Shown here: positions 1-64,000 of the stretch, one piece after another
How positions within the stretch are numbered: position 1 is the first letter of the stretch
Layout: every line of letters starts with the position of its first letter
Assembly: GCA_009783235.1 (NCBI GenBank)
Contig: WRHN01000001.1
Location: 62,001 to 126,000, forward strand
Source of the DNA: Candidatus Saccharimonadota bacterium
GTDB lineage: Bacteria > Patescibacteriota > Saccharimonadia > Saccharimonadales > Saccharimonadaceae
DNA: 64,000 bases
Reading direction: 5' to 3'
Position numbers and translations under genes: made by a program
The notes under the pieces: model-generated
What the model was told of the DNA's origin: nothing
What the model saw: only the letters and a program-made list of their open reading frames with translations
Databases searched by the model: none

Positions 1-66
1 ACTGGCGGTTTGTACGCTAGTCATGCCGAAATCATTGGCGAAGCGCTGAAGCTAATAAATGAATAA
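1..66 (+). CDS. C-terminal end of an unidentified protein (partial)
   Basis: The window opens inside a reading frame whose last 21 residues end in EIIGEALKLINE, followed by TAA at 64-66. The tail is helical and acidic. Too little is present to name a family. It is convergent with the HIT gene, leaving only 13 bp between the two stop codons. Confidence 0.55.
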   Translation, partial: TGGLYASHAEIIGEALKLINE

Positions 67-79
67 CTTTTGTATGCAA

Positions 80-490
80 TTAATCTGTAAAACTTAATTT
101 CTCAGCCAAGCTTTTCAGGTTATTTTCGTCAACGTTAACTGGATATCCGTGGTGCAGCCGCAGGACATCTTCGTCATAAATCGGCACCAAGTGAACGTGT
201 CCATGATTAGGCACGCCCAGGCCCTCGATTACCGTGCCAACTCTCATAGGTTGCAAAACCTCCTGCATGCGCTCGGCCACTTTTTTAGCAGTACTCCACA
301 CCGCGGCGTAGTAGTCATCTGGCAATTGCCAAATTTGATCAACTTGCACTTTTGGTACGACCAGCACGTGGCCGTCCGCTAGGGGGTTAATGTCCAAAAA
401 TACGAAAGTTTTGTCGTCCTCGTAAATTTTGTGGGCGGGTATTTCGCCGTTGATAATTTTAGTAAAAATGCTTGTGTTTTCCATATTCAT
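80..490 (-). CDS. HIT family nucleotide hydrolase
   Basis: This 136-residue protein has the full length of a small HIT-domain (Hint-like) protein. The N-terminal part carries the family pattern F..I..GEIPAHKIYED and the hydrophobic LADGHVLVVPK strand. The histidine triad is at residues 96-100 (HGHVH, followed by LVP), with the middle residues forming the nucleotide-phosphate binding site. Members hydrolyse nucleoside phosphoramidates or dinucleotide polyphosphates in the cytoplasm. ATG at 484 is an alternative start two codons in. The gene is divergent from the D,D-carboxypeptidase gene, with starts only about 17 bp apart, so the two promoters must overlap. The exact substrate cannot be read from sequence. 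Confidence 0.9.
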   Translation of the reverse strand: MNMENTSIFTKIINGEIPAHKIYEDDKTFVFLDINPLADGHVLVVPKVQVDQIWQLPDDYYAAVWSTAKKVAERMQEVLQPMRVGTVIEGLGVPNHGHVHLVPIYDEDVLRLHHGYPVNVDENNLKSLAEKLSFTD

Positions 491-507
491 ATATTATACT
501 ACAAGTT

Positions 508-1707
508 ATGAAAGGTGGGAAATCCAAAATCATCACCGGCATAGCTGGTTTTTTGATAGTTGCGAGTGCTTTGTGGGCTGTGGCCTTGGCTCTGGCTATT
601 AAACCAGTTGGTGGGCTAGAATTAGACACTAACGCTCAAAGTTCAGAGCCAGCGGGCGAAGAAATAACTTTTGTTTGGCCGAGCGAAGGTGCGGCGGCCA
701 TCGGCATGAATGATAAAATCAAATCCGACTTTAATGGTGACGAAGTGCGAGCCATGGCGAGTATCACGAAGGTAGTTACGGCGTTGGTGGTGCTTGATAA
801 AAAACCAATAAACACTGGTGAAATTGGCGAAGTTTTGACTATGACCGACAAAGATGTGGCGCTTTACCAAAAAACCAAGGCCGCGGGCGGCTCAAATATA
901 GAGGTCAAAGCTGGCGAAGAAATCAATCAAGTCGATATGTTAAAAGCTATGATGTTGGTGAGCGCCAACAATATAGCGGACAGTTTGGCTAATTGGGCTT
1001 TTGGTTCAGAAGAAGAATATGTGGCGGCAGCGAACGATTGGTTGGCCCAAAAAGGTTTCACTGACACCAAAGCGGCAGACGCTAGCGGGCTAGACCCGGC
1101 GTCGGTTTCGACGGCTAATGAATTAGTTAAGCTTGCTATGTTGGCTGATCGCAGCACGGTTTTGCAGAGCGTGTTTTCCACCAAAGACGCTCGATTCCAA
1201 GGTGCGCAAATCATCAACACCAACACCCTCCTGGGTATCAACGGCATCTATGGTCTAAAAACGGGGCATACTAGCGCCGCAGGGGCCAATCTGCTGTTTG
1301 TGTCTAAGTATAAACTTGGCCAAAACGAAGGCGCAATTTACGGCGTGGTCTTGGGCCAAACCGATGAAAATCTGTTCCAAGCGGCAAAAGATTTAAACGA
1401 CTCCGCCCAGTCAAATATTGGTAAAGTTGTTGTCTTGGCTAAGGGCTCGGTAGTCGGTCAGGTTACTTCGCGTTGGGGCGACAAATCCGATATCGTGGTG
1501 GCAAATGATTTAATGACCGTGAACTGGAAAGACGAAAATGACGCGTTAGTGGCGGTTAACGCCGGGACAGATCTTGGCGGCATGACTTCAGTTGCTGGTG
1601 GCCAAAAAGTTGGCGAAGCGACAGTTGGTTTTGAGAGTGTTGATGTGGTGACCAAATATACTTTGCGCGCCCCAAGTTTTCTGTGGCGGATAACCAATCC
1701 GTTTTAA
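508..1707 (+). CDS. D-alanyl-D-alanine carboxypeptidase (S11 family)
   Basis: A penicillin-binding-type serine peptidase that trims the terminal D-Ala from peptidoglycan stem peptides outside the membrane. A single N-terminal membrane segment (about residues 9-31) acts as signal or anchor. The catalytic motifs are visible in order: SITK at about residues 85-88, SAN in the VSANNIAD stretch, and KTG in GLKTGHTSAAG. The C-terminal roughly 100 residues look like the beta-rich domain seen in PBP5-like enzymes. I chose ATG 508 rather than the in-frame 472 codon because a TATACT box at 495-500 lies 7 bp before it and the longer form would overlap the divergent HIT gene. Length of 399 residues is normal. 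Confidence 0.9.
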   Translation: MKGGKSKIITGIAGFLIVASALWAVALALAIKPVGGLELDTNAQSSEPAGEEITFVWPSEGAAAIGMNDKIKSDFNGDEVRAMASITKVVTALVVLDKKPINTGEIGEVLTMTDKDVALYQKTKAAGGSNIEVKAGEEINQVDMLKAMMLVSANNIADSLANWAFGSEEEYVAAANDWLAQKGFTDTKAADASGLDPASVSTANELVKLAMLADRSTVLQSVFSTKDARFQGAQIINTNTLLGINGIYGLKTGHTSAAGANLLFVSKYKLGQNEGAIYGVVLGQTDENLFQAAKDLNDSAQSNIGKVVVLAKGSVVGQVTSRWGDKSDIVVANDLMTVNWKDENDALVAVNAGTDLGGMTSVAGGQKVGEATVGFESVDVVTKYTLRAPSFLWRITNPF

Positions 1708-1874
1708 TTTATCGGCGCTGTTCTTTTGTAATTTCGGAGTTTTTCATCTTGCTTTCCCTCAACGATTCATATACAATAAACATAAACATAAACATCAACC
1801 AGGCTGTCGAGTCCAACACCTTTGGCACGACAGCACTCGAAGTTAAGAAGTTAATAACATAAGTCAATAGAATC

Positions 1875-2666
1875 ATGCGCAGACATAATAAACCCAAACG
1901 CTCCCAACACGGCGACACCCTCATCGAAGTCCTACTCGCAGTCGCCGTCCTTTCACTTGCTACCGTCATGACCATGTCTGTAGTTAACAACTCCCACCGC
2001 GAAATAGTCGCCGAAATCAATAGAGAAACCGTTAGAAGCCAAATCAACTCCCAATCCGAACTCTTACAATACTTCCACTCCATCTCCTCCAGACTCAGCA
2101 GTGGTTCTTCTGGACAATGGGCTGAGAACGCCAAACCCGAAGAAGTCGCTTTGTGGGAAGCCATCACCAACCAAGCCCTAGACGGCCCCAAAAACTATGG
2201 CAGCCAAGTCTATAGCAGCACTGACAACGATACTAACACCACAGCTGGCGGCAGCATCACTGCTGCCTGCAGTAGAGGCCCCGTCAACAACAATGAAGGC
2301 CGCGCCTTCTACCTCGCCTATGGCACCACCACTGACGGCGCTACCCTCAACGCTGACGGCTCCATCAGCAAACAACACTTCGTCAACAACCCCGAAGCCC
2401 CCAACGCTAAATACTACGTCGTCGCAGAAGACACTGACACCCATCTCCCCCTCAAAACCAATAGTCGTTGGTCTGCCAGACCCGGCAATGGCATCTGGAT
2501 CAATGCTGTACACCACTACACCACAGAAGACAACCAAGCTATCACTAACGACCCTAACGACTACTACGACTTCTACATTAAAGGCTGCTGGCACAACACC
2601 AATGGCAGCACTGACCAATACTACTTGTTGGTGAGGGTGAATAACGGTTTTACAATAGTTAGATAA
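1875..2666 (+). CDS. Type IV prepilin-like protein with unusual base composition
   Basis: The N-terminus is a basic leader (MRRHNKPKRSQHG) followed by DTLIEVLLAVAVLSLA, which is a class III pilin signal: cleavage after Gly13, Glu at +5, then a hydrophobic helix. The usual +1 Phe is Asp. The remaining part is a 220-residue polar domain rich in Asn, Thr, Asp and Tyr with a pair of cysteines (TAACSRG, KGCWHN) that could form a disulfide. It is the first of three pilin-like genes. The coding strand from about 1875 to 2620 is strikingly rich in C and poor in G compared with the next two genes, so codon choice (ACC, AAC, CCC) differs from its neighbours. The specific pilus role is unknown. Confidence 0.75.
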   Translation: MRRHNKPKRSQHGDTLIEVLLAVAVLSLATVMTMSVVNNSHREIVAEINRETVRSQINSQSELLQYFHSISSRLSSGSSGQWAENAKPEEVALWEAITNQALDGPKNYGSQVYSSTDNDTNTTAGGSITAACSRGPVNNNEGRAFYLAYGTTTDGATLNADGSISKQHFVNNPEAPNAKYYVVAEDTDTHLPLKTNSRWSARPGNGIWINAVHHYTTEDNQAITNDPNDYYDFYIKGCWHNTNGSTDQYYLLVRVNNGFTIVR

Positions 2667-2708
2667 CTTTAGTTGATTTTTATAAAGGTAATGGTTATAA
2701 TGAAAGTC

Positions 2709-3503
2709 ATGAAGAGGCGAGCCCAGAGGGGATTCACACTTATTGAGCTTATGTTTGCCATGGCGCTTTTGGGTTTTATATTGATATTTTCTTTGACGGT
2801 GATTTCTCAGTTGATTTCCACCTATAATCGCGGCCTGAGTTTAGTCCAGGTCAACCAAGCTATTAGACATTTCGACAACGACCTGACCAAAGCTTTGGGC
2901 TCTGTCGGTGCGGGTTCTGTGACTATTAACTTTTTTAACGCCGCGGGCGACCGAGTTGCTGACCCTACTGACCCTAGCGTGGTGGCGGGCAGTATTTGCC
3001 TGAAAGATTCGGTTTACGTTTGGAATTTGGGCAATGCGGTCGCTGATGACGGCCAGCCGTTCTTTGGCTATGCTGGTTCAGCGGCTCCTTTTAGATTGTT
3101 GCGGATTAACACGAACGACATAGGATATTGCGAAGCCAAAGTAGACAGTGAGAGAAACTACCGTAGGTTTCCGCGTGGTCAACAAGCCATGCAAGCTGCT
3201 CAAGGAACTCAAGAAGCGACGGTTAGCCTGCTGGGCAGTCAGTCAATGGTCATGTACGCTAATATCAGTACGCTCGGCAACGCGTCCGCTAACCAGGGTA
3301 AACTAATGAACGTCCACTTTGTTTTGTCGTCAGCTGGAGCGGACTTTGCGCCCGCTTGGGTTGATGAAAATGGCGATGAGAAGCCCGAAAACGCCCCGCT
3401 TGACCTTGCGGTACACCACTTAACTTGCGTTAATACAAGAAATAGAAGCGAATTTTGTTCATTTGGCGAATTTAATAGTATAATATATATGAGAGGACAA
3501 TAA
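2709..3503 (+). CDS. Type IV prepilin-like (PilW/GspJ-type minor pseudopilin)
   Basis: The leader MKRRAQRG is followed by FTLIELMFAMALLGFILIFSLTVISQL, a textbook type III signal sequence with Phe at +1 and Glu at +5. The extracytoplasmic part is about 240 residues with several cysteines, including a pair near the C-terminus (LTCVNTRNRSEFCSF). Upstream in-frame ATGs at 2691 and 2700 exist; 2709 gives the 8-residue leader typical of prepilins. It sits 42 bp after the first pilin gene and 15 bp before the PilX-like gene, so the three probably form one transcript. Processing would require a PilD-like peptidase that is not in the window. Confidence 0.8.
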   Translation: MKRRAQRGFTLIELMFAMALLGFILIFSLTVISQLISTYNRGLSLVQVNQAIRHFDNDLTKALGSVGAGSVTINFFNAAGDRVADPTDPSVVAGSICLKDSVYVWNLGNAVADDGQPFFGYAGSAAPFRLLRINTNDIGYCEAKVDSERNYRRFPRGQQAMQAAQGTQEATVSLLGSQSMVMYANISTLGNASANQGKLMNVHFVLSSAGADFAPAWVDENGDEKPENAPLDLAVHHLTCVNTRNRSEFCSFGEFNSIIYMRGQ

Positions 3504-3518
3504 TAAGGAGGGACAATC

Positions 3519-4808
3519 ATGACGACAAACATTAAAAGAAGCAAAGAACTGGGCGGCGTGTCAATGCTGTCGGTGATGTTTTTTGTGATATTTCTATCTA
3601 TTTTAGCGGTGAGCTTTTTGCGTGCCACTCACGACGAAAAACAGCGCTCGCTCAGAAATGAATTGAGTACTGCTGCGCTGGCTGCTGCCAAAGCAGGCGT
3701 CGAAGATGCTAAGCGCGTGCTATTGTATTGTATGGATCCCGCGGTGGCCAACGTCGATGAAGACTGTAAGGGTCTAGAGACTAGCGGATGCACTGATATC
3801 ATCGGAGCGTTTAACAACGAGTCCGCTGATAACGCTAGAAAACAGATTATCGCCGTGAGCGACGAAAATAATGGCGACGCGGTGGTAGCTACTGGCGTGG
3901 CTGGCGACGCGACTGAGGCAAGCTATAAGCAATATTATACTTGCCTACAAATTAATCGCTACACCGAAGAAGTTGAATTTGCTTTGTCGGCTCTCGATTC
4001 AAAAGCGGTTGACGCGTCCGCTAGTGTGATAATCCCTCTAAATGTAGCCGCCAAAGACAACGACGACAATTACAACACAAACGGTATTACTCTTTCGAAC
4101 TTTACTTTGCAATGGCATTTAGTGGGTGAAGACGGAGCTTCTGATGGCAGTATGGCTCAGCTAACCCCTGCGGGAGAAGTTACCAATCCACCAAAAGCCG
4201 ACTGGAGAGGCCCAGCCATGATGCGTATTGAAATGGTCGCTGTGCCCAATCCTGACAAGGGCGGCACGTTTACTTTTGACAGTGTCGACGCTGCAACTTA
4301 CGCGGTGATTTTGCGACCAGTTGGTGACGGCAACAACTATGGCAGTCAGTTGAACCTCTCGACTTTTGCTCCTAGCACCAGCCCGAACAGCGCTAAATCA
4401 CCAATTGAAAACGTTGGTTGTTCTTCTGGCTCTCCTAGCAGAGACGGCTACCAGTGCGCGGTCAATATCAGCTATAACGGCAGCGACCTGAATTTTGATG
4501 ACAATGATTACTATATCAGATTAACCGCTCTTTACCGCGACACCCATGTCAGCATTGGCAATTTACAGGGGAAGCGCAACGGCAGCGAAGTTGAAGTAGT
4601 GTTTAATGCGCTTCAGCCAGCAATTGACGTAACAGGGCGCGTTGGTAATACTTACCGTCGATTAATTGCCAGAGTGGCCGCCAACGAATCGCTAGCTGGC
4701 AACCTATTTTTCCCAGAATATGCTATTGAGAGCGGCTCAGACGTTTGCAAGAAAATGCTTGTCGATACTGCCGCCTCTGGTAAATCTAGAGATTTGTGCG
4801 AATATTAA
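3519..4808 (+). CDS. PilX-like pilus assembly protein
   Basis: The N-terminus GGVSMLSVMFFVIFLSILAV is a hydrophobic helix, followed by a polar helix (RATHDEKQRSLRNE, then TAALAAAKAGVEDAKR). This layout matches the PilX N-terminal domain (GxxL..S.. helix, then E.R.....L...A..AA..GVEDA) rather than a classical prepilin with Glu+5. The remaining 350 residues form a large surface domain with several cysteines (YCMD, DCKG, SGCTD) that may pair. A strong ribosome binding site (AAGGAGGG) lies 7 bases before ATG 3519. Its position directly after two pseudopilin genes supports a role as a minor tip component. Confidence 0.7.
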   Translation: MTTNIKRSKELGGVSMLSVMFFVIFLSILAVSFLRATHDEKQRSLRNELSTAALAAAKAGVEDAKRVLLYCMDPAVANVDEDCKGLETSGCTDIIGAFNNESADNARKQIIAVSDENNGDAVVATGVAGDATEASYKQYYTCLQINRYTEEVEFALSALDSKAVDASASVIIPLNVAAKDNDDNYNTNGITLSNFTLQWHLVGEDGASDGSMAQLTPAGEVTNPPKADWRGPAMMRIEMVAVPNPDKGGTFTFDSVDAATYAVILRPVGDGNNYGSQLNLSTFAPSTSPNSAKSPIENVGCSSGSPSRDGYQCAVNISYNGSDLNFDDNDYYIRLTALYRDTHVSIGNLQGKRNGSEVEVVFNALQPAIDVTGRVGNTYRRLIARVAANESLAGNLFFPEYAIESGSDVCKKMLVDTAASGKSRDLCEY

Positions 4809-4839
4809 TTAAATTAGCCTAAGTTGCGATAGCTCATCG

Positions 4840-5769
4840 TCAGTTTTGGTTTGGCTTGTCGTGAAATCTTCTGTGCACTTCTTTTAGGTGTTGATCGGTA
4901 ACGTGAGTGTAAATTTGGGTAGTAGATATGTCGGCGTGCCCCAAAAGTGACTGCACACTACGCAAATCAGCTCCATTCATTAATAGATCTGTGGCAAAGC
5001 TGTGGCGCAGGGTATGAGGGTGAACATTTTTGGTGATACCAGCTTTTTTAGCGTATTTGCGAATAATGCGCTGCACTGAACGGGGAGACAAGCGTCTGTT
5101 TTCGGCCTCTTTGTCGTGCAGGGAACTCTTGCCAGCGAAATTCACAAACAAAGGCCGTTCATTGTCGTCGCGCATTTTTAGGTAGATACCCAAAATTTCG
5201 GCCGCTTCGGGACTTAAAAACACCGGGCGAACTTTTCGTCCTTTGCCGCGCACGACAAACTCGCCTTTTTCGGGATTAATCTGGTCTCGATTTAGTGAAG
5301 TTAGCTCGGAAACGCGCAACCCCGCAGAGAATAACAGCTCCAAAATTGCCAGGTCGCGCAGGCCAATTTTGTCTGTGGCATCGACCGCGTTGAACAGCAA
5401 TTTCAATTCGTCGCGAGTCAAAAAAGAAGTATGGTCAAAATCAGAACTAGTTTTTCTGAGCTCGATTTTCTCTGGCGCAACCGTTTTAACGTCGCGCTTG
5501 GCGCAATATTTCAAAAAACTACGCAGCGCTATCAAGTGGTAATTTTGCGTTTTATTGGACAAACCTTGTTCTTGCGAATTAATATAGCGATCCAGCCAAA
5601 CGTGATACTTACGAATTTTTTCGCCAGTCAGCTCAGAGACTCGAATATCGCCTATAAATTCCGAAAATCGATCCATGTACAAAGAGTAATTTTCGACCGT
5701 TTTGGGCGCGCGGCCACGCTCAATCTCTACATATTCCAGAAAATCGCCAATCAGCTCAGATAAATACAT
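4840..5769 (-). CDS. xerD: Tyrosine recombinase XerC/XerD family
   Basis: At 309 residues this is a standard Xer recombinase that resolves chromosome dimers at dif. The N-terminal SAM-like core-binding domain covers about residues 1-90. The catalytic domain shows Arg in AGLRVSEL, Lys in VRGKGRKVR, the HxxR box in HPHTLRHSFA, and His plus Tyr in LLGHADISTTQIYTH, so all six active-site residues are in place. No phage-integrase neighbours are seen here, and the gene faces the pilin cluster tail to tail, so a housekeeping role is more likely than a mobile-element one. Whether it is the only Xer in the genome cannot be seen from this window. It could be the enzyme acting on the split gene at 61.6 kb, but nothing links them. 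Confidence 0.88.
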   Translation of the reverse strand: MYLSELIGDFLEYVEIERGRAPKTVENYSLYMDRFSEFIGDIRVSELTGEKIRKYHVWLDRYINSQEQGLSNKTQNYHLIALRSFLKYCAKRDVKTVAPEKIELRKTSSDFDHTSFLTRDELKLLFNAVDATDKIGLRDLAILELLFSAGLRVSELTSLNRDQINPEKGEFVVRGKGRKVRPVFLSPEAAEILGIYLKMRDDNERPLFVNFAGKSSLHDKEAENRRLSPRSVQRIIRKYAKKAGITKNVHPHTLRHSFATDLLMNGADLRSVQSLLGHADISTTQIYTHVTDQHLKEVHRRFHDKPNQN

Positions 5770-5814
5770 ATACTCATTTTAACATAGACTGCCAGCCGTG
5801 ATACAATGTAGCTT

Positions 5815-6618
5815 ATGGATATTCAAACAATAGCGCTGGGCATCGTGCAGGGTCTGACCGAATTTGTACCTGTCAGCTCAAGCGGCCACCTGGTTTTAAT
5901 GGAATCACTTTTCGGAGACGGTGGTGAAAACGTTCACTTGTTCATAGAGGCCTTGAATTTTGGTACCGTTTTGGCACTGCTGATTTTCTTTCGCCATAAG
6001 ATTTTACAAATTTGCCGCCAAGTATTCCATGAACACAACTACGTTTTACTGAGAAATATCGTACTGACTTCATTGCCAGTTGGCATAGCGGGCTTACTTT
6101 TCAGCCACGCTATTAGCCAAGTTCCATTTTTTGTCAGCCCAATAACTGTAACCGCGGCGCTATTTTTCGTTGGCGTGATAATGGTGATTTTAGAAAAACT
6201 GCCAAAACTGACCGCTCGATCGAGTGGCGAAAAGCTTTCCTGGAAACGAGCTCTCGGTATTGGTTTTGCGCAAACTCTGGCGCTTGTACCAGGGGTTTCG
6301 CGCTCTGGCTCAACCATCATTGCCGGACGTTTGGCTGGCCTTAAACCGAAACAAGCGGCCGAGTATTCATTTTTAGTGTCGATTCCAGTCATGTTGGGCC
6401 TGTCGGCCAAACTCGTCGTCAGCGACACGCAATATCTAATCAATAACTGGTCGGTAGTTTTGGTCGGTAACGTAGCGGCTTTTATCACCGGTATATTGGC
6501 CATTCAGTTCTTGCTAGATTTTTTGAGCAAACACAGCTTGAAAGTTTTTGGAGTCTATCGCATTTTCGTTGCCGTTGTAGTTATTTTGCTAATTGTTCTT
6601 GGGGTGATACAATATTAG
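5815..6618 (+). CDS. uppP: Undecaprenyl-diphosphatase
   Basis: An integral membrane enzyme that dephosphorylates undecaprenyl pyrophosphate so the lipid carrier can be reused for wall synthesis. Length of 267 residues and about eight hydrophobic segments fit the BacA/UppP family. The signature GLTEFVPVSSSGH is at residues 13-25, with Glu16 and the SSSGH loop at the active site. The second motif PGVSRSGST is near residue 158. The -10 box TACAAT (5802-5807) lies only 7 bp before ATG, so the transcript is probably leaderless. The gene is divergent from xerD. Confidence 0.95.
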   Translation: MDIQTIALGIVQGLTEFVPVSSSGHLVLMESLFGDGGENVHLFIEALNFGTVLALLIFFRHKILQICRQVFHEHNYVLLRNIVLTSLPVGIAGLLFSHAISQVPFFVSPITVTAALFFVGVIMVILEKLPKLTARSSGEKLSWKRALGIGFAQTLALVPGVSRSGSTIIAGRLAGLKPKQAAEYSFLVSIPVMLGLSAKLVVSDTQYLINNWSVVLVGNVAAFITGILAIQFLLDFLSKHSLKVFGVYRIFVAVVVILLIVLGVIQY

Positions 6619-6622
6619 CATC

Positions 6623-7168
6623 ATGAGCAAGAGTTTTGACGGCCAGCGTAAAGGCGAAAAAGTACTGACCATAGTGCGTCGCCACCCGATTGCCTTGCGT
6701 AAAGGTTTGTATTTGTGGCTGCTGGTTACTTTTGCGGGCTGTTTGCCGCTACTGTTTTTCCCAGACAACTTTAATATGTTGTGGGTGTTCTTTGGCACGT
6801 TCGCGTTTGGTGGGCTGATTTTTTTCTATCACTGGATTGGTTGGTATTTCACAATTTATATTATTACCAACGAGCGCGTTCGTTTAGTAACCCAAAAGAG
6901 TATATTTGGTAAAACCGTTATTGAATTGCCGCTAGAAAAAGTGCAAAATATCAGCATGGCTATACCGGGCATGATGGGCGAATTGTTCAAATATGGTACA
7001 ATAGTTCTGCAGACGATGGTTGGTGATTTGGTGATGGATAGAATGTACAAACCGGAAGATATTTATAATTTGATTCAAAATTCCACCCACGTTAAGCGCA
7101 TCGAAGAAGACGCCGTTGCGGAATATGAAGAAGACGAAGAAGACGAAGAAGACGAAGATAATGGATAA
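6623..7168 (+). CDS. Membrane protein with bacterial PH (bPH2) domain
   Basis: Two transmembrane helices (about residues 31-50 and 55-75) are followed by a bPH2 (YdbS/YdbT-like) beta domain starting near ITNERVRLVTQKSIFGKTVIELPLEKVQNIS, a very characteristic family stretch. The function of these domains is not well established. The C-terminus is a low-complexity acidic tail made from repeated GAAGACGAA triplets (EEDEEDEEDED), which overlaps the start of the next gene by 8 bp. A TACAAT box at 6608-6613 precedes ATG by 9 bp. Co-translation with the foldase gene downstream is likely. Confidence 0.8.
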   Translation: MSKSFDGQRKGEKVLTIVRRHPIALRKGLYLWLLVTFAGCLPLLFFPDNFNMLWVFFGTFAFGGLIFFYHWIGWYFTIYIITNERVRLVTQKSIFGKTVIELPLEKVQNISMAIPGMMGELFKYGTIVLQTMVGDLVMDRMYKPEDIYNLIQNSTHVKRIEEDAVAEYEEDEEDEEDEDNG

Positions 7169-8204
7169 AATAATGCCACGCATCAAGCGGTCAAAAAAGC
7201 CTGAAAAACCAGGCGTTATTACTAATGATAACATTGATGAGCACCGCGAAAAAGTGCTCAAAACGGGCAAAAAATTTAAATATCCTTTTCAATATTCTAA
7301 ACACAAGGCGATAATTAACTCTTTTATCATTGCCGTGGCGGTGTTGATGGCGTTCTCTGGCGTGACGGCCTGGATGTTGTACAAACAGCAGACGCGCGAT
7401 AATTTTTTCTATACTTTTACCAAAATAGTGCCTGTGCCAGTGGCCAAAGTTGGCGACGATTATGTGCGTTATAGCGACTATCTTTTGCGTTTGCGTAGTT
7501 CGATTCACTATATGGTCGCGGGCGGTAGCGAGGTTGATATTACCACACCAGAAGGAGCGGATTTGATTGAGCACACCAAGCGTCAAGAGCTGACTGAAGC
7601 ACAAAAAGATGTTTTCGCCGCTCAGTTAGCGCGCGAACTAGACATTACCGTTTCAGATGAAGAAATTAATGAATTCATTGCTTTTGCGCGCAGAAGTGGG
7701 GAAGTTGAGCTGTCTCAAGAATCTTTCGAGCAGGCTGTGCTGCGTGATCTTTATGGGCAGTCGCTTGATGAGTTCAAAATTTTCGTTCATCATAATTTGT
7801 TGCGCAGCCGCGTGGTCAAGGCGATTGATAGTGATGCTAAGGACAGGGCAGAGAAAGTTCTAAATGAGGTGGTGGCCGCCCCAGATAAGTTTAACGCCAA
7901 GGCTCAGGAAATCTCAGAAGATGAAATTACAAAGTCCAACGACGGCAAAGTTATTGACGTCAGCTTGACTGGACAAATTATTGATCCAAATGGTTTAATT
8001 GAAGCGGCAAAAAAACTTGAAAAAGGTAAAATTTCGGAATTGATTTCTGGCGTGGACGGTTATTACATTGTTAAGTTAGACGCCAAAACCGAAAATACCA
8101 TTAGTTATTCAGTGATAAAAATAGCTTTTCATGAATTTGAGCGTCGTTTTGAAGAACTTAAAAACAGCGGCGGCATTCAAGAATGCATCGCTGTTAAAAG
8201 TTAA
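7161..8204 (+). CDS. SurA/PrsA-like parvulin peptidyl-prolyl isomerase, membrane anchored
   Basis: A basic N-terminal tail of about 45 residues is followed by one transmembrane helix (IINSFIIAVAVLMAFSGVTAWML), so the body is outside the membrane. The middle part resembles the SurA N-terminal chaperone domain (ARELDITVSDEEINEFI, then DEFKIFVHHNLLRSRVVKAI). The end resembles a diverged parvulin domain (KAQEISEDEITKSNDGKV, LEKGKISELISGVDGYYIVKL). Expected role: folding of exported proteins such as pilins and peptidoglycan enzymes. ATG 7161 overlaps the stop of the bPH gene (ATGGATAA), a coupled arrangement, so I prefer it over an in-frame ATG upstream at about 7116. Confidence 0.78.
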   Translation: MDKIMPRIKRSKKPEKPGVITNDNIDEHREKVLKTGKKFKYPFQYSKHKAIINSFIIAVAVLMAFSGVTAWMLYKQQTRDNFFYTFTKIVPVPVAKVGDDYVRYSDYLLRLRSSIHYMVAGGSEVDITTPEGADLIEHTKRQELTEAQKDVFAAQLARELDITVSDEEINEFIAFARRSGEVELSQESFEQAVLRDLYGQSLDEFKIFVHHNLLRSRVVKAIDSDAKDRAEKVLNEVVAAPDKFNAKAQEISEDEITKSNDGKVIDVSLTGQIIDPNGLIEAAKKLEKGKISELISGVDGYYIVKLDAKTENTISYSVIKIAFHEFERRFEELKNSGGIQECIAVKS

Positions 8205-8230
8205 CCAAATATGCTAATATAAATTAGCCT

Positions 8231-8307
8231 GCCACCTTAGCTCAGCTGGCTAGAGCGCAGCTTTCGTAAAGCTGAGGTCCCGAGTTCGATCCTCGGAGGT
8301 GGCTCCA
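8231..8307 (+). tRNA. tRNA-Thr (CGT)
   Basis: The acceptor stem GCCACCT/AGGTGGC closes a canonical cloverleaf with D-arm, TTCGATC T-loop and an encoded CCA. The anticodon loop TTCGTAA sits on a CAGCT/AGCTG stem, giving anticodon CGT for ACG codons. Confidence 0.97.
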
Positions 8308-8327
8308 AGTAGAATTTTAGGAGCTCA

Positions 8328-8978
8328 TTAAACACGGTGTTTAGGGGCTTTGTACAACTCATACGCCTTAAAATCATTCTGGCTCAAGATATGCGGACGA
8401 TCGTTTTCGCCACTACCTTTAACGAAGTAGCAGCTAGGACTCCCAATCTGGCTGCCTCGTAACGTTCTAATTTCGACCTTTCGACCGGTATCGTTCTTAA
8501 TAATTAAACGCCGTTTCGTAGTGCCATCGTGATAGCCCTTCGGCCGCATGGCAACGCCGGGTAATTCGCCCTCGCCAAAACTAAAGCCCTCCATGCTGTC
8601 GTCGTCACTGACAGGCTCATATAATTTTGCGATTTTCTCTGCATTTTTTTGAACAAAATGGTTGCGCGAATCACCTTCGTGCCAGACTGGATTGGTCACA
8701 ATAAAATTACCAGGCTCCAGAACGTAAGGGGCCTCAATTTTAGGAACGCGGGTTATATTTCCGTCTGCATCCTCAACCTGTTCCATCACTATAGTATTCA
8801 AAACAAATTGACCTTCTTCGTTCAGTGCCACACCCTTATCAGCGTACGCGCCGTTCTCCAAGCCTTCGGCGGTAACTTCTTCAACCATCACTGGCGAGGT
8901 TTTGACAAAAAGTTCAGCATTTTCAAACTTCTCAACGTATTCTGCTGATTCCAGATCAATAAACAACGGTTCGACCAT
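8328..8978 (-). CDS. Uncharacterised protein
   Basis: I do not recognise a named family. The 216-residue protein has no signal peptide or membrane segment and is rich in acidic residues. A central stretch (YVLEPGNFIVTNPVWHEGDSRNHFVQ) looks like a beta-sheet domain found in small proteins that begin with a PGDYIVTNP-like strand, and the end holds KRRLIIKNDTGRKVEIRTLRG. A likely promoter, TGTGATAGAAT, lies just upstream on the minus strand (about 8995-9005). It is convergent with the tRNA-Thr gene. Confidence 0.7.
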   Translation of the reverse strand: MVEPLFIDLESAEYVEKFENAELFVKTSPVMVEEVTAEGLENGAYADKGVALNEEGQFVLNTIVMEQVEDADGNITRVPKIEAPYVLEPGNFIVTNPVWHEGDSRNHFVQKNAEKIAKLYEPVSDDDSMEGFSFGEGELPGVAMRPKGYHDGTTKRRLIIKNDTGRKVEIRTLRGSQIGSPSCYFVKGSGENDRPHILSQNDFKAYELYKAPKHRV

Positions 8979-9115
8979 AATAATTTTCGTTTTTATTCTA
9001 TCACACTGTACATTTTTCGTAAAAATAAGCTATAATACATTTGGAAGTTGACGCAAATCAAAACCATCTGGTGCTGTTGCGTCATGGCACGCGCCGCCGA
9101 GAAAGAGATTAAACT

Positions 9116-9493
9116 ATGAAGATTAAAGAAGCATTTAAACTAGCCATGCGCACGCGCAGTTTTTGGTTGATGAGCGTCATTATGCTGATTTTGGTAGCTA
9201 TTACCATCATAATCACCCTGGGCTCTCTGCGCGTTACCAGCATCAACATTCCGATTCATTACTCCGACTACGCCAACAACTTCTTTAACGACAAGTGGTA
9301 TTACCTGGTGGCGTTCATCGCTTTCACCGTTGCGGTATTTGTTATTAACCTGTTTTTGATCGCCAAGATGATTGCTGCGGATAAACGTCCTTTGGCCGTC
9401 GTGGTGCAATTTGTTACAATTTTGATTTTGTTTATCACCTTGATGATTTTGCTGAATATTTACGGAATTATTAAATTAAAACTTGCCATATAA
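9116..9493 (+). CDS. Small membrane protein preceding glycosyltransferase
   Basis: A 125-residue protein with three predicted transmembrane helices (about residues 16-37, 63-85, 93-118) and a short extracytoplasmic loop. The stop codon overlaps the ATG of the glycosyltransferase gene by one base, so the pair is probably translationally coupled and may act together in the membrane. A GCTATAAT box at about 9030-9037 gives a leader of around 75 nt. That leader contains a GACGCAA/TTGCGTC inverted repeat. No family is recognised. Confidence 0.75.
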   Translation: MKIKEAFKLAMRTRSFWLMSVIMLILVAITIIITLGSLRVTSINIPIHYSDYANNFFNDKWYYLVAFIAFTVAVFVINLFLIAKMIAADKRPLAVVVQFVTILILFITLMILLNIYGIIKLKLAI

Positions 9494-11118
9494 TGACTAA
9501 TATTGATATTCCTTTAGGCAAAAGAACTCTACAGTACAGGTTTTTTGAGATTTTGCCTGGCGCGCTGAGCTACGCCGTGGTGCTGTCGATATTTATCTCT
9601 AGTCTGTTTGAGCCGTTTGTGGCGGCGATTTTGATACTGGTTGTTGTTTCAATAATGTTTGTTAAGAGTGTGGCTATGGCCGCCAGCGCCATTCGCGGGG
9701 CGCGTAGCCTCGAGAAATCGCGCAAAGTTAACTGGGCTAAACTTTTGAAAGATCTCGAGAACCCGAGCGAGATGTTATTTAAGCGTGCGAGCTGGTTACA
9801 CTCTAAGCAATTTGGCATGCGTCAACACGTTATAAATCTTTACAATATCAGCCAGTCAGAGGTAAAATATCCAAAACCCAGCGAAATTATTAACCTGGAC
9901 ATGATTGCATTTTACAATGAGCCGTATGAAGTTTTAGAGCCGACACTGATTTCTTTGGCCAAGAGTAATTATGATGTCAAAAAACAACTGATTGTGGTTA
10001 TTGCTTACGAACAGCGCGGCGGCGCGAAGGCGCAAGCAACAGTTAAACAGATTAAAAAACACTGGAAGGGCGTGTTTCGCGAACTGCTGTTTGTTGAACA
10101 CCCTAAAGACATACCGGGAGAGGTGGTGGGCAAGGGGCCAAATTTGACCTACGCTGGCAAGTATATGGCAAAATGGGTCAAAGAAAACGGTCTTGATCCT
10201 GAGAACATTATTGTTACATCTCAAGACTGCGACAACCACCCCGACCCCGATTACTTTGCGTACTTAACCTACGAGTGGATTGTCACGCCAGAGCGCCAGA
10301 ACATGAGTTTTCAGCCAATCTGTGTATTTACTAATAATATCTGGGACGTGCCAGCGCCGATGCGCGTTATTGCCACTGGTAACTCTTTTTGGAATATCAT
10401 TTCTTCTATGCGTCCGCACTCTATCCGCAACTTCGCTTCGCACGCTCAGGGCATGCGCGGGTTGATAGACATGGAGTTTTGGAGCACTAGAACCATCGTA
10501 GAGGACGGGCATCAGTATTGGCGGTCATATTTCCATTTTAATGGTAAATACGCCGTCAGGCCGCTCTACGTGGCTTTCGGCCAGGACGCGGTGCTGTCTG
10601 ACGGGTACGTAAAAACCCTCAAGGCGCAATTTGTGCAATTACGCCGCTGGGCTTACGGTTGTTCAGATGTGGCTTACGTCGCCAGAAACCTGCTCAGAAA
10701 AGATCGCAAAGTCAAGATTATCCCTGGTTGGTCGCGTTTTTTCCGCCTACTAGAAGGGCATGTTTCCCAGAGTTACACCGCATTAATTATCGCTATCGGC
10801 GGCTGGATACCTCTGTTTTTGAACAGCGAATCGTCACGCGATTTTTCTGCCCACCAATTGCCAATCATGATCGGGCAAATTCAACAGATAGCCATCATCG
10901 GTATTTTGATTACCATTTTCTTGTCCTTTAAAATTTTACCGACTCGCCCAGAACGCTACAAAAAATCACGTAACATATTAATGGTTCTACAGTGGGTCAT
11001 CATGCCGATTACCGCTGTTTGCTACGCGTCGGCTTCGGCGTTTTACTCTCAGACTCGTCTATTGCTTGGCCGTTACATGGAAAAATTCGACGTAACAGAG
11101 AAGCACCAAAAGAAATAA
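9493..11118 (+). CDS. Membrane glycosyltransferase, GT2 family (cellulose-synthase-like)
   Basis: Two N-terminal transmembrane helices are followed by a long cytosolic GT-A domain and then three to four C-terminal helices. Recognisable motifs are YNEPYEVLEPTLISL (nucleotide-sugar binding start), SQDCDNHPDPDYF (DxD-like metal site), and QFVQLRRWAYGCSD, which is the Q..RRW motif of processive GT2 enzymes. Such proteins build and export a polysaccharide or add sugars to a lipid carrier. The sugar and product cannot be read from sequence. At 541 residues it lacks a PilZ domain. Confidence 0.8.
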   Translation: MTNIDIPLGKRTLQYRFFEILPGALSYAVVLSIFISSLFEPFVAAILILVVVSIMFVKSVAMAASAIRGARSLEKSRKVNWAKLLKDLENPSEMLFKRASWLHSKQFGMRQHVINLYNISQSEVKYPKPSEIINLDMIAFYNEPYEVLEPTLISLAKSNYDVKKQLIVVIAYEQRGGAKAQATVKQIKKHWKGVFRELLFVEHPKDIPGEVVGKGPNLTYAGKYMAKWVKENGLDPENIIVTSQDCDNHPDPDYFAYLTYEWIVTPERQNMSFQPICVFTNNIWDVPAPMRVIATGNSFWNIISSMRPHSIRNFASHAQGMRGLIDMEFWSTRTIVEDGHQYWRSYFHFNGKYAVRPLYVAFGQDAVLSDGYVKTLKAQFVQLRRWAYGCSDVAYVARNLLRKDRKVKIIPGWSRFFRLLEGHVSQSYTALIIAIGGWIPLFLNSESSRDFSAHQLPIMIGQIQQIAIIGILITIFLSFKILPTRPERYKKSRNILMVLQWVIMPITAVCYASASAFYSQTRLLLGRYMEKFDVTEKHQKK

Positions 11119-11119
11119 A

Positions 11120-11167
11120 AAGATAAAACCCCCTTCTTGGGCCTAATATCAGCGCTTTGAGGGGGGC
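11120..11167 (-). terminator. Candidate terminator for the 11.2-kb minus-strand small gene
   Basis: On the minus strand a CCCCCTC/GAGGGGG-type pairing with a loop of about 20 nt is followed by TTTTATCTTTTT. The T-rich run is on the minus-strand side only, so it ends transcription coming from the 30-codon reading frame at 11299-11207 rather than from the glycosyltransferase gene. Confidence 0.5.
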
Positions 11168-11206
11168 AAACTTGATTGTCTAACTTCAGTTTTTGGCGTT
11201 TTCCAT

Positions 11207-11299
11207 TTACTTTGGAGGGATTTCCTCGAAGTAAACTTTGAACTGTTGTAGTGCGGATACTCGATGTCTTTTTCCGCTACTTTGCGTATGATTACTCAT
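11207..11299 (-). CDS. Possible 30-residue small protein
   Basis: In the 340-bp gap between the glycosyltransferase and tRNA-Ser, the minus strand carries TGCTACAAT followed 8-10 bp later by ATG and a 30-codon frame (MSNHTQSSGKRHRVSALQQF, continuing KVYFEEIPPK). The spacing of -10 box to ATG is the same as in many confirmed genes of this window, and a terminator-like hairpin follows 40 bp after the stop. The peptide is basic then acidic, without a membrane segment. It could instead be a small RNA; an internal TTTACTT/AAGTAAA hairpin spans its end. Confidence 0.4.
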   Translation of the reverse strand: MSNHTQSSGKRHRVSALQQFKVYFEEIPPK

Positions 11300-11457
11300 A
11301 TCGCTGCCCATTGTAGCACATCAAAAACAATAAGTCAAGTCTCAAACTACAATTGCATTATATCATATATGACATAATAAGGTCAAAATATCCTTTAAAA
11401 AACTGTGGAAAACTTTTAACAAGACGGCGAAAATATGCTAAAATGAGTGTCGAGCAG

Positions 11458-11550
11458 GGACGAGTGGCCGAGCTGGTTGAAGGCGCACGACTCGAAATCG
11501 TGTAGGCGGAGAAATCCGTCTCGGGGGTTCGAATCCCTTCTCGTCCGCCA
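11458..11550 (+). tRNA. tRNA-Ser (CGA)
   Basis: A class II tRNA with a long variable arm (GGCGGAGAAATCCGTC). The acceptor stem starts GGACGAG and ends CTCGTCC followed by G and CCA. The anticodon loop CTCGAAA gives CGA for TCG codons. A TGCTAAAAT promoter box lies at about 11436-11444. Confidence 0.97.
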
Positions 11551-11560
11551 ATTTTTTTAC

Positions 11561-11637
11561 GCCGCGATAGCTCAGTTGGCTAGAGCGCATCCATGGTAAG
11601 GATGAGGTCCCGGGTTCAAATCCCGGTCGCGGCTCCA
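11561..11637 (+). tRNA. tRNA-Thr (GGT)
   Basis: Acceptor GCCGCGA/TCGCGGC, standard D- and T-arms, encoded CCA. The anticodon loop ATGGTAA on a CATCC/GGATG stem gives GGT. It lies 10 bp after tRNA-Ser and is probably cotranscribed with it. Confidence 0.97.
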
Positions 11638-11664
11638 CAATTAGGATAAATTTGAGATAAGAAA

Positions 11665-11928
11665 ATGATTTTGAGCGTAATTACAAAAATTGCTACAGGA
11701 GTAATTCTTTTTGGGTTTTGTGGCTGGGCGTTTATTTGCGCAGAGGGTACCTTTGCAATAGTATTGAGCGCCCCTTTTGTTGTTCTATCGGCAGTGATGT
11801 TGATTGGGGTAATATTGGAGCTGCCTAAAAGTTTAAACATGAGCAAAATCTTAAAAAAGACAGAGCTAAGCGACCATTCTAGTGTTGAAAAACTAGAAAA
11901 AACGCAGAAAAAGTTAGACTCCGCCTAG
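11665..11928 (+). CDS. Small membrane protein, two helices and charged tail
   Basis: An 87-residue protein with two hydrophobic helices (about residues 8-30 and 32-52) and a charged, probably cytosolic C-terminal helix (EKLEKTQKKLD). No family is recognised. It follows tRNA-Thr by 27 bp and precedes another tiny membrane protein by 15 bp. Confidence 0.6.
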   Translation: MILSVITKIATGVILFGFCGWAFICAEGTFAIVLSAPFVVLSAVMLIGVILELPKSLNMSKILKKTELSDHSSVEKLEKTQKKLDSA

Positions 11929-11943
11929 CGTCTAGTCGGCAAA

Positions 11944-12117
11944 ATGCTCATTCTGTTGTTTTGGTTTTTCTTTTTTGGAGCTGTGGCAGTGTGGGACTAT
12001 TTTGCAATTAAAGATTGGTCGGACGGCGGAGCGTCGCTATTTTTCTCTTCTATAATATTCTGGGTGGTAGGAGCGTTTATGATGGTGAAAATGTGGCGCC
12101 AAGCATACAGGTCCTAA
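11944..12117 (+). CDS. Small membrane protein, 57 residues
   Basis: The frame runs from ATG 11944 to TAA 12115-12117. It has a very hydrophobic N-terminal helix (LILLFWFFFFGAVAVW), a short polar loop with Asp and Lys, a second helix (FFSSIIFWVVGAFMMV) and a basic end (KMWRQAYRS), which fits the positive-inside rule. It sits 15 bp after the 87-residue membrane protein. Function unknown. Evidence is the clear two-helix topology and tight spacing. Confidence 0.5.
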   Translation: MLILLFWFFFFGAVAVWDYFAIKDWSDGGASLFFSSIIFWVVGAFMMVKMWRQAYRS

Positions 12118-12224
12118 CCAGGGTTTATCCATTGGGCAAAACTTTGCTATAATTAACTCGGGCTATAAACAGAGCGCAAAACCTCTGGATGCAGCTTTAA
12201 ACTAGCGGGCAAGAAGTATTATTC

Positions 12225-12641
12225 ATGAAAAGTAAAGTTGTACAAACCGAGGCTAATTTAATCAAATTCGGGCAAAAACTGGGCAAGCAATTAATGGGCG
12301 GCGAAGTTTTAGAGTTGATTGGTGATTTGGGCGCTGGCAAAACCACTTTTGCCAAGGGTCTGGCGCTAGGGTTGGGCATCAAAGCGACCGTTAACAGCCC
12401 CAGTTTTACTATTATGAAAGAGTACACCGCGCGTGATGGGCTGACTTTAAAACACTATGATTTTTATCGTTTAGATGACGCTGGTTTGATGAAAAACGAA
12501 ATCAAAGAATCCGCCGGCGATGCAAAAACCATCGTAGTGGTGGAATGGGCCAAAGAAGTCGTGGGGGTTCTGCCGAAAAATCGGTTGATAGTTGAGATTG
12601 AATATGCGGGCGGTGAAGGTAGGGTAGTCAAATGGACTTGA
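12225..12641 (+). CDS. tsaE: tRNA threonylcarbamoyladenosine biosynthesis protein TsaE
   Basis: A P-loop ATPase needed with TsaB, TsaC and TsaD for t6A37 modification of ANN-decoding tRNAs. The Walker A motif is GDLGAGKTT (about residues 32-40), followed by the family stretch NSPSFTIMKEY and HYDFYRLDD. Length of 138 residues is normal. A TTTGCTATAAT promoter at about 12142-12152 gives a leader of around 70 nt. Its end overlaps the next gene by 10 bp. Confidence 0.93.
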   Translation: MKSKVVQTEANLIKFGQKLGKQLMGGEVLELIGDLGAGKTTFAKGLALGLGIKATVNSPSFTIMKEYTARDGLTLKHYDFYRLDDAGLMKNEIKESAGDAKTIVVVEWAKEVVGVLPKNRLIVEIEYAGGEGRVVKWT

Positions 12642-12991
12642 GTTTTACGACAGGCTGGCCTGCTGAATGGTCAAATCAGATAGATGAATATCTCAGGGGT
12701 GGGCGCAAAAAATTTGACATTAAAATTGAGCCAGAGGGCACCGAGTTTCAAAAAGCTGTTTGGCGAGAAATGGCGAAAATTCCTTACGGTCAAACGCGAA
12801 CCTACGCTCAAATTGCCGAGGCTATCGGTAATCCCAAAGCCGCTCGTGCCGTCGGCACTGCTTGCGGCAAGAATCAATACGTGATTATTTTGCCCTGCCA
12901 CCGCGTTGTTGCGACTAATGGTTTAGGCGGTTTTGCGTTGGGTCTAGAGATGAAAAAACGTCTTTTGGAGCTAGAGCAAAAGTATAAATAG
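12632..12991 (+). CDS. ogt: Methylated-DNA-protein cysteine methyltransferase
   Basis: A suicide repair protein that transfers the alkyl group from O6-alkylguanine to its own cysteine. The active-site motif PCHRVV is at about residues 90-95 (Cys91), preceded by the DNA-binding wing ARAVGTACGKN and the FQKAVWREMAKIPYGQTRTYAQIA stretch. At 119 residues it keeps only a short N-terminus before the catalytic domain, so it resembles single-domain alkyltransferase-like proteins but retains the reactive Cys. Overlap with tsaE by 10 bp indicates coupled translation. Confidence 0.92.
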   Translation: MDLSFTTGWPAEWSNQIDEYLRGGRKKFDIKIEPEGTEFQKAVWREMAKIPYGQTRTYAQIAEAIGNPKAARAVGTACGKNQYVIILPCHRVVATNGLGGFALGLEMKKRLLELEQKYK

Positions 12992-13006
12992 TGGTATACT
13001 AAGGCC

Positions 13007-14647
13007 ATGGAAGAAAAAGTGGGCAATCTTCATTACGGTGGGGCCGTCTGTTTGGCGGTGTTGGATGGCGTCGGCATAAGCAGCAACACCACTGGTAACG
13101 CTTTTGAGCAGGCCAATACGCCGAACCTCGATTGTTTGATGCGTGAATACCCAATGTTGAGTCTGCAAGCATCTGGTGAGTCGGTTGGTGTGGCGGTTGG
13201 CGATCAAGGTAATTCAGAAATTGGGCATTACGCCATGGGTTCGGGTCAGATTATTAAACAGGGCGCGTTGATGGTTGACGAAGCGGTCAAATCCGGCCGT
13301 ATTTTTGAGGGCGACACTTGGCGGGGCCTAGTTGAGGCCGTGAAGAATCAAAACAGCACGCTGCACTTTATCGGGATTTTTTCTGATGGAAATGTTCACT
13401 CAAATGTTAGCCACCTATATTCAATGTTGGCGCGCGCCAAGGACGAGGGCGTGCAGCGGGTTCGTATACATATTTTACTTGACGGGCGTGATGTTCCGGC
13501 GACTTCGGCACTAGAATACGTCGATGATTTGGAAAGAATTTTGACGGACTACAACGTCGACGGTGTGGATTATCGCATAGCTTCTGGCGGTGGGCGGACA
13601 TTCGTAACGGCCGATCGTTATTGGAGCGATCCTGCTGTGGTTGAGCGGGGGTGGCATGCGCATGTTTTGGGCGATGCTCGAGCGTTCAGTTCGGCTCGTG
13701 AGGCCATTGAGACTTATCGTACCGAGAAAAACGACATTCAAGATCAAGATCTGCCGCCTTTCACTATTTACGAAAATAACCAACCGGTGGGGGCTATTAA
13801 CGATGGCGACAGCGTGGTTTATTATGATTTTCGCGCTGATCGGGCAATTGAATTTGCCGAAGCCATGACTTTTCATGATTTTGATAAGTTTGATCGTCAG
13901 CGCGTACCGCAGGTTTACTATGTCGGCATGGTCGAATACGACCAAGAGCGGCACATTCCAGAACATACCTTAGTAGAGCCAGTACAGATTGACAACACTT
14001 TAGCGGAATTCTTGGTCAAAAACGACGTTTCGCGTTTTGTGGTGTCGCAGTCCATTAAGTTTGGTCATGTAACGTTTTATTTCAACGGTAACAAAACGGG
14101 CAAATTTTCGGAAGAACTAGAAGAATACGTGAACGTTCCTGGTAAATCTGGCGAAGTCTGGCAGTTTCCGTGGATGAAGTCGGATGAAATTACCGACGTA
14201 TTGGTCGACAAAATCAGTAGCCGTAGCCATAAATCATGCCTAGCCAACTTTCCTAATGGCGATATGGTAGGGCACACTTCAAATTTTGAGGCGTCGATTA
14301 TCGCTATGGAGGCTATTGATCTCGCGTTGGGGCGAATTATGCAGGCAATTGACGAAGTGGGCGGCGTTTTACTAGTAACGGCCGATCATGGTAATGTCGA
14401 GGAACTGTATTATTTAGATGAAAATGGTCAGCTGGCGCTAGAGGGCGATAAGCCTAAACTAAAAACTTCTCACACCACTAATCCGGTGCCGTTTATTATT
14501 TACGACAACACCGAAAATCGCGACAAGTACAAACTTAAGGCCCAGAATGACGATTTTGGTTTGTCAAACATCGCGGCGACCGTAGCCAATTTGCACGGGT
14601 TGTTGCCGCCACCAGAATGGCGCGAGTCGTTAATTGAGTTGAACTAA
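13007..14647 (+). CDS. gpmI: 2,3-bisphosphoglycerate-independent phosphoglycerate mutase
   Basis: A glycolytic enzyme interconverting 3- and 2-phosphoglycerate, in the alkaline phosphatase superfamily with two Mn ions. Metal and catalytic motifs are in order: LAVLDGVG (Asp), GDQGNSEIGH (phosphorylated Ser), LDGRDVPATSALEYVDDLE, FRADRAIEF, ANFPNGDMVGHT and TADHGNVEE. Length 546 residues is slightly longer than the usual 510. TATACT lies 7-8 bp before ATG 13007, so the transcript is short-leadered or leaderless. Confidence 0.95.
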   Translation: MEEKVGNLHYGGAVCLAVLDGVGISSNTTGNAFEQANTPNLDCLMREYPMLSLQASGESVGVAVGDQGNSEIGHYAMGSGQIIKQGALMVDEAVKSGRIFEGDTWRGLVEAVKNQNSTLHFIGIFSDGNVHSNVSHLYSMLARAKDEGVQRVRIHILLDGRDVPATSALEYVDDLERILTDYNVDGVDYRIASGGGRTFVTADRYWSDPAVVERGWHAHVLGDARAFSSAREAIETYRTEKNDIQDQDLPPFTIYENNQPVGAINDGDSVVYYDFRADRAIEFAEAMTFHDFDKFDRQRVPQVYYVGMVEYDQERHIPEHTLVEPVQIDNTLAEFLVKNDVSRFVVSQSIKFGHVTFYFNGNKTGKFSEELEEYVNVPGKSGEVWQFPWMKSDEITDVLVDKISSRSHKSCLANFPNGDMVGHTSNFEASIIAMEAIDLALGRIMQAIDEVGGVLLVTADHGNVEELYYLDENGQLALEGDKPKLKTSHTTNPVPFIIYDNTENRDKYKLKAQNDDFGLSNIAATVANLHGLLPPPEWRESLIELN

Positions 14648-14676
14648 ACGTTGTTGTATATTAAAATTATTCACAC

Positions 14677-15315
14677 ATGATTTATTTTGCGAGAGACATT
14701 AAAAGAAGTCGAAACTTCTTTTTGAATGATCCAGAACTAATGCGCTACGCCGTCGATATTTTAATGCATCCAGAATTTCACCATATGGGCCGACGTACAG
14801 CGCACAAACACGAATCGCGTCAAAAACACCTGTTAAATGTGGCGTATTATGCGGTGAAATTTGCTAAGTTTTTTAACGTGAATTTGCGAGTGGTCGTGCG
14901 CGCCAGCCTGCTGCACGATTTTTATCCATATCAAAGGTTTAAAAAATATACCTCTTATCGCGAGCACGTTAAGCAACACCCCAAGGAGGCTTTAAAGCAC
15001 GCCGAAGAATTTTTTAAGTTGGGTGCTAAAGAACGCGATATCATCGCTCGTCATATGTGGCCACTAAACAAGAAACGACCAAAGTACAAAGAGGCTGTTC
15101 CAGTAATGCTAGCCGATAATTTTGTGGCTATTATGGAAAATTTTTATCACCGGGCCTGGCAAAAGCCAAAGCGCGGCGCCAAAAAGGCGGCAATAAAAAC
15201 TAAAAAAGCTGCCGTAAAAGTCAAAACAACTAGCAAAAATAAAGTCAAGCGCGTTCAGGCTAATCGCGCAGCCAGCAAAACAGCGCGTTTAGCGAAGAAA
15301 CAGCCGAATAGTTAA
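14677..15315 (+). CDS. HD-domain hydrolase with basic C-terminal tail
   Basis: The first 150 residues carry an HD-type metal site: His in the RQKHLLNVAYYA helix, HD in ASLLHDFYPY, a further His in IIARHMWPL and Asp in MLADNFVAIME. HD proteins of this small type are phosphohydrolases of unknown substrate. The last 50 residues are a Lys/Ala-rich tail (KKAAIKTKKAAVKVKTT) like a histone-like extension that could bind nucleic acid. A TGTATATTAAAAT element lies upstream. It follows gpmI by 30 bp. Confidence 0.75.
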   Translation: MIYFARDIKRSRNFFLNDPELMRYAVDILMHPEFHHMGRRTAHKHESRQKHLLNVAYYAVKFAKFFNVNLRVVVRASLLHDFYPYQRFKKYTSYREHVKQHPKEALKHAEEFFKLGAKERDIIARHMWPLNKKRPKYKEAVPVMLADNFVAIMENFYHRAWQKPKRGAKKAAIKTKKAAVKVKTTSKNKVKRVQANRAASKTARLAKKQPNS

Positions 15316-15381
15316 GAAAATTAAAAAAAGTAAACTCAAGCAATTTGTTTTCGGCGAGGTAGGTGCTACAATGTGGCTATT

Positions 15382-15702
15382 ATGAGGTTGAGAAGAGCAA
15401 TTCCATATATAATTTTATTAATCATTATCATTGTGATGTTGATGATTATATTCATTCCACGCCACAGGCCTGGAGTCGTTATCCCGGAAATCAATGAGTC
15501 GGGAAACGTTATAACAAACGGTGAGGCTGAAGGTTCTGGTAACAGCGAACCTCAGCAGGTGAATACTGGTAGCAGCGATGGTGATGCGGCGGTTGATCAC
15601 TATAATTCATCAACGACGACCAGCACGGAGTCTTATGCTGGAGCTAGCTATCAAGCTACTCAGCCAACTCCGAGCGTCATCACTGACACCAGTAAGCCGT
15701 AA
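15382..15702 (+). CDS. Small membrane-anchored, Ser/Thr-rich extracytoplasmic protein
   Basis: A short basic start (MRLRRA) leads into one strong transmembrane helix (about residues 6-29, IPYIILLIIIIVMLMIIFIP). The rest is a disordered outside domain rich in Ser, Thr, Asn, Gly and Gln without a recognised fold. TACAAT at 15367-15372 sits 9 bp before ATG 15382, so I prefer this start over the in-frame GTG at 15373. A strong terminator follows. No family is recognised. Confidence 0.6.
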   Translation: MRLRRAIPYIILLIIIIVMLMIIFIPRHRPGVVIPEINESGNVITNGEAEGSGNSEPQQVNTGSSDGDAAVDHYNSSTTTSTESYAGASYQATQPTPSVITDTSKP

Positions 15703-15720
15703 TAAAAACCAATTAACTTT

Positions 15721-15747
15721 AAAACCACCCCTGAGGGGTGGTTTAAT
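15721..15747 (+). terminator. Intrinsic terminator
   Basis: A near-perfect stem AAACCACCCC/GGGGTGGTTT with a TGA loop follows the small membrane protein gene and precedes the minus-strand tRNA-Val. Confidence 0.8.
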
Positions 15748-15757
15748 CTTTCGGGTT

Positions 15758-15834
15758 TGGTGGGCTCTAGAGAACTCGAATCTCTGACCTCTTCCACGTC
15801 AAGGAAGCGCTCTAGCCAACTGAGCTAAGAGCCC
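15758..15834 (-). tRNA. tRNA-Val (GAC)
   Basis: Acceptor GGGCTCT/AGAGCCC, discriminator A and encoded CCA. The anticodon loop TTGACGT on a CTTCC/GGAAG stem gives GAC. D-loop AGTTGGCTA and T-loop TTCGAGT are standard. Confidence 0.96.
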
Positions 15835-15885
15835 ACGTGAACTTTATTGTACCACATGAAGGGAATTTATGCTAAAATGGAGGGC

Positions 15886-17679
15886 ATGAACGAAAACCTG
15901 GAAAAAATGCGACATTCTCTGGCGCATATCATGGCAGCGGCGGTGCAGAAGAATTGGCCGGCGGCTCAGTTTGGTATAGGCCCAGCGATAGAAAACGGAT
16001 TCTATTACGATATTGATTTTGGCAAGGAAAAAATTTCCGAATCTGAGCTTAAAAAAATTGAAAAAACTATGCGCGAAATTATTAACGCCAAACAGCCGTT
16101 TGTGCGTAGCGAAATGAGTATTGATGAGGCGATTGACTGGGCCAAAACAACCAAGCAAAGTTACAAAGTTGAGCTTTTAGAGGATCTAAAAAATAAAGGC
16201 ACGACTTCTGTCAAAGAGGAAGACTTTGTTGACGGCGTTAATGAGGTTAGTTTTTATCAGCTTGGCGATTTCAAGGATCTTTGTCGTGGCCCGCATCTAG
16301 AAAATTCTGGGCAAGTTGGCGCTTTCAAATTAATGCAGGTGTCGGGTGCTTATTGGCGCGGTAACGAAAAAAATCCCATGATGCAGCGCATTTATGGTGT
16401 GGCGTTTGAGACAAAAGAGGGGTTAGCCGAATATTTAGAGCTTTTGGCGGAGGCCAAAAAACGCGATCACCGCAAGCTTGGCAAGGAGTTGGATTTATTT
16501 ACGTTTTCTGATTTAGTGGGCGCGGGCCTGCCGATGTTCACGCCGCGTGGCACGATTTTGCGTGATAAACTGGCCGAATACTCTGTAGATCTTCGGAAAA
16601 ATGCTGGATTTGAGCTAGTGTGGACGCCACACATTACCAAAACTGAACTTTATAAGACTTCTGGTCACTGGGATAAATTTGGTGAAGAGCTGTTTTTAGT
16701 GCAGAGCAAGGTCAGCGGCGACCAGTTTGCTTTGAAGCCCATGAACTGTCCACATCATACGCAAATTTTTGCTTCTCGTCCGCACACTTACCGCGAAATG
16801 CCGGTGCGGTACATGGAAGTAACTACGGATTATCGCGACGAGAAAACTGGCGAGCTGGGGGGGTTAACTCGTGTGCGTTCTTTGACCCAAGACGATTCGC
16901 ATGTTTTTTGTCGTAAAGAACAAATTAAAGATGAAATTCGCAACCTGGTTGACGTTGTGAAAAATCTATATGAAACTGTGGGTTTGCATGAGCTACGGGC
17001 GCGCTTAAGCTACTGTGACGGCTCAGATAAATACCTGGGCGAAAAGCAGGTTTGGGCTTTTGCGCAAGAACAGATTCGAGAGGTGGCGGCTGAGAACGGG
17101 TTGGATTTTTTCGAGGCAGAGGGTGAGGCGGCGTTTTATGGGCCAAAAATTGATTTCATGGCTCGAGATGCTATTGGTCGCGAGCATCAAGTTGCAACAA
17201 TTCAGCTGGACTTTGTCATGCCGGGACGTTTTGGTTTGGAATTTGTGAACGAAAAAGGCGAGAAAGAAACGCCAGTCATGATTCATCACGCAACTTTGGG
17301 CTCAATTGAGCGATTTTTGTCGGTTTTCATTGAGCATACGGCTGGCAGGTTTCCAGTTTGGTGCGCTCCAGAGCAAGTCCGTTTGATTTTGGTTAAAAAT
17401 GATGATGAAAAATTGATTAAGTTTGCTGAGAAGTTGCATGAGCAACTCAGTTCAGCCGGCATTCGTGCGGAGTTAGATGATTCTGGCGACAGTGTTGGCA
17501 AAAAGATTCGCAGCGCTGAAACTAAAAAATTGCCTTACTCGGTTGTTTTGGGCGAAAAAGAACTGGCTGGTGGTAAGTTGCTCCTGCGTATTAGGGCTGA
17601 TTTAGGAGAGGGCGCAGAGCTAACAGCGCAAGAACTCGTAGAAAGAATTGCCGATGAGTCCCAAAACCGCACCAGGTAG
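15886..17679 (+). CDS. thrS: Threonyl-tRNA synthetase lacking the TGS domain
   Basis: A class II synthetase. The protein begins directly with the editing domain (HSLAHIMAAAV at about residues 10-20 with its zinc-type His pair, and CRGPHLENSGQVG further on). The catalytic core follows (MPMFTPRGTILRDKL, MNCPHHTQIF, VRYMEVTTDYRDEKTGELGGLTRVRSLTQDDSHVF, and motif 3 in LGSIERFL). The C-terminal anticodon-binding domain closes the protein. The roughly 60-residue N-terminal TGS domain of most bacterial ThrRS is absent, and the minus-strand tRNA-Val gene immediately upstream leaves no room for it. TGCTAAAAT lies 7 bp before ATG 15886. Confidence 0.95.
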   Translation: MNENLEKMRHSLAHIMAAAVQKNWPAAQFGIGPAIENGFYYDIDFGKEKISESELKKIEKTMREIINAKQPFVRSEMSIDEAIDWAKTTKQSYKVELLEDLKNKGTTSVKEEDFVDGVNEVSFYQLGDFKDLCRGPHLENSGQVGAFKLMQVSGAYWRGNEKNPMMQRIYGVAFETKEGLAEYLELLAEAKKRDHRKLGKELDLFTFSDLVGAGLPMFTPRGTILRDKLAEYSVDLRKNAGFELVWTPHITKTELYKTSGHWDKFGEELFLVQSKVSGDQFALKPMNCPHHTQIFASRPHTYREMPVRYMEVTTDYRDEKTGELGGLTRVRSLTQDDSHVFCRKEQIKDEIRNLVDVVKNLYETVGLHELRARLSYCDGSDKYLGEKQVWAFAQEQIREVAAENGLDFFEAEGEAAFYGPKIDFMARDAIGREHQVATIQLDFVMPGRFGLEFVNEKGEKETPVMIHHATLGSIERFLSVFIEHTAGRFPVWCAPEQVRLILVKNDDEKLIKFAEKLHEQLSSAGIRAELDDSGDSVGKKIRSAETKKLPYSVVLGEKELAGGKLLLRIRADLGEGAELTAQELVERIADESQNRTR

Positions 17680-18409
17680 TCAGCGAAAAACTAGGCTGCT
17701 GGTAGCTATCATGGGCCCAACAGCTTCTGGAAAAACTGGCCTGGCCATAAAACTGGCAAAACAATTCGACGGCGAGATAATCTGTGCCGACTCACGCACA
17801 ATTTACAAAGGAATGGACATTGGCACTGCAAAGCCAACTAGTATTGAGATGCAGGGCGTGCCGCATCATATGCTGGACTTAGTCGAGCCAGGCCAAAGGT
17901 ATTCAATTTATAAGTTTCAACAGGAAACTAAGCGACTGATTGAAGAAATTCGTCAACGGGGCAAGGCTCCGTTTTTAGTCGGCGGTTCGGGGCTGTATTT
18001 GTATACGATTTTGTTTGACTATGATTTTAGCGACGATGAACCGAAACGTCGCGACAAGCTGATTCCTGACTGCGTTGCCGTGGGGATTGAGGTCAAAAAA
18101 GAGGTTTTGCGTCAGCGCATAAGTGAGCGTTTTCAAAAAATGCTCGACGCTGGTTTTGAGCAAGAAGTAAGAACGTTGGTTGCTAAATACGGCCCCGACT
18201 GTTTGCAAATTAAACGAAACTCATATGGCGAAATGCAGAAATATTTGCGGGGCGAAATTACTCGAGACGAGCTGCTTGAGCGAGCTGAGATTATTGACTG
18301 GCAGTTGGCTAAAAAACAGCGCACTTGGTTCCGCCAAAAACGCGATGAGATTACCTGGCTACCGATTGAGGACGCCGAACAGTATCTAGTCGACGCGCTG
18401 CAGAAGTAG
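17654..18409 (+). CDS. miaA: tRNA dimethylallyltransferase (short form)
   Basis: Adds a dimethylallyl group to A37 of tRNAs reading UNN codons. Visible motifs are the P-loop GPTASGKT, the DSRTIYKGMDIGTAKPT substrate stretch, GVPHHMLDLVEP and LVGGSGLYL. At about 251 residues it is shorter than the usual 300-316: the inserted helical swapped domain between LFDYDFSDDE and the C-terminal part is reduced. It overlaps the end of thrS by 26 bp, so it is translated from the same mRNA. Its 3' end overlaps the convergent prmC by 24 bp. Confidence 0.92.
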   Translation: MSPKTAPGSQRKTRLLVAIMGPTASGKTGLAIKLAKQFDGEIICADSRTIYKGMDIGTAKPTSIEMQGVPHHMLDLVEPGQRYSIYKFQQETKRLIEEIRQRGKAPFLVGGSGLYLYTILFDYDFSDDEPKRRDKLIPDCVAVGIEVKKEVLRQRISERFQKMLDAGFEQEVRTLVAKYGPDCLQIKRNSYGEMQKYLRGEITRDELLERAEIIDWQLAKKQRTWFRQKRDEITWLPIEDAEQYLVDALQK

Positions 18410-19315
18410 CGCAAACGGATGACGTTCGATTTCCGCAAAGCCATGTTTATGGGCATAATTTGCCATGATGTCCAATTGTCTGGTATCCATTTCAAGCAGT
18501 AAATGACCTCTTTCAACCAAGTTTTTTGGAGCTTGGCGGATCAATCTCCGCATTAGCGAGGTGCCGTTAGTCGCCGCAAACAGCGCTCGCTTTGGCTCAA
18601 AAATCGTCTCTGGCGAAACCTCCCAACTACTGTCAACATAGGGTAAATTTGCAACGATCAGCTCGAACTTGTCGTTGACATCTTCTAATAGGTCAGACTG
18701 TACAAAGTCCATACCATTTGAGTGCAGGGTTCGTTTTGCTACGCCATTGTTTCTACGCGATTTTTTGACCGAGAAGGAGAACGTATTGCTAGCCACATGG
18801 TCTTTAAAACGCTCTTTATGTGTCAGGGCGTTATTTAGCACCGCCACGTCCAAGGCCTTCAGCGAAATGTCGCTGGCGGTAACTTGCGTTTCTGGCAGTT
18901 CGCGCGCGAGTGTCGCGGCAATGCACCCAGAGCCCGTACCAACATCCAGGACACTTTTTGGGTCTAGCTTTTTGGCGATTTCAATCAATTGCTCAGTTTC
19001 TGGACGTGGTATTAAAACATTGTTGTTGACATAAAATTCACGCCCATAAAATTCTTTATGTCCAATGACATAGGCTAATGGTTCACCATCCATGCGTCGT
19101 TCCACACTACGTTTCAGTAGTTCCACGGTCTGTTCACGCAGCTCTTGGTCGGCCTTGGTCACAATTTCTTCGCGAGAGCACGGCAAATCATCATACCAGA
19201 TACTGACCACGTCGTCGTTATCGCTTAAAAGAAGTTCAGCGTCCAGTCGAGCTGACTCTATGCCGGCGTCTTCTAGCTCGCCCGTCGCTTGCGCGACCCA
19301 TTCATGAACTTTCAT
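18386..19315 (-). CDS. prmC: Peptide chain release factor N5-glutamine methyltransferase
   Basis: Methylates the Gln of the GGQ motif in release factors. An N-terminal helical domain (about 1-100) is followed by the SAM-binding Rossmann fold with [16 protein letters not shown]. The substrate motif is NLPYVD, a variant of NPPY, in [13 protein letters not shown]. The start overlaps the end of prfA by 14 bp, which fits their functional pairing. An insert between the SAM motif and NLPY (about 35 residues, including [20 protein letters not shown]) is longer than in E. coli. Confidence 0.93.
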
Positions 19316-20348
19316 TGTCCAGGTTTAGCTCGCGCTCTTTAATGTGCAGTTGTTCCTCGATATCGTCGATATCACCGTTCATCGCTGCTGGTATGTTGCT
19401 ACGAGAATAGCCAATGCGATGGTCCGTGATGCGATCTTGCGGAAAATTATAAGTGCGAATTTTTTCACTGCGGTCGCCAGTACCGATGAGCGCTCGTTTC
19501 TCGGCGGTCAATTTGGCGTTTTCTTCGTCAATTTTCATTTGCAATAAACGAGAACGCAAAACAGACATCGCCTTCAGCTTGTTTTTTAACTGCGATTTTT
19601 CATCTTGGTTAGACACCACGAGGCCAGTTGGCAGGTGAGTGATGCGCACCGCGCTATCGGTGGTGTTTACAGATTGACCGCCGTGGCCAGACGAACGATA
19701 AATATCAATGCGCAAATCTTTAGGGTCAATTTCAATATCGGCTTCTTTGGCTTCAGGCATAATCGCTACAGTCACGGTTGAGGTGTGAACGCGCCCCTGG
19801 CTTTCGGTGACCGGCACGCGCTGAACGCGATGCACGCCAGATTCAAATTTTAATTGACCGTACGGTTGATCACCCTTGGCAGAAAATATCACTTCTTTGT
19901 AGCCGCCCGCATCATTGACGTTTTCACTGAGAATTTCAGTTTTGAGGCCGCGTCTTTCGGCGTATCGTAAATACATTTTCAGCAGTTCCCCAGCAAACAG
20001 CGACGCTTCATCACCACCAGCGCCCGCGCGAATCTCCACGATGACGTTTTTGTCGTCGTTTGGATCTCGGGCGGTTAGCTTTTCGGTTAGTTGCCGCTCG
20101 ATATCTTGTAGTTCTGATTCCAGTTCGGGAATTAAGTCAGCCAGCGTGCCGTCGCTTTTGGTCTCTGTTAGATCTTCTTCCAGCTCATTTTTTTTATTGA
20201 GTAACCTTAAAAGCTCCGCCACTTCACTGAGCCGACGTTGTTTTTCAGCAAAATCAGGGTTGGAGTAGGCGTCAGGGCTACTCAAAAACTCCGTCAGTTC
20301 GGTTTGTTCAGACAGTAGGCTGTCAGCGTTGACTGGTGTGTCGTTCAT
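19302..20348 (-). CDS. prfA: Peptide chain release factor 1
   Basis: Recognises UAA and UAG and triggers hydrolysis of the peptidyl-tRNA. The GGQ motif is in [19 protein letters not shown]. The N-terminal coiled-coil domain and the [20 protein letters not shown] stretch are typical. Length of 348 residues is normal. The tripeptide anticodon-like region (in the [20 protein letters not shown] neighbourhood) matches RF1 more than RF2. It heads a prfA-prmC operon on the minus strand. Confidence 0.95.
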
Positions 20349-20421
20349 GAGTATATTCTACCATAACAGATACAGAACAGCTAGGGCGATAATTGTCCTA
20401 GCTGTAAACTTGTAATTTTGG

Positions 20422-20754
20422 CTATTCTTCTGTTTTCGCCGCAGATTTCTTCTCGGGCTTTTTCGCTGTAGTCTTAGCGGTCTTGGCAGCTTGTTTGGCG
20501 CGGTGTTCAGCAGCAGCTTTCATTTTAGCCGCGAAGCGATCGACGCGACCCTCGGTGTCAATGATTTTCTCTTCACCAGTGAAGAACGGGTGGCTGGCGC
20601 TGGAAATGTGAATTTTGACGAGCGGGTATTCATTGCCGTCTTCCCATTTGATAGTTTCGTTACTGACCGCTGTTGAATTGGTCAAAAAAGCAAAGCCTGC
20701 AGCTTCGTCCTGGAACACCACAAGGTGATAATCTGGATGTAAATTTTTCTTCAT
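20422..20754 (-). CDS. rpmE: Ribosomal protein bL31 with C-terminal extension
   Basis: The first 80 residues match bL31 ([10 protein letters not shown], then [33 protein letters not shown]). The zinc-ligand cysteines of the C+ form are missing, so it is a C-minus type. About 30 extra residues, rich in Lys and Ala ([21 protein letters not shown]), extend the C-terminus. bL31 sits at the subunit interface of the ribosome. Confidence 0.92.
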
Positions 20755-20814
20755 ACCAGGGTATTATAACAAAACTATTCTTGAATGTAAAGAGAAGGTT
20801 GCAGTCCACAAAAA

Positions 20815-21906
20815 CTACGGGTTAGACGTGCCGTCGGCAGGTTCAGAATTCTCGGCCTGTAGTTTTTCAACTTGGGCTTTTAGCTCTTTATTTTTTTCGT
20901 CCAAAGTTTTATTGTTTTCTTCCAACTTTAATTTATCTTCGTTCAGTGCTTTGTTTTCCTCCTTTAATTCGGTGATCTCGTCGCTTAGCTCGGTAATGTC
21001 AGAATTTACCAAATCAGAATCATTTTTTTCCTGTGTGAGGTTATTGATGATTTCTTCCTTTTCAACAGTGAGGTTTTGCTGATCTTGCCATTTTACATAA
21101 AGCATAGCGCTGACGCCCGCCAGTCCAACACAAACCAAGGCCGCGATAATCAATAATATGACAGAAGATTTAGATTTTTTCGCAGGAGCTTCGAAAGCTG
21201 GCTCGCCAGTTTCGGCTGCCGCGACCTCTTCAACAGCACTGTCCGCGGGGATTAAAGACTCCTCAATATCTGGAGCTGCATCAGTTTCAACAATTGCCTC
21301 ACTCGAATCGCTTGCTGTCTCGTCGATTGCCTCAATGCTTTCTTCAGCTACAGCCGCTAGGCTCTCTTCGGTGACTTCTGGCTCTTCTTGAAGCGAGTCG
21401 ATAATAGACCCTTCGGCGGCCAGCTCGACGGCGGGTTCTTCGGCTGTCGCAGTCTCTTCATCAGGTGTCAATAAATCATCAACGGTTTGAACTGGCTCGG
21501 TCTCAAGCTCGGCTGTTTCCGCCACCACTGTTGCGGCGACATCTTCTGCTGCTGTTGCAACACTCGCGCTGTCTTCGGTCGCTAGGTCTTCTAAAGCTGA
21601 TTTTGGCGCGTCTATGTCATCAACTGTCGCAATCGCTTCGGGTGCTTCAACAGCAGCCAAGTCTTCGTCGCTGGTCACGGGGATTTCAGTGCTAGTAATT
21701 TCTTCCGCTTCAGCGGGAATCTCTTCTGTCATTTCTTCGACCGCGCTTTCGATCGTATCTTCTGTTGCCTCGACTGCTTCTTCTGGCTTTGCTATGTCGT
21801 CTGTAGAGGCGACTGGCGTTACGTCAATTGGCCCCACGGCGTTGTTGCCGACAAACGGATTAAAAGGCTCATTTGCCTTGACTGATTTTTTTGAAAATAA
21901 TCCCAC
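20815..21906 (-). CDS. Acidic single-span membrane protein with C-terminal coiled coil
   Basis: The N-terminal 235 residues are low complexity and very acidic (runs of Ala, Glu, Asp, Val, Thr such as EEAVEATEDTIESAVEEM), and almost certainly disordered. A transmembrane helix follows (SVILLIIAALVCVGLAGVSAMLYV). The end is a strong coiled coil of about 80 residues (EITELKEENKALNEDKLKLE). The layout suggests a cytosolic acidic tail with the coiled coil outside the membrane. No family is recognised. A ribosome binding site (AGGGAGAATTAAGGTGGG) precedes ATG. Confidence 0.75.
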   Translation of the reverse strand: MGLFSKKSVKANEPFNPFVGNNAVGPIDVTPVASTDDIAKPEEAVEATEDTIESAVEEMTEEIPAEAEEITSTEIPVTSDEDLAAVEAPEAIATVDDIDAPKSALEDLATEDSASVATAAEDVAATVVAETAELETEPVQTVDDLLTPDEETATAEEPAVELAAEGSIIDSLQEEPEVTEESLAAVAEESIEAIDETASDSSEAIVETDAAPDIEESLIPADSAVEEVAAAETGEPAFEAPAKKSKSSVILLIIAALVCVGLAGVSAMLYVKWQDQQNLTVEKEEIINNLTQEKNDSDLVNSDITELSDEITELKEENKALNEDKLKLEENNKTLDEKNKELKAQVEKLQAENSEPADGTSNP

Positions 21907-22100
21907 CTTAATTCTCCCTAATAGTTATTATATTATTAATTAATGGAATTGTATCATAAGCAGAATGGATTTGCAAGGGAATTGACCTGCGCGCATTTTC
22001 TTGATATAATACAAGGGTAATAACAATTTAAAAGACAGTTTTTGCGAAGTTACTCCTGATATTTAATATGGGATCGCAGAAACAAAGTAAAAGGAGTAAA

Positions 22101-22805
22101 ATGTTAAAACCAGACATGAAGGCCCTTTTTGAGACTGGTGCGCACTTTGGTCACAAGACTAGTCGCTGGAATCCAAAAATGGCAAAATTCATTCATAGCA
22201 AAAGAGGCGAAAATCATATTATTGATCTAGCCAAAACCGTCGATGGTATCGAAAAAGCGCAAGAGTTCTTGAGTACTGTCGCCGCTTCGAATCGACAGAT
22301 TTTGTTCGTCGGCACCAAAAAACAGGCAAAAGCAGCAGTTAAATCAGTTGCTGAAACTTTGGGGCAGCCTTATGTTACCGAACGCTGGCTGGGCGGTATG
22401 CTAACAAATTACAACACCATTGGTACTCAGATTAAGCGCCTGAAGCAGCTGGAGAAACGAATGGAAACTGGCGAGCTGGCCAATCGCTATAGCAAGCTGG
22501 AAGTCCAGCGTTTTCAAGAGCAGATTGATCTTGATAATATTAAATACGGTGGCATCAAAGACATGAAAGGGCGCCCGGGTGCTGTTATCGTAACTGATGT
22601 GGTTGCCGATAAAAACGCAGTAGCGGAGGCGATTAAGCTGCATGTTCCAGTAGTGGGGCTTGCTGACACCAATGCTAACCCGGACGGAGTTGACTATATT
22701 ATTCCAGCCAACGACGACGCCATTAAATCACTAGAGTTGATTTTAGATTATTTGGCCAGCGCTGTTAAAGAAGGCGCCACAAAAGTAGAGAAGGAGGAAA
22801 AATAA
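22101..22805 (+). CDS. rpsB: Ribosomal protein uS2
   Basis: The protein starts [31 protein letters not shown], the classic uS2 N-terminus, and contains [11 protein letters not shown] and [28 protein letters not shown] use ATG 22101 because AAAGGAGTAAA gives an ideal Shine-Dalgarno; the in-frame start 33 bp upstream has none. A TGATATAAT box at about 22000-22009 gives a leader of about 85 nt. Unlike in most bacteria the next gene is rpmH, not tsf, which is 2.3 kb away. Confidence 0.97.
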
Positions 22806-22806
22806 C

Positions 22807-22962
22807 ATGCCAAAACGTACTCACCAACCAAAAGTTAAACGTCGCGCTCGTAAGCATGGTTTCCGCGCTCGCATGAGCAGCAAAAACGGTATTTTAGTGC
22901 TTAAGCGACGTCGCAATAAAAATCGCTCCAAAGTTGCCGTATCTGTTCGCAAAAAAGTCTAA
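22807..22962 (+). CDS. rpmH: Ribosomal protein bL34
   Basis: A 51-residue basic protein starting [20 protein letters not shown], then [20 protein letters not shown], the unmistakable bL34 pattern, with a short extra tail ([11 protein letters not shown]). ATG is 1 bp after the rpsB stop. In most bacteria rpmH stands beside rnpA and dnaA at the origin; here it is coupled to rpsB and no rnpA follows. Confidence 0.97.
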
Positions 22963-23043
22963 TTTGAATTAAAAAAGTATTCGTTTTGACATCGCAAGAG
23001 TTGACGGGTTGACTTTTTGATAAAAATGTGCTAGAATGCGGCC

Positions 23044-23949
23044 ATGAAACCTGAATTGATACCCAGAGAGCATGGCATGCCTGGCGTGGTTGAGTTCGAT
23101 GCTCTTGACGAAGAAGGTAATATTGTACCCGTGCACGACGTGTTCCCTGAGTACGATACGAAAGATGAAAGGCCATATATGTCTGGCCCCGGTGGTTACT
23201 GGTTGGCAGACGATTATCAGCCAGCTGTCAATTTTAATGCTCCTCCTGAAGAGTTAGATTTTGATGAGTTAAATGACTACGAGCTTGAAGAACTGCCAAC
23301 GGGACAACCTCAAGATCACGAAGTGGGCGCCGAAGCGGTCAGACAGCACGTAGAGACTGAGCCTGTGGTTGACTTGTATCCCGATCAGCCAGATCCTGAT
23401 GAGTCGATTCGACTGCAATTTGGAGAAATGACAAAAGAGATTTTTCGCACGATTCAACCTATGGAGGCGAAGAGATTTTTCGCGTTGTCTGTCTGGAATG
23501 CGGGCAAAAACAACGAATTCTTTTTCAGTAGCAGTTTATGGCAGAGCGCTAAGGACTGGTTGTTCTACAGTGACGACCGTAAAACTCGTGCGCGACAATA
23601 CACACGATGGAGCGATAAGTTGCAGGCAATTTTAGAAAAACACGAAAGTTCAGGAGACGGTGCGCCGTGGCTGGAGATTTACAAAGGACAGTTTAACGGC
23701 GCGAGGGGCGTTACCAAAGCTAGGATTAATTGGGACTCTAAGAACTCAATAGCCATGAAGAACGCTTATTATGGTGGTGGGCAAAGAGCCGCTCAGGGTG
23801 CTGAGCACGCTCGAAAGATGGAAGAAGGCCCAATAATGTCTCATGCCGATGCTGTTGATAGATATCAAAAGCAGCAAGAGCAGATGTGGGACGAGATTCG
23901 TGAGCAAAGACAAAAAGAGCAAGAACAAAGGCAGGCAGAGAACTCTTAA
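23044..23949 (+). CDS. Uncharacterised protein, acidic N-terminus, charged C-terminal helix
   Basis: I do not recognise the family. Residues 1-130 are acidic and Pro-rich, probably disordered. The middle (about 130-215) is a helical domain with aromatic residues (MEAKRFFALSVWNAGKNNEFFFSSSLWQSAKDWLF). The last 50 residues form a charged Gln/Glu/Arg helix (YQKQQEQMWDEIREQRQKEQ). No signal or membrane segment is seen. TGTGCTAGAAT lies 7 bp before ATG 23044, in line with other short-leader promoters here. Confidence 0.7.
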   Translation: MKPELIPREHGMPGVVEFDALDEEGNIVPVHDVFPEYDTKDERPYMSGPGGYWLADDYQPAVNFNAPPEELDFDELNDYELEELPTGQPQDHEVGAEAVRQHVETEPVVDLYPDQPDPDESIRLQFGEMTKEIFRTIQPMEAKRFFALSVWNAGKNNEFFFSSSLWQSAKDWLFYSDDRKTRARQYTRWSDKLQAILEKHESSGDGAPWLEIYKGQFNGARGVTKARINWDSKNSIAMKNAYYGGGQRAAQGAEHARKMEEGPIMSHADAVDRYQKQQEQMWDEIREQRQKEQEQRQAENS

Positions 23950-23985
23950 ACTATACGCGGTCTGCTGTTCACTCTGTGGATTAAT

Positions 23986-24013
23986 AAAAACGACGGAATT
24001 AATCCGTCAAAAA
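23986..24013 (-). terminator. Terminator for tRNA-Met
   Basis: On the minus strand GACGGA/TCCGTC with a four-base loop is followed by G and TTTTT. It lies just downstream of the minus-strand tRNA-Met and before the 3' end of the plus-strand unknown gene. Confidence 0.65.
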
Positions 24014-24021
24014 CCCTAATT

Positions 24022-24098
24022 TGGTAGCACCGGCTGGGATCGAACCAGCGACCTTAGGCTTATGAGTCCTACGCTCTAACCAACTGAGCTACGGTGCC
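24022..24098 (-). tRNA. tRNA-Met (CAT)
   Basis: The anticodon loop CTCATAA gives CAT. The acceptor pairs GGCACCG with CGGTGCT, so pair 1-72 is G-U. It lacks the C1-A72 mismatch of the initiator, so it is an elongator tRNA-Met, or less likely the lysidine-type tRNA-Ile2. CCA is encoded. The base pair closing the anticodon stem is an A-G mismatch. A TGCTACAAT promoter lies upstream on the minus strand (about 24111-24119). Confidence 0.88.
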
Positions 24099-24165
24099 GA
24101 AATACGAGTACAATTGTAGCACATCACACTTCGTTTTTCAAAGTGGATATGGTACAATTTTACCT

Positions 24166-24253
24166 GGATAGGTGACCGAGTGGTTTAAGGAGCCGGTCTT
24201 GAAAACCGGTGTGGGGCAACTCACCGAGGGTTCGAATCCCTCCCTATCCGCCA
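24166..24253 (+). tRNA. tRNA-Ser (TGA)
   Basis: A class II tRNA with acceptor GGATAGG/CCTATCC, long variable arm and encoded CCA. The anticodon loop CTTGAAA on CCGGT/ACCGG gives TGA. A TGGTACAAT box lies 9 bp upstream. Confidence 0.97.
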
Positions 24254-24275
24254 AAAGTAAGTTTTAGAAGCATAG

Positions 24276-24902
24276 ATGAAAAAAGTCGCAACAGTAGTTA
24301 TCTTATTTCTTGCGTTTGGTGCAGGGGGTGTGTCTATGCTGGGCGGGCGTAGCGATGGAACTTCGCAAGACACCGCACCTATTATTGAGCAGCCAGAAGA
24401 CCCAGCCGAGTCAAAACTCTTGCTACTGGTTAATAAAGACAATAAATTGCCAGATAATTATGTGCCTGATTTATCCTCAGGCCTTCCAATAGACGAAGTA
24501 TTGTTTGACGATTTTGTTGAAATGCGAAAAGAGGCGAACAGAGAACAAGTTTTCTTAATGATTGCGTCTGCGTACAGGACTGCCGATGAGCAAGAAAAAC
24601 TGTTCAATGAACTTGGCGCTGAAGTAGCGGCCCCTGCTGGATATTCCGAGCATCAAACAGGCCTGGCAATAGACTTTGCTTATAATGGTCGCACTCAAGA
24701 AGAAACGGACAGAATGTGGAACTGGCTGAGCAGAAATGCGTACAGATATGGTTTTATCGAGCGCTATCCTGAGGGCAAAGAGCACGTAACGGGCTTTGAT
24801 TTTGAGCCGTGGCATTACAGATATGTCGGCAGACAGCACGCCAAAAACATCTACGAAAAAGGGTTGGTTTTAGAAGAATACATTGGCCGTCGTGGCGCGT
24901 AA
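24276..24902 (+). CDS. D-alanyl-D-alanine carboxypeptidase, VanY/M15B family
   Basis: An exported zinc peptidase acting on peptidoglycan stem peptides. An N-terminal signal or anchor helix (about residues 3-21) is followed by a short linker. The catalytic domain shows SAYRTADEQEKLF, the zinc ligands in SEHQTGLAIDFA (His and Asp) and the catalytic plus third ligand in FEPWHYRYVG. Length 208 residues fits membrane-anchored VanY. It is the second D,D-carboxypeptidase of the window, of a different fold from the one at 508-1707. Confidence 0.9.
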   Translation: MKKVATVVILFLAFGAGGVSMLGGRSDGTSQDTAPIIEQPEDPAESKLLLLVNKDNKLPDNYVPDLSSGLPIDEVLFDDFVEMRKEANREQVFLMIASAYRTADEQEKLFNELGAEVAAPAGYSEHQTGLAIDFAYNGRTQEETDRMWNWLSRNAYRYGFIERYPEGKEHVTGFDFEPWHYRYVGRQHAKNIYEKGLVLEEYIGRRGA

Positions 24903-25037
24903 GTACCTGTTGTTACGTCTGAATTTATGTGGCTAGAATAAATTGTGATATAATCGTTGCAGGGCTGATAGTCAATCAAGTTTGCTCGGGCGATAATGTC
25001 CGCGCGCTCGAATTGACGGTCTGTCGCGCTAACTCAT

Positions 25038-25130
25038 GGAGGAGTACCCAAGTGGCTGAAGGGGACGGTTTGCTAAATCGTTAGGTCGGAGAAATCTGGC
25101 GCGGGAGTTCGAATCTCCCCTCCTCCGCCA
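25038..25130 (+). tRNA. tRNA-Ser (GCT)
   Basis: A class II tRNA: acceptor GGAGGAG/CTCCTCC, long variable arm, encoded CCA. The anticodon loop TTGCTAA gives GCT for AGC/AGT. A TGATATAAT promoter at about 24946-24954 implies a leader of roughly 80 nt, containing a GTCAAT/ATTGAC inverted repeat. Confidence 0.96.
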
Positions 25131-25169
25131 TTTTATTTTTGAGCAAAATAATTAAACGAAAGGAGAATA

Positions 25170-25766
25170 ATGGCGGTTTCATTAGACAAAGTAAAAAAAT
25201 TAAAAGAGATGACGGGTCTTGGCTTGACTGATGCTAAAAAGGCTCTGGAAGATGTTAAAGGCGATTTTGATAAAGCGTTGCAAGTTCTGCGTGAGAAGGG
25301 GCTGACCAAAGCTGAAAAAAGAGGCGAGCGCGAAGCACGTGAAGGAATAATTGAAAGTTATGTACACTCTGGCCGGATTGGTGTGTTGGTCGAGGTAAAC
25401 TGTGAAACTGATTTTGTGGCGAAAAACGATATTTTTAAAGACTTAGCCCATGAGATTGCTCTGCAAGTTGCGTCAATGGCTCCAGAGTATATTAGCAAAG
25501 AAAGTATTCCCGAAAAAACATATGCAGACAAAAAGGCAGAATTCGAAAAGGCCGCTGCGGCGACTGGAAAGCCAAAAGCTGCTGTTGAGAAAATTGTCGA
25601 AGGCCAATTGAATAAATATTTTGGCGAGCTAACACTATTAGAACAAGTTTTTTGGAAGGACGAGACCAAAAAAGTTAGCGATGTGATAGATGATGCCAAG
25701 ATGAAACTGGGCGAAAATATCAGAATTTCTCAGATGGCTCGTATGGAGCTGGGGGTTAGTAGATAA
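25170..25766 (+). CDS. tsf: Elongation factor Ts
   Basis: Guanine nucleotide exchange factor for EF-Tu. The N-terminal UBA-like helix set (VKKLKEMTGLGLTDAKKALED) and the core motif VEVNCETDFVAKND are diagnostic. At 198 residues it has a single core subdomain like the short EF-Ts of Thermus rather than the 280-residue E. coli form. AAAGGAGAATA gives a good ribosome binding site. A terminator follows at once. Confidence 0.95.
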   Translation: MAVSLDKVKKLKEMTGLGLTDAKKALEDVKGDFDKALQVLREKGLTKAEKRGEREAREGIIESYVHSGRIGVLVEVNCETDFVAKNDIFKDLAHEIALQVASMAPEYISKESIPEKTYADKKAEFEKAAAATGKPKAAVEKIVEGQLNKYFGELTLLEQVFWKDETKKVSDVIDDAKMKLGENIRISQMARMELGVSR

Positions 25767-25770
25767 CGAA

Positions 25771-25797
25771 AAAGGTCAACTGCGGTTGACCTTTTTA
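25771..25797 (+). terminator. Intrinsic terminator after tsf
   Basis: A perfect stem AAAGGTCAAC/GTTGACCTTT with a four-base loop ends in TTTTT. Confidence 0.9.
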
Positions 25798-25823
25798 AGC
25801 GTATACATTATAATCAATGTGAT

Positions 25824-26426
25824 ATGGACGAAAACACAAACCCAGACCTGCAAGCAAAAATTGACGCTATGATGAGCGGTTATTTGGAAAGCTCAGCGGA
25901 CGACAGAAAGCAACAACTCGAGGGCGTCGTTGCTGTTAAAGACAAACTGGAAGTTGAGCAAAAAAATGCCGAGGGCAAAAAAGAGAAAGTCGCGATTGGT
26001 AAGTTGATTATCTATGATAAGCCGATGAAAGACGTGAAAGTTTTGCGCAACATGTATGATGATGACGGTAAGCAGCTTTTTGACGAGGCGACCAAGAAGC
26101 CTCGCACGCGCCTAGACGGCGGTTGGGTGCTGACTGGTTCGATTGAGTCGCTAGCGGCCAGCGATGATGTTCTGCAACGTTACGCGGTGATTGAAAAGTT
26201 TAACGACCTGGGGCAACACTTGGTGCGTGTAGTAGGTATGAAAGACTTTGCTGATATGAATCTGACCACTGATAACATTACGCCGGGTGATATCGACCGC
26301 TACAGAGGCCATTTTATGAACGCTCGCTGGTTGGGCACGACTAGCGCTAACACCACGGCTGAGTATATTGATGAACTGATTGCACGGGTGGCGCAGGCTG
26401 ACAGCTTCGAGCCGACTCTTAAGTAG
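25824..26426 (+). CDS. Uncharacterised cytoplasmic protein
   Basis: A 200-residue soluble protein with an acidic helical N-terminus and a mixed alpha/beta middle (GKLIIYDKPMKDVKVLRNMYDDDGKQLFDEATKKPRTRLDGGWVLTGSIESLA). No family is recognised. TATAAT at 25809-25814 is 9 bp before ATG 25824. The gene stands between tsf and frr. Confidence 0.7.
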   Translation: MDENTNPDLQAKIDAMMSGYLESSADDRKQQLEGVVAVKDKLEVEQKNAEGKKEKVAIGKLIIYDKPMKDVKVLRNMYDDDGKQLFDEATKKPRTRLDGGWVLTGSIESLAASDDVLQRYAVIEKFNDLGQHLVRVVGMKDFADMNLTTDNITPGDIDRYRGHFMNARWLGTTSANTTAEYIDELIARVAQADSFEPTLK

Positions 26427-26468
26427 GCAACTGAGTTTTTGTGATATACTTATTCAAAAAGGAGGAAG

Positions 26469-27023
26469 ATGTTTGATAGTAAACCGTTTGATGATAAATT
26501 TGCCGCAGTGATTGCGCACTTTGAAGAGGAAATTAAAAAAGTTCGTACTGGCAGGGCCCACCCTGATATGCTGGATGGAATTATGGTGGAAGTTTACGGT
26601 GCCAAGATGCCGCTCAACCAAGTGGCTAACACGGTAGCTAATGAAGCTACTCAACTTTTAATCACGCCGTTTGATGTGAACAATATTAGCGCTATTAGTA
26701 CCGCCATTCGCAATGAACAGAGCTTGGGTTTCAATCCGAGTGATGACGGACGCAATATTCGTGTGCCGATTCCGCCGCTTAATGAAGAGCGAAGGCGAGA
26801 CATGGTAAAGAGTTTAGGGGTAAAATTAGAGAATGCTCGGGTGGCCATTCGTAACGTGCGCCAGGACGCTCTAAAGTTAGCCAAACAAATGAAAGATGAG
26901 AAAAAGCTGTCAGAGGACGACGTCAAACGTATCGAGAAAGACATTGACGGTACGGTAGCTGATTTTCAGGAGCAGCTAGAGGCTACTGTCAAGGCAAAAG
27001 AGCAAGAAATAATGACTATTTAA
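26469..27023 (+). CDS. frr: Ribosome recycling factor
   Basis: Splits post-termination ribosomes together with EF-G. The 184-residue length and motifs VRTGRAHPDMLDGI, NEAT..LITPFD, DGRNIRVPIPPLNEERRRDMVK and RNVRQDALK are diagnostic. AAAGGAGGAAG is an ideal ribosome binding site, and TGATATACT lies 20 bp upstream. Confidence 0.97.
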   Translation: MFDSKPFDDKFAAVIAHFEEEIKKVRTGRAHPDMLDGIMVEVYGAKMPLNQVANTVANEATQLLITPFDVNNISAISTAIRNEQSLGFNPSDDGRNIRVPIPPLNEERRRDMVKSLGVKLENARVAIRNVRQDALKLAKQMKDEKKLSEDDVKRIEKDIDGTVADFQEQLEATVKAKEQEIMTI

Positions 27024-27044
27024 AGGCGAGGAGGGAAAAGTTTA

Positions 27045-28199
27045 ATGGAATGGTGGCAGGTTTTATTCGGGGTATTAATTGGGCTGGTTGTTTTGATGGT
27101 TTTGATAGTGGTGCACGAATTTGGCCACGCTATCGCTGCTATTCGCAATGGAGTTAAAGTAGAAGAATTCGCGATTGGCTTTAGACCCAAAGCTTGGTCA
27201 ACCAAATTGAAACGAGATTTCATCTTGAAAAAAGGCACGGTCTTTTCGTTAAATTGGCTGCCGATTGGCGGTTTCTGTGCCATGAAAGGCGAAACCGACG
27301 ACGCTAAAGCAAAAGGCGGTTATGGGGCCGCTTCGCTTTGGGCAAAAACCAAGATTTTGTTGGCTGGCGTAACCTTTAACTTTCTTTTGGCGGTAGTGAT
27401 TTTTACCATCATGTCTGCTATTGGCATGCCCAAAATTATTGATGATCAATTCGCTATGCCAAATACTAAGGTAGAGCGCTCGCCTGTGTTGGTGGTTGCC
27501 CTGAATGATGATTCGCCAGCGGCGGCTGCGGGAGTGAGTGTGGGGGACACCATCGTCTCACTTAACGACACGAGTATCGTTGAGGCGCCAGATTTGAGTG
27601 GCTTTACTAAAACTCACGGTGGGCAAGAAGTCAGTTTGGTTTATCAGCATGGCGAAGAAACTGTCAGCAAACCAGTTGTCTTGAATGACAATCCAGGCGG
27701 AGCGGGCAACATAGGCATAGCTGTGAGTAATTCCACGACGTATCGTTCTGGGTGGAGCTCGTTCATTGTGGGGCCAGTCACCACGGTGCAGTTTTTGGGC
27801 CTCACCGCGCAGGGTCTGTGGCAGCTGCTGACCAATTTGTTTACTGGCATTGCGGGTACGATTGCTGGTACGGATGCAGCTGATAATCTGGCGATGGCTG
27901 GCGATTCAGTGGCGGGTCCAGTGGGGATTTTGGGAACTATTTTTCCGGCAGCCATGGCGGGCGGCTTTACTGAGATACTGCTTATTGCTGGTCTTCTATC
28001 TTTAAGCTTTGCCATCATGAACGTGCTGCCTATTCCTGGGCTAGACGGCGGCAGGCTCTATCTGACGCTGTTTTTCCGCTTTATTTTGAGAAAACCGCTT
28101 AAAGAAGAGACAGAGGGCAAAATCAACGGTATCGGCATGTTAATTCTGTTTGGTTTAATGATTCTGATTACTGTGCTTGACGTTTTGAGGTTGTGGTAG
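27045..28199 (+). CDS. Site-2 protease RseP-like (M50)
   Basis: An intramembrane zinc metalloprotease. HEFGH at about residues 25-29 lies in the first transmembrane helix. The third-ligand motif is NVLPIPGLDGGR near residue 330. A PDZ domain is between them (LNDDSPAAAAGVSVGDTIVSLND). Four transmembrane segments fit RseP. It could process anti-sigma factors or clear signal peptides. It is the first of a pair of membrane proteases: the CPBP gene starts 1 bp after its stop. Confidence 0.92.
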   Translation: MEWWQVLFGVLIGLVVLMVLIVVHEFGHAIAAIRNGVKVEEFAIGFRPKAWSTKLKRDFILKKGTVFSLNWLPIGGFCAMKGETDDAKAKGGYGAASLWAKTKILLAGVTFNFLLAVVIFTIMSAIGMPKIIDDQFAMPNTKVERSPVLVVALNDDSPAAAAGVSVGDTIVSLNDTSIVEAPDLSGFTKTHGGQEVSLVYQHGEETVSKPVVLNDNPGGAGNIGIAVSNSTTYRSGWSSFIVGPVTTVQFLGLTAQGLWQLLTNLFTGIAGTIAGTDAADNLAMAGDSVAGPVGILGTIFPAAMAGGFTEILLIAGLLSLSFAIMNVLPIPGLDGGRLYLTLFFRFILRKPLKEETEGKINGIGMLILFGLMILITVLDVLRLW

Positions 28200-28200
28200 C

Positions 28201-29016
28201 ATGCAAAACTCCGATTTTTTTAAAAAAATTTTCAAGAGAACCTACGGCGTTGAGTGGATTATTTGGACGGCCGCAGGGTTTTTCGCCTCGATTTTTATAG
28301 CTACGGGGCTAATTAAATTATTATCACCATTGCTCTCGGGCGTAGATTTTGAGGGAACTTTGTTCAACAGCGTGTTTAGCGCGCTAGTTTATATGTTGAT
28401 GCTAGCCATCGTGCTTGGGGTGCCGTACTATGTGCGCCACAGAAGGACCCTTTTGGGCATGCCGATAGAAACCAAAAAACACAAAAAGCGGGAATTCTTA
28501 AAGCTGATAGGTTTAGATCGCAAGCCAAGATTCAAAGACTTGATTTACGCTGTAGCGGCCTTTTTCATGTACTATGGCGTATTATTCGCGATTCTGATTG
28601 GCATAGGGCTAATAGCCAGTTTTCTTGGCCAAGAACAAACCTTTGAAGCAATGGTGGGCCAGCAGCAGGAAATCGGCTTTGCGCGCAGTGGCAATGCTTG
28701 GTGGGAAGTCGCTTTGATTTTTGTTTCGCTGGTAATCATACCGCCGGTTTGTGAAGAAATTGTCATGCGGGGTTTTTTGTTCGGCAAACTAAGCAAAAAA
28801 ATGAAGTTTGTCGTCGCTGCTGTTTTGACCAGCTTATTGTTTGCGCTAGCACACGGACAGCTAAATGTAGGCATAGACACCTTCGTTTTGTCGATGATTT
28901 TATGTTTCGCCAGAATTAACACCGGCAGCATCTGGACTGGCATTTTCGTACATATGTTGAAGAACGGTTTAGCGTTTGCATTATTATTCGGAATTATTGA
29001 CATAGGCATCATATAA
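28201..29016 (+). CDS. CPBP (CAAX-like) intramembrane protease
   Basis: A polytopic membrane protein with the CPBP/Abi core: the EExxxR motif in PPVCEEIVMRGFLFGKL, FALAHGQ as the second motif and FVHMLKNG as the third. Six to seven hydrophobic helices are seen. Family members process prenylated or small peptide substrates and sometimes give bacteriocin self-immunity; the substrate here is unknown. Tight linkage with the RseP-like gene suggests co-expression. Confidence 0.88.
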   Translation: MQNSDFFKKIFKRTYGVEWIIWTAAGFFASIFIATGLIKLLSPLLSGVDFEGTLFNSVFSALVYMLMLAIVLGVPYYVRHRRTLLGMPIETKKHKKREFLKLIGLDRKPRFKDLIYAVAAFFMYYGVLFAILIGIGLIASFLGQEQTFEAMVGQQQEIGFARSGNAWWEVALIFVSLVIIPPVCEEIVMRGFLFGKLSKKMKFVVAAVLTSLLFALAHGQLNVGIDTFVLSMILCFARINTGSIWTGIFVHMLKNGLAFALLFGIIDIGII

Positions 29017-29137
29017 CCCCATAAATAGTGTCTCGTTTAAAAACTTGACACTATATAAATAATTTGCTAGACTGTTTCTTATATTAAAAATTTACCCGCA
29101 ACGCTCGCGAGATTAAAACTTTAGGAGAGGAGCAACA

Positions 29138-29578
29138 ATGGCGAACAGTTTGACGTTACACGGAAAGAAGAAATTAGAGAACAGATTGCAAGAACTACTG
29201 GCGGAGCGCGACGATATCGTAGCGCGCGTTGTTGATGCACGGGCGCAAGGCGATTTGAGTGAAAATGCCGAATATGACAACGCTCGCGAAGAGCAAGAAC
29301 AAAATCAAGCATCAATTGATGAAATTGAGGCTATTCTAGCTGACGTAGAAATTATTCCTGAAGGCGGAGCTGATATCGTAGCGCTAGGTTCAAGTGTCAC
29401 TCTAAATAACGGTAGCACCTACAAAATCGTTGGGCCAGTTGAGGCGGCGCCGCTTGACGGTAAAATCAGTAACGAGAGCCCGCTGGGCCAGGCGTTAATT
29501 GGTAAAAAAGTTGGCGATAAAGCCGAATATAAAACCAACAGCAAAAGCGTAGCAGTCAAAATAAAGGCCATTTCTTAG
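29138..29578 (+). CDS. greA: Transcription elongation factor GreA
   Basis: Rescues backtracked RNA polymerase by stimulating transcript cleavage. The 146-residue protein has the N-terminal coiled coil with the acidic tip DLSENAEYDNAREEQ and the C-terminal FKBP-like domain (VGPVEA, ISNESPLGQALIGKKVGDKAEY). TAGGAGAGGAG precedes ATG by 6 bp. A TTGACA-like box and TAGACT with 17-bp spacing lie at about 29045-29074. Confidence 0.96.
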   Translation: MANSLTLHGKKKLENRLQELLAERDDIVARVVDARAQGDLSENAEYDNAREEQEQNQASIDEIEAILADVEIIPEGGADIVALGSSVTLNNGSTYKIVGPVEAAPLDGKISNESPLGQALIGKKVGDKAEYKTNSKSVAVKIKAIS

Positions 29579-29658
29579 GCTGTCTTCTCAAGAAACGCAT
29601 TGTAAATTTGCTCGATATGTTTTTTGTGATATACTAAATTTATGCAAAAGGAGGAAAA

Positions 29659-30255
29659 ATGATAGAATCATTGTTCGGCTCAAAAACCCGAGTAAAATTA
29701 TTGCAACTTTTTCTTAATAACCCAAATGAGGCGTATTATGTTCGTGAAATCACTCGCAAAATTGACGAACAAATTAACTCTGTGCGCAGGGAGTTGAAGA
29801 ACTTAATTAGTGTGGGTATTATCAAGAGTCGTGCCGTCAAAAACCAGTTATATTACGAAGTCAATAAAGATTATAGATACTACGCGCCGTTTCGCCAGAT
29901 TTTTTCCGGTAAAAAAGACATTAAAAAACAGCCCGTGGATAGCGAACTCGCCGATTTCAACGCTCTTGGCGATGTTAAAATTGTTATTCAATCTGGGAAA
30001 TTAGTTGGAAATGACGGCGGAGTTGATTTGCTAATCGCAGGCAACGGTATCAACAAGACGCGCCTGAAATTAATTGTCAAGGGCCTAGAAAAAGACGGCG
30101 TCAATCTGAATTATGTGGCAATGAGTTACGACGATTTTTATTACCGAATGTCAATCCGCGACCGTTTTGTTTGCGACATACTCAATAAAAAGCACAATGT
30201 TTTAATCGACGTTGAGGGGATTTTGACCGAAAACACGGAGAAAGAGGAGGGATAA
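29659..30255 (+). CDS. Winged-helix regulator with nucleotidyltransferase-like C-terminus
   Basis: Residues 1-75 form a winged helix-turn-helix (FGSKTRVKLLQLFLNNPNEAYYVREITRKIDEQINSVRRELKNLISVGIIKS). The C-terminal half (VKIVIQSGKLVGNDGGVDLLIAGNGINKTRLKLIVKGLEKD) looks like a degenerate DNA polymerase-beta-type nucleotidyltransferase fold. ATG 29659 is preceded by AAAGGAGGAAAA. Its stop is directly joined to the ATG of the MBL-like gene. The target is unknown. Confidence 0.75.
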   Translation: MIESLFGSKTRVKLLQLFLNNPNEAYYVREITRKIDEQINSVRRELKNLISVGIIKSRAVKNQLYYEVNKDYRYYAPFRQIFSGKKDIKKQPVDSELADFNALGDVKIVIQSGKLVGNDGGVDLLIAGNGINKTRLKLIVKGLEKDGVNLNYVAMSYDDFYYRMSIRDRFVCDILNKKHNVLIDVEGILTENTEKEEG

Positions 30256-30882
30256 ATGGAGATTGAATATAGAGGCGCTAACTGTATAGTTTTTAAAACT
30301 AAGAACGATATCGTACTGGTTGATCCGACTAGCAACACAGGCCTGAAAGACTACGGTGAAAAAGCCATAGTCCTGTTTACAGATGAAAAATTCATAGATG
30401 AGACCAAGCAAAGCGGTTTTATCATTAGTCAACCTGGCGAGTATGAAAAGGGAGAGGTCTCAGTGCGGGGCATTGCCGTCCGTCGTTATATTGATCCCGA
30501 AGAATACGGCAAGCAGGCCACTATGTATCGTGTTGAGCTCGGCGGCGTGAGAGTGGCGGTGCTGGGCCATATCACCAACACTATTGATGAGGACAGTTTT
30601 GAGGCTCTTGGCGTGGTCGATATTGTTATTATCCCAGTCGGGGACGGGGGCTATACTCTTGATGCGAAAGACGCCTCGGCTATAATTCACCAAATTGGCC
30701 CAAGAGTGGTGGTGCCGACCCATTTTGATGACGGCACGAAATACGAAGTGCCACAAAACGGTCTAGAAACGTTTGTCAAAGAGTTCGGCGGCCTGTGCGA
30801 AGATAAGGGCGCGAGCTTTAAAATTAAAAATATCGAAGAACTGCCAGAAGGCCCAGCCATATATTCGCTTATAAAAAGCTAA
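30256..30882 (+). CDS. MBL-fold protein without the classic metal motif
   Basis: The sequence follows the metallo-beta-lactamase-fold strand pattern (MEIEYRGANCIVFKTKNDIVLVDP, FIISQPGEYEKGEVSVRGI, RVAVLGHI, VDIVIIPVGDG, VVVPTHFDDG) like UlaG-type proteins. The HxHxDH motif is absent: the expected position reads LFTDEKFID. Only single His residues in GHIT and PTHFD remain, so it may bind metal weakly or not at all. Directly fused in frame order to the winged-helix gene (0 bp gap). Confidence 0.75.
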   Translation: MEIEYRGANCIVFKTKNDIVLVDPTSNTGLKDYGEKAIVLFTDEKFIDETKQSGFIISQPGEYEKGEVSVRGIAVRRYIDPEEYGKQATMYRVELGGVRVAVLGHITNTIDEDSFEALGVVDIVIIPVGDGGYTLDAKDASAIIHQIGPRVVVPTHFDDGTKYEVPQNGLETFVKEFGGLCEDKGASFKIKNIEELPEGPAIYSLIKS

Positions 30883-30886
30883 ATAA

Positions 30887-30910
30887 AATCTCCCGCTTGG
30901 GAGATTTTTT
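30887..30910 (+). terminator. Intrinsic terminator
   Basis: Stem AATCTCCC/GGGAGATT with loop GCTT is followed by TTTT; A-rich flank on the other side means it may also work for the convergent rpmB gene. Confidence 0.9.
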
Positions 30911-31103
30911 AAAGAACACCTTTTTTCTTGAGTGTCCGAATGCCGGCTGCAGAAATATTTAAAGTAACTTTTTTACCGTTCAAGATAAAAGTTTTTTTCT
31001 GTAAGTTAGGCTTAAAAGCTCGACGAGTCTTGTGCTGAGAATCGGGCACGACATTGTTGCCGAACATTTTACCTTTGCCTGTGATTTCACATTTTGTTGC
31101 CAT
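30909..31103 (-). CDS. rpmB: Ribosomal protein bL28
   Basis: The 64-residue protein starts MATKCEITGKGKMFGNNV, then SQHKTRRAFKPNLQKK, typical of bL28. One Cys is present (KCEITG); the later zinc cysteines are absent. I use ATG at 31103 because it gives the conserved N-terminus and TGTTACAAT lies 7 bp before it on the minus strand. Confidence 0.96.
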   Translation of the reverse strand: MATKCEITGKGKMFGNNVVPDSQHKTRRAFKPNLQKKTFILNGKKVTLNISAAGIRTLKKKGVL

Positions 31104-31163
31104 GCGCACCATTGTAACAGATATAGCAATAAAAATCAACACTTATGTGCTAAAATAAACTTC

Positions 31164-31811
31164 ATGGAAGATTTATTACCAGTGTTGGTCGTTTATTTGA
31201 TAGTGATTTTAATTTCAGCCGTTGCGCACGAGGTAATGCACGGGTTGGTGGCGCACTGGTTGGGCGATGATACAGCCAAGGTTTCGGGACGACTGAGTGC
31301 TAACCCGCTAAAGCACCTAGACCCGTTTTTGTCAGTCGGTCTGCCCATGCTCTTGGCCTTTAGCAGCATAGTGGCGGGGGTACGCACACCGATTTTTGGC
31401 GGAGCTAAGCCAGTGCCGATTAACACTGCCAGACTAAAATTTGGCGAGTTCGGCATGGCCATAGTCGCAATCGCTGGGCCGTTAACGAACTTGCTGCTGG
31501 CGTTTATTTTTACCGGTCTGTTTGTTAAGTTCGGCTCGAGCAGCAGCATCTTGTCAGAGTTTTTCCAGATAGGTATATTAGTAAACCTAGGGTTTTTTGC
31601 TTTTAACATTATACCATTTCCACCTCTGGACGGGTCACGAATTTTGTATTCAATCGCTCCAGAGTCATTTAAAAAAATCATGCACGGTCTTGAACGTTAC
31701 GGGCTGGTCTTAGTGCTTGCTCTAGTATTGTTGTTCAGTGAGCAAATTGGCAACTTTATTGGCGGAATCAGCAACTTTTTCTTCAGTATTTTTCTGGCAA
31801 TTTTAACATAA
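31164..31811 (+). CDS. M50 site-2 protease, YwhC-like
   Basis: A 215-residue polytopic membrane protease without PDZ domain. HEVMH is at about residues 22-26 (AVAHEVMHGLVAHWLGD) and the third metal ligand is in NIIPFPPLDGSR near residue 160. TAAAAT at 31151-31156 precedes ATG 31164 by 7 bp. It is the second S2P homologue in the window and belongs to a different subfamily from the 27-kb one. Confidence 0.9.
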   Translation: MEDLLPVLVVYLIVILISAVAHEVMHGLVAHWLGDDTAKVSGRLSANPLKHLDPFLSVGLPMLLAFSSIVAGVRTPIFGGAKPVPINTARLKFGEFGMAIVAIAGPLTNLLLAFIFTGLFVKFGSSSSILSEFFQIGILVNLGFFAFNIIPFPPLDGSRILYSIAPESFKKIMHGLERYGLVLVLALVLLFSEQIGNFIGGISNFFFSIFLAILT

Positions 31812-31827
31812 TTGTGATACACTTATA

Positions 31828-31974
31828 GTGTCCTTTAACTATCATAAATTGATTCCACATTAATTTAAACGGGAGACCTATATAAATGTCACCGTGGTGA
31901 TATTTTGCGGACACCCACTTGGATTTCTCAGGAGATTCAATGACCGATAGCTGAAGGACACCTTAAAAGGTGCC
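31828..31974 (+). ncRNA. Structured leader RNA, related to the 52.1-kb element
   Basis: A -10 box (TACACT, 31818-31823) puts the transcript start at about 31829, exactly at the 5' strand of a closing helix: GTGTCCTT (31828-31835) pairs with AAGGACAC (31954-31961), extended by CTAT/ATAG. Inside are further complementary arms (ACATT/AATGT, ATTGA/TCAAT) and a TCAC/GTGA hairpin. The 3' strand can instead form CACCTT/AAGGTG (31959-31972), so two structures compete. The edges (GTGTCnTTAAnTATCAnAA and GACACCTT) match the element at 52057. The RNase HI-like gene starts 30 bp after it. No known riboswitch class fits. Confidence 0.5.
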
Positions 31975-32003
31975 TAGCAATATCGTTGTAAAAATTACAA
32001 ACT

Positions 32004-32891
32004 ATGAATGATGAAAATGCCAAAATTTTAATAGCTCTGGTTCTCAATTCTGGGAACGGGGTTTTTTTAAAACGTCATAAAGATGGTCGGCTAGGTTTAC
32101 CCAGTAGATTTCTTGAAAAAGACGAGCAGCCCGAAAAAGCCATTGAGCAATTAGCCCAAAAATTTGGCATGACAAAAGAAGACGTTGCTAAGGCAGAGCA
32201 CAGTTTCAAAAACATTTATGTTGAAGGTAAATACGCTAATAATATCGTTGTAATTTTAACTATATATAATTTAACCGGCAACAATCTTTCTAGTAGCGGG
32301 CTAGTTGAAGTGAACAACAAAAACATTAACCAGGCGCATCTAGATAAAATTGCCGAGGGTGTGTTGAGACCAGAAAAAGCAGACGAAGCTGTACTAGAAA
32401 ACACGAACAACGCTGACGCAGAAGAAAGCAGTTTAAACTTGGACGTAGCTAATCGTGATGACGCGGAAAATGAACACAAAAGTGTGCGCGTTTTCTCTGA
32501 CGGAGGGTCGCGAGGAAACCCTGGGCACAGCGCTTGCGGCTTTATAATTGAAGATGAAAATGGTGTGGAGGTCTATCGAGGAGGTGAGTATTTAGGTATC
32601 ACCACCAACAACCAGGCTGAGTATCACGGCGTGTTGTTGGCGTTGGAAAAAGCCCTGGAACTAGGCGCTCGTGATGTCGACTTCAGGGGAGATTCCTTAC
32701 TGGTTATCAACCAAGTGAACGGTCTTTACAAAGTTAAAAATAGAGACTTGTGGCCGATTTATGAGCGCATCAAAGAATTAGCTGCCAAATTTGACAAAAT
32801 AAAATTCACCCACGTCTACAGAGAGCACAATCGTGGCGCCGACGCCATGGTTAACGAAATTCTTGATCAACATGCTGAGAATAATAAGTAG
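32004..32891 (+). CDS. RNase HI domain fused to a Nudix-like N-terminus
   Basis: Residues 1-110 look like a Nudix hydrolase beta-grasp start (ILIALVLNSGNGVFLKRHKDGRLGLPSRFLEKDEQPEKAI), but the Nudix box REUxEExGU is not preserved (EQLAQKFGM). After an acidic linker comes an RNase H domain with all acidic ligands: SDGGSRGNPG, NNQAEYHGVLLAL, RGDSLLVINQ and HNRGADAMVNE. It should cleave RNA in RNA-DNA hybrids. The N-terminal domain may be structural only. The gene follows a structured leader. Confidence 0.85.
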   Translation: MNDENAKILIALVLNSGNGVFLKRHKDGRLGLPSRFLEKDEQPEKAIEQLAQKFGMTKEDVAKAEHSFKNIYVEGKYANNIVVILTIYNLTGNNLSSSGLVEVNNKNINQAHLDKIAEGVLRPEKADEAVLENTNNADAEESSLNLDVANRDDAENEHKSVRVFSDGGSRGNPGHSACGFIIEDENGVEVYRGGEYLGITTNNQAEYHGVLLALEKALELGARDVDFRGDSLLVINQVNGLYKVKNRDLWPIYERIKELAAKFDKIKFTHVYREHNRGADAMVNEILDQHAENNK

Positions 32892-32899
32892 AAAAAAGC

Positions 32900-33223
32900 T
32901 TAGTTAACTAGCTCAAAACTGTGCCGAATCAAATCCTTTAGTTCAGCATCAGTCAGCTGACCAGTCACCAACACTGTGTTCCAGTGTTTTTTGTTGAGAT
33001 GCCAACCGGGCAGCACGGACTCGTATCTCTCGCGCAAGGTTTCGTTAAGTTGCGGATCTCCTTTGAGACTGATGCGCACTGGCGTCGAACCCTCAGCAAT
33101 TAAAGCAAACATTTTGCCGTTACCAGCTTTATAAACTGCCGTGGTTTCGCCAAAAGGATAATCCAAAAACGCATTTGGCATCTGTAAAATATATTTCTCA
33201 ATCTCTTTGTGAGTTTTCATCAA
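32900..33223 (-). CDS. MmcQ/YjbR family protein
   Basis: A 107-residue protein with the family pattern: MPNAFLDYPFGETTAVYKAGNGKMFALI, VRISLKGDPQLNETLRERYESVLPGWHLNKKHWNTV and LTDAELKDLIRHSFELV. The fold resembles the CyaY/YjbR double-wing DNA-binding type; the cellular role is unknown. It is convergent with the RNase H gene with 8 bp between. Confidence 0.88.
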   Translation of the reverse strand: MMKTHKEIEKYILQMPNAFLDYPFGETTAVYKAGNGKMFALIAEGSTPVRISLKGDPQLNETLRERYESVLPGWHLNKKHWNTVLVTGQLTDAELKDLIRHSFELVN

Positions 33224-33231
33224 ACTATTCC

Positions 33232-33308
33232 TGGTGGTTCCAGTAGGGCTCGAACCTACGACCTCAGCAATGTGAATGCTGCGCTCTAGCCAACTGAGCT
33301 ATGGAACC
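33232..33308 (-). tRNA. tRNA-Val (CAC)
   Basis: Acceptor GGTTCCA/TGGAACC, discriminator A, encoded CCA. The anticodon loop TTCACAT on CAGCA/TGCTG gives CAC. Confidence 0.97.
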
Positions 33309-33351
33309 GTTGCTGAAGATATATTATCATAGATGTGGTACAATTGGAATT

Positions 33352-34110
33352 ATGAATACATTATGCATGGTGGCGATCTGCGCGCTTTTAGGCGGGTTGG
33401 TTTCGCTCATAGGTGGGATTTTATTACTACGTAGCAAGAAGCGCCGGCGGTTGGCGGAGTACGCCACGTCGTTTGCTGCGGGGGCGTTATTAGCTGCAGC
33501 GTTTATAGACATCATTCCGGGAATCATGGAAGAGTCCGAGCCGCAACAGGCGTCGCTTTTTATACTGCTTGGCCTATTGATATTCTTTGTTTTTGAGAGT
33601 TTGTTGAGATGGTTCCATCACCATCATCCTGGCGACGATAAGCGTCGCGTAGACGCGGTGGTGCCAATGATTATCGTCGGTGACACAGTGCACAATTTCA
33701 TTGACGGCGTGGCTATTGCTGCAGGGTTTTTGGTCTCGATTGAGACGGGCATTGTTGTCACACTGGCTGTTGCAGCTCACGAGATACCCCAAGAAATCGG
33801 CGATTTTGGCTTGCTGTTACACAAGGGGGTCAAAAAAAGCAGAGTTCTTTTAATCAACGTTCTGTCGGCGTTAGCGACAACTGTGGCGGCTGTGGTTTTC
33901 TATATCATCGGCGAAGCTGCGGAAATTTCGCTCATGCCTTTGCTGGCCATTGTTGCTGGCTTCTTCATTTATATTGCCACCAGTGATTTAATTCCCGCTA
34001 TTCACCACGAAGAAGATCGTAAAAAAGTAGTTCTGCACACATTAATTTTAATCGCGGGCGTGGTTATTGTTTGGGCGGTTATTTCGACTTTGCACGGATT
34101 CATTGAGTAA
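33352..34110 (+). CDS. ZIP family metal transporter
   Basis: An eight-helix membrane transporter for Zn or other divalent metals. The binding motifs are HNFIDGVAIAAGF in helix 4 and AAHEIPQEIGDFGLLLHKG in helix 5. The loop between helices 3 and 4 is His-rich (FHHHHPGDDKRR). I start at ATG 33352, which gives helix 1 immediately (MNTLCMVAICALLGG) and has TACAAT 8 bp upstream; the longer form would run through the tRNA-Val gene. Length 252 residues is normal. Confidence 0.92.
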   Translation: MNTLCMVAICALLGGLVSLIGGILLLRSKKRRRLAEYATSFAAGALLAAAFIDIIPGIMEESEPQQASLFILLGLLIFFVFESLLRWFHHHHPGDDKRRVDAVVPMIIVGDTVHNFIDGVAIAAGFLVSIETGIVVTLAVAAHEIPQEIGDFGLLLHKGVKKSRVLLINVLSALATTVAAVVFYIIGEAAEISLMPLLAIVAGFFIYIATSDLIPAIHHEEDRKKVVLHTLILIAGVVIVWAVISTLHGFIE

Positions 34111-34111
34111 A

Positions 34112-34600
34112 ATGAGTGAACATTATTTGCGCGAGTTAGACGAACTCATGGGTAAATCTGAATGGAAAATGTACCAGGCTATTCCAGTTGAAGAAATCGG
34201 CTGGGTCAACGCCGCGCATCATTTAAGTTACGCCAAGTGGCGTGAATATCTGAAGCGTCAAATTGCCAAAACAAATAGCCAGAGCCCAAAAATTACTTAC
34301 ATAATGTATTTGAAAGATTATCCTATCGGCGTTGCTAAATTGAAATTTTGTCCAGGCGAGAGCGACAACGTGTGCGAAGTGGCTTATTGCGTGCGGCCAG
34401 TTTGCAGGGGCAGCGGATTGAGCAAGGTCATGCTAGAGCTGCTGAAAAAAGAGGCGTCAAAACGGGGTCATAAAAAATTGATCGGACGCGCCCATGTGCG
34501 CAATGTAGCCTCGCGCAAAACCATGGAAAGTTGTGGGTTTAATCTTGTTGAGCGCGAAAACTTAAGTCCAAATAAATGTGCATACGAAATCACTCTTTAA
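34112..34600 (+). CDS. GNAT family N-acetyltransferase
   Basis: A 162-residue GNAT protein with YPIGVAKLKF, EVAYCVRPVCRGSGLSKVMLELLKKEA (the acetyl-CoA pyrophosphate loop RGSG) and NVASRKTMESCGF. ATG 34112 follows the ZIP stop by 1 bp. The acceptor could be an amino acid, peptide or small molecule. It overlaps the convergent HAD gene by 11 bp. Confidence 0.85.
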   Translation: MSEHYLRELDELMGKSEWKMYQAIPVEEIGWVNAAHHLSYAKWREYLKRQIAKTNSQSPKITYIMYLKDYPIGVAKLKFCPGESDNVCEVAYCVRPVCRGSGLSKVMLELLKKEASKRGHKKLIGRAHVRNVASRKTMESCGFNLVERENLSPNKCAYEITL

Positions 34601-35237
34601 TCGACTCAATATCAAAATCCAGTAGAGACCCTAAAATGACATCAGCTTCGTGATATTTTTTCAAGTCGACATTTTTAGGCGGCACTGCGACACAAAACAT
34701 ACCAGCGCGCTTGGCTGCTGTCACGCCGTTGATAGAATCTTCAAAAACCGCGCACTCTTCGGGCTCAACGGCTAGTTTGCGGGCAGTGCTTAAAAAAGTT
34801 GCGGGATCGGGCTTACCGTGAATTTCATCGTAGCCCGAATGCGCAACGTCGATATAGCGTTTGATTTGCAGCTTTTCGATGTCAAGGTCGATGAGTGATT
34901 TGGGCGAAGACGATGCAACGGCTAATGTATAGCCAGCCTCTTTGCATAATTTCACAGTCTCCTTAGCGCCAGGTAACGCCTGCGCGTGGTCAATAATGTA
35001 TTTTTCGACTTGCTCTAGAATTTTAGCTACGACGTCTTGAATAGTCGGACTACTCCACGGGTGTTTGTTGTGCCAATATTTTACCACTTGGTCGATGCGC
35101 ATGCCTGTAGTCTCCGTCACATTGCTATGGTTAATCGACACGCCAAGTTCAGAAAGTACGTGCACTTCGGCCTCTACCCAAATCGGCTCGGTGTCAATAA
35201 GCGTACCGTCCATGTCAAAAATCACTGCTTTAATCAT
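34590..35237 (-). CDS. HAD superfamily phosphatase, beta-phosphoglucomutase-like
   Basis: Motif I is FDMDGTLIDTEP (residues 6-17), motif II SSSPKS (LAVASSSPKSLIDLD), the Lys in GKPDPATFL and motif IV VFEDSINGVTAAKRAGM. The helical cap between motif I and II is of the C1 type. Substrates are sugar or nucleotide phosphates. I start at ATG 35237, with TGCTATACT about 10 bp upstream on the minus strand, and not at the upstream in-frame ATG. Confidence 0.9.
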   Translation of the reverse strand: MIKAVIFDMDGTLIDTEPIWVEAEVHVLSELGVSINHSNVTETTGMRIDQVVKYWHNKHPWSSPTIQDVVAKILEQVEKYIIDHAQALPGAKETVKLCKEAGYTLAVASSSPKSLIDLDIEKLQIKRYIDVAHSGYDEIHGKPDPATFLSTARKLAVEPEECAVFEDSINGVTAAKRAGMFCVAVPPKNVDLKKYHEADVILGSLLDFDIESIKE

Positions 35238-35318
35238 ATTCGCTAGTAAGTATAGCATGAGGGGAGTATTATGTGTTAAAATAGAGCTATTAATCACTAA
35301 AACTCAAGGAGGAGGAAA

Positions 35319-35738
35319 ATGAATACATCAGATAACGGCCCGGGGCCATATGTAGTTAATATCGAAAAGTTAACGCTTGAAAATGAAAATTTTCGCACAA
35401 CTGTTTGGACTGGGAAAAATATCCAGTTGACGGTGATGACCATTCCAGCGGGCGGCGATATAGGGCTGGAAGTTCATCACGATACCGATCAATTTTTGCG
35501 TATCGAACAGGGTAATTGCAAAGTTGAAATGGGTTCGAGCGAGGACAGCCTAGATTTCGTGCAAGAGGTCGAGGGCGACTGGGCGATTTTTGTGCCTGCT
35601 GGCACTTGGCACAACGTTACCAACACTGGTGATGCGGAACTGAAGCTTTACACGGTTTATGGTCCGCCAGATCACTTGCCCGGCACGGTGCACGCGACCC
35701 AAGAAGATGCCGAAAACGACCCTAATGAGCAGCATTAG
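35319..35738 (+). CDS. Cupin-fold protein (mannose-6-phosphate isomerase type)
   Basis: A single cupin domain with motif 1 GLEVHHDTDQFLRIEQGNC (His, His, Gln) and motif 2 PAGTWHNVTNTGDAELKL. The metal ligands HH and the later H are preserved. At 139 residues it is one of the stand-alone cupins often annotated as sugar-phosphate isomerase-like, without proven substrate. AGGAGGAGGAAA precedes ATG. Confidence 0.88.
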   Translation: MNTSDNGPGPYVVNIEKLTLENENFRTTVWTGKNIQLTVMTIPAGGDIGLEVHHDTDQFLRIEQGNCKVEMGSSEDSLDFVQEVEGDWAIFVPAGTWHNVTNTGDAELKLYTVYGPPDHLPGTVHATQEDAENDPNEQH

Positions 35739-35762
35739 ACTTAACGAAAGTCGTTAACCAGA

Positions 35763-35786
35763 GACCCGCGTTATGCGCGGGTTTTA
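35763..35786 (+). terminator. Intrinsic terminator after cupin gene
   Basis: Stem ACCCGCG/CGCGGGT with loop TTATG is followed by TTT. Confidence 0.85.
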
Positions 35787-35829
35787 GTTTCGTTTAACGC
35801 CAAAAACCATGTATAATAAATAGTGCACA

Positions 35830-36768
35830 ATGAAGAAACGACAAGAGGTTTATGATTTATATTGGTATTTTGCCCACGAGAGGCAAAATATATTTGTTAA
35901 GAAGAAAAACGGAGATAAAGGGCCGTTGACTGACGACCCGATTTTTCAGGAATATAAGTTCTGCAACGCCTATCGAGTTAACGACAGGGTCAGCCAGTAT
36001 CTACTAAAAAACGTCATTTACAATGGCAAATTTTATTCGGACGAAGATGTGCTGTTTAGAATATTGCTATTTAAGCTATTCAATAAAGAATCCACCTGGG
36101 AACTTTTAAAGAACGCCACGGGCGACATAACGCTCTCTACTTTCGATTTTAAAAAATACTCCAAGGTTCTAGAGAGCTCCATACTCGCCGGTAAGCCTAT
36201 TTATAGCGATGCCTATATTAGCTGCGCCACTAAGGCGTTTGGTTACAACAGGAAACACGATAATCACCTAGCGTTACTGGAAAAAATCTTTCTTAAGGAC
36301 AAATCTCATCTGGATATATTGAAGGCTAAAACAATGGAGGACGCGTTTAATATTTTGAAAAGCTATCCTTTGATTGGCGATTTTATGGCCTACCAGCTGG
36401 TTACGGACATTAACTATAGCAACGCAGTTGATTGGAGCGAAAATGAGTTTACGGTTGTTGGCCCTGGCTCGAAAAGAGGTATTAAAAAATGTTTTGAGAA
36501 TATCGACGGCTACACAGAGTCGGGCATCATAAAATATATGTACGACAATCAAGAAAAAGAGTTTAAAAGATTGGGGCTTGATTTTCAAAAAATCGGGGAC
36601 AGACCGCTGCAGTACATTGATTGCCAAAATATATTCTGCGAGCTAGATAAATATTGTCGACAAGCCCTGCCGGGTTTAAAGTCGAACAGAACCAAAATAA
36701 AGAAAAAATATGTGGCAAAGAAGGAAAAAATAGAGTTTATTTATCCCGCGAAGTGGAAGACTGATTGA
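35830..36768 (+). CDS. Putative thymine pyrophosphorylase-like protein (HMUDK helical domain family)
   Basis: The 312-residue protein carries the family signature of alpha-glutamyl/putrescinyl thymine pyrophosphorylases and the helical domain of 5-hmdU DNA kinases: EYKFCNAYRVNDRVSQYLLKN near residues 38-58, then LFRILLFKLFNKESTWELL, YPLIGDFMAYQLVTDINYS, VVGPGSKRGIKKCF and IFCELDKYCR at the end. In phages such proteins act in thymine hypermodification. Here it is a lone chromosomal gene between a cupin gene and tRNA-Gly. TATAAT lies 15 bp before ATG. The exact activity is inference from family membership. Confidence 0.65.
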   Translation: MKKRQEVYDLYWYFAHERQNIFVKKKNGDKGPLTDDPIFQEYKFCNAYRVNDRVSQYLLKNVIYNGKFYSDEDVLFRILLFKLFNKESTWELLKNATGDITLSTFDFKKYSKVLESSILAGKPIYSDAYISCATKAFGYNRKHDNHLALLEKIFLKDKSHLDILKAKTMEDAFNILKSYPLIGDFMAYQLVTDINYSNAVDWSENEFTVVGPGSKRGIKKCFENIDGYTESGIIKYMYDNQEKEFKRLGLDFQKIGDRPLQYIDCQNIFCELDKYCRQALPGLKSNRTKIKKKYVAKKEKIEFIYPAKWKTD

Positions 36769-36853
36769 CGCTTTTGGCTCGTTAAGCAGTCTGCGTCTCG
36801 GAATTTAATCAGCTCATTCCATTCGGGCGACAATTTTCCGTCTTGTTCTGAAT

Positions 36854-36927
36854 TGGTGCGAGCAGGGGTAGTCGAAACCCCGTCTCATGCTTGGGAAGCA
36901 TGCATACTACCGCTGTACTATGCTCGC
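36854..36927 (-). tRNA. tRNA-Gly (CCC)
   Basis: Acceptor GCGAGCA/TGCTCGC, encoded CCA, short D-loop. The anticodon loop TTCCCAA on CATGC/GCATG gives CCC. T-loop is TTTCGAC, slightly off the usual TTCGAAT alignment. Confidence 0.94.
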
Positions 36928-37107
36928 ATAGCTAAATGATAGCATAAATTATGGATCAGCTCACAATACTGCGTGAGGTTGGGAAGCTTGACAAATTATC
37001 ATTACTGTGATACAATGCTTGTGTTGTTGTATGACAACTGCGCGATAGAAATATCGAATAGAGACCCATTCCACAGGGTACACGTGGAAACAGAAAGGGG
37101 TGTTCGT

Positions 37108-37455
37108 ATGAATACCACCAATAGCACTTCAGAATCCATGCAGATTGTAGGTGGGCCTTCGGCTGCCGAGCTCATCGACGCGTTCAAGTATGCGTTTGAC
37201 AAGGAGCGGAAGTTCCGCGTTAAGTTTAGTGAGCGCGGCATGTTAATGGTCGCCCACAATGGCAAGCCACTTGAAGAGAAAATGTATATGCCTCAACCAG
37301 TAATCGTCCAGATTATCGGGCTGATGTATGAATCTGGGACTCCTGGAATGTTTCTCTTTAGAGCCAACATTACTGACGGCTCATATCGAAAAGGCACAGT
37401 TAAAGGATTCTACGACGCGAACAAGCGCGGAGGTTGGTTTCGCTACGTGCGATAA
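37108..37455 (+). CDS. Uncharacterised small protein
   Basis: A 115-residue soluble protein: SAAELIDAFKYAFDKERKFRVKFSERGMLMVAHNGKPLEEKMYMPQP, then a Gly- and Arg-rich end (VKGFYDANKRGGWFRYVR). No family is recognised. I start at ATG 37108 because AGAAAGGGGTG gives a ribosome binding site; TGTGATACAAT at about 37005-37015 gives a leader of around 85 nt. A terminator follows. Confidence 0.6.
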   Translation: MNTTNSTSESMQIVGGPSAAELIDAFKYAFDKERKFRVKFSERGMLMVAHNGKPLEEKMYMPQPVIVQIIGLMYESGTPGMFLFRANITDGSYRKGTVKGFYDANKRGGWFRYVR

Positions 37456-37498
37456 ACCACCTGCGTCCCCGCGCGTCACCTGCGCACATTAGTGCGCT

Positions 37499-37541
37499 CG
37501 CCCCTCCGTATCAACCAGATGCGGCGGGGCATTTTCATTTT
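37499..37541 (+). terminator. Intrinsic terminator
   Basis: GCCCCTCCG pairs with CGGCGGGGC across a 13-base loop and is followed by ATTTTCATTTT. Confidence 0.75.
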
Positions 37542-37689
37542 CAAGAATCATACTTATATTAAAAATAGACTTAATTAAGTCCATGATATCTATGGTAGGT
37601 TTTTACAATGTTTGGGGTGAAAATACGAAAAAATTGAAATGGCGAAGCCCTCAACCTTGCGGAAGAGGGCTGTAATTCGCCTGTTTTGA

Positions 37690-38688
37690 TCAAATCTTGT
37701 CAGCAAAGGCTGACGCCTCAAAATTTGGTAAAGACCCGCTCGATGCAGCACGAAGCCAAACTTCTAAGAATTCAGGGTGGGTTTTGAGATACTCGTATTC
37801 CCATTCATGTAATACTTCAGGGCGCGACATACCGTAAACCAAACCGCAACCGTCCTTGTTATCGGCATTACTGTGGACTTTTTCATCCGCAATAACCGAA
37901 ACGCGACCGTTGTGGTGGCGATAGCCATTGACAACCTTACCGGAAACAAAACCTGGTTCGCAGGTTATTCCGTCAAAGTTGACGAAACACATCACTTTGT
38001 CACCGAGGTTAAACCAATCGTATGGTCGTTCACTCGAAAGTGCCGGTTTCTTTTCTGCCATTTTGGCGATTTTCAACAGATACCGAACTTTCGAAGCTGC
38101 TCGACGCTTGCTTTCTTTGGCCTCCTCACGCTTCGCCGTGAGATATTTGACGCAGGTTTTGATGAGAGCATCGGTTCCGTTCTTCAACGCACAAGGTGTA
38201 TTAAAATGAAATTCTCCTCTCCCGTCGTAATTGCTACCGTTGCCTAGTTCTTCGGGTATTAAGGCACATTCTGCGGTGATGTTATAGCTGAAACGGCGAG
38301 TGCCACCTTCGGCATACTTACACCATCCGCAGACATTGAGCGAAGTCGTGTCGCTTTTGCGATTGCACGAATCCACATCAAGTGGTTCCAGCTCGGTATC
38401 CTGCCAACTCTCATCTTCCTCGAATTTTCCAATTTTCGGAAATTCTGGGTTTTCGTATTGAGCCGCGATTTCGCGTAAAGTCTCGACGGTTTGACCGTCC
38501 AACAGGTTGATTTCGGACTGATATTCCTTAATGCGACCAGCTTTTTCGCGCTCTCGACGCCTCCAATATTTAATCAATTGTTCGATGGTGTTTTGACCGT
38601 AAAAAGCCAATTCCTCATCGGTGGAGGCATAAATGCCGTGCCAAAACTCGGGGATAGCGGACTGGGGGGGGGTGATTTGATTTGCCAT
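37690..38688 (-). CDS. Uncharacterised protein with Cys-rich centre
   Basis: No family is recognised. The 332-residue soluble protein has a helical, charged N-terminus (IEQLIKYWRRREREKAGRIKEYQ). A possible zinc site is formed by CGWCKYAEGG plus later Cys in ECALIPEE and PCALKNG. A basic helix follows (KREEAKESKRRAASKVR), then a beta-rich end (NLGDKVMCFVNFDGITCEPGFVSGKVV). Codons 6-8 lie on a run of nine C (coding strand), which is a slippage-prone tract. A long structured leader precedes it. Confidence 0.65.
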   Translation of the reverse strand: MANQITPPQSAIPEFWHGIYASTDEELAFYGQNTIEQLIKYWRRREREKAGRIKEYQSEINLLDGQTVETLREIAAQYENPEFPKIGKFEEDESWQDTELEPLDVDSCNRKSDTTSLNVCGWCKYAEGGTRRFSYNITAECALIPEELGNGSNYDGRGEFHFNTPCALKNGTDALIKTCVKYLTAKREEAKESKRRAASKVRYLLKIAKMAEKKPALSSERPYDWFNLGDKVMCFVNFDGITCEPGFVSGKVVNGYRHHNGRVSVIADEKVHSNADNKDGCGLVYGMSRPEVLHEWEYEYLKTHPEFLEVWLRAASSGSLPNFEASAFADKI

Positions 38689-38753
38689 GATGCAAATCTC
38701 CTTTCTTTTCGTGGTGACTCATTACGAATCGACCACATTCGGGGGGATTTATT

Positions 38754-38925
38754 TGCTGTTTAACAGCGTATCGCTCACTTAGTCAGGTGAAAAATACGCT
38801 GCTAAACAACAGCACCAGGTAAATAGACGAATTATGAATGTGCGAGGCAAGAAATCAGAGTTAAATTTCTGCGAACACCTTGCCTTCTTTGTAATCGATT
38901 ACTCAATTACACCCACACTATAGCA
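38754..38925 (-). promoter_or_regulatory. Long structured 5' leader of the 332-residue protein gene
   Basis: A TGTGCTATAGT box on the minus strand at about 38917-38927 gives a leader of roughly 220 nt before ATG 38688. It contains two long hairpins. The first pairs AGGCAA/TTGCCT with an inner AGAAAT/ATTTCT (38846-38893). The second pairs TGTTTAGCAGCGTAT with ATACGCTGTTAAACA (38754-38812). The ribosome binding site AAAGGAG follows. The rest of the 39.0-kb gap to tRNA-Arg shows nothing further. Confidence 0.5.
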
Positions 38926-39085
38926 CACTTTGGTTTAAAAGTCAATATGCTAACGCTATCTGTAAGAACAGAAGTAGTTCTTTCGTATTTTCGCTCCAAA
39001 CACCCTTTTGCCTTTGGCAGGAGTTGAAAAAATACGAAACAAAAATTGGCAGGAAATCTGCCAAAATCTGCTGAAATTGCAATTG

Positions 39086-39161
39086 TGGTAGCCCGGATAC
39101 GAGTCGAACGTACAACCTTCTCCTTAGGACGGAGCCGCTCTATCCATTGAGCTACCGGGCC
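39086..39161 (-). tRNA. tRNA-Arg (CCT)
   Basis: Acceptor GGCCCGG/CCGGGCT (pair 1-72 is G-U), encoded CCA. The anticodon loop GTCCTAA gives CCT for AGG codons. The outer base pair of the anticodon stem is a G-A mismatch. Confidence 0.93.
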
Positions 39162-39207
39162 GAATGTTGTTATTTTAGCATGGTTTTGTTATAATTACTC
39201 ACCGTGA

Positions 39208-39284
39208 GGGCCTGTAGCTCAGCTGGTTAGAGCATCTGCCTCTTAAGCAGAGTGTCCTGGGTTCAAGTCCCAGCAGGCTCACCA
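39208..39284 (+). tRNA. tRNA-Lys (CTT)
   Basis: Acceptor GGGCCTG/CAGGCTC, encoded CCA. The anticodon loop CTCTTAA on TCTGC/GCAGA gives CTT. TTATAAT lies 13-14 bp upstream. A GCGC/GCGC hairpin with a T-run (39304-39327) ends the transcript. Confidence 0.97.
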
Positions 39285-39434
39285 ATTCCATATTTAATAA
39301 AATGCGCAACATGGGCCGCGCTTTTTTATTAAAATACGTCGATTTTCGCATTTTAATGGGTCTACGCTTGATTTTTGCGTAAAAATCAGCTAGAATAAAG
39401 TAAGTTTATAAAAAATTTAATAGAGGGGAAATAA

Positions 39435-41435
<2,001 letters not shown>

Positions 41436-41486
41436 TCAATTTTACAATCAAAAAACTTGTTCGAAAGGTTATCTAGGGAGTAAAAA

Positions 41487-44033
41487 ATGAGTAAAGAGCC
41501 AAATGAAAACGTGAAATCTGACGAAGTATTTGATGCAGATAATATTGTAAAAGCTACAACAGAGCTAACGAGCACTAAAGTTGCCCACAGTCGTCTGGTT
41601 GAACAACGTACAGTGGAAAATGTCATGGAAGATTCATTCTTGCGCTACTCCATGTCGGTTATTGTCGATCGCGCTTTACCAGATGTGAGGGACGGTATGA
41701 AACCAGTCCATAGGCGTATTTTGTTTTCTATGGGCGAAAATGGCATTCGTCCGGGTGGACAATTCCGTAAGTCGGCGCGTATAGTCGGCGATGTTATGGG
41801 TAAGTACCATCCGCATGGCGACTCTTCAATTTACGATGCCATGGTGCGTTTAGCCCAGGATTGGAGCCTGCGTTATCCACTGGTCGACGGTCAGGGTAAC
41901 TTCGGTTCGATGGATGGTGATCCGCCAGCAGCTTCACGTTACACCGAGGCTAGGCTGGCAAAGCCCGGCAACGAACTTTTAACCGACCTAGATAAAGACA
42001 CCGTTAATTTTCGCGACAACTATGATGGTTCAGAACAAGAGCCAGTAGTGCTGCCGGCTAAGTTGCCGAACTTGCTGCTGAACGGCGGTATGGGCATCGC
42101 GGTGGGTATGGCCACGAATATTCCCACGCACAACCTGGGTGAGTTAATTGATGCCACGAAACTGCTGATTGATAATCCAGATTCTACTACTGAAGAACTA
42201 ATGAAGTATGTAAAGGGGCCTGATTTTCCGACGGGCGCTATTGTTTATGGTGGCGAGCCAATGAAGCAGGCCTATCAGACAGGACACGGCTCGGTAGTCA
42301 TTCGTGCGGTGGCCGAAATAGAAGAAGATAAAAAAGGTCGACATAAAATTATTGTCAGTGAGGTGCCATACGGAGTTTCAAAAGAAAACTTGCAGGAAAA
42401 AATTGCCGAACTTGTTAAAGATAAAAAACTGAGTGGCATCGCGGCCGTCAGAGACGAGACTGCACGCGGCAAAATTCGCTTTGTCATTGATCTTAAAAAA
42501 GACGCATATCCGAAAAAGATATTGAACCAATTGTATAAGTTGACGCCGCTGCAATCGAGTTTTCACTATAATATGTTAGCGCTGGTTAATGGCCTGCAAC
42601 CGCGAGTTTTGGGTCTGAAAGATATTCTTAATGAGTTTGTTAAGCATCGCCAAAGCGTAGTGCGTCGTCGCACCGAGTTTGAGCTGCGTAAAGCCAAAGA
42701 GCGGGCGCATATTCTCGAGGGCTACAAGATAGCGTTAGATAATATCGATGAAGTTATCGCCACGATTCGCTCAAGTAAAACTTACGATGAAGCCAAGACC
42801 AACTTGATGAAGAAATTTGGCCTCAGCGAAGTGCAGTCGCAGGCTATTTTGGCAATGCAATTGCGTAAACTGACGGGCCTAGAACGCGAGGCGGTTGAAA
42901 ATGAACTCAAAGAGCTGAAGAAATTAATTGCCGAACTAGAGAAAGTGTTGGCGGACGAAAAAGAAATTTTACGCATCATTAAGGAAGAACTTGACGAAAT
43001 GCGAGAGAAATACGGTGACGAGCGCCGTACTAAAATTATCAACCATGAACTGGGTAAATTCAGCGACGAAGACTTAATACCCGAAGAAGACGCTGTTGTT
43101 CTTTTGACAACAGAAAATTATATTAAGCGAACGTTGCAGAGTGATTATCGTCGGCAAAATAGGGGCGGAAAGGGCAAGAAAGGTTTGACCACCAAAGAAG
43201 AAGACGTGGTTGACCAGGTGATTATCTGCTCAACGCATGATTGGTTGACTTTCTTTACTAACAGAGGTCGTGTGTTTAGGATTAAGGCCTACGAAGTGCC
43301 GGCGGCGAGCTTGGCTGCTAAAGGTATGGCGGCGGTCAACCTGTTGCAGTTGCAGCCAGAAGAAAAAATTACCACCATTATTAATTATGGTAAAGATGAG
43401 TCGCCAGAAGGCTATCTCTTTATGACTACGGTAAAGGGTACTGTGAAAAAGACGGCAGTGAAAGACTATGCCAACATTCGTCAGAGCGGTATGATAGCTA
43501 TTAAATTAGATGATGGCGACGAGCTAAGGTGGGTGCGCAGGACTTCAGGTCAGGACGATATCGTTATTTCAACTTCGTTTGGTCAGGCTGTGCGCTTCCA
43601 CGAAACTGAGGCGCGAGCTATGGGGCGTGCGGCCAGGGGCGTGCGTGGTATTCGCTTGCGACCGGGCGATCAAGTGGTCGGCATGGATTTGGCGGGAGCC
43701 GACAAGCAGTTTTTGGTAGTCAGTAGTAACGGTTATGGTAAGATGACTAAGGTAGTTAATTTCGAGGTCAAACATCGTGGCGGTATGGGCATTAAAATTG
43801 CCGTGGTCGATAAGAAGACTGGCAATATTGTAGACGTACGCGAAGTGGGCGAAGACAATGGCGAGGTGCTAGCTATTTCTGAAAAAGGTATCACCATTCG
43901 CGTGGGCCTTGATGCGGTGCCGACCTTGGGGCGCGCTACCAAAGGCGTGAGAATCATGAAACTAGCTGAAGGCGACTCGGTGGCATCGGTAGCCCTGATT
44001 CCTAAAGAAACCGAAAAGGATGACAATAAATAA
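41487..44033 (+). CDS. gyrA: DNA gyrase subunit A
   Basis: Breakage-reunion subunit. The catalytic Tyr is in [14 protein letters not shown]. The winged-helix start [24 protein letters not shown] is typical. The C-terminal beta-pinwheel begins with a GyrA-box-like [10 protein letters not shown], which favours gyrase over topoisomerase IV, although the first residues differ from QRRGGKG. The first 35 residues are an acidic extension. The stop shares one base with the ATG of the next gene. Confidence 0.95.
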
Positions 44034-44467
44034 TGTATGCAATTGCAGCCGCTTGCGGATACTTGGTTGGTTCGATCGCCAAGCTCGCCGTTTCTTACAT
44101 AACAGAGCCAAAAGAGTCAAAGAAAAAAGGCCTTGTTAAAACTTTTAGCGAGACAGGAGGAATGCCTAGCGGTCATTCGTCAACTGTCATGGCTCTGGCC
44201 GCATATGTCGCGTTGGCGGACGGTGTGTGGTCGGCAAGTTTTGGTATAGCCATTACTCTGGCTATTATAGTTATGACAGATGCCGTGAACGTACGTCGCG
44301 CGACAGGTGAAAACGGTATAGCTATTAAGAAAATGTTGTCAAAATCACAATATAAAGATGTTGAGATGCCGTACTATGCGCGGGGTCACAAACCACTGGA
44401 AATGTTCGTAGGCGGCACAATCGGCGTTGTCGTCGGGTTGCTGCTGTTTGTTTTGACTAGTTTTTAG
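44033..44467 (+). CDS. YuiD-like (DUF212) membrane protein, divergent PAP2
   Basis: A 144-residue integral membrane protein with FSETGGMPSGHSSTVMALA and TDAVNVRRATGENGIAIKKM, the two signatures of DUF212. The SGHS motif is shared with PAP2 phosphatases, so a lipid-phosphate substrate is likely, but it is untested. Translational coupling with gyrA (one-base overlap) is probably incidental. Confidence 0.85.
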   Translation: MYAIAAACGYLVGSIAKLAVSYITEPKESKKKGLVKTFSETGGMPSGHSSTVMALAAYVALADGVWSASFGIAITLAIIVMTDAVNVRRATGENGIAIKKMLSKSQYKDVEMPYYARGHKPLEMFVGGTIGVVVGLLLFVLTSF

Positions 44468-44542
44468 CGATAGTTTCTAACTCAAAAACAAAACTAACTT
44501 CAAGCCAAGCGATCGCAGTAGCGGCCGACTTGTTGTCAAATG

Positions 44543-44863
44543 CTAGCGCCTGTCGATTAGCGGTGCAACAGCTGAGACAATAAGCGCGCCGAGGCCAACA
44601 ATTGCCAGGCTGGCGAATGATTTCCAAACTATCTCGCCGCCCATGTCCAGCCACAGTGCTATTACGGCCACAAAAACAAAAACCGATGTTGCAGAGATGG
44701 TGATGTAAGAACAAACCCGGCGCACTGCTCTGGCTCCATCCGACAAGACATTCTGCTTCTTAGGCGGGACTTGCTTTGCGGGTGCGGGTGTCTGCTGTTC
44801 GGTGTTGTCGTCAGCATTGCCGCTGTTGTCACTAGTATTTTCAGTATTTTCTTGTTCTTTCAT
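44543..44863 (-). CDS. Uncharacterised two-helix membrane protein
   Basis: The N-terminal 40 residues are polar and acidic (ENTSDNSGNADDNTEQQTPAPAK). Two transmembrane helices follow (about residues 52-71 and 81-101) with a short basic end. AGGAGAACA precedes ATG. No family is recognised. Confidence 0.65.
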   Translation of the reverse strand: MKEQENTENTSDNSGNADDNTEQQTPAPAKQVPPKKQNVLSDGARAVRRVCSYITISATSVFVFVAVIALWLDMGGEIVWKSFASLAIVGLGALIVSAVAPLIDRR

Positions 44864-45014
44864 TGTTCTCCTTTGTTTTTACATTTATGTCCAAAATTAT
44901 ATATAACCAATATGTATTTTGTCAATATTTTTACGACGCTCAGGACCGCGTTTCATCAGGCAGAAAACATTTTCTTAAAAAAATTCATAAAAGCTCTTGC
45001 TTTCTGATTTTTTT

Positions 45015-45326
45015 TGTGCTAAAATGGCTCTCAGTTATCTAAGTTTTGCAGAAAAACCTCTAGAAATTCTATTTGAGCGAGAGATTATAAAGACGGCCAA
45101 GTCTTTAGTTTGACGCCCAGGTGGATTAACGAAATTTAACAATTAAAGTTCAATCGTAAGAAAATTGAAACGAAGATAATGCGATTAGCGTTATCTTTAT
45201 GATGATAAGATATTGAGATAATTTCTATTCTATCAAGAGTAGATGTTATCCCGAAAAACTTTTCGAAATAGGATTGACGGTTGTTAGTTGAGTTTAATGA
45301 TTCAATTACCAATTTAGTCAATGCAT
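45015..45326 (+). promoter_or_regulatory. 23S rRNA promoter and leader
   Basis: TGTGCTAAAAT at about 45015-45025 is the likely rRNA promoter. The 300-nt leader has no gene and no 16S sequence. Its end forms a processing stem with the 3' flank of 23S: TTACCAATTTAGTC (45306-45319) is the exact complement of 49539-49552, with weaker pairing extending outwards. RNase III-type cleavage there would release pre-23S. Confidence 0.7.
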
Positions 45327-45635
45327 AAAAAGGTACTCAAGGGCAATAAGAGGATGCCTAGACATATACTACCGATGAAGGACGTGAGAGGCTGCGATAA
45401 GCTTCGGGGAGCTGCCAATAAGCTTTGATCCGGAGATGTCCGAATGGGGAAACCCGCCGTGGGGAAAGCCACGGGCACGGTTAAGTGAATTCATAGCTTA
45501 ACGCGAGGAGACCGTCTGAACTGAAACATCTTAGTAAGACGAGGAAAAGAGAATAAATAATGATTCCGAAAGTAGTGGCGAGCGAAATTGGAACAGCCCA
45601 AACCTTTTAAGTTTCAATCATATCTTACTTTGCTT

Positions 45636-46055
45636 ATGCACCGTTGACCAAAGCACGGGATTCTCCTGGGTGAGTTGTTAAAGTCGCAAACTTTGGTGCA
45701 CAGCAAAGCGAAAACGAGTTGGTTTACAGTGGTAGTTGGATTGTCCATAGACACCAGTACCCCCCCGCGCTTATCGCGCGCCTACCGCTCGTTTTCATCG
45801 ACATGTAGCTCAAGCAGAGCGCTTTGTCGGTCGCTATAGTGGCCAATAAAGAGGTGGGGGCTCGTATCCCTTCATGTCGACCAGCCCTGTTAGCTTAAAG
45901 CAAAGCGTTCACCTAGGGGGTGAAAGATTTCTAGGTGCAAATCCTGGACAGGGTACCAGAATACTTAAGGCGTGCTTGCGCGTTTTTCTGGTAGGGCTCC
46001 TTATGGGGCACAAAAGGCGAGGGCGCGCTTTAAGCGCCCTCAGCCTCATAAAATC
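45636..46055 (+). other. 23S intervening sequence 1 (domain I) with tRNA-like domain
   Basis: The insertion sits at the tip of a long helix: CAATCA..TCTTACTTTGCTT (45615-45635) pairs with its complement at 46056-46076. Inside are several perfect stems, for example GAAAACGAG/CTCGTTTTC, TCGACATG/CATGTCGA, CCAAAG/CTTTGG and GAGGGCGC/GCGCCCTC. It has no credible reading frame and no group I core (P7/P3 motifs) that I can find. A complete tRNA-like cloverleaf occupies 45884-45958. It is probably a structured expansion that is either kept or excised by RNase III at the base stem. Confidence 0.85.
45884..45958 (+). tRNA. tRNA-like element inside 23S (Pro-AGG-like)
   Basis: All four arms fold. The acceptor GCCCTGT pairs with ACAGGGT, followed by A and CCA. 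D-stem is GCTT/AAGC with a 6-nt loop that lacks G18G19. The anticodon stem is TTCAC/GTGAA with loop CTAGGGG: U33 is present, the anticodon would be AGG (Pro) and position 37 is G. The variable region has 6 nt. The T-stem is CTAGG/CCTGG with loop TGCAAAT, which keeps T54, C56, A58. The missing GG in the D-loop and an A34 anticodon argue against a normal bacterial tRNA-Pro. A tRNA mimic or a captured, decaying tRNA is more likely. Confidence 0.6.
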
Positions 46056-47104
46056 AAGCAAAGTAAGATGTGATTGATATGGCTTACCGGCCAATGCTTA
46101 AGGGTGTTGTGAGTTAACATAATTTTAGGATTTAGGACTTTCATTTGAGAGTTTTAAATCTTAAAACCAACAGCGGTAACTGAGTGGATAATGATACAAA
46201 TAACATTGCTAGTAGAAGGAACTGGAAAGTTCCGCCAAAGACGGTGACAGCCCGGTATACGAAAGTGGTGTTGACATTATGTATGTTTTCTCGAGTAGGA
46301 CGGGGCACGAGAAACCCTGTTTGAATCTGGCAGGACCACCTGCCAAGGCTAAATATAGTATATGATCGATAGCGAACTAGTACAGTGATGGAAAGGTGAA
46401 AAGAACCCCGGGAGGGGAGTGAAATAGAGCCTGAAACTTATTGCCTACAAGGAGTCGGAGGGGGCTTGTCCCCTGACGGCGTGCTTTTTGTAGAACGATC
46501 CAGCGAGTTAATTTTATGTGCAAGGTTAAGCCAATTGGCGTAGCCTCAGTGAAAGCGAGCCTGAATAGGGCGACTCAAGTACATAGGATTAGACCCGAAA
46601 CCGGGTGACCTAACCATGAGCAGGCTGAAGCTGCCGTAACAGGTAGTGGAGGGCCGAACCGTAGAGCGCTGCAAAGCTCCCGGATGACTTGTGGTTAGCG
46701 GTGAAATGCCAATCGAACTCGGAGATAGCTGGTTCTCCTCGAAATAGCTTTAGGGCTAGCGTCATGTGATATTTGTTGGGGGTAGAGCTCTGAAAAGGAC
46801 TGGGGCTGGAAACGGTACCCACCCTTATCAAACTACGAATACCGATAAAAACTATCATGGCAGTCAGAACGGCGGAGCTAAGTTCGTCGCTCAAAAGGGA
46901 AACAGCCCAGATCATCGTCTAAGGTCCCTAAATATACACTAAGTGGGAAACAAGGTGAAATTTCTTAAACAGCGAGGATGTTGGCTTAGAAGCAGCCATT
47001 CATTTAAAGAGTGCGTAACAGCTCACTCGTCAAGAGATTTTGCGTGGAAAATGTAACGGGGCTAAGTGTATTACCGAAGACATGGACTTCTTGCGATGAA
47101 CAAA

Positions 47105-47716
47105 GTTTATGATATAATGTCAGCATGACAAAAGCGATTTTGATTCACGGCACATCAAGTAAAACGAGTATTACGATACGCAGTTTCCAACAGCAAGTAA
47201 TTCTCATTGGTTTCCGTGGTTATCGAAGGAGTTAGTGGTTCGCGACATTCATGCAGTTGCGGCCGAAATGCCAAACTCATTTTACCCTGTGTATGAAATC
47301 TGGAAACAAGAATTCGAACGCTTCCCGCTTGAAGATGACACGATTTTAGTCGGCCATAGTTGCGGGGGGGGGGTTCCTTATACGTTATCTAAGTGAGAAT
47401 AATGTAAAAGTTGGAAAAGTAGTTTTTGTTGCGCCATGGCTCGGAATAACTAAGACGGCCGATACAGAATGGTCAAATACGCTTGATGAAAACTTCTTTA
47501 AATTTGAAATTAACAGGAAGTTAGTTGACAGAACCGACGGAGTTTTGTTGTTTGAATCGACAGACGATGAAAGTCCTATCAAGGAAAGTGTAAAAATCTT
47601 GAAAGATGGAATCGACAATATGAAGATTACAACTTTTGACGATAAAGGACACTTTACTTTTGAAGATTTAGGAACAGTTGAATTTTCTGAATTACTTAAC
47701 GAAATAATTTCATAAA
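47105..47716 (+). other. 23S intervening sequence 2 (helix 45) with protein gene
   Basis: The insertion caps helix 45, a known site of bacterial 23S insertions. The stem TTGCGATGAACAAA (47091-47104) pairs with TTTGTTCATCGTAA (47718-47731). The interior is a promoter plus a hydrolase-like reading frame on the rRNA strand. The flanks match normal 23S (GGGGCTAAGTG before, GTGGTAGAGGAGCGTTC after). Confidence 0.9.
47125..47715 (+). pseudogene. RBBP9/YdeN-type serine hydrolase, frameshifted, inside 23S
   Basis: From ATG 47125 to TAA 47715 there are exactly 197 codons' worth of bases, the normal length of a RBBP9/YdeN alpha/beta hydrolase. The pieces read MTKAILIHGTSS, then HWFPWLSKELVV, EDDTILVGHSCGG (nucleophile elbow), VVFVAPWLGITK, and TTFDDKGHFTFEDLG (catalytic His). 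They lie in three frames: one base is missing near 47162, and a run of ten G at 47364-47373 has one base too many. The two shifts cancel. TATGATATAAT precedes ATG by 6-7 bp. It is either decayed or two homopolymer/sequence errors hide an intact gene. Confidence 0.75.
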
Positions 47717-49027
47717 TTTTGTTCATCGTAAGGAGTGGTAGAGGAGCGTTCCTATCGGCTGTGAAGCCAGATCGTGAGGTCTGGTGGAGCGTTAGGAAGT
47801 GAGAATGCTGGAATGAGTAACCATAAGGCAGGTGAGAATCCTGCCGTCCGTAAGAGCGAGGTTTCCTGGACTATCGTAATGATTCCAGGGTTAGTCGGGC
47901 CTAAGCCGAGGCGTATAGCGTAGGCGATGGACATCAGGTTAATATTCCTGAACTGGCAACAGCTTAGTTAACGATTCACATTTAATAATCAGGAGCGGAT
48001 TCTTGGTATGTATCCGTCTAACCGTGTGTCCCTTTTGGGCGCCGGGAATGAAACGATTTCTTCGGAAGTCGAATTCCTGAGGATAGGATGGCAAGAAAAG
48101 TCAGTTAACATGTGGTTGTGGCCACCCGTACCGCAAACCAACACAGGTGCTCGAGTCGAGTAGACTAAGGATTACGAGAGAACCTTTGCTAAGGAACTCG
48201 GCAATACAGCGACCGTAACTTCGGGATAAGGTCTGCCTCCACACCAAGTGTGGTAGCCGTGATTTCTGCAAAACAAGACAATGTCAGGAAAATTCAGTGA
48301 TGAATTTCTAGTGGAAATTGCGACGTGCTAACACATTTAGTGTGGAGGCCGCAGCTAAAGAGCCCACGGAACTGTTTATCAAAAACACAGGTCTCTGCTA
48401 ACACGAAAGTGGATGTATAGGGGCTGACTCCTGCCCAATGCTGGAAGGTTAAGGTGAGTGCTTCACGGTGCGAACTGAAGCCCTAGTCAATGGCGGCGGT
48501 AACTATAACCGTCCTAAGGTAGCGAAATTCCTTGTCAGGTAAGTTCTGACCCGCACGAATGGAGTAATCATGTGGGCACTGTCTCAGCAAAGGACTCGGT
48601 GAAAGTGCATTGGCGGTAAAGATGCCGTCTGTCCGCACCAGGACGAAAAGACCCCGTGGAGCTTTACTACAGCTTCGCATTGTTGTGGGTTCTAACATGT
48701 GTAGTATAGTTGGGAGACTTTGAAGCTGATACGCTAGTATTGGTGGAGTCGCAATGTGAAATACCAACCTTGTTATAATTTACATCTAACTTATGCCGTT
48801 ATCCGGCATGAGGACCGTGCGTGGTGGGTAGTTTAACTGGGGCGGTTGCCTCCTAAAGAGTACCGGAGGCGTTCAAAGGTTGGCTAACTACGGATGGAAA
48901 TCGTAGTGATAGTGTATACGCAAAAGCCAGCTTGACTGTGAGGAGTACATTCCGATCAGAGACGAAAGTCGGAGTAAGTGATCCGCTGGAATAACATTAT
49001 GTTAATGCATGTGGGAGTGCCAGCGCA

Positions 49028-49060
<33 letters not shown>

Positions 49061-49092
49061 TATAGCGCCCAATAGTTCACATAGACGGCGCT

Positions 49093-49212
<120 letters not shown>

Positions 49213-49538
49213 TTATATCCGGTGTGGACGTCGAAACTTGCGAAGATTTGCCCCTAGTACGAGAGGACCGGGGTGAACGCACCTCTGGTGTATCGGTTGT
49301 GGCCACCTGCCGCATTGCCGAGTAGCTATGTGCGGATCAGATAAGCGCTGAAAGCATATTAAGCGCGAAACTGACTTCAAGATTAGGTTTCCTAGGACAC
49401 TAATAGACGATTAGTTTGATAGGCGCAAGGTGGAAGCATGGTAACATGTGAAGCTGAAGCGTACTAATAGTCCATCGACCTTTTTTGCTACAATGAACTC
49501 AGGAAAAAGTGTGAACTTTGTCTTGAGCTCATTGTTAA

Positions 49539-49552
49539 GACTAAATTGGTAA
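49539..49552 (+). promoter_or_regulatory. 3' arm of 23S processing stem
   Basis: GACTAAATTGGTAA is the exact reverse complement of 45306-45319 before 23S. The 23S-5S spacer (49487-49681) otherwise holds no tRNA or gene; a TTCTCTC/GAGAGAA hairpin stands just before 5S. Confidence 0.75.
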
Positions 49553-49681
49553 CTTGAGTTATTAAATAACTCGTTCAATCCATGAAATTACTTACGCTTG
49601 ACTTTAAAATTGTTAAGATGTATAGTGATTTAGCACATTGACATCGATAGGCGGTTCTCTCTTGACGAGAGAAGCGTCGAT

Positions 49682-49788
49682 TCGGTGCCCATGGCGCTGG
49701 GGAAACACCTGTTCTCATTCCGAACACAGAAGTTAAGCCCAGCAGCGGCGATTATACTGCGCAAGTGGGAAACTAGCACGGTGCCGAT
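49682..49788 (+). rRNA. rrf: 5S ribosomal RNA
   Basis: Helix I pairs TCGGTGCC with GGTGCCGA including two wobble pairs. The conserved loop sequences CCTGTTCTCATTCCGAACACAGAAG and TTAAGCCC are present. It lies about 195 bp after 23S. Confidence 0.95.
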
Positions 49789-49796
49789 TTATATAG

Positions 49797-49821
49797 AGAC
49801 CCTCCGAAAGGAGGGTTTTTA
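49797..49821 (+). terminator. rRNA operon terminator
   Basis: Stem ACCCTCC/GGAGGGT with GAAA loop followed by TTTTATTT, 9 bp after 5S. Confidence 0.92.
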
Positions 49822-49842
49822 TTTGTGTTATAATAGCTCACA

Positions 49843-50529
49843 ATGAACATACTGGTCGAACTAATCTTTGCCACTTCTATTGTGATGACCATCGCGATTT
49901 ATGCAGCGCGATTTCGTATGACGCTAAGGGGATTGCACCAAATTTCGCTTGCTACTTGGGTGATGTATTTCGTCAACGCGGTGTTTTCCACGGTTTTTGT
50001 TTGGCAAGTTGGCAGCGGGATTTATCTCACTCTTAATATCGCCTTGAACGCTGTGCTTATTGGTATATTATTAGTTCTCTCTATATTTTCGTATAAAAAA
50101 TTTGGTCATACGCATTGGAGCTACAAGCCGTTTGACATGATTATCGCCATAGTCGCAGGTTTGATCATCGTGTCATATTACCTGGGTGTCAGTGCTTACA
50201 TCAACGCGGTGGCTTTGTGGCTGGTGACACGACTAGCGGAACTACCCACCACGCGCAAAGTTCGCAACGCGCCATTTAGTGAAATTGTCTGGGTTGACGT
50301 GGTCGGGGCGACCAGAGCGGCGTTGCTTTTCTTTACGTTGGCTGAAATTAATATCGTTGGCATTGTTAATACGCTCGGTAGCGCTGGCGTGATGTTGTTG
50401 ATTGCTGGCTGGTGTTACTATAACAAATATCGCATCGCGAAAATTAACCATAAAACCATCAAACAAATGACGAAAAAGATTCAAATGAAACTATCAAAAC
50501 ATAAGCCAGTAAGATATAAAGAGAGATGA
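49843..50529 (+). CDS. Uncharacterised polytopic membrane protein
   Basis: A 228-residue protein with seven hydrophobic segments and a long basic C-terminal tail (KINHKTIKQMTKKIQMKLSKHK). A paired, repeat-like topology (three helices, loop, three helices) resembles small PQ-loop or permease-like proteins, but no motif is diagnostic. TATAAT at 49829-49834 is 8 bp before ATG. It lies directly after the rRNA terminator. Confidence 0.7.
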   Translation: MNILVELIFATSIVMTIAIYAARFRMTLRGLHQISLATWVMYFVNAVFSTVFVWQVGSGIYLTLNIALNAVLIGILLVLSIFSYKKFGHTHWSYKPFDMIIAIVAGLIIVSYYLGVSAYINAVALWLVTRLAELPTTRKVRNAPFSEIVWVDVVGATRAALLFFTLAEINIVGIVNTLGSAGVMLLIAGWCYYNKYRIAKINHKTIKQMTKKIQMKLSKHKPVRYKER

Positions 50530-50582
50530 TGGGCGCAGCCGCCTGGTTTTTGTTTCTTATGACCTATGATAAAATATTCAAT

Positions 50583-50864
50583 ATGACAGAAAAGTTTAGT
50601 GGAATCGTAGAAATGTTTGCCGACTGCAATATGCCGTGGTGGTTTGTGCGCGTTCCTAAAAATATGAGTCAACCGTACAAAGATCTGGCAGACCGCGGTT
50701 TAATAGCGGTGAACGCCACTATAGGCAGAACTACATGGCCGACATCATTGATGCCTTATGGTGACGGTACTCATTTTGTTCCTGTTCCTGCAAAAGTCAG
50801 AAAAGCTGATAATATCCAATTGGGCGACGAAATAACCGTAGAATTCGAGATACGCGAGCGATAA
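50583..50864 (+). CDS. DUF1905 family protein
   Basis: A 93-residue protein with the DUF1905 pattern: FSGIVEMFADCNMPWWFVRVPK, GLIAVNATIGRTTWPTSLMPYGDGTHFVPVPAKVRKADNIQLGDEITVEFEI. The fold is a small beta-barrel of unknown function. I start at ATG 50583 because TATGATAAAAT is about 8 bp upstream and the longer frame overlaps the previous gene. Confidence 0.85.
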   Translation: MTEKFSGIVEMFADCNMPWWFVRVPKNMSQPYKDLADRGLIAVNATIGRTTWPTSLMPYGDGTHFVPVPAKVRKADNIQLGDEITVEFEIRER

Positions 50865-50890
50865 CACCTCCGCACACTAGTACAAGCAAT

Positions 50891-51022
50891 ATGGGCAAAG
50901 ATTACGGTCTGCACGTAACGGTTCGTACGACGCAAGATGGCAAGACCACTAGCGTAGAGCACAAAAACTCTCTTGGTGCGTATGCCATTGGCTCGGCTGG
51001 TGATCAGGCTAAAAAAAGTTAA
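50891..51022 (+). CDS. Small uncharacterised protein, 43 residues
   Basis: ATG 50891 to TAA 51022. The sequence MGKDYGLHVTVRTTQDGKTT, then SVEHKNSLGAYAIGSAGDQA, is polar and beta-like, with codon use like its neighbours. It starts 26 bp after the DUF1905 stop. A weak case because of length only. Confidence 0.45.
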   Translation: MGKDYGLHVTVRTTQDGKTTSVEHKNSLGAYAIGSAGDQAKKS

Positions 51023-51096
51023 AAACTTTTGATCTGACGACCTGAGACAAGTCGTAAAACTGTCTCACTCACTTAATTTACATAGGAGGAAAAGAG

Positions 51097-51408
51097 ATGA
51101 GAGAATGGTGGAACGAAGAGCTTAAAGACAGCAAAGTTGAATTACATTTTGATAAAATTATTGTAGATAAGCTGCAAGTGATGTCTAGACAAGAAATTAT
51201 CAGCTTGCTAAAAGAAGTCAGGGGGCACGTAGGCTCTTTTACGGACGACAATGATATAGACAGAGATTTTTTAATCCAACTTATATCAAGTGATGACGTT
51301 CCGAGGGGTGACTTGGTGAGAATGAGGAGATTTTTAAATTTGCCTGAAGACAACCTGTTTGAAGAAGTGTATAGTCAGGAAGAAGTAAATAATCCAAGCA
51401 GCAAATAA
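51097..51408 (+). CDS. Uncharacterised acidic protein
   Basis: A 103-residue soluble, mainly helical protein (VDKLQVMSRQEIISLLKEVRGHVGSF, VRMRRFLNLPEDNLFEEVY). TAGGAGGAAAAGAG gives a strong ribosome binding site for ATG 51097. No family is recognised. Confidence 0.65.
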   Translation: MREWWNEELKDSKVELHFDKIIVDKLQVMSRQEIISLLKEVRGHVGSFTDDNDIDRDFLIQLISSDDVPRGDLVRMRRFLNLPEDNLFEEVYSQEEVNNPSSK

Positions 51409-51455
51409 GAGTATACGATAATGCAAAAAGAACCGTCGTTTACGCCAACTGAAGC

Positions 51456-51628
51456 ATGATAGGCACTGTGGAGCTACTGGTAGATTATAAAGTGGACAAG
51501 AGTGAAGAGAAACACCGCTTGACAATCAGGGAGTCAAAATAATCTTACAGAGGCGCTCGGTTTATAAGGGTGGGTTTCTCAAAGACGGCAAAGGAACAGT
51601 GCCAGTGTCGAGTTCTAGCGAGAATTAA
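51456..51628 (+). pseudogene. Possible frameshifted small gene before rnpB
   Basis: Between 51409 and 51640 there is no long frame. ATG 51456 opens 28 codons (MIGTVELLVDYKVDKSEEKH) ending at TAA 51542. Another frame from about 51512 continues with a protein-like end (VKIILQRRSVYKGGFLKDGK) to TAA 51628. Together they would make a roughly 56-residue protein broken by one shift. Weak evidence: only the plausible residue pattern. Confidence 0.25.
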
Positions 51629-51650
51629 GGGTCTGTGTTACAATATAACC

Positions 51651-51993
51651 GTTAGCCCGCTGGGCGACCGACGCTTGTGATTTTGCACAAGAGTAGGAAA
51701 GTCTGGGCAGTGCAGAGCGCGACAGTCGCTAACGGCGACCGAAGGTAACTTTAGGGAAAGTGCCACAGAAACGAAACTACCCGCAAGGGAAAAGGTGAAA
51801 CGAGTGCGGTAAGAGCGCACAACCGCGCGCGGTGACGCGTGAGGTAGGTAAACCCTGTTGACTGCAAGGAGATCTGACCAATTAGCTGCTCGCTAACAGA
51901 TCGCATATCCGCTTGAATTTGTCGGCAACGGCAAGTCTAGATAGATGGTTGCTTCTCGCAAGAGAACAGAACCCGGCTTACAGGCAGGCTAAC
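51651..51993 (+). ncRNA. rnpB: RNase P RNA, bacterial type A
   Basis: P1 pairs GTTAGCC with GGCTAAC. The conserved blocks are all present: GAGTAGGAAAGTCTGGGC, GACCGAAGGTAACTTTAGG, AAGGTGAAACGAGTGCGG and TAAGAGCGCAC, and ACAGAACCCGGCTTACAG. TGTTACAAT is the promoter, 11 bp upstream. An intrinsic terminator follows. Confidence 0.96.
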
Positions 51994-52000
51994 TATCATT

Positions 52001-52026
52001 AACGACTCGGCAATCGAGTCGTTTTT
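52001..52026 (+). terminator. rnpB terminator
   Basis: Perfect stem AACGACTCG/CGAGTCGTT with a short loop, then TTTTT. Confidence 0.95.
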
Positions 52027-52056
52027 GCTCTGTTTGGGCGATTGTGATACAATGAT

Positions 52057-52175
52057 GGTGTCTTAATTTATCACAACTATGGGTTTTGTGGCGCTCAAGA
52101 TGGGCACCGCATAAACCGCCGAGCGCTAAGCTTAGTTGTGAATGGAATTAAGACACCTTGCGGTGTCCTTTTTGA
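52057..52175 (+). promoter_or_regulatory. Attenuator-like structured leader with pseudoknot
   Basis: TACAAT (52048-52053) sets the start at about 52059. The RNA begins with GGTGTCTTAATT (52057-52068), the perfect complement of 52146-52157. Inside, CACAACTA/TAGTTGTG (52072-52079 with 52133-52140) forms P2. Within P2, GGTTT/AAACC (52082-52086 with 52113-52117) and GCGCTC/GAGCGC (52091-52096 with 52121-52126) interlock as an H-type pseudoknot. The 3' strand of P1 alternatively forms GACACC/GGTGTC followed by CTTTTT, an intrinsic terminator. P1 and terminator exclude each other, as in a transcriptional riboswitch. The next gene is at 52212. Confidence 0.6.
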
Positions 52176-52211
52176 TATCGCTGATAAAAATTAATTCATA
52201 TAGGAGGTGAT

Positions 52212-52739
52212 ATGAAAGAAGAAAAAAGTAAGAAAAGTGGTCTGGTAACAGCTGGGTTTGTACTAGGCATCGTGGCAATAGCTACCAGTTTTATCCCTAT
52301 TATCAACAACGCTTCAATAGTGTTGGGCGCACTGGCAGCGATATTTGGCGTTGTCGGTTTAGTTAAAAGAGCAGGGGCCAAGGCCGTCGTCACATTGATT
52401 CTCGGTGTTATTTCTGTAGCCATTGCTATATCAATGCAAATTTCTTTAAGTAATTCTCTGGATAAGCTGTCTGAGGACATAAACAATGTTGTTGAAGAAG
52501 CAGCACAGTCCGACATTAACGCTGACGAAATTTACGATAAAATTGTTAACGGCATGACTAAAGATGAAGTCAGCAGTGCGGTAGGCAGAGAAATTGGTAG
52601 CTGTAGCGAGTCTAGCTATGAAATATCTGATGTCACATATACAACGGAAACTTGTTCGTATGGTAATGCTCTAGCAGAAAACGGCTATGTGTCAGTTACG
52701 TTTAGCGACGGCAAGGTCTCGAGCAAATATAAAAATTAA
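52212..52739 (+). CDS. Membrane protein with DUF4190-like helices and extracytoplasmic domain
   Basis: The first 85 residues hold two or three helices (SGLVTAGFVLGIVAIATSFIPIINNASIVLGALAAIFGVVG) of the DUF4190 type. The outside part (EIYDKIVNGMTKDEVSSAVGREIGSCSESSYEISDVTYTTETCSYG) resembles SmpA/BamE-like folds, in which a KIxxGMTxxEVxxxLG helix is typical, with a probable disulfide between its Cys residues. TAGGAGGTGAT is its ribosome binding site. It lies under the attenuator-like leader. Confidence 0.7.
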   Translation: MKEEKSKKSGLVTAGFVLGIVAIATSFIPIINNASIVLGALAAIFGVVGLVKRAGAKAVVTLILGVISVAIAISMQISLSNSLDKLSEDINNVVEEAAQSDINADEIYDKIVNGMTKDEVSSAVGREIGSCSESSYEISDVTYTTETCSYGNALAENGYVSVTFSDGKVSSKYKN

Positions 52740-52762
52740 TCTGTCGCGCGATTTTCAAAAAA

Positions 52763-52793
52763 AACACCCCGTCAAACTGGCAGGGTGTTTTTG
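52763..52793. terminator. Bidirectional terminator between convergent genes
   Basis: AAAAACACCC/GGGTGTTTTT with a loop of about 10 bases; A-run and T-run on both sides serve the 52.2-kb gene and rplT. Confidence 0.9.
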
Positions 52794-52811
52794 ATTGTTG
52801 AGTATGAAATT

Positions 52812-53156
52812 TTACTTAACAGCTTTTTTCACCACCTCGGCAAAAGCTTCGGGCGAATTAACAGCCAAGTCGGCCAAAACCTTGCGATCTAGGGCGATAT
52901 TCTTCGCCTTCATACCGTTAATTAGTTTTGCATAGGTTGTGCCGTTTTCGCGAGCAGCTGCATTAATCCTAGTAATCCAGAGGCTACGCAGGTCGCGCTT
53001 CTTGTTGCGGCGGTCGCGATATGAATACTGCAGAGCCCTGGTAACGGCCTGCTTAGCCATACGAAAACTGCGACGGCGGTTGTGCTGCATTCCCTTGGCC
53101 GCTTTTAGCACTTTTTTATGCTTTGCGTGGGTTGTTACTCCTCGTTTTACTCTCAT
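52812..53156 (-). CDS. rplT: Ribosomal protein bL20
   Basis: [23 protein letters not shown] and [40 protein letters not shown] are typical of bL20, 114 residues. Third gene of the infC-rpmI-rplT operon, 2 bp after rpmI. In many bacteria bL20 represses this operon; no binding site is obvious here. Confidence 0.97.
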
Positions 53157-53158
53157 GG

Positions 53159-53353
53159 CTATGCTCCCAATGCTCTCTTAAGTGATTTCTTGATACCTTT
53201 CACGATCTGTGAATCGGTGGCTTTAGCGCGTTTGCCGCGCTTAGTTTGCTTCATTTGAAAGTGATTTTTTCCAGCATTACCACGAAGCATTTTACCAGTC
53301 TTAGTGAACCGGACACGTTTTTTTGTTCCGGAATGACTCTTAATTTTTGGCAT
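53159..53353 (-). CDS. rpmI: Ribosomal protein bL35
   Basis: [38 protein letters not shown]: 64-residue bL35. Its ATG overlaps the infC stop by one base (TAATG). Confidence 0.97.
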
Positions 53354-53865
53354 TATTTTCTCCTTACCATAACGCTGAGGTTGCGCCCAGCCATTGATGG
53401 TTTGCTCTCAACAACGGCGGTGTCAGATAGTTTGTCAATAATTTTATCCAAAAGATCCATACCGATTTCTTGGTGCGCCATTTCACGCCCTTTAAAGATG
53501 ATCATAATTTTAACCTTGTTGCCGTCGGCCAAAAACTCATCGATTTTCTTTAGTTTGATATTTAGATCATTTTCGCCAATTTTTAGGCCAACTTTGATCT
53601 GTTTTAGATCTCCGCCGGAACGCGAACTTCTTTTGTTACGCTGCTGCTCTTTTGTTTTCTGGTACTGATATTTACCCCAGTTAATCACTTTTGCAACAGG
53701 TGGTTCTGCGTTTGGGCTAATTTCAACCAGGTCTTTGCCTTCTGCCGCCGCAATTCTTAGCGCCTCAGCTCGAGTTAGTACGCCTAACTGTTCGCCAGAT
53801 TCGCTCACTACGCGCAGCTCGCGGGCTTTGATTTCCTCGTTGATATGAATAGTTGCGTTAACTAT
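53353..53865 (-). CDS. infC: Translation initiation factor IF-3 with probable AUA start
   Basis: The C-terminal domain (KQIKVGLKIGENDLNIKLKKIDEFLADGNKVKI, IIFKGREMAHQEIG) and N-terminal domain (SGEQLGVLTRAEALRIA) are IF-3. The essential N-terminal motif INEEIKARELRVV lies upstream of the first ATG/GTG-type start (GTG at about 53808). In frame, the first possible start preceded by a Shine-Dalgarno (GAGGAG, 8-base spacing) is ATA at 53865-53863. No ATG, GTG or TTG occurs between the ribosome binding site and the conserved motif. Rare start codons in infC (AUU in E. coli) are known to let IF-3 control its own translation. Total 170 residues. Confidence 0.88.
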   Translation of the reverse strand: MVNATIHINEEIKARELRVVSESGEQLGVLTRAEALRIAAAEGKDLVEISPNAEPPVAKVINWGKYQYQKTKEQQRNKRSSRSGGDLKQIKVGLKIGENDLNIKLKKIDEFLADGNKVKIMIIFKGREMAHQEIGMDLLDKIIDKLSDTAVVESKPSMAGRNLSVMVRRK

Positions 53866-53903
53866 CTTAGTGACTCCTCGTCGTTTTGTTAAAGTTAGTA
53901 TTG

Positions 53904-53981
53904 TGGTCGGGGTAGTCGGACTCGAACCGACGACCTCACGGTCCCAAACCGCGCGCGCTAATCCAACTGCGCCACACCCCG
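53904..53981 (-). tRNA. tRNA-Pro (TGG)
   Basis: Acceptor CGGGGTG/TACCCCG region, encoded CCA, T-loop TTCGAGT. The anticodon loop TTTGGGA gives TGG. First gene-distal member of a five-tRNA minus-strand cluster. Confidence 0.95.
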
Positions 53982-53992
53982 ACAGGTGTGTT

Positions 53993-54067
53993 TGGTGCGG
54001 GTGGCGAGAATCGAACTCGCGTCTCTAGCTTGGAAGGCTGGCATACTAGCCACTGTACTACACCCGC
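53993..54067 (-). tRNA. tRNA-Gly (TCC)
   Basis: Acceptor GCGGGTG/CACCCGC, encoded CCA. The anticodon loop CTTCCAA gives TCC. Confidence 0.95.
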
Positions 54068-54082
54068 TCAAGTGGTTAGTTT

Positions 54083-54159
54083 TGGTGATCCCGGCGGGAT
54101 TCGAACCCGCGATCTTCTGGATGAGAACCAGATATCCTAAACCGCTAGACGACGGGACC
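54083..54159 (-). tRNA. tRNA-Glu (CTC)
   Basis: Acceptor GGTCCCG/CGGGATC, encoded CCA. The anticodon loop TTCTCAT on TCTGG/CCAGA gives CTC. Confidence 0.95.
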
Positions 54160-54179
54160 GCGGACTTTTTTGGGCAAAA

Positions 54180-54256
54180 TGGTGCGGGTTAAGAGACTCT
54201 AACTCTCGACCTCTTCCTTGGCAAGGAAGCGCTCTAAACAACTGAGCTAAACCCGC
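54180..54256 (-). tRNA. tRNA-Gly (GCC) with U19-A56 tertiary pair
   Basis: Acceptor GCGGGTT/AACCCGC, encoded CCA. The anticodon loop TTGCCAA on CTTCC/GGAAG gives GCC. The D-loop reads AGTTGTTTA, so position 19 is U, and the T-loop reads TTAGAGT, so position 56 is A. The universal G19-C56 elbow pair is thus replaced by a matching U-A pair. Confidence 0.92.
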
Positions 54257-54259
54257 ATA

Positions 54260-54335
54260 TGGTGGTTCCGGCTGGACTTGAACCAGCGACACAAGGCTCT
54301 TCAGGCCTCTGCTCTACCAACTGAGCTACAGAACC
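54260..54335 (-). tRNA. tRNA-Phe (GAA)
   Basis: Acceptor GGTTCTG/CGGAACC, encoded CCA. The anticodon loop CTGAAGA gives GAA. It is promoter-proximal: TGATATAAT lies about 60 bp upstream on the minus strand (about 54397-54405). Confidence 0.94.
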
Positions 54336-54464
54336 GCGCTACTTGTTAATAGTCGCATGGGCGCCAAATGAAAAACTCCCACACAAGCTCCTTGGTTATT
54401 ATATCAAACAGCGAGTGTCTTTACAAGGGCCTGGGGAGTCGAAAAAAGAGCAGGGAGCCATTTT

Positions 54465-55970
54465 TTATTGGCGATACTGCAGAGCTTCGGAGATTTCTTT
54501 TTCGGTGACTCTAGTGGACTCATTGAGATCGGCAATCGTGCGGGCGACCTTGATAATTTTAAAATAAGAACGAGCAGACAACTCAAGTTTTTCAGCGGCG
54601 GTCTCCAGCAGCTTCTTAGCGCCATCAGTCATCTGGGCCACCTCAATTATTTTTTTGCTAGACAAAGACGAATTGGGCTTTTCTTGGCGTTCTTGTTGAG
54701 CTTGACGTGCTTTCATAATCTGCTCGCGATAATCAGCGGAAGTTTTTTGCGGTTTTTTGGCGACAGGGGCATCGAGGAGCTCTTTTTGTGGTACGCGCGC
54801 AACGTTAATGGTCATGTCAATTCGATCAAGCAGAGGGCCAGATATACGCTTCTGATAGGCTAATATCTGTGTTTGTGCGCAAGTACACTCTTTAGTCGAA
54901 TCACCGTAAAAACCGCAAGGGCAGGGGTTCTTTGTCGCTATCAACATAAAATTAGCTGGGTAAGTAGACTTGCCTGCACTACGACTGACGCTAATTTTGC
55001 GATCTTCTAGGGGTTGCCTTAAAGACTCTAGGGTCTGACGAGAGTATTCTGGCAGTTCATCTAGGAATAGCACTCCGTTGTGCGCCAGGGAAACTTCCCC
55101 AGGTAGAGGTTTAGAGCCGCCACCAATGAGCGATATGTGGCTAGCCGTGTGATGCGGTGATCGAAACGGTCGGCTGGTTATAATTTTATCCGAACTCGAC
55201 GTCAGTGAGTGAATTTTAGTAACCTCAAAAATTTCGCTGTTGGTCATAGGCGGCAATAACCCTAGTGAAGCCTTGGCCAGCATGGTTTTGCCAGCTCCGG
55301 GTGGGCCTGAAAATATTATGTTGTGGTGACCAGCTGCTGCAATCACCAAGGCGCGCTTTGCGGATTCTTGACCTTTAATATCAGAGATGTCTGTAATTTC
55401 AGTTGTATTTTTAACAACGTTTTTACAGGTGCTCAATTTTGTTGTTGGTTTAACAATTTTTTCACAAGAAAGGTGCAGCACAACGTCAGATAAAGATTCC
55501 ACGCCAATGACGTTAATGTTATCGATCAAGCTTGCTTGTTGAGCATTTTTCTTAGGCAGGATAATTGTCTCAAAACCGTGCTTAGCGGCCGCTTCCGCAA
55601 TAGCCAGTGAGCTGCGAATCGAACGTAGTTTACCGTCCAGTCCTAGTTCGCCAGCGAACAAAACTTTGTCAGTCGAACTTTGCGACAGTTGCTCGGAACA
55701 TTGTAGAATCGACACGGCAATTGGTAAATCAAACTGTGTGCCGTCTTTGGCTGTGTCGGCTGGCGCCATATTGATCGTGACATGCTTAGGCGGAAAACTG
55801 AAGCCCGAGTTTGTGATTGCTGCGCGTACACGTTCGCGGGCTTCGCCGATTTCTTTGTTGGCGAGCCCTACGATTTGGAAGCTCGGTAAGCCTTTTGTGA
55901 CGTGACATTCTATGTCGACAATCACGCCAGAATAACCCAAAACCGTAACAGAATTAGTTCTCGCAATCAT
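54465..55970 (-). CDS. comM: YifB/ComM family Mg-chelatase-like AAA+ ATPase
   Basis: A 501-residue protein of three parts: an N-terminal Lon-protease-like S16 domain (about 1-170), the AAA+ core with Walker A GPPGAGKTML, and the C-terminal Mg_chelatase_C helical domain (SARSYFKIIKVARTIADLNES). A Cys pair set (NPCPCGFYGDSTKECTCA) is typical. ComM acts as a branch-migration helicase in natural transformation, which fits the pilus genes of this genome. TGTGATACAAT lies 9 bp before ATG on the minus strand. Confidence 0.93.
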   Translation of the reverse strand: MIARTNSVTVLGYSGVIVDIECHVTKGLPSFQIVGLANKEIGEARERVRAAITNSGFSFPPKHVTINMAPADTAKDGTQFDLPIAVSILQCSEQLSQSSTDKVLFAGELGLDGKLRSIRSSLAIAEAAAKHGFETIILPKKNAQQASLIDNINVIGVESLSDVVLHLSCEKIVKPTTKLSTCKNVVKNTTEITDISDIKGQESAKRALVIAAAGHHNIIFSGPPGAGKTMLAKASLGLLPPMTNSEIFEVTKIHSLTSSSDKIITSRPFRSPHHTASHISLIGGGSKPLPGEVSLAHNGVLFLDELPEYSRQTLESLRQPLEDRKISVSRSAGKSTYPANFMLIATKNPCPCGFYGDSTKECTCAQTQILAYQKRISGPLLDRIDMTINVARVPQKELLDAPVAKKPQKTSADYREQIMKARQAQQERQEKPNSSLSSKKIIEVAQMTDGAKKLLETAAEKLELSARSYFKIIKVARTIADLNESTRVTEKEISEALQYRQ

Positions 55971-56013
55971 AGTAATTTTATTGTATCACAAAGTTCCTGT
56001 TTCAATAACAAAG

Positions 56014-56162
56014 AACGGCTACCTGCGAGAGTTGGTAGCCGTTAATATTGGAAAGAGTTTGGTGCCCGACTTGTTTTTGTAGGTTTCGGGCTCCCCACAT
56101 AATGTTTGTGTTTGCTTAGGCTCCCCCCATTTAACTGATTAAGTTATTTGTTCAGAACCTAC
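56014..56162 (-). ncRNA. Candidate small RNA with pseudoknot, downstream of tmRNA
   Basis: The minus strand has the best consensus promoter of the window: TTGACA (56190-56195), 17 bp, TATCCT (56167-56172). From the predicted start, GTAGGTT (56162-56156) pairs with AACCTAC (56085-56079). GCCCGA (56091-56086) pairs with TCGGGC (56069-56064). The two helices interlock as an H-type pseudoknot with no base between GCCCGA and AACCTAC. Two copies of GGGGAGCC lie in the loop. A perfect 10-bp hairpin (AACGGCTACC with its complement, 56014-56043) followed by TTCTTTGTT ends it. No known RNA family is recognised. Confidence 0.5.
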
Positions 56163-56258
56163 CTCTAGGATATCAAATAAAAACGCTTATGTCAAGCATT
56201 TTTGATAAAAAATTTGTTCATTTATAAACCTGTGGAAAACTGTAAAAATCAGGCACTT

Positions 56259-56668
56259 TGGTGGAGCTGGCGGGTACTGCCCCCGCGTCCAAAAGGTAAC
56301 TAGCTAATCGTCTACGGGACTTAGAAAATTTCACGATCCGTGTGGCCAAAAGCACGGAAATTTTCAAAGCTCTTTGTGGCCACATTGTGAGATATTTAGC
56401 ACGCAAAAACTCACAAGATTTGAGCGTGCGATCGACATGAATATGACGTCATTTTTCGTTATGTCGAGTCGCGAAAAATGACGGTTGCGATAAAATCTAA
56501 AAGCTTAAATTAAAACTTAAGCAGCAACTGGCGCAAAAGTTGGAACTTGGAAAAAGTTCTTAACCTTTGCTACAAAAGAATCTTTTGCACTTAATACGAC
56601 TATAAAGTTGTCAACTGTCCAGCAGATTAGTTTGTTAATGTCCAATTGTCGAAAGCTATATCAGCCCC
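56259..56668 (-). ncRNA. ssrA: Transfer-messenger RNA
   Basis: The tRNA-like ends pair GGGGCTG with CAGCTCC, followed by A and CCA. The 5' part holds ATAGCTTTCGAC, typical of tmRNA. The tag frame (56570-56517) starts at resume codon GCA after GTA and encodes AKVKNFFQVPTFAPVAA before TAA; the ending VAA is a degradation signal. Downstream are pseudoknot pairings (GTGGCCA/TGGCCAC, GAAAATTTC/GAAATTTTC). The T-loop is GGCAGTA on GCGGG/CCCGC instead of TTCGAnT. A TATAAT box (56694-56699) lies 26 nt before the mature 5' end. It rescues stalled ribosomes with SmpB. Confidence 0.95.
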
Positions 56669-56699
56669 AAAATCTTTCCATAGATCTTCTGGTATTATA

Positions 56700-57290
56700 C
56701 CAAACTTACGGCAAGATAGCAACAGCACAAGCACAATGTTCAGAAAGCTGAACAACTTAATGAATTATGGAACTTGATAGGTCACGAATTTTGTAAGAGA
56801 ATAAACCTTCATTTAGACTCCATAGCGTATTTATCTATCCGTTATCCCAAGCTCAGCTTTTTGTACTTATTGTGTTTTTTAGCAAAACACTAGTCAAAAA
56901 ATACTTGGATAAATTTAGGTTTGGGGGGTGTGTCACTAAATGTCGTGAAGCCTTGCATATCCGTAGGGCCACCATGCCTCACATAATCCAACAAAAACGC
57001 ATGAGGCAATGCAAGAATGTTGTTATTATTACAACACTAAAATTATAAAAAACTTATTCATAAGCAGGCACTTCAACAGTATAAGATTGTATAAATAACA
57101 ACATGGTTAAAACGCTAATGAATACATAAAAGCATTGACTTTTTGAATAAAATCTGTTAGACTTAAACCAAGCTTTTAAAAAATAAAAACGTTTAAAATA
57201 CATCAAATATTGAAAACAAAAATTAAAAGCTAGCACATACAAAAACTGACCAAAAAAGCTCTTAAAATGAACAATAAAATACCAAAAAAA
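56700..57290. other. AT-rich non-coding stretch upstream of tmRNA
   Basis: No credible gene on either strand. A 62-codon minus-strand frame at 57054-57242 is low complexity (Phe, Tyr, Lys, Leu) and has no promoter or ribosome binding site. On the plus strand TTGACT with a 17-bp spaced TTAGAC lies at about 57137-57165. The inverted pair AGCTCTT/AAGAGCT (about 57258-57296) borders the structured element that follows. Confidence 0.5.
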
Positions 57291-57502
57291 GAGCTAAAAC
57301 ACATCATAGTGGGAGTGACTATATTTTTACAAGTATAGTCTAACCACTATGATGGACATAAGCGTTGAGCACGCCGAAAATTTCGAATTCAAAATTCGAC
57401 GTAGTCCATAATAGTCGGAGCTCCGCTAATTGTAAAATATGCTCCCGTATAAGGAGCGGTCAGTCGGCTTCTGCCGGACAACCTGTGAGATCGCGCTCAA
57501 TA
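57291..57502 (-). ncRNA. Candidate structured RNA with terminator
   Basis: On the minus strand TTGAGC/GCTCAA (57495-57500 with 57365-57370) closes a multibranch structure containing a CGGC/GCCG hairpin, GCTCC/GGAGC and CGAATT/AATTCG. It is followed by a very long hairpin in which CATCATAGTGG (57302-57312) pairs with 57344-57354 and an inner GACTATA/TATAGTC extends it. Then comes TGTTTTAGCTC and seven T. The T-run position favours the minus strand. No promoter is clear and no family is recognised. Confidence 0.4.
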
Positions 57503-57595
57503 GTAAATTGGTTTTAGGCGGATGATCCTCAAACCGTTCGGCGAAGCCTCTTTAACTCTTTCAAAACCTAAAAGTTGTGGTAATATGTAAAAGGA

Positions 57596-57964
57596 ATGAA
57601 GCATAGGTATTTGATATTAATAGGATTATTGCTTGGGATCGGCGCTTTAGCGTTGATTTTTGCTTTTACAGATCCCGTTTCAATCGGGCTGTTCGGTGTT
57701 GTCGGGGTGTTCACGATTGTTTACGGTATTATTTTTTGCATCGTTTATAGCGTAGCCATGTTGATTACCGCCAAAATAAACAAAAAGCGTGAAAAAGTGC
57801 GCAAAATACGCATGCGCAAAGTGCAATATATCTCAGGGGTGCTGGCCTTGGCGCCGATATTTATCATGTCGTTCTTTTCGCTGGGCGCGGTAAACTTGCC
57901 AGAAGTCTTGGTGGTAATTCTAATTGAAGTGGTGGCAATATTCTTCATAAACAAGCGATTCTAA
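57596..57964 (+). CDS. Small membrane protein
   Basis: A 122-residue protein with four hydrophobic segments in two pairs, separated by a basic loop (KINKKREKVRKIRMRKVQ) that should face the cytosol. No family is recognised. GTGGTAATATGT lies just before ATG. First gene of a run leading to the VirB4/TraC-like ATPase. Confidence 0.7.
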   Translation: MKHRYLILIGLLLGIGALALIFAFTDPVSIGLFGVVGVFTIVYGIIFCIVYSVAMLITAKINKKREKVRKIRMRKVQYISGVLALAPIFIMSFFSLGAVNLPEVLVVILIEVVAIFFINKRF

Positions 57965-58001
57965 TCTTGCTTGCATCAAGAAATATGCTATAATTTTAAG
58001 C

Positions 58002-58445
58002 ATGGATACGGGAAATTCTTTTGGGGGCGGTAGCCCAGAAATCAACAATTCAAGTCAAGAGCAGGCTCCAAATGCTTTTGCGGGTTTTGAGCAACTGCCT
58101 AAACCACAGAACATTGAGGCACCGATTCAGGCGGGTAATGAGACTGAGCAAGCTGTTTCTAACCAAGAAGCGCAGCCAGGCGCATTGCAGCCTCAACCAC
58201 AACTAGCCCCACCGCCAGCGGAGACTTCTCCGGCGTCAGCCCAGCCACAGCCGCAAACAAACCCTAACGAAAAAGCGCCAACAGTGGCCGGCCATGCTAA
58301 CCGTATTGAGAAAGCCTGGGTGGAAAAGGGAAATGCAATTATTCAAGAGACTAAAGACGATCCGCACGCCCAAAAACAACGTTTTGACGACTTAAAAGAT
58401 GAGTATCGATCTGTGCGCTATGGTGAGGGAAATAAGGCCGCTTAG
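58002..58445 (+). CDS. Gln/Pro-rich protein preceding the ATPase gene
   Basis: Residues 1-95 are disordered, rich in Pro, Gln and Ala (QPQPQLAPPPAETSPASAQP). The last 50 residues form a charged helix pair (NRIEKAWVEKGNAIIQETKDDPHAQKQRFDDLKDEYRSVRYGEG). TATAAT at 57989-57994 precedes ATG by 7 bp. It ends 16 bp before the ATPase gene; similar small proteins often precede such ATPases in CPR genomes, so a joint function is plausible. Confidence 0.7.
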   Translation: MDTGNSFGGGSPEINNSSQEQAPNAFAGFEQLPKPQNIEAPIQAGNETEQAVSNQEAQPGALQPQPQLAPPPAETSPASAQPQPQTNPNEKAPTVAGHANRIEKAWVEKGNAIIQETKDDPHAQKQRFDDLKDEYRSVRYGEGNKAA

Positions 58446-58461
58446 CGGCGACAAATGAATC

Positions 58462-61296
58462 ATGGGTGGTATAATTGTCGGTGTTGTTATAGTGGTGGCT
58501 GCAGTGCTGGCTGCTATTCTTGTAGCCTGGCATATTTATAAAACTCGTTTGCGCTCTGATAAAAATTTTGAGCGTGGCCTCAAGATGGTTTCTTTTATGA
58601 TACACCTGCCACCGCCAACTGATGACATTGATGCGGGAAATCGCGATGCGCGCGACGTAACAGAGGAGTCTATTTCTCAATCTCAAACTATGTACAATAT
58701 AATTTCAAGTATTGCGCTAAAGGGTTTTAAGAGTCGCCTGCACGGTCAGCGCCACATTTCATTTGAAATTACAGCGACCAAAGGAGTCGTCCATTTCTAT
58801 GTTTCTGCTCCGCACATCTTGATGAACACAATTGAGCAATCTGTTTTGGCGGCCTATCCGATGGCGCGCTTGCAGCCGTTAAATGACGAGAATGTTTTTA
58901 ATCAGGTTGGTAAAATAAACAGCACTCTGGGGGGTGAATTTTTCCTGAAAAAAGATTATGCGTACCCGATTGCTTCATATGAAGAGACCAAAAAAGACGG
59001 CATGATTGCTCTGCTCAACGTTTTGTCGCAGGCAGAAAAGGACGACGGAGTGGGCATACAAATTATGTTGCGACCGGCAAATCCAGGCTGGCGCTCTCAG
59101 GGCGAACGGTATGCTGATAATCTGAAGAAAGGTAAAAAAATTGATTCATCTGAAGCCAGTAAGCTAACCAAGGGTTGGACTACCATATTGGCCAAGCCAC
59201 TAGAAGTTAAGACGTATGAGAAATATCAATCTGAGCAAAAGCCGCTTTCAAAAAACGAAGAAGCTCTGGTGGACGCTCTGGAGGGCAAGGCTCGTCAGGC
59301 GGGTTATGAAACGTTAATCCGTGTGGTCACTTCGTCCAATACTAACGCCAAAGCCCAGGTGTTGCTCAACAACGTAGTGTCCGTTTTTTCTCAATTCGAT
59401 TCGCCAATTTATAACGGTTTTAAATTCTATCCGACTAAGGATATTCGCAAACTGGTCACCAGTTACATAATGCGCTTTTTTCCGCAGACTATTAACTCTA
59501 ACATCTTGAACACGGTGGAGCTAGCCACGCTGTTTCACTTGCCGAGGGCTGACAGCGTTCCAACTTCTGCGTTAGTCAGACAGGAATTTAAGCAGGTAGA
59601 CGGTCCGTCAAAGATCGTAGAAGAAGGGTTGTTGCTGGGAAACAACGTCTTTCGTGGCGTAGAGAAGCCAATCAGGCTTAGTGAAGATGATCGTCGTCGC
59701 CACATTTATATCATGGGTAGTACTGGTATGGGTAAAACTGTCCTTGAAGTCAACTTGGCCTTGCAGGACATGATAGCTGGGCGCGGTTTTTGTTTTATTG
59801 ACCCGCACGGCGACGCGGTGGAGCGGTTACTTGGTATGGTACCAAAAAACCGTGTTGAAGACATAATTTATTTTAACCCAGCAGATTTATCGCACCCAAT
59901 AGGTATGAATATTTTTGAAATTGACCCAAATGATCCTGACCGAGTGAAGACCAAGGACTTTATTATCTCTGAAACGGTCGGTATGTTGTACTCGCTGTAT
60001 GACCCTGGGCACACTGGTATTGTCGGGCCGCGTATGGAGAATATCGTGCGTAACGCTGCACACTTGATTATGGATTCGCCAGAAGGTGGTACCTTTATGG
60101 ATATTCCGACCTGTTTGTTGGATCCGCAGTACGTCAAGTCGAGGATACAGCACCTGACGAACGATCGCGCCAAGTTATTTTGGACACAGGAGTGGCCAAA
60201 TGCTCAACGTTCTAATGATGCTGGCGAGGTGACGAGCTGGGTGGTATCCAAGTGGGCGCAATTTGAAACTACCATGACCCAAAACATTTTAGGTCAGACA
60301 AAGTCAGGGTTGGATTTGAGAGACATCATGGATAACAAGAAAATACTTCTGGTCAATTTGTCTAAGGGCGCCGTGGGTGAAGTCAACGCTAAACTTTTAG
60401 GTATGATGTTTGTGATGAAATTTCAGGCGGCAGCTATGGGCCGTGTCAATATCCCAGAAGAGCAGCGCCACGACTTCTGTCTGTTTGTGGACGAGTTTCA
60501 AAACTTTGCCACAGATAGTTTTGAGTCGATTCTGTCAGAGGCTCGAAAATTCCGCCTGAACTTGATAGTGGCGAACCAGTTTATGTCGCAGCTAACGGAT
60601 AAAATCAAGTCGGCTATTATCGGTAACGCCGGCTCGTTCTTGATTGGTCGAGTTGGTTTTGAAGACGCTGAACAGTTGGTCAAGAACTTTAGTCCTACTT
60701 TTGATATAGAGGACATGCAGCGTCTACCGAATTATATGACTATTACTAAAGTGCTAGTAGACGGCTATCCATCGAAGCCGTTTACCATGAGTACGATTCC
60801 GCCAATGGGCAAATCTAACCCAGATCTTGCAGATGCAGTGAAAAGGCTGTCGCTGGCTAAATATGGTCGTCCGCGCGCCGAGGTGGAGCAAGAAAGGCAC
60901 GAGCGCCTGAATAGTGGTGCCGTCGAAGCAGAAGAGAAAAAGAAGGAGGAACTAGAGCATCTAAAGATGGTTTCTTATGGTGGTCGCACTCCAACAGCTC
61001 AGCCAATAGGTCCAGTAGCACGACCAGAGATAAGCGCCAGTGCACCCAAGGCTCCTAGTGGAGGCTCGACGTTTTTGGACGATTGGCTGACCAAGCGCTC
61101 ACAAGTTCAAGCTCGGCCACCTGACGAGGGCGACAAAAAACACCATCACCACAAAGACAAGAAAAACGTTGTTGAAACAACAACAAAAAATGAACCAACA
61201 CAGCAGCCAGTACCTGTGCAAGCAGCGGCGCAGGTAGCGAGTCCAGCCCAACAAGCTCCCGAAGACGATAACGGCGAGTTGAAAATAATGCGGTAA
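58462..61296 (+). CDS. VirB4/TraC-VirD4-like type IV secretion ATPase
   Basis: A 944-residue protein with an N-terminal transmembrane helix (about 2-24), a middle domain, and a FtsK/HerA-type motor. Walker A is GSTGMGKT near residue 420, followed by FCFIDPHGD. Walker B is FCLFVDEFQNF near 675, followed by the sensor-like LIVANQFMSQL. The C-terminal 130 residues are disordered (His-, Pro-, Gln-rich, KKHHHHKDKKN). Such ATPases drive DNA or protein transfer, or pilus assembly. No other conjugation genes are nearby, so the partner complex is unknown. Confidence 0.85.
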   Translation: MGGIIVGVVIVVAAVLAAILVAWHIYKTRLRSDKNFERGLKMVSFMIHLPPPTDDIDAGNRDARDVTEESISQSQTMYNIISSIALKGFKSRLHGQRHISFEITATKGVVHFYVSAPHILMNTIEQSVLAAYPMARLQPLNDENVFNQVGKINSTLGGEFFLKKDYAYPIASYEETKKDGMIALLNVLSQAEKDDGVGIQIMLRPANPGWRSQGERYADNLKKGKKIDSSEASKLTKGWTTILAKPLEVKTYEKYQSEQKPLSKNEEALVDALEGKARQAGYETLIRVVTSSNTNAKAQVLLNNVVSVFSQFDSPIYNGFKFYPTKDIRKLVTSYIMRFFPQTINSNILNTVELATLFHLPRADSVPTSALVRQEFKQVDGPSKIVEEGLLLGNNVFRGVEKPIRLSEDDRRRHIYIMGSTGMGKTVLEVNLALQDMIAGRGFCFIDPHGDAVERLLGMVPKNRVEDIIYFNPADLSHPIGMNIFEIDPNDPDRVKTKDFIISETVGMLYSLYDPGHTGIVGPRMENIVRNAAHLIMDSPEGGTFMDIPTCLLDPQYVKSRIQHLTNDRAKLFWTQEWPNAQRSNDAGEVTSWVVSKWAQFETTMTQNILGQTKSGLDLRDIMDNKKILLVNLSKGAVGEVNAKLLGMMFVMKFQAAAMGRVNIPEEQRHDFCLFVDEFQNFATDSFESILSEARKFRLNLIVANQFMSQLTDKIKSAIIGNAGSFLIGRVGFEDAEQLVKNFSPTFDIEDMQRLPNYMTITKVLVDGYPSKPFTMSTIPPMGKSNPDLADAVKRLSLAKYGRPRAEVEQERHERLNSGAVEAEEKKKEELEHLKMVSYGGRTPTAQPIGPVARPEISASAPKAPSGGSTFLDDWLTKRSQVQARPPDEGDKKHHHHKDKKNVVETTTKNEPTQQPVPVQAAAQVASPAQQAPEDDNGELKIMR

Positions 61297-61320
61297 TTTG
61301 CTAAAATAATCTCAGGTTTC

Positions 61321-61405
61321 GCGCGGTTGGTGGAATTGGTAGACACGCATGCCTTAGGAGCATGTGCCGCAAGGCGTGAAGGTTCAAGTCCTTTACCGCG
61401 CACCA
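61321..61405 (+). tRNA. tRNA-Leu (TAG)
   Basis: A class II tRNA with acceptor GCGCGGT/ACCGCGC, a long variable arm (TGCCGCAAGGCG) and encoded CCA. The anticodon loop CTTAGGA gives TAG. TTGCTAAAAT lies 14 bp upstream. Confidence 0.97.
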
Positions 61406-61419
61406 CGCTGTTACTTAAG

Positions 61420-61449
61420 CCGTTCTTGTGAATCAGGAGCGGTTTTTTT
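61420..61449 (+). terminator. tRNA-Leu terminator
   Basis: CCGTTC/GAGCGG with an 11-base loop, followed by seven T. Confidence 0.8.
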
Positions 61450-61597
61450 CTTGCGGGAACTTGACTCTAGGCCCTGTTAAGCTTGACTTTTTAACATAAA
61501 TGTGATAGAATGCAGACATTAGGTGGTTTGGGCGCTACCTTTGTACATTCAGATCTCTTGGAGGTGAGAGTTATGTTGGATTTTATAAATAACGCAT

Positions 61598-61615
61598 CTG
61601 TAGCACTGTTGCTCA
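61598..61615 (+). repeat. Left copy of 18-bp direct repeat
   Basis: CTGTAGCACTGTTGCTCA, identical to 63326-63343. It lies within the coding sequence of the interrupted membrane protein (codons for VALLL). Confidence 0.95.
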
Positions 61616-62334
61616 AAGCTCGCAAAACCTTCTATACCCTCTTTATTTAGCCTCACAAATGTATCCATAAATGCATCCATCGACTCGCTACCGTTTCTCA
61701 GTGCTTCTCCTAGCGCATCAGCATTAACATAACCCATTGCAGCAGCCACTTGTTTTAGCTGAGCCGGCATTGCTGACATCATGCTCCTCCACTCCATCAT
61801 ATCCGGTTTACCCTTAGTATATGCTTGAGTTAGCTGTTCTAACGCTGCTCTTTGTAAGTCCATTGGCGCTCCGCCAGCTAAAATTGCATTGTTCATTGCC
61901 AAAAATAACTCAACTGATTGGTCAATATCGCCATTTTTACTGACTAACCTCTGTACACTTAAAGTTGCGGAGTCTAATGCGGTGGGTAATCCCTTCAGTT
62001 TATCTGCAATTTTGGCTATTGCTGCCGCAGATTTATCACTCGCGATACCCAAATTCTCCATCACTCGAGGAAAATTATTCATAGTATCAAAACGTTTTAT
62101 CGCATTGTCTATTTGAGCGGTCATTTTAGACCACGCATTTGTCACAACATTGGCAATAACATTACCGACCGCAACTGCTGCCGCAGAAATTCTATCAAAG
62201 GCCGCACTCGAGCGACTTGAATCTTTATCAGTCTGGTTGGCCATTTTATTGACTTGGTCAATAACCCTGGCTAACGCTGCTTCAGCTGCTGAAGAATTTG
62301 CCTTTATTGTTAGTGTGAGATCGCTACTTGCCAT
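61598..62334 (-). pseudogene. Phage tape measure protein, N-terminal fragment
   Basis: From ATG 62334 the frame gives about 245 residues typical of tail tape measure N-termini: SDLTLTIKANSSAAEAALARV, NVVTNAWSKMTAQIDNAIKR, NFPRVMENLGIASDKSAAAI, LVSKNGDIDQSVELFLAMNN, MEWRSMMSAMPAQLKQVAAAMG and GFASFEQQ. Homologues continue for hundreds of residues after FEQQ; here the frame runs into the left repeat and stops soon after in host sequence (61549). It is therefore truncated exactly at the repeat. Confidence 0.8.
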
Positions 62335-63325
62335 GGTTTCCTATCATTTAAATCAGCAGTGCCAAACAACAAGTAAATAAAAACGGCGCTATTTAGCACC
62401 GCAATCGATATGTTAATTATATCATAATTAGTGTATAATTAAACTATCTAATATGGTGGGAGATAGGAGTAAGAATGCAGAAAAATCAACTGCGACTAGT
62501 AAAAAGTAAAGAATGGTACAAGAAATGGTGGATTTGGATTATTATAATAATCATTTTAGTTTTATTAGGATCATTGCTACCAAAAAGTAGCTTTGCGCCG
62601 CCAACCAAACAAAATAATAGTTCCGAAGATACAACTGCCTCGTCTATTGAAGTACCCGATGTTACTGGTCAACAAGCCGACACCGCATATAAAGATCTCC
62701 GCAGTAGGGGTTTCAAAGTTGAAATAAAAAGTGATGATGGACGTGATGTTATAGTCAAATCTAATTGGACCGTAAAATCTCAGTCTCTTAATGCTGGTGA
62801 TACTGTAAATTCCGGTACTTTTATTGTTTTAGTCGTAACTAAACCAAGTCCAGAACCCGATCCTGCTCCAGAATCAAATGGAAATACACCGGAACAGCCA
62901 GGAACTCCAACTCGCTATGTTATTTCAGAAAATACTGCCGAAAAATACTGCCAAGATGCTGCGCTCATCGGCCGTTATATTAACCTCAATGATATAAACA
63001 TCATATGGGCCACTAACTATGGTAAATACTTCGACGATAAAGCCGGTGGCTACGATGAATCTGGCAATCCAATAGCCTTCTTACGCTGGAACGGTAAGTA
63101 TAAAAAGTCTGGTGCGCAAATTATGTTCTCGTGCTGGATTAGCGGCTCAAGTAATGACAATATAACACTTCACTGGCTGTCTATTAATGGTACTGACTAC
63201 GTTGGATCTGCAGCTTTTGGATCATATAATGAATCTGGTACTAAACTAGACTAGCGTCTTCTAGCCGTATTCATTTTATCCTTAGCTTGAGCCATCTGAG
63301 CGTCCATTTTCTTGCTCTCACGCTC
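61616..63325. mobile_element. 1.7-kb insert derived from a phage tail module
   Basis: The insert is bounded by perfect 18-bp direct repeats and holds, on the minus strand, the end of an unknown gene and the N-terminal part of a tape measure protein. On the plus strand it carries a PASTA-domain protein. It contains no integrase or transposase and no terminal inverted repeats. It could be a remnant of integration through a circular intermediate, a phage-plasmid fragment, or a metagenomic assembly join at a shared 18-mer. Confidence 0.6.
62475..63254 (+). CDS. Membrane-anchored PASTA-domain protein (cargo of insert)
   Basis: An N-terminal basic stretch and one transmembrane helix (WWIWIIIIIILVLLGSLLP) anchor the protein. 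A PASTA domain follows at about residues 58-118 (VPDVTGQQADTAYKDLRSRGFKVEI). After a Pro-rich linker comes a C-terminal domain with two Cys (KYCQDAALIG, FSCWISG). PASTA domains bind peptidoglycan or muropeptides. Its opposite orientation to the phage genes, own promoter region (TGTATAATTAAA at about 62431) and ribosome binding site (ATAGGAGTAAG) suggest an independent cargo gene. Confidence 0.75.
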   Translation: MQKNQLRLVKSKEWYKKWWIWIIIIIILVLLGSLLPKSSFAPPTKQNNSSEDTTASSIEVPDVTGQQADTAYKDLRSRGFKVEIKSDDGRDVIVKSNWTVKSQSLNAGDTVNSGTFIVLVVTKPSPEPDPAPESNGNTPEQPGTPTRYVISENTAEKYCQDAALIGRYINLNDINIIWATNYGKYFDDKAGGYDESGNPIAFLRWNGKYKKSGAQIMFSCWISGSSNDNITLHWLSINGTDYVGSAAFGSYNESGTKLD

Positions 63326-63343
63326 CTGTAGCACTGTTGCTCA
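63251..63343 (-). pseudogene. C-terminal fragment of a phage gene
   Basis: On the minus strand from the right repeat, a helical tail reads QERESKKMDAQMAQAKDKMN then TARRR and TAG at 63253-63251. In this frame the repeat itself contains TGA, so the upstream part of the gene is missing. In tailed phages the gene before the tape measure is usually a tail assembly chaperone, but identity is unproven. Confidence 0.45.
63326..63343 (+). repeat. Right copy of 18-bp direct repeat
   Basis: Identical to 61598-61615. After it the host reading frame continues in phase with the part before the left copy. Confidence 0.95.
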
Positions 63344-63662
63344 GTCTCGTTCTGCTGATTGCGGGAATTATCTTTCTGCTGGTATCAGGCGGGGACGGTG
63401 GCAAGTCCATGGTTCTAAGCGTGCTCTTGTTGATAGTTGGCGTTAGTCTCGGTTTGACTTCTCTGCTTGTTGAAGAACCAAAGCATGAGTCCATTCGTCA
63501 AATAGAAGGCAGTTATCAATTCGTACGTGTGGTAGAATATCTGCCACACGAAAGAACTTTCTGGCTATCGGCTCGCAGTGAGAGCGCGATTGTTGGCTCA
63601 GAAATTCTTGTTCTGTTAGACGACGGGAGCTATATCCCGCTTAGAACAGATAATACTTGAAC

Positions 63663-63722
63663 GAAAAAGCCAAGGGATCTTATTATTTGCCAAGGTGGCG
63701 CCCCATGCTTCCTTGGCTTTTT
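63663..63722 (+). terminator. Terminator after the interrupted gene
   Basis: AAAAAGCCAAGG pairs with CCTTGGCTTTTT over a 36-base loop that can form an inner GGCGCC-centred hairpin. Confidence 0.75.
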
Positions 63723-63884
63723 CATTATCATTTTGGATAAACTTTGTTTCGTGGTAGAATAGACGCTGAGTTGCTATGTTAAATAGCTGCCGTTAATTAT
63801 TTAACGCAGTGTAGGTGATGGATATCCGTTTTTGCGACGAAAGACAGATACTCGTTACTTACTCTGCAGAAAGAGAGGTCTATT

Positions 63885-64000
63885 ATGATCATCAATCCTA
63901 ATGGGGATAAGCAAATAAAGGTTTCAACTCAGTGGTTGGGCCGCGAATTAAGTTTAGAGGTGGGGCGAGTCGGTTTTCGCACGCCTGGTAGTGTGCTGGT
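63885..64000 (+). CDS. pnp: Polyribonucleotide nucleotidyltransferase, N-terminal part (partial)
   Basis: The 38 residues seen contain WLGRELSLEVGRVGFRTPGSVL, which fits the first RNase PH domain start of PNPase (G..L..E.GR.A.Q..GSV). A GTGGTAGAAT box at about 63751-63760 gives a leader of roughly 120 nt with a GTTAAAT/ATTTAAC hairpin. PNPase controls its own mRNA through such a leader hairpin in other bacteria. The gene runs past the window end. Confidence 0.75.
   Translation, partial: MIINPNGDKQIKVSTQWLGRELSLEVGRVGFRTPGSVL

Follow-up and report, generated by a model that had tools for sequence, protein, structure and literature searches.

The 23S rRNA gene of this Candidatus Saccharimonadota bacterium, which lies within the 64,000-nucleotide stretch of DNA that was analysed (the window), contains, at the tip of a hairpin in domain I, an insertion of 420 nt, and within the insertion two abutting modules are, close to certainly, of tRNA origin. 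The favoured explanation, to which about an even chance is given, is that the insertion is of the IVS type, that it carries a captured tandem pair of tRNAs, and that it would be excised from the rRNA by RNase III. The relevant features are as follows, in window coordinates.

45327-49487, + strand: 23S rRNA gene (RF02541, 2446 bits, model positions 1-2925 of 2925; the sole 23S match found in the genome)
45614-45635, + strand: 5' arm of the base stem (inverted repeat, 22 nt, 95%)
45636-46055, + strand: insertion of 420 nt at the tip of the domain I hairpin (spacing, E. coli mapping, fold z -7.8)
45637-45798, + strand: 5' part of the insertion, structured, with no recognisable tRNA (fold z -2.4; the tRNA model lists nothing at E <=10)
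45799-45883, + strand: TL1, tRNA-derived cloverleaf (RF00005, R1, pairing; present in the minimum-energy fold)
45884-45958, + strand: TL2, tRNA-derived cloverleaf with anticodon AGG (ARAGORN, RF00005, R1; present in the minimum-energy fold)
45959-46055, + strand: 3' part of the insertion, three hairpins (fold z -3.5)
46056-46077, + strand: 3' arm of the base stem (inverted repeat, 22 nt, 95%)
47091-47731, + strand: second 23S insertion, in helix 45, with a frame-broken serine-hydrolase-like gene (spacing, E. coli mapping)

The 23S gene reads normally on both sides of the domain I insertion according to RF02541, inside a contig of 276,045 bases, and its copy number was taken from an own-genome search with the 5' part of the gene, which gave one match. 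Because RF02541 matches from end to end and only one 23S gene was found, the gene is presumably in use. RNase III is encoded in the genome, and an Rfam scan of the window places a bacterial RNase P RNA gene approximately 2 kb downstream. The 23S gene still adjoins gyrA, and the 16S gene (G000:C1:247829-249427) is located on the same contig at a distance of approximately 136 kb, the two rRNA genes being unlinked; relatives such as G093 have the 16S gene between gyrA and the 23S gene, and in G313 and G195 separate contigs carry the 16S and 23S genes. The genome's own tRNA-Ile(gat), tRNA-Ala(tgc) and tRNA-Val(tac) genes are away from the rRNA genes, unlike those of relatives, in which tRNA-Ile(gat) and tRNA-Ala(tgc) are near the rRNA genes in 8 of 9 loci looked at, most of them also with tRNA-Val(tac).

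The original prediction of a 420-nt insertion in domain I agrees with both the spacing and the mapping of the gene: the site lies in the interval bounded by the positions that align with E. coli nt 282 and 308, and the spacing across it is 624 in the window versus 162-460 in the other 48 of 49 distinct measurable regions. The prediction was correct that a long stem closes the insertion, and this stem is present in the minimum-energy fold, but it is not a perfect stem of the 21-bp class: it is 22 nt long and 95% complementary, with one G.U pair by inspection. Positions 45610-46085 fold far better than 100 shuffled sequences (z -7.8), and the parts of the hairpin have z scores of -2.4, -2.7 and -3.5. 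By eye, some tRNA-like traits can be seen in 45637-45704. The largest open reading frame overlapping the insertion is 67 amino acids, and a long S23-like reading frame is absent from it. An origin as a group I or group II intron was rejected, as no intron model matched at E <=10; at the same threshold, Rfam matches in 45590-46110 were limited to tRNA and a sub-threshold STnc210.

The downstream module, TL2, had been predicted as a complete cloverleaf with a 3' CCA, and ARAGORN places a tRNA-Pro(agg) precisely on 45884-45958, where RF00005 scores 46.9 bits (E 6e-9) in a search of 45590-46110, above the gathering cut-off of 29. Neither the gathering scan of the whole window nor the own-genome RF00005 search (45 hits) lists TL2, presumably because of the speed filters in such wide scans. 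All 21 of its 21 pairs are canonical, its anticodon loop has seven bases, its D-loop is AAAGCA, its T-loop is TGCAAAT, and it ends in ACCA; U33, G37, T54, C56 and A58 are present and G18G19 are absent, exactly as had been claimed. The prediction overlooked a second cloverleaf, so that the count is two. TL1 scores 38.6 bits with RF00005 (cut-off 29) in a search restricted to 45795-45887. With R1, a covariance model built from 35 class-I tRNAs of this genome, its score is 33.3 bits (filters off, E 6.5e-8); it is not listed by ARAGORN, by the wider Rfam scan of 45590-46110, or by R1 with default filters. It also has 21 of 21 canonical pairs, with a D-loop of AAGCA, a T-loop of CTCGTAT and a 3' ACCA, but it is without U54 and A58, and its anticodon loop is swollen to approximately 20 nt that form a hairpin of their own in the minimum-energy fold. 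Both modules match the models end to end, and there is no spacer between them; another zero-spacer tRNA pair occurs elsewhere in the genome (L067, 128-202 and 203-279).

Scores of this kind stand far above background. The runner-up R1 score across the entire 23S gene is 7.1 bits, and with filters off no further hit inside the insertion exceeds 5.6 bits. The best R1 score in 20 loci with the 23S of relatives (77,611 bases, filters off) is 11.8 bits; in seven more loci (21,880 bases), 11 spacer tRNAs score 80-89 bits and everything after them at most 13.8 bits. In 71 loci with 23S pieces, among them the window (68 distinct loci, 152,882 bases), the only tRNA that ARAGORN reports is TL2; as ARAGORN does not see TL1, this count could overlook a module of that kind in a relative.

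As tRNAs, the modules are non-canonical. G18G19 are absent from both, and their D-loops are shrunken. Some of these traits have to be read with caution: the tRNA-Cys of this genome likewise lacks GG in the D-loop window and carries G55, so these two traits alone are no proof of decay, and GG is missing from a rough D-loop window in 6 of the 74 class-I tRNAs in hand, TL2 included. Nor is the CCA of the modules special here, since 45 other tRNA genes listed for the genome encode it. The 35 class-I tRNAs from which R1 was built score at least 52.5 bits with it, compared with 41.6 bits for TL2. With the elbow bases of the D-loop gone from both modules and the anticodon loop of TL1 swollen, decoding by the modules has very probably been lost. 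A hand tally of 11 conserved unpaired positions counts four lost in TL2 and six in TL1. In a crude simulation of neutral decay (30,000 runs per setting), all 21 pairs were kept in 1.4% of runs at two losses, 0.29% at three, 0.07% at four and 0.003% at six; the D-loop losses may go back to a single deletion, which makes the lenient figure the safer one. The simulation suggests, rather than proves, that pairing within the modules has been under selection.

The source of the tRNA pair was sought in several places. Neither module is a copy of one of the genome's own tRNA genes: among eight comparisons listed per module, identical positions number no more than 56 (of up to 93) for TL1 and 53 of 77 for TL2 (the slice used for TL1 being one base off at each end). 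Among 85 distinct tRNAs, the nearest to TL1 is tRNA-Ile(gat), and for TL2 tRNA-Ile(gat) and tRNA-Arg(cct) tie, all with low scores; no conclusion about isoacceptors follows, because spacer tRNA-Ile genes are over-represented in the set and because tRNA-Ile is, in our judgement, near the consensus. Descent of the modules from spacer tRNAs is a possible lead, and the likeness between the D-arms of TL1 and TL2 may mean that one copied the other. In phages, the insertion has no match at E 1e-5 and TL1-TL2 has none at E <=10; in plasmids, TL1-TL2 has only 20-nt matches (E 5, three records) at E <=10. Some match to TL1-TL2 at E <=1 is present in 189 of 392 genomes of the class, the best non-self match being 21 nt (E 0.0068) and the longest, among the matches listed, 42-46 nt at 76% identity; these were read as chance and rejected as a source. 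Also rejected were seven viral contigs with a 17-base D-arm pattern, in which ARAGORN finds no tRNA gene. The idea that the cloverleaf is a relic of tRNA-targeted integration lacks support, given that the tRNAs sit inside the insert and that the largest overlapping reading frame is so small.

The form of the insertion is that of an IVS, in which a small tetraloop is replaced by an extended stem-loop with complementary borders that RNase III cuts (PMC4990558); those of Coxiella, for instance, are 428-444 nt on a 28-bp stem (PMC4990558). Here likewise an extended stem-loop replaces the tip of a hairpin, and terminal inverted repeats form a long stem. The site, on the other hand, is outside helices 9, 25 and 45, which that source gives as the commonest (PMC4990558). 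Because the form fits this description and RNase III is encoded, excision is the leading inference. A long stem, with a structured segment of 420 nt above it, would have taken the place of the short tip of a domain I hairpin, the two tandem modules of that segment most likely representing a captured pair of adjacent tRNA genes. As the rRNA matures, RNase III would cut the 22-bp stem at the base, the pieces of the 23S rRNA would function while held together by pairing, and the excised RNA would be degraded. The stems that have been kept might reflect selection for compact, self-contained folding that spares rRNA assembly. Besides the unusual site, the lack of an S23-like frame and the occurrence of the element in a single genome count against this reading, as does the strong structure of the interior, which would be needless in an RNA that is excised and degraded.

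That same structure, found throughout the insertion, fits better with retention, according to which the folded arm stays in the mature ribosome and the modules are now structural rRNA. This is the main rival, possible though not probable. Retention is also favoured by the complete pairing of both modules while their loops changed, an outcome with neutral frequencies of 1.4% or 0.07% depending on the losses assumed; the persistence of stems depends on the time since capture, however, and so may be less telling than it looks. Against retention are the nearly perfect 22-bp base stem and the presence of an RNase III gene. A stem of 22 bp has the length of an RNase III substrate.

It is unlikely, by comparison with either of these, that the modules act as tRNA mimics at which RNase P, with the encoded CCA as an aid, cuts the transcript (at 45798/45799 and 45883/45884), aiding excision or releasing stable RNAs that do not decode. 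Processing by RNase P is possible because a 7-bp acceptor stem and a 5-bp T-stem, followed by ACCA, are complete in both modules; the RNase P RNA gene is nearby, and PMC4810234 mentions non-coding RNAs that enlist RNase P by mimicking tRNA. The tRNA elbow is a recognition site for both RNase P and RNase Z, however (PMC4810234), and neither module can form it in the canonical way; G18 and G19 are absent from both modules, as are U54 and A58 from TL1. A dual precursor, in which tRNA-processing enzymes including RNase P would cut domain I of the pre-23S rRNA and release two non-decoding tRNA-like RNAs, is distinctly improbable.

An artefact or chimera of assembly is highly improbable: the element is known from one genome and the reading frame in helix 45 is interrupted twice beside base runs, but the arms flanking the insertion pair with each other, the 23S sequence is normal on both sides of it in a long contig, and the modules are no copies of the genome's own tRNA genes. 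Finally, that the rRNA yields a functional tRNA-Pro(AGG) from TL2 is scarcely credible in spite of the ARAGORN call, the 46.9 bits, the intact stems, U33, G37 and the CCA, since the genome has three canonical tRNA-Pro genes (GGG, CGG and TGG), which make decoding very unlikely, and these start with C1 whereas TL2 pairs G1 with U72 and is without G18G19; the deficit in R1 score points the same way, although by itself it does not exclude function, because class-II tRNAs for Leu, Ser and Tyr, which are outside R1, score 39.9-47.4 bits. The predicted anticodon AGG agrees with the gene-finder call, and a tRNA-Pro function lacks support.

In the relatives, the site is occupied by a short hairpin, with a UUCG cap by eye in 7 of the 20 loci displayed, and three relatives (L046, L015 and L030) have different extra DNA at or near its tip. 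Among the 394 genomes of the family, the insertion matches only its own, and the 393 others have no match; this absence is informative only for genomes with a 23S gene, because many assemblies lack one (a 23S match is present in 135 of 294 genomes of the order, own included). By GyrA, identity to the nearest relatives is 76-77%, and among 80 GyrA neighbours listed the majority carry the label Candidatus Saccharibacteria, TM7 or unnamed bacterium. In five of the nearest genomes, each with a GyrA match of at least 800 residues, two 23S blocks lie 24 nt apart in G298 and 2 nt apart in G309, leaving no room for the insertion; in G334 only the first 117 bases match, and G348 and G304 have no match. 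Other enlargements of domain I were noticed in the course of these comparisons. By eye, the family member L046 (G112) has two different insertions, of approximately 130 and 200 nt, in neighbouring domain I hairpins. Two loci of the same order, L041 (G079) and L030 (G031), share a repeat-like segment of 23S domain I that starts with GTGAGACYAA and ends near GGTTTTGTCTCAT, and that is seen twice in L041 by eye; it might be a small mobile element that inhabits rRNA hairpins.

The 23S gene has a second insertion, in helix 45, which maps to approximately E. coli 1167-1182 and gives a spacing, by coordinates, of 656 in the window versus 21-146 in the 34 loci listed. It is closed by a 14-bp stem (47091-47104 with 47718-47731, one G.U pair by inspection), and its fold is much less distinctive than that of the domain I hairpin (z -1.3 with 20 shuffles, versus -7.8). 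It contains the broken hydrolase-like frame, of which the middle piece matches PF06821 below the cut-off (19 versus 22 bits) and the C-terminal piece has no convincing match in Pfam or PDB. The C-terminal piece is 52% identical to part of a 198-aa homologue with an open frame in G294; when this piece was used as query, the sole copy found in the genome was the one inside the 23S gene. Its only group II match is sub-threshold (17.7 bits, gathering 49). Being at a known IVS site, this insertion would count toward the IVS reading of its neighbour in domain I.

The domain I insertion points to other structured RNAs as a possible source of rRNA insertions, and it offers a natural test of whether enzymes that process tRNA are able to work within an rRNA. 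Among the matches listed in the open-access literature (titles and the starts of abstracts), no description of a tRNA inside a bacterial 23S insertion was found. The closest known systems are the bacterial 23S IVSs of Salmonella, Leptospira, Coxiella and Alphaproteobacteria, which are similar in having a stem-loop of a few hundred nt in place of a hairpin loop, with terminal inverted repeats, and whose hosts, like this genome, encode RNase III; they differ in that the insertion described here is at another site, has two tRNA-derived modules as cargo and no S23 reading frame, and that its excision is one that we infer. The tRNAs of 16S-23S spacers are also close to rRNA genes, but these modules are inside the 23S gene and non-canonical, in a genome where the 16S gene is far away. 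Fragmented rRNA genes of organelles can have tRNA genes between their pieces, those of oyster mitochondria being an example; there, too, tRNA genes fall within the span of an rRNA gene, but the rRNA is in separate pieces, whereas here the modules are on a hairpin of an otherwise continuous bacterial 23S gene. A speculative literature on homology between tRNA and rRNA concerns ancient resemblance; it shares the theme of tRNA-like sequence in rRNA, whereas this is a lineage-specific insertion that passes the Rfam cut-off for tRNA. In a survey of CPR rRNA insertions, those of Saccharibacteria are at most 250 bp in 64 of 66 cases and are without introns or homing endonucleases (PMC11270868, J Bacteriol 2024), and the word tRNA is absent from the main text of that survey (PMC11270868). 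The present insertion resembles the surveyed ones in exceeding 100 nt in a CPR 23S gene and in having no intron features, but at 420 nt it is longer than most of them (PMC11270868), and it occupies the sole 23S gene found, in a phylum whose reported rRNA insertions are mostly short.

Follow-up and report, generated by a model that had tools for sequence, protein, structure and literature searches.

A probable transcription attenuator of a previously uncatalogued Patescibacteria RNA family, with a core complementary to its own terminator

What controls the gene for a predicted membrane protein that follows a short structured leader in a Saccharibacteria genome, and to which class does this leader belong? 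Patescibacteria are a huge group of ultrasmall host-dependent bacteria, and to our knowledge their gene regulation is almost unknown. The window analyzed here, a stretch of 64,000 nucleotides of contig WRHN01000001.1, carries at 52057-52175 a leader in which a sequence-only reading had seen a riboswitch-like attenuator with an H-type pseudoknot. The element probably acts in cis as a transcription attenuator and belongs to an RNA family of Patescibacteria not catalogued before. Sequence comparison argues for this assignment through the promoter position, the helices P1 and P3, the terminator and a pairing between core and terminator (PA), and in most members also through the pseudoknot helix P4.

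Every helix named in the sequence-only reading is present in the window where it had been placed (Table 1). These helices exceed chance: the leader has a folding energy of -48.5 kcal/mol, where dinucleotide shuffles reach -29.6 +/- 3.7 (5.1 sd below, with 0 of 200 as low), the terminator one of -8.8 kcal/mol, where its shuffles reach -1.7 +/- 1.3 (z -5.6), and the anatomy recurs with covariation in relatives. Two of the earlier descriptions hold in part. The 3' strand of the 12-bp P1 is indeed shared with the terminator, by six bases in the window and by only 3-4 in most relatives. The GGTTT/AAACC helix is real but forms only the outer half of a longer P4, in which GGTTTTGTGG (52082-52091) pairs with CCGCA (52107-52111) and AAACC (52113-52117), leaving one base bulged. 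The TGTGG of M1, the 5' strand of P4, is similar to the TGCGG of the terminator.

The -10 box of the window follows the hairpin of an RNase P RNA gene, so that the first transcribed base is expected at or next to P1, where the transcript had already been predicted to begin. This spacing is kept: a -10 box precedes P1 in 78 of 78 nonredundant relatives, at a distance of 4-7 nt in 75 of them, compared with 34% in the control. The leader promoter is missing from the list of a simple promoter scan because its -35 box is poor. The RNase P RNA gene lies directly upstream of this promoter (51652-52023 with the hairpin); the gene itself ends at 51996, and its terminator-like hairpin occupies 52001-52023. 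Further upstream, a 23S rRNA match at 45327-49487 extends over 4161 nt, as against a model of 2925 positions, with about 1.2 kb of intron-like insertion(s) inside.

Table 1. Parts of the leader and the gene behind it (positions in the window).
Feature	Position	Strand	Basis
-10 box TACAAT (extended, TGA before)	52048..52053	+	sequence
P1 5' strand GGTGTCTTAATT	52057..52068	+	sequence, relatives' complementarity
P2 5' strand TCACAACTA	52071..52079	+	sequence
M1 = P4 5' strand GGTTTTGTGG (GGTTT + TGTGG)	52082..52091	+	
P3 5' strand GCGCTC; first G common to P4	52091..52096	+	
Core strand AAGATGGGCACCGCA; partner is M1 (P4) or terminator loop/3' arm/U-tract (PA)	52097..52111	+	
AAACC, outer portion of P4 3' strand	52113..52117	+	
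P3 3' strand GAGCGC	52121..52126	+	
P2 3' strand TAGTTGTGA	52133..52141	+	
P1 3' strand AATTAAGACACC; final six bases are the terminator 5' arm	52146..52157	+	
Intrinsic terminator GACACC-TTGC-GGTGTC-CTTTTT (hairpin and U-tract)	52152..52173	+	
PA 3' strand, inside terminator	52159..52173	+	covariation in relatives
Ribosome-binding region AGGAGGTGAT	52202..52211	+	sequence
Controlled gene, 175-aa predicted membrane protein	52212..52739	+	

The central feature of the leader, PA, was overlooked in the sequence-only reading. In the window, the core pairs with the terminator at 14 of 15 positions; across the family it is complementary to the terminator loop and 3' arm and usually to part of the U-tract too, a helix of 10-17 bp, with a best match of 9-17 positions in every leader examined. 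In an alignment of 15 leaders, 99.3% of the cells are paired, and double-sided changes occur in 10 cells as compared with 2.9 in shuffles. Among 62 diverse leaders, 92.8% of the cells are paired, 8 of 13 pairs have changes on both sides, and the double-sided changes amount to 80 cells, with 24 +/- 7 expected from shuffles; sliding the partner along reduces pairing from 93% to 40-57%. The paired strands include CACCGCA/TGCGGTG, CACCGTG/CACGGTG, CACCACGC/GCGTGGTG, CGACTCGCG/TGCGGGTCG and CAACTTTG/CAAGGTTG, and where the U-tract is interrupted as CCTATT, the core reads AATAGG (L096 and L114). At fixed PA positions, G-U pairs outnumber A-C combinations by 95 to 3, as expected for an RNA transcribed from the leader strand, in a tally that is mildly biased because the registers were picked by best score before the pairs were counted.

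Since the core is complementary to the terminator loop and 3' arm, terminator and antiterminator are mutually exclusive, and the leader thus contains the conserved antiterminator by which an attenuator is recognized. Calculated with no pseudoknot penalty, PA has the lower energy in 78 of 78 leaders, with a mean of -20.9 kcal/mol as against -7.3 kcal/mol for the terminator hairpin, and the competition between them is therefore real. A point against the attenuator is that PA must form just as the 3' arm is released, a kinetically difficult task when the competitor is a local hairpin. An antiterminator that pairs with the 3' half of the terminator is not the usual arrangement, and the earlier description of the layout as standard misses it.

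The remaining helices are supported to different degrees. In the relatives, the complementarity of P1 lies far above that of partners swapped between leaders (score 11.6 vs 6.5), as does that of P3, and P2 is fused with P1 in distant relatives. P4 is 5 bp or longer in 66 of 78 relatives and consists of diverse yet complementary sequences (TTTTATTCGGA/TCCGGATAAAA, TGGAATCGGT/ACCGGTTCCA, TGCGTGA/TCACGCA). It is only moderately separated from swapped partners (win rate 0.71) because the cores are similar, and it is not evident in leaders of the subtype found in Saccharibacteria genome G220. The terminator hairpin is conserved; its pairs vary little, so that its own covariation is modest, with a few covarying changes such as GACGCC/GGCGTC and GACAACC/GGTTGTC. 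The pseudoknot and the overlap of the terminator with P1 are kept with covariation in homologous leaders.

These pairings suggest a switch. Transcription would start at P1, and the loop of P3 would hold the core, which could pair either with M1, forming the pseudoknot helix P4, or with the terminator, forming PA. Capture of the core in P4 would allow the terminator hairpin to form and the gene would be off, while with a free core, PA together with P1 would keep the terminator from forming, and the polymerase would read into the gene. Given that the 3' arm is shared by terminator and PA, the core by P4 and PA, and several bases by P1 and terminator, the outcome should depend on events during transcription. 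From the architecture we infer termination and read-through, a default state and a balance that something shifts.

How widely is this anatomy distributed? When 101 relatives were searched with the leader by BLAST, many genomes each gave several matches that were short and strong, and the aligned relatives have in common the core GGCACCGCATAA and the terminator region. A full-length MAFFT alignment misplaced the 5' strands of P1 and P2, and the covariance models therefore span P3 to the U-tract. The model E-values are rough, and the large searches scored the best candidates per genome, so that all prevalences and copy numbers are lower bounds: with model R1, at least 139 of 394 genomes of the window's Saccharibacteria-type family (E <= 0.01) and at least 62 of 345 genomes of the order (E <= 1e-4); with the broader model R2, at least 22 of 41 high-completeness family genomes, in 21 of 38 genera, and at least 23 of 380 genomes sampled from the phylum as a whole.

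Beyond the family, copies occur in other members of the window's order and class as well as in several further Patescibacteria families, and the matches that were read there keep the layout of promoter, P1, P3, core, P1 3' strand, terminator and U-tract. G771 is a weak case among these, and a match in G674 (L173/L213) was excluded for lack of the family anatomy. Nearly universal among the inspected copies are a -10 box located a few bases upstream of P1, a P3 loop holding the core, and the terminator. Of the 31 stretches that a pattern scan of named genomes found, nearly all carry Saccharibacteria or Patescibacteria in their titles; the exception, titled Oscillospiraceae (L144, JAIRYC010000063.1 of G930), comes from a small contig in an assembly of 2 Mb and is probably misbinned. 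A scan of viral contigs gave no family match. The window's own genome holds a second copy (G000:C1:48870-48962); a third match (G000:C1:221935-222044) has neither promoter nor P1, is apparently other sequence and was rejected.

According to automatic ORF calls, a same-strand gene, usually with a ribosome-binding site, lies within 80 nt in 62 of 75 cases, and the element therefore has the position of an attenuator, a promoter-proximal leader with an intrinsic terminator before a same-strand gene. The product of the window gene has no confident Pfam family and, contrary to the suggestion of a DUF4190-type gene, no DUF4190 match. Pfam families among 90 downstream proteins include Fib_succ_major (9), DUF4352 (5), List_Bact_rpt (4), TM2 (3), OmpA (3), Ltp lipoprotein (2), T4SS pilin (2) and several restriction-modification enzymes; the controlled genes mostly encode surface or secreted proteins, and no common metabolic pathway was found among the 90. 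The highest number per genome occurs in G220, where a third model matches about 39 non-overlapping sites, again a lower bound. The 20 downstream proteins compared there belong to related secreted families, mostly of 490-610 aa, whose closest relatives are mostly about 40-70% identical, and in 23 G220 leaders the sequences of P1 and P3 differ widely and are complementary in each case. Several G220 copies (e.g., among L228-L251) lie at contig ends.

The sequence-only reading had been unable to match the leader to a known class, and this agrees with the databases: against the 4227 families of Rfam 15, the window and 18 relatives gave nothing at the gathering threshold and only chance-level matches at permissive thresholds. 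It had named two outcomes that would tell against it, homologous leaders without covariation and an Rfam hit to a known class, and neither was seen. A literature search, with preprints and most subscription papers outside its scope, found no description of the RNA family. Riboswitches that control terminators by means of H-type pseudoknots, e.g., preQ1, fluoride and guanidine-IV, are alike in the 5' leader, the pseudoknot and the mutually exclusive terminator and antiterminator. However, the family shows neither an Rfam sequence match to them nor an unpaired pocket common to all subtypes, and its antiterminator takes the 3' arm and U-tract instead of the usual 5' arm. T-box leaders likewise attenuate transcription and have an ACCGCG-like core, whereas the present family has no specifier stem or UGGN antiterminator bulge and its core has the terminator loop and 3' arm as partner; with no match to the Rfam T-box model, this identity was rejected.

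What, then, would shift the balance? If the leader were a classical riboswitch for a metabolite or an ion, its P3/P4 pseudoknot would be the aptamer, and a ligand would fix the core in P4 and turn the gene off. An H-type pseudoknot does adjoin the terminator, and [AG]CA occurs in the core-P3 loop of 83% of 78 leaders, compared with 45% in shuffles. The motif is, however, present in 0 of 23 G220 leaders, no unpaired pocket is conserved across all subtypes, conservation falls almost wholly within the mutually exclusive helices, and the downstream genes lack the shared pathway that is usual for the class, if not strictly required. A riboswitch is thus unlikely, and of the terminating ligand sensor originally proposed, the terminator leader is supported and the ligand sensing is conjectural. 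It is possible, and here suggested tentatively, that a protein, a small RNA or another leader acts in trans by binding M1 or the core, thereby releasing or blocking the terminator. Many dispersed copies with the same core in one genome would fit a common regulator; on the other hand, no candidate was identified, and cores can differ between leaders of one genome (G003, G112).

Other readings dispense with attenuation altogether. A stand-alone small RNA whose 3' end lies at the terminator and which refolds so that PA shields this end would account for the element having its own promoter and terminator and for the usual covering of part of the U-tract by PA. It would make the downstream gene incidental, though, which is very unlikely in view of the nearby same-strand genes and their ribosome-binding sites. 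The multiple dispersed copies, often near contig ends, might recall a DNA-level element such as an attC-like recombination site or a mobile repeat, yet the tolerance of G-U and not A-C, the fixed promoter spacing and the terminator U-tract belong to a transcribed RNA, and a shared mobile gene was not seen; such an origin is hardly conceivable. An integron attC site proper was rejected, as DNA-strand folding without wobble bias and without a promoter was not what was found. A leader-peptide reading with GCATAA as stop codon, checked by eye, fails in several relatives (e.g., L032 and L005).

For the attenuator family, the G220 expansion raises the further idea that the switch is a phylum-wide common control of variable surface genes, and that in G220, where the leaders of dozens of paralogous secreted proteins have one core and terminator in common, it changes the choice of expressed surface protein, with leaders perhaps influencing one another in trans; this is quite unlikely at present. 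The vlhA genes of mycoplasmas, a multigene surface-protein family with a common leader in a host-dependent bacterium, offer a comparison: in both cases many paralogous surface genes each have the same upstream control element, which in G220 takes the form of a structured RNA containing a terminator and not of a DNA repeat tract. A recurrent RNA control before surface and secreted genes would give a handle on host-facing surface change in Patescibacteria, and the element would offer a built-in regulatory part for their genetics. The switch architecture, in which an upstream strand would capture the 3' half of the terminator, is moreover rich in natural variants to study. Two variants in copy arrangement were also noted. 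G003:C28 (L066 259-538) contains two complete tandem leaders with separate promoters about 190 nt apart, and L211 has a second terminator-like GGCACCGCAAGGTGTC hairpin with a T-run some 20-45 nt past the leader.

Follow-up and report, generated by a model that had tools for sequence, protein, structure and literature searches.

Phage tail-gene DNA between perfect 18-bp direct repeats interrupts a putative membrane-protein gene in a Saccharimonadota bacterium

Introduction

Phage DNA comes to lie inside or beside bacterial genes in several described ways. In active lysogeny, regulatory genes are split by prophages, as with the comK prophage of Listeria and the skin element of Bacillus. Phage tail modules can themselves carry extra, moron-type genes inserted between their own. 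A further route is double or homology-facilitated illegitimate recombination during natural transformation of Acinetobacter, reportedly worked out by de Vries and Wackernagel in 2002 and by Huelter and Wackernagel in 2008.

Here we describe a locus in Candidatus Saccharimonadota that resembles each of these in part. It lies in a window of 64,000 nucleotides, positions 62001-126000 of contig C1 (276,045 bases), from a 97% complete draft assembly of 677,568 bases in 6 contigs. As in active lysogeny, a gene is split by phage DNA with direct repeats at its edges, and removal of that DNA restores the phase; unlike active lysogeny, the insert has no recombinase, is a scrap of tail genes rather than a phage genome, and shows no common att core. 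As with moron-type genes, an opposite-strand membrane-type gene sits between what appears to be a pre-tape-measure gene and the tape measure, and the gap gene of one related locus (L141) is placed likewise, whereas the phage collection yields no match at E 1e-5 to the PASTA-domain protein encoded here. As in the Acinetobacter events, foreign DNA appears to be joined without long homology at a short junction match, in a genome with a candidate DNA-uptake gene; in contrast to them, a repeat flanks the insert and no host bases were evidently lost.

Results

A putative membrane-protein gene split between direct repeats

Two perfect copies of the 18-mer CTGTAGCACTGTTGCTCA, both pointed out in an earlier note on this DNA, stand 1,728 bp apart (Table 1). 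They are its only copies genome-wide at up to 2 mismatches (677,568 bases searched); with up to 3 mismatches allowed, shuffled sequences held a mean of 0.02 matches, and none of 100 shuffles held two. The likeness extends imperfectly to the left of the repeats, 22 of 24 bases being the same between 61592-61615 and 63320-63343. No other exact direct repeat of at least 18 bp occurs in C1 at 1-3 kb spacing, and none arose in 20 simulated first-order Markov sequences. At this spacing C1 has 4 repeats of at least 16 bp, this pair counted, against a simulated mean of 0.1, and 8 further repeats of at least 16 bp occur at spacings of 100-6000 bp with the CRISPR array excluded. Because real repeats of at least 16 bp exceed their simulated numbers, the 18-bp repeat is rare rather than unique in kind. 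What is distinctive about it is that it forms both edges of phage DNA whose flanks join in phase.

When the insert and one repeat copy are removed, the flanks form a single open frame, as the earlier note had claimed. It starts with the ATG at 61573, ends with the stop codon 63658-63660 and encodes a putative membrane protein in 119 codons. An in-phase join of this sort is expected by chance about 1 time in 3. In the present arrangement, translation from the same ATG ends after 25 residues. The promoter-like site and the GGAGGTG ahead of the ATG would speak for a real host gene; promoter-like matches in the region number 7 against a shuffled mean of 6.7, and since they are no more frequent than in shuffles, the site is weak evidence. 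The 3′ part of the gene has no relative in the 60 other near genomes (61 searched, its own genome alone matching), and a search of 394 family genomes returned its own genome and 18 weak matches (E 0.005-0.09). As no clear relative emerged, the case for a once intact gene comes from the frame and the weak start signals. Cut after 14 codons, the gene has presumably lost its function and become inactive.

The neighbourhood could be compared in 20 stretches from relatives around the upstream gene, of which one, in genome G003, also carries pnp. Its upstream gene is 67-69% identical, and the order there is upstream gene, tRNA-Leu, small gene, pnp, with no phage DNA in the slot. The small gene is unrelated to the interrupted gene, so the content of the slot before pnp varies, and G003 does not represent a true empty site. 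A partial tRNA-Leu-like stretch, recognized by eye, precedes the intact tRNA-Leu in G003 (L056:2873-2935) and is perhaps an old integration scar.

Table 1 Features of the interrupted gene and its insert, in window coordinates
Feature	Position	Strand	Basis or remark
Promoter-like site ahead of interrupted gene	61483..61511	+	TTGACT-17-TAGAAT, TG before second hexamer
Shine-Dalgarno-like GGAGGTG of host gene	61560..61566	+	By eye
5′ piece of host membrane-protein gene	61573..61615	+	MLDFINNASVALLL, 14 codons and one base
Left 18-bp repeat copy	61598..61615	+	61598-61605 probably host only; 61606-61615 probably host and phage tape measure, judged from relatives
Tape measure N-terminal part (TMP_3), 243 codons	61606..62334	-	Pfam PF20155 1.9e-21; phrog_35723 3.6e-58; phrog_1686 5.3e-41
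Insert between repeats	61616..63325		1,710 bp; G+C 40.6% versus 45.6% for C1
Terminator-like hairpin between PASTA and tape-measure genes	62383..62402	-	Pattern match only
PASTA-domain protein, 259 aa	62475..63254	+	PF03793 6.5e-10; one hydrophobic N-terminal stretch (by eye)
End of another phage gene, last ~28 codons with stop	63251..63334	-	Position and residue style; native start within repeat uncertain
Right 18-bp repeat copy	63326..63343	+	63341-63343 probably host, as the phage gene's frame meets a stop there
3′ piece of host membrane-protein gene	63344..63660	+	Frame reading

Content of the insert

Up to the left repeat the insert encodes 240 residues of the tape measure on the minus strand, and both of its edges cut phage genes internally. 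Family searches agree with the earlier note that the insert encodes a tape-measure N-terminus and a PASTA protein and that the end of a further phage gene is cut at the right repeat. Its statement that the tape measure is cut exactly at the left repeat does not hold, since homology continues ten bases into the repeat, to 61606. The absence of an integrase was likewise borne out: no recombinase was found among the insert frames (tape measure, PASTA protein and C-terminal end). Nor does the insert have the transposase and terminal inverted repeats of an insertion sequence or transposon, no inverted repeat of at least 12 bp pairing its ends. Measured against integrative elements, it has the direct repeats at the edges and lacks the integrase gene.

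Residues 12-125 of the PASTA protein align with NF033483 (PknB/Stk1 kinase) at 33.5 bits, far under the cut-off of 450. Residues 7-74 match phrog_4980, a superinfection exclusion family (1.9e-5), and the N-terminal part has a weak match to the Zot-like phrog_197 (0.001). Our literature search found no paper combining PASTA domain, phage and superinfection exclusion.

For the end peptide at the right edge, comparison with the viral and genome loci gave no significant relative. In position and residues it resembles the small basic-ended frames that some related phages (L109, L118, L124, L125, L128, L130, L133 and others) have ahead of the tape measure; many other viral loci have a different gene there, such as a tail-protein-like frame. 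Family searches with the small frames of L109, L128 and L130 returned families of unknown function alone; the L109 frame overlaps another one, which was placed in XkdN-like tail and tail-assembly-chaperone families. In viral contig L141, a membrane-protein-like gene fills the gap between the chaperone gene and the tape measure. Elsewhere in the window, at 52188-52739, lies a frame whose N-terminal part resembles this L141 gene (45% over 71 aa), which may be a likeness of membrane segments only. Because the order of its genes is compatible with a natural phage segment, we read the insert as one contiguous piece of a tail module.

Source and composition of the phage DNA

The composition of the insert is unusual for contig C1: among 317 overlapping windows along C1, 7 equal it in tetranucleotide distance and 6 are as low in G+C. 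Its tetranucleotide distance is 0.340 to C1 and 0.325 to the nearest phage locus and, these being about the same, composition is no proof of foreign origin.

At the DNA level the insert has no match, near or distant, in the phage collection, and one match among plasmids, covering 117 bases of the tape measure. The tape-measure protein matched 278 records of the phage collection, all below 60% identity and none covering 80% of the query. In IMG/VR the single protein retrieved 3 loci and a four-sequence alignment 83, of which 80 were kept; among these 80 listed loci, best-segment identity is 46-63% in 76 and 41-42% in four. On genome contigs the single protein gave 9 stretches, none of them confirmed, and the alignment 27 loci. 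These include loci from Erysipelothrix, Clostridia, Bacilli, some Bifidobacterium and other actinobacteria, and two on contigs labelled Saccharibacteria (L175, 53%; L177, 51%). Closer to the host, there is one other tape-measure match in 61 near genomes (E 2.3e-4) and one in 379 phylum genomes (E 2.0e-4).

For the PASTA protein, IMG/VR holds two short N-terminal matches (L011 and L012), and the 379 phylum genomes hold 11 matches in 10 other genomes, mostly to the N-terminal part. Two of these loci were inspected, L015 and L016, from two other genomes of the family; in both, small proteins resembling the PASTA protein's N-terminus are encoded near genes that look, by eye, like serine recombinases. 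One survey counts 120 prophages in Saccharibacteria (PMC10746230).

Phage relatives depart from the repeat after ten bases

We compared the left junction with 108 tape-measure loci, 81 viral and 27 from genomes. Reading past the junction was possible in 106, L139 being cut off and L141 aligned too short; the 106 are not independent phages, since several are near-identical and L008 and L140 belong to one contig. Directly after the ten shared bases, all 106 have G and the window has T. At this point the relatives encode Ala (105 of 106) or Val (1 of 106) and the window Cys. Mean identity of the relatives falls from 66% across the ten bases to 19% across the following eight, of which no single locus matches more than 4. 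None of the 12-mers of the repeat occurs in the 81 viral loci, and IMG/VR contigs hold 0 copies of the exact 18-mer. The check proposed earlier, for a phage with this tail module and a single 18-mer, came back negative in these collections, and the donor phage was not found; the native junction bases are read from relatives about 35-63% identical in protein.

Because all 106 readable relatives depart after ten bases, the phage likely accounts for TGAGCAACAG only (10 bp) at the left edge. The remaining eight bases of the left junction are likely host. From the relatives we infer that the donor phage would depart at the same point, in the tape-measure bases following TTTGAGCAACAG. On the right, the frame of the phage gene meets a TGA inside the repeat, so at least the outer three bases of the right copy are probably host. 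The right match would probably comprise 6-9 bp, CTACAG or GTGCTACAG on the minus strand, with up to about 17 bp possible. The repeat is thus best understood as two copies of host sequence, each junction having a short match to the phage, and an 18-bp attachment core would not fit this pattern. Judged by relatives only, an identical phage core of the kind expected for an integrative element would be absent, 10 of the 18 bases being shared in 106 of 106. When the insert is closed as a circle, the tape-measure N-terminus gains a 20-residue tail that is out of frame with the other gene; since the junction adds only this tail, the circle restores no known phage gene.

Recombination and uptake genes of the host

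The genome encodes a ComEC family match (4.0e-44). End joining by Ku was considered as well, and no Ku match was found in the genome. Its one tyrosine-recombinase match scores best with the XerD and XerC models, below their cut-offs, and lies above the cut-off of NF040815. On contig C2 a phage-like element (C2:136520-143701, L213/L214) encodes a ParB-methylase, a terminase-small-like protein, a DUF2254 membrane protein and a serine recombinase; family searches of these four frames gave no tail gene. Given this element, phages have entered this genome. Outside the window, C1:156225-161558 holds a Cas9-like frame (1,101 aa) and a Cas1-like frame, both named by eye, and a CRISPR array of 12 repeats of 36 nt and 11 spacers of 30 nt, with spacers 4 and 11 identical. 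None of the 11 spacers matches the insert.

Discussion

We consider it likely that a fragment of phage DNA was captured here illegitimately at short matches. A piece of a tail module, comprising the end of a pre-tape-measure gene, the PASTA-protein gene and the start of the tape measure, would have become part of a small membrane-protein gene of the chromosome through illegitimate recombination or template switching. The left join would have used TGAGCAACAG (10 bp) and the right join probably 6-9 bp, possibly more. Because both matches fall in the same 18 bp of the host gene, these would now stand on either side of the insert, forming a perfect direct repeat. The fragment may have entered in linear form, by natural uptake or by phage injection, and slippage between the repeats could remove it again, an event that would be accidental. 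The ComEC match, the lack of a Ku match and the same neighbours (tRNA-Leu, pnp) without phage DNA in G003 count in favour of capture. In a cultured Saccharibacterium, ComEC-dependent transformation with linear DNA is reported, there with about 1,000 bp of homology per side (PMC10633639). Against capture stands the coincidence of two matches within one 18-bp stretch, a point on which a site-specific model is simpler. The other genes that precede the tape measure in many viral loci, and a right end piece that has no significant relative, also count against it. The earlier note had offered microhomology as the second of three explanations, and of the three it is now the best supported, the left 10 bp being backed by relatives and the length of the right match deduced.

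A misassembly, in which a path of phage reads was joined to the bacterial contig at the repeats, is unlikely. The assembly is a draft of 6 contigs, and perfect short repeats at edges are places where such joins could arise. Against this, the match between phage and left site is probably about 10 bases long, not 18, and so short a match falls below the words assemblers usually use. Beyond the insert the path also resumes the interrupted host gene without a change of frame, inside a contig of 276 kb, and no other copy of the tape measure was found in the assembly. The proposed chimera at a shared 18-mer is accordingly weakened by the ten-base match and by the position of the insert inside the contig.

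Less probable still is a staggered break repaired by fill-in, which would have duplicated 18 bp of host DNA and left the phage matches at the junctions incidental. Both repeat copies seemingly hold host-only bases (8 in the left, at least 3 in the right), as a target duplication gives; yet the 10-bp left match would then be a chance event, and the insert has neither a transposase nor an inverted repeat of at least 12 bp to pair its ends.

Site-specific integration of a circle with an 18-bp core, carried out by a recombinase acting in trans and making the gene switchable, we regard as very improbable. The perfect direct repeat and the in-phase restoration count for it, and the XerC/D-like match and the serine-recombinase gene on C2 could supply the enzyme. 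However, the insert is without a recombinase, IMG/VR is without the 18-mer, circle closure restores no known phage gene, and all 106 readable relatives leave the 18-mer after ten bases. The circle put forward in the earlier note is thus unsupported. For the note's on/off switch, the repeat and the restored phase are the sole arguments; the insert encodes no recombinase and no second state was seen. A reversible gate, through which a trans-acting recombinase would remove and restore the 1.7-kb piece so that the PASTA protein, perhaps an anti-phage exclusion factor, is expressed only when inserted, deserves even less credence. The least probable origin is the remnant of a whole prophage reduced to 1.7 kb, for which the short phage-like element with its serine-recombinase gene on C2 offers a parallel, but which would need two deletions with their ends at just these points, the edges being cuts inside tail genes flush with a host repeat.

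Capture at short matches, even if tidy, would be an ordinary insertion, and it leaves knowledge of gene switches unchanged. If real, it would be a clean case of a bacterium with a tiny genome and a probably epibiotic life acquiring a fragment of phage tail DNA at the cost of one of its genes. With its junction bases still readable, the locus would help to clarify how foreign genes reach reduced genomes when no integrase is involved.
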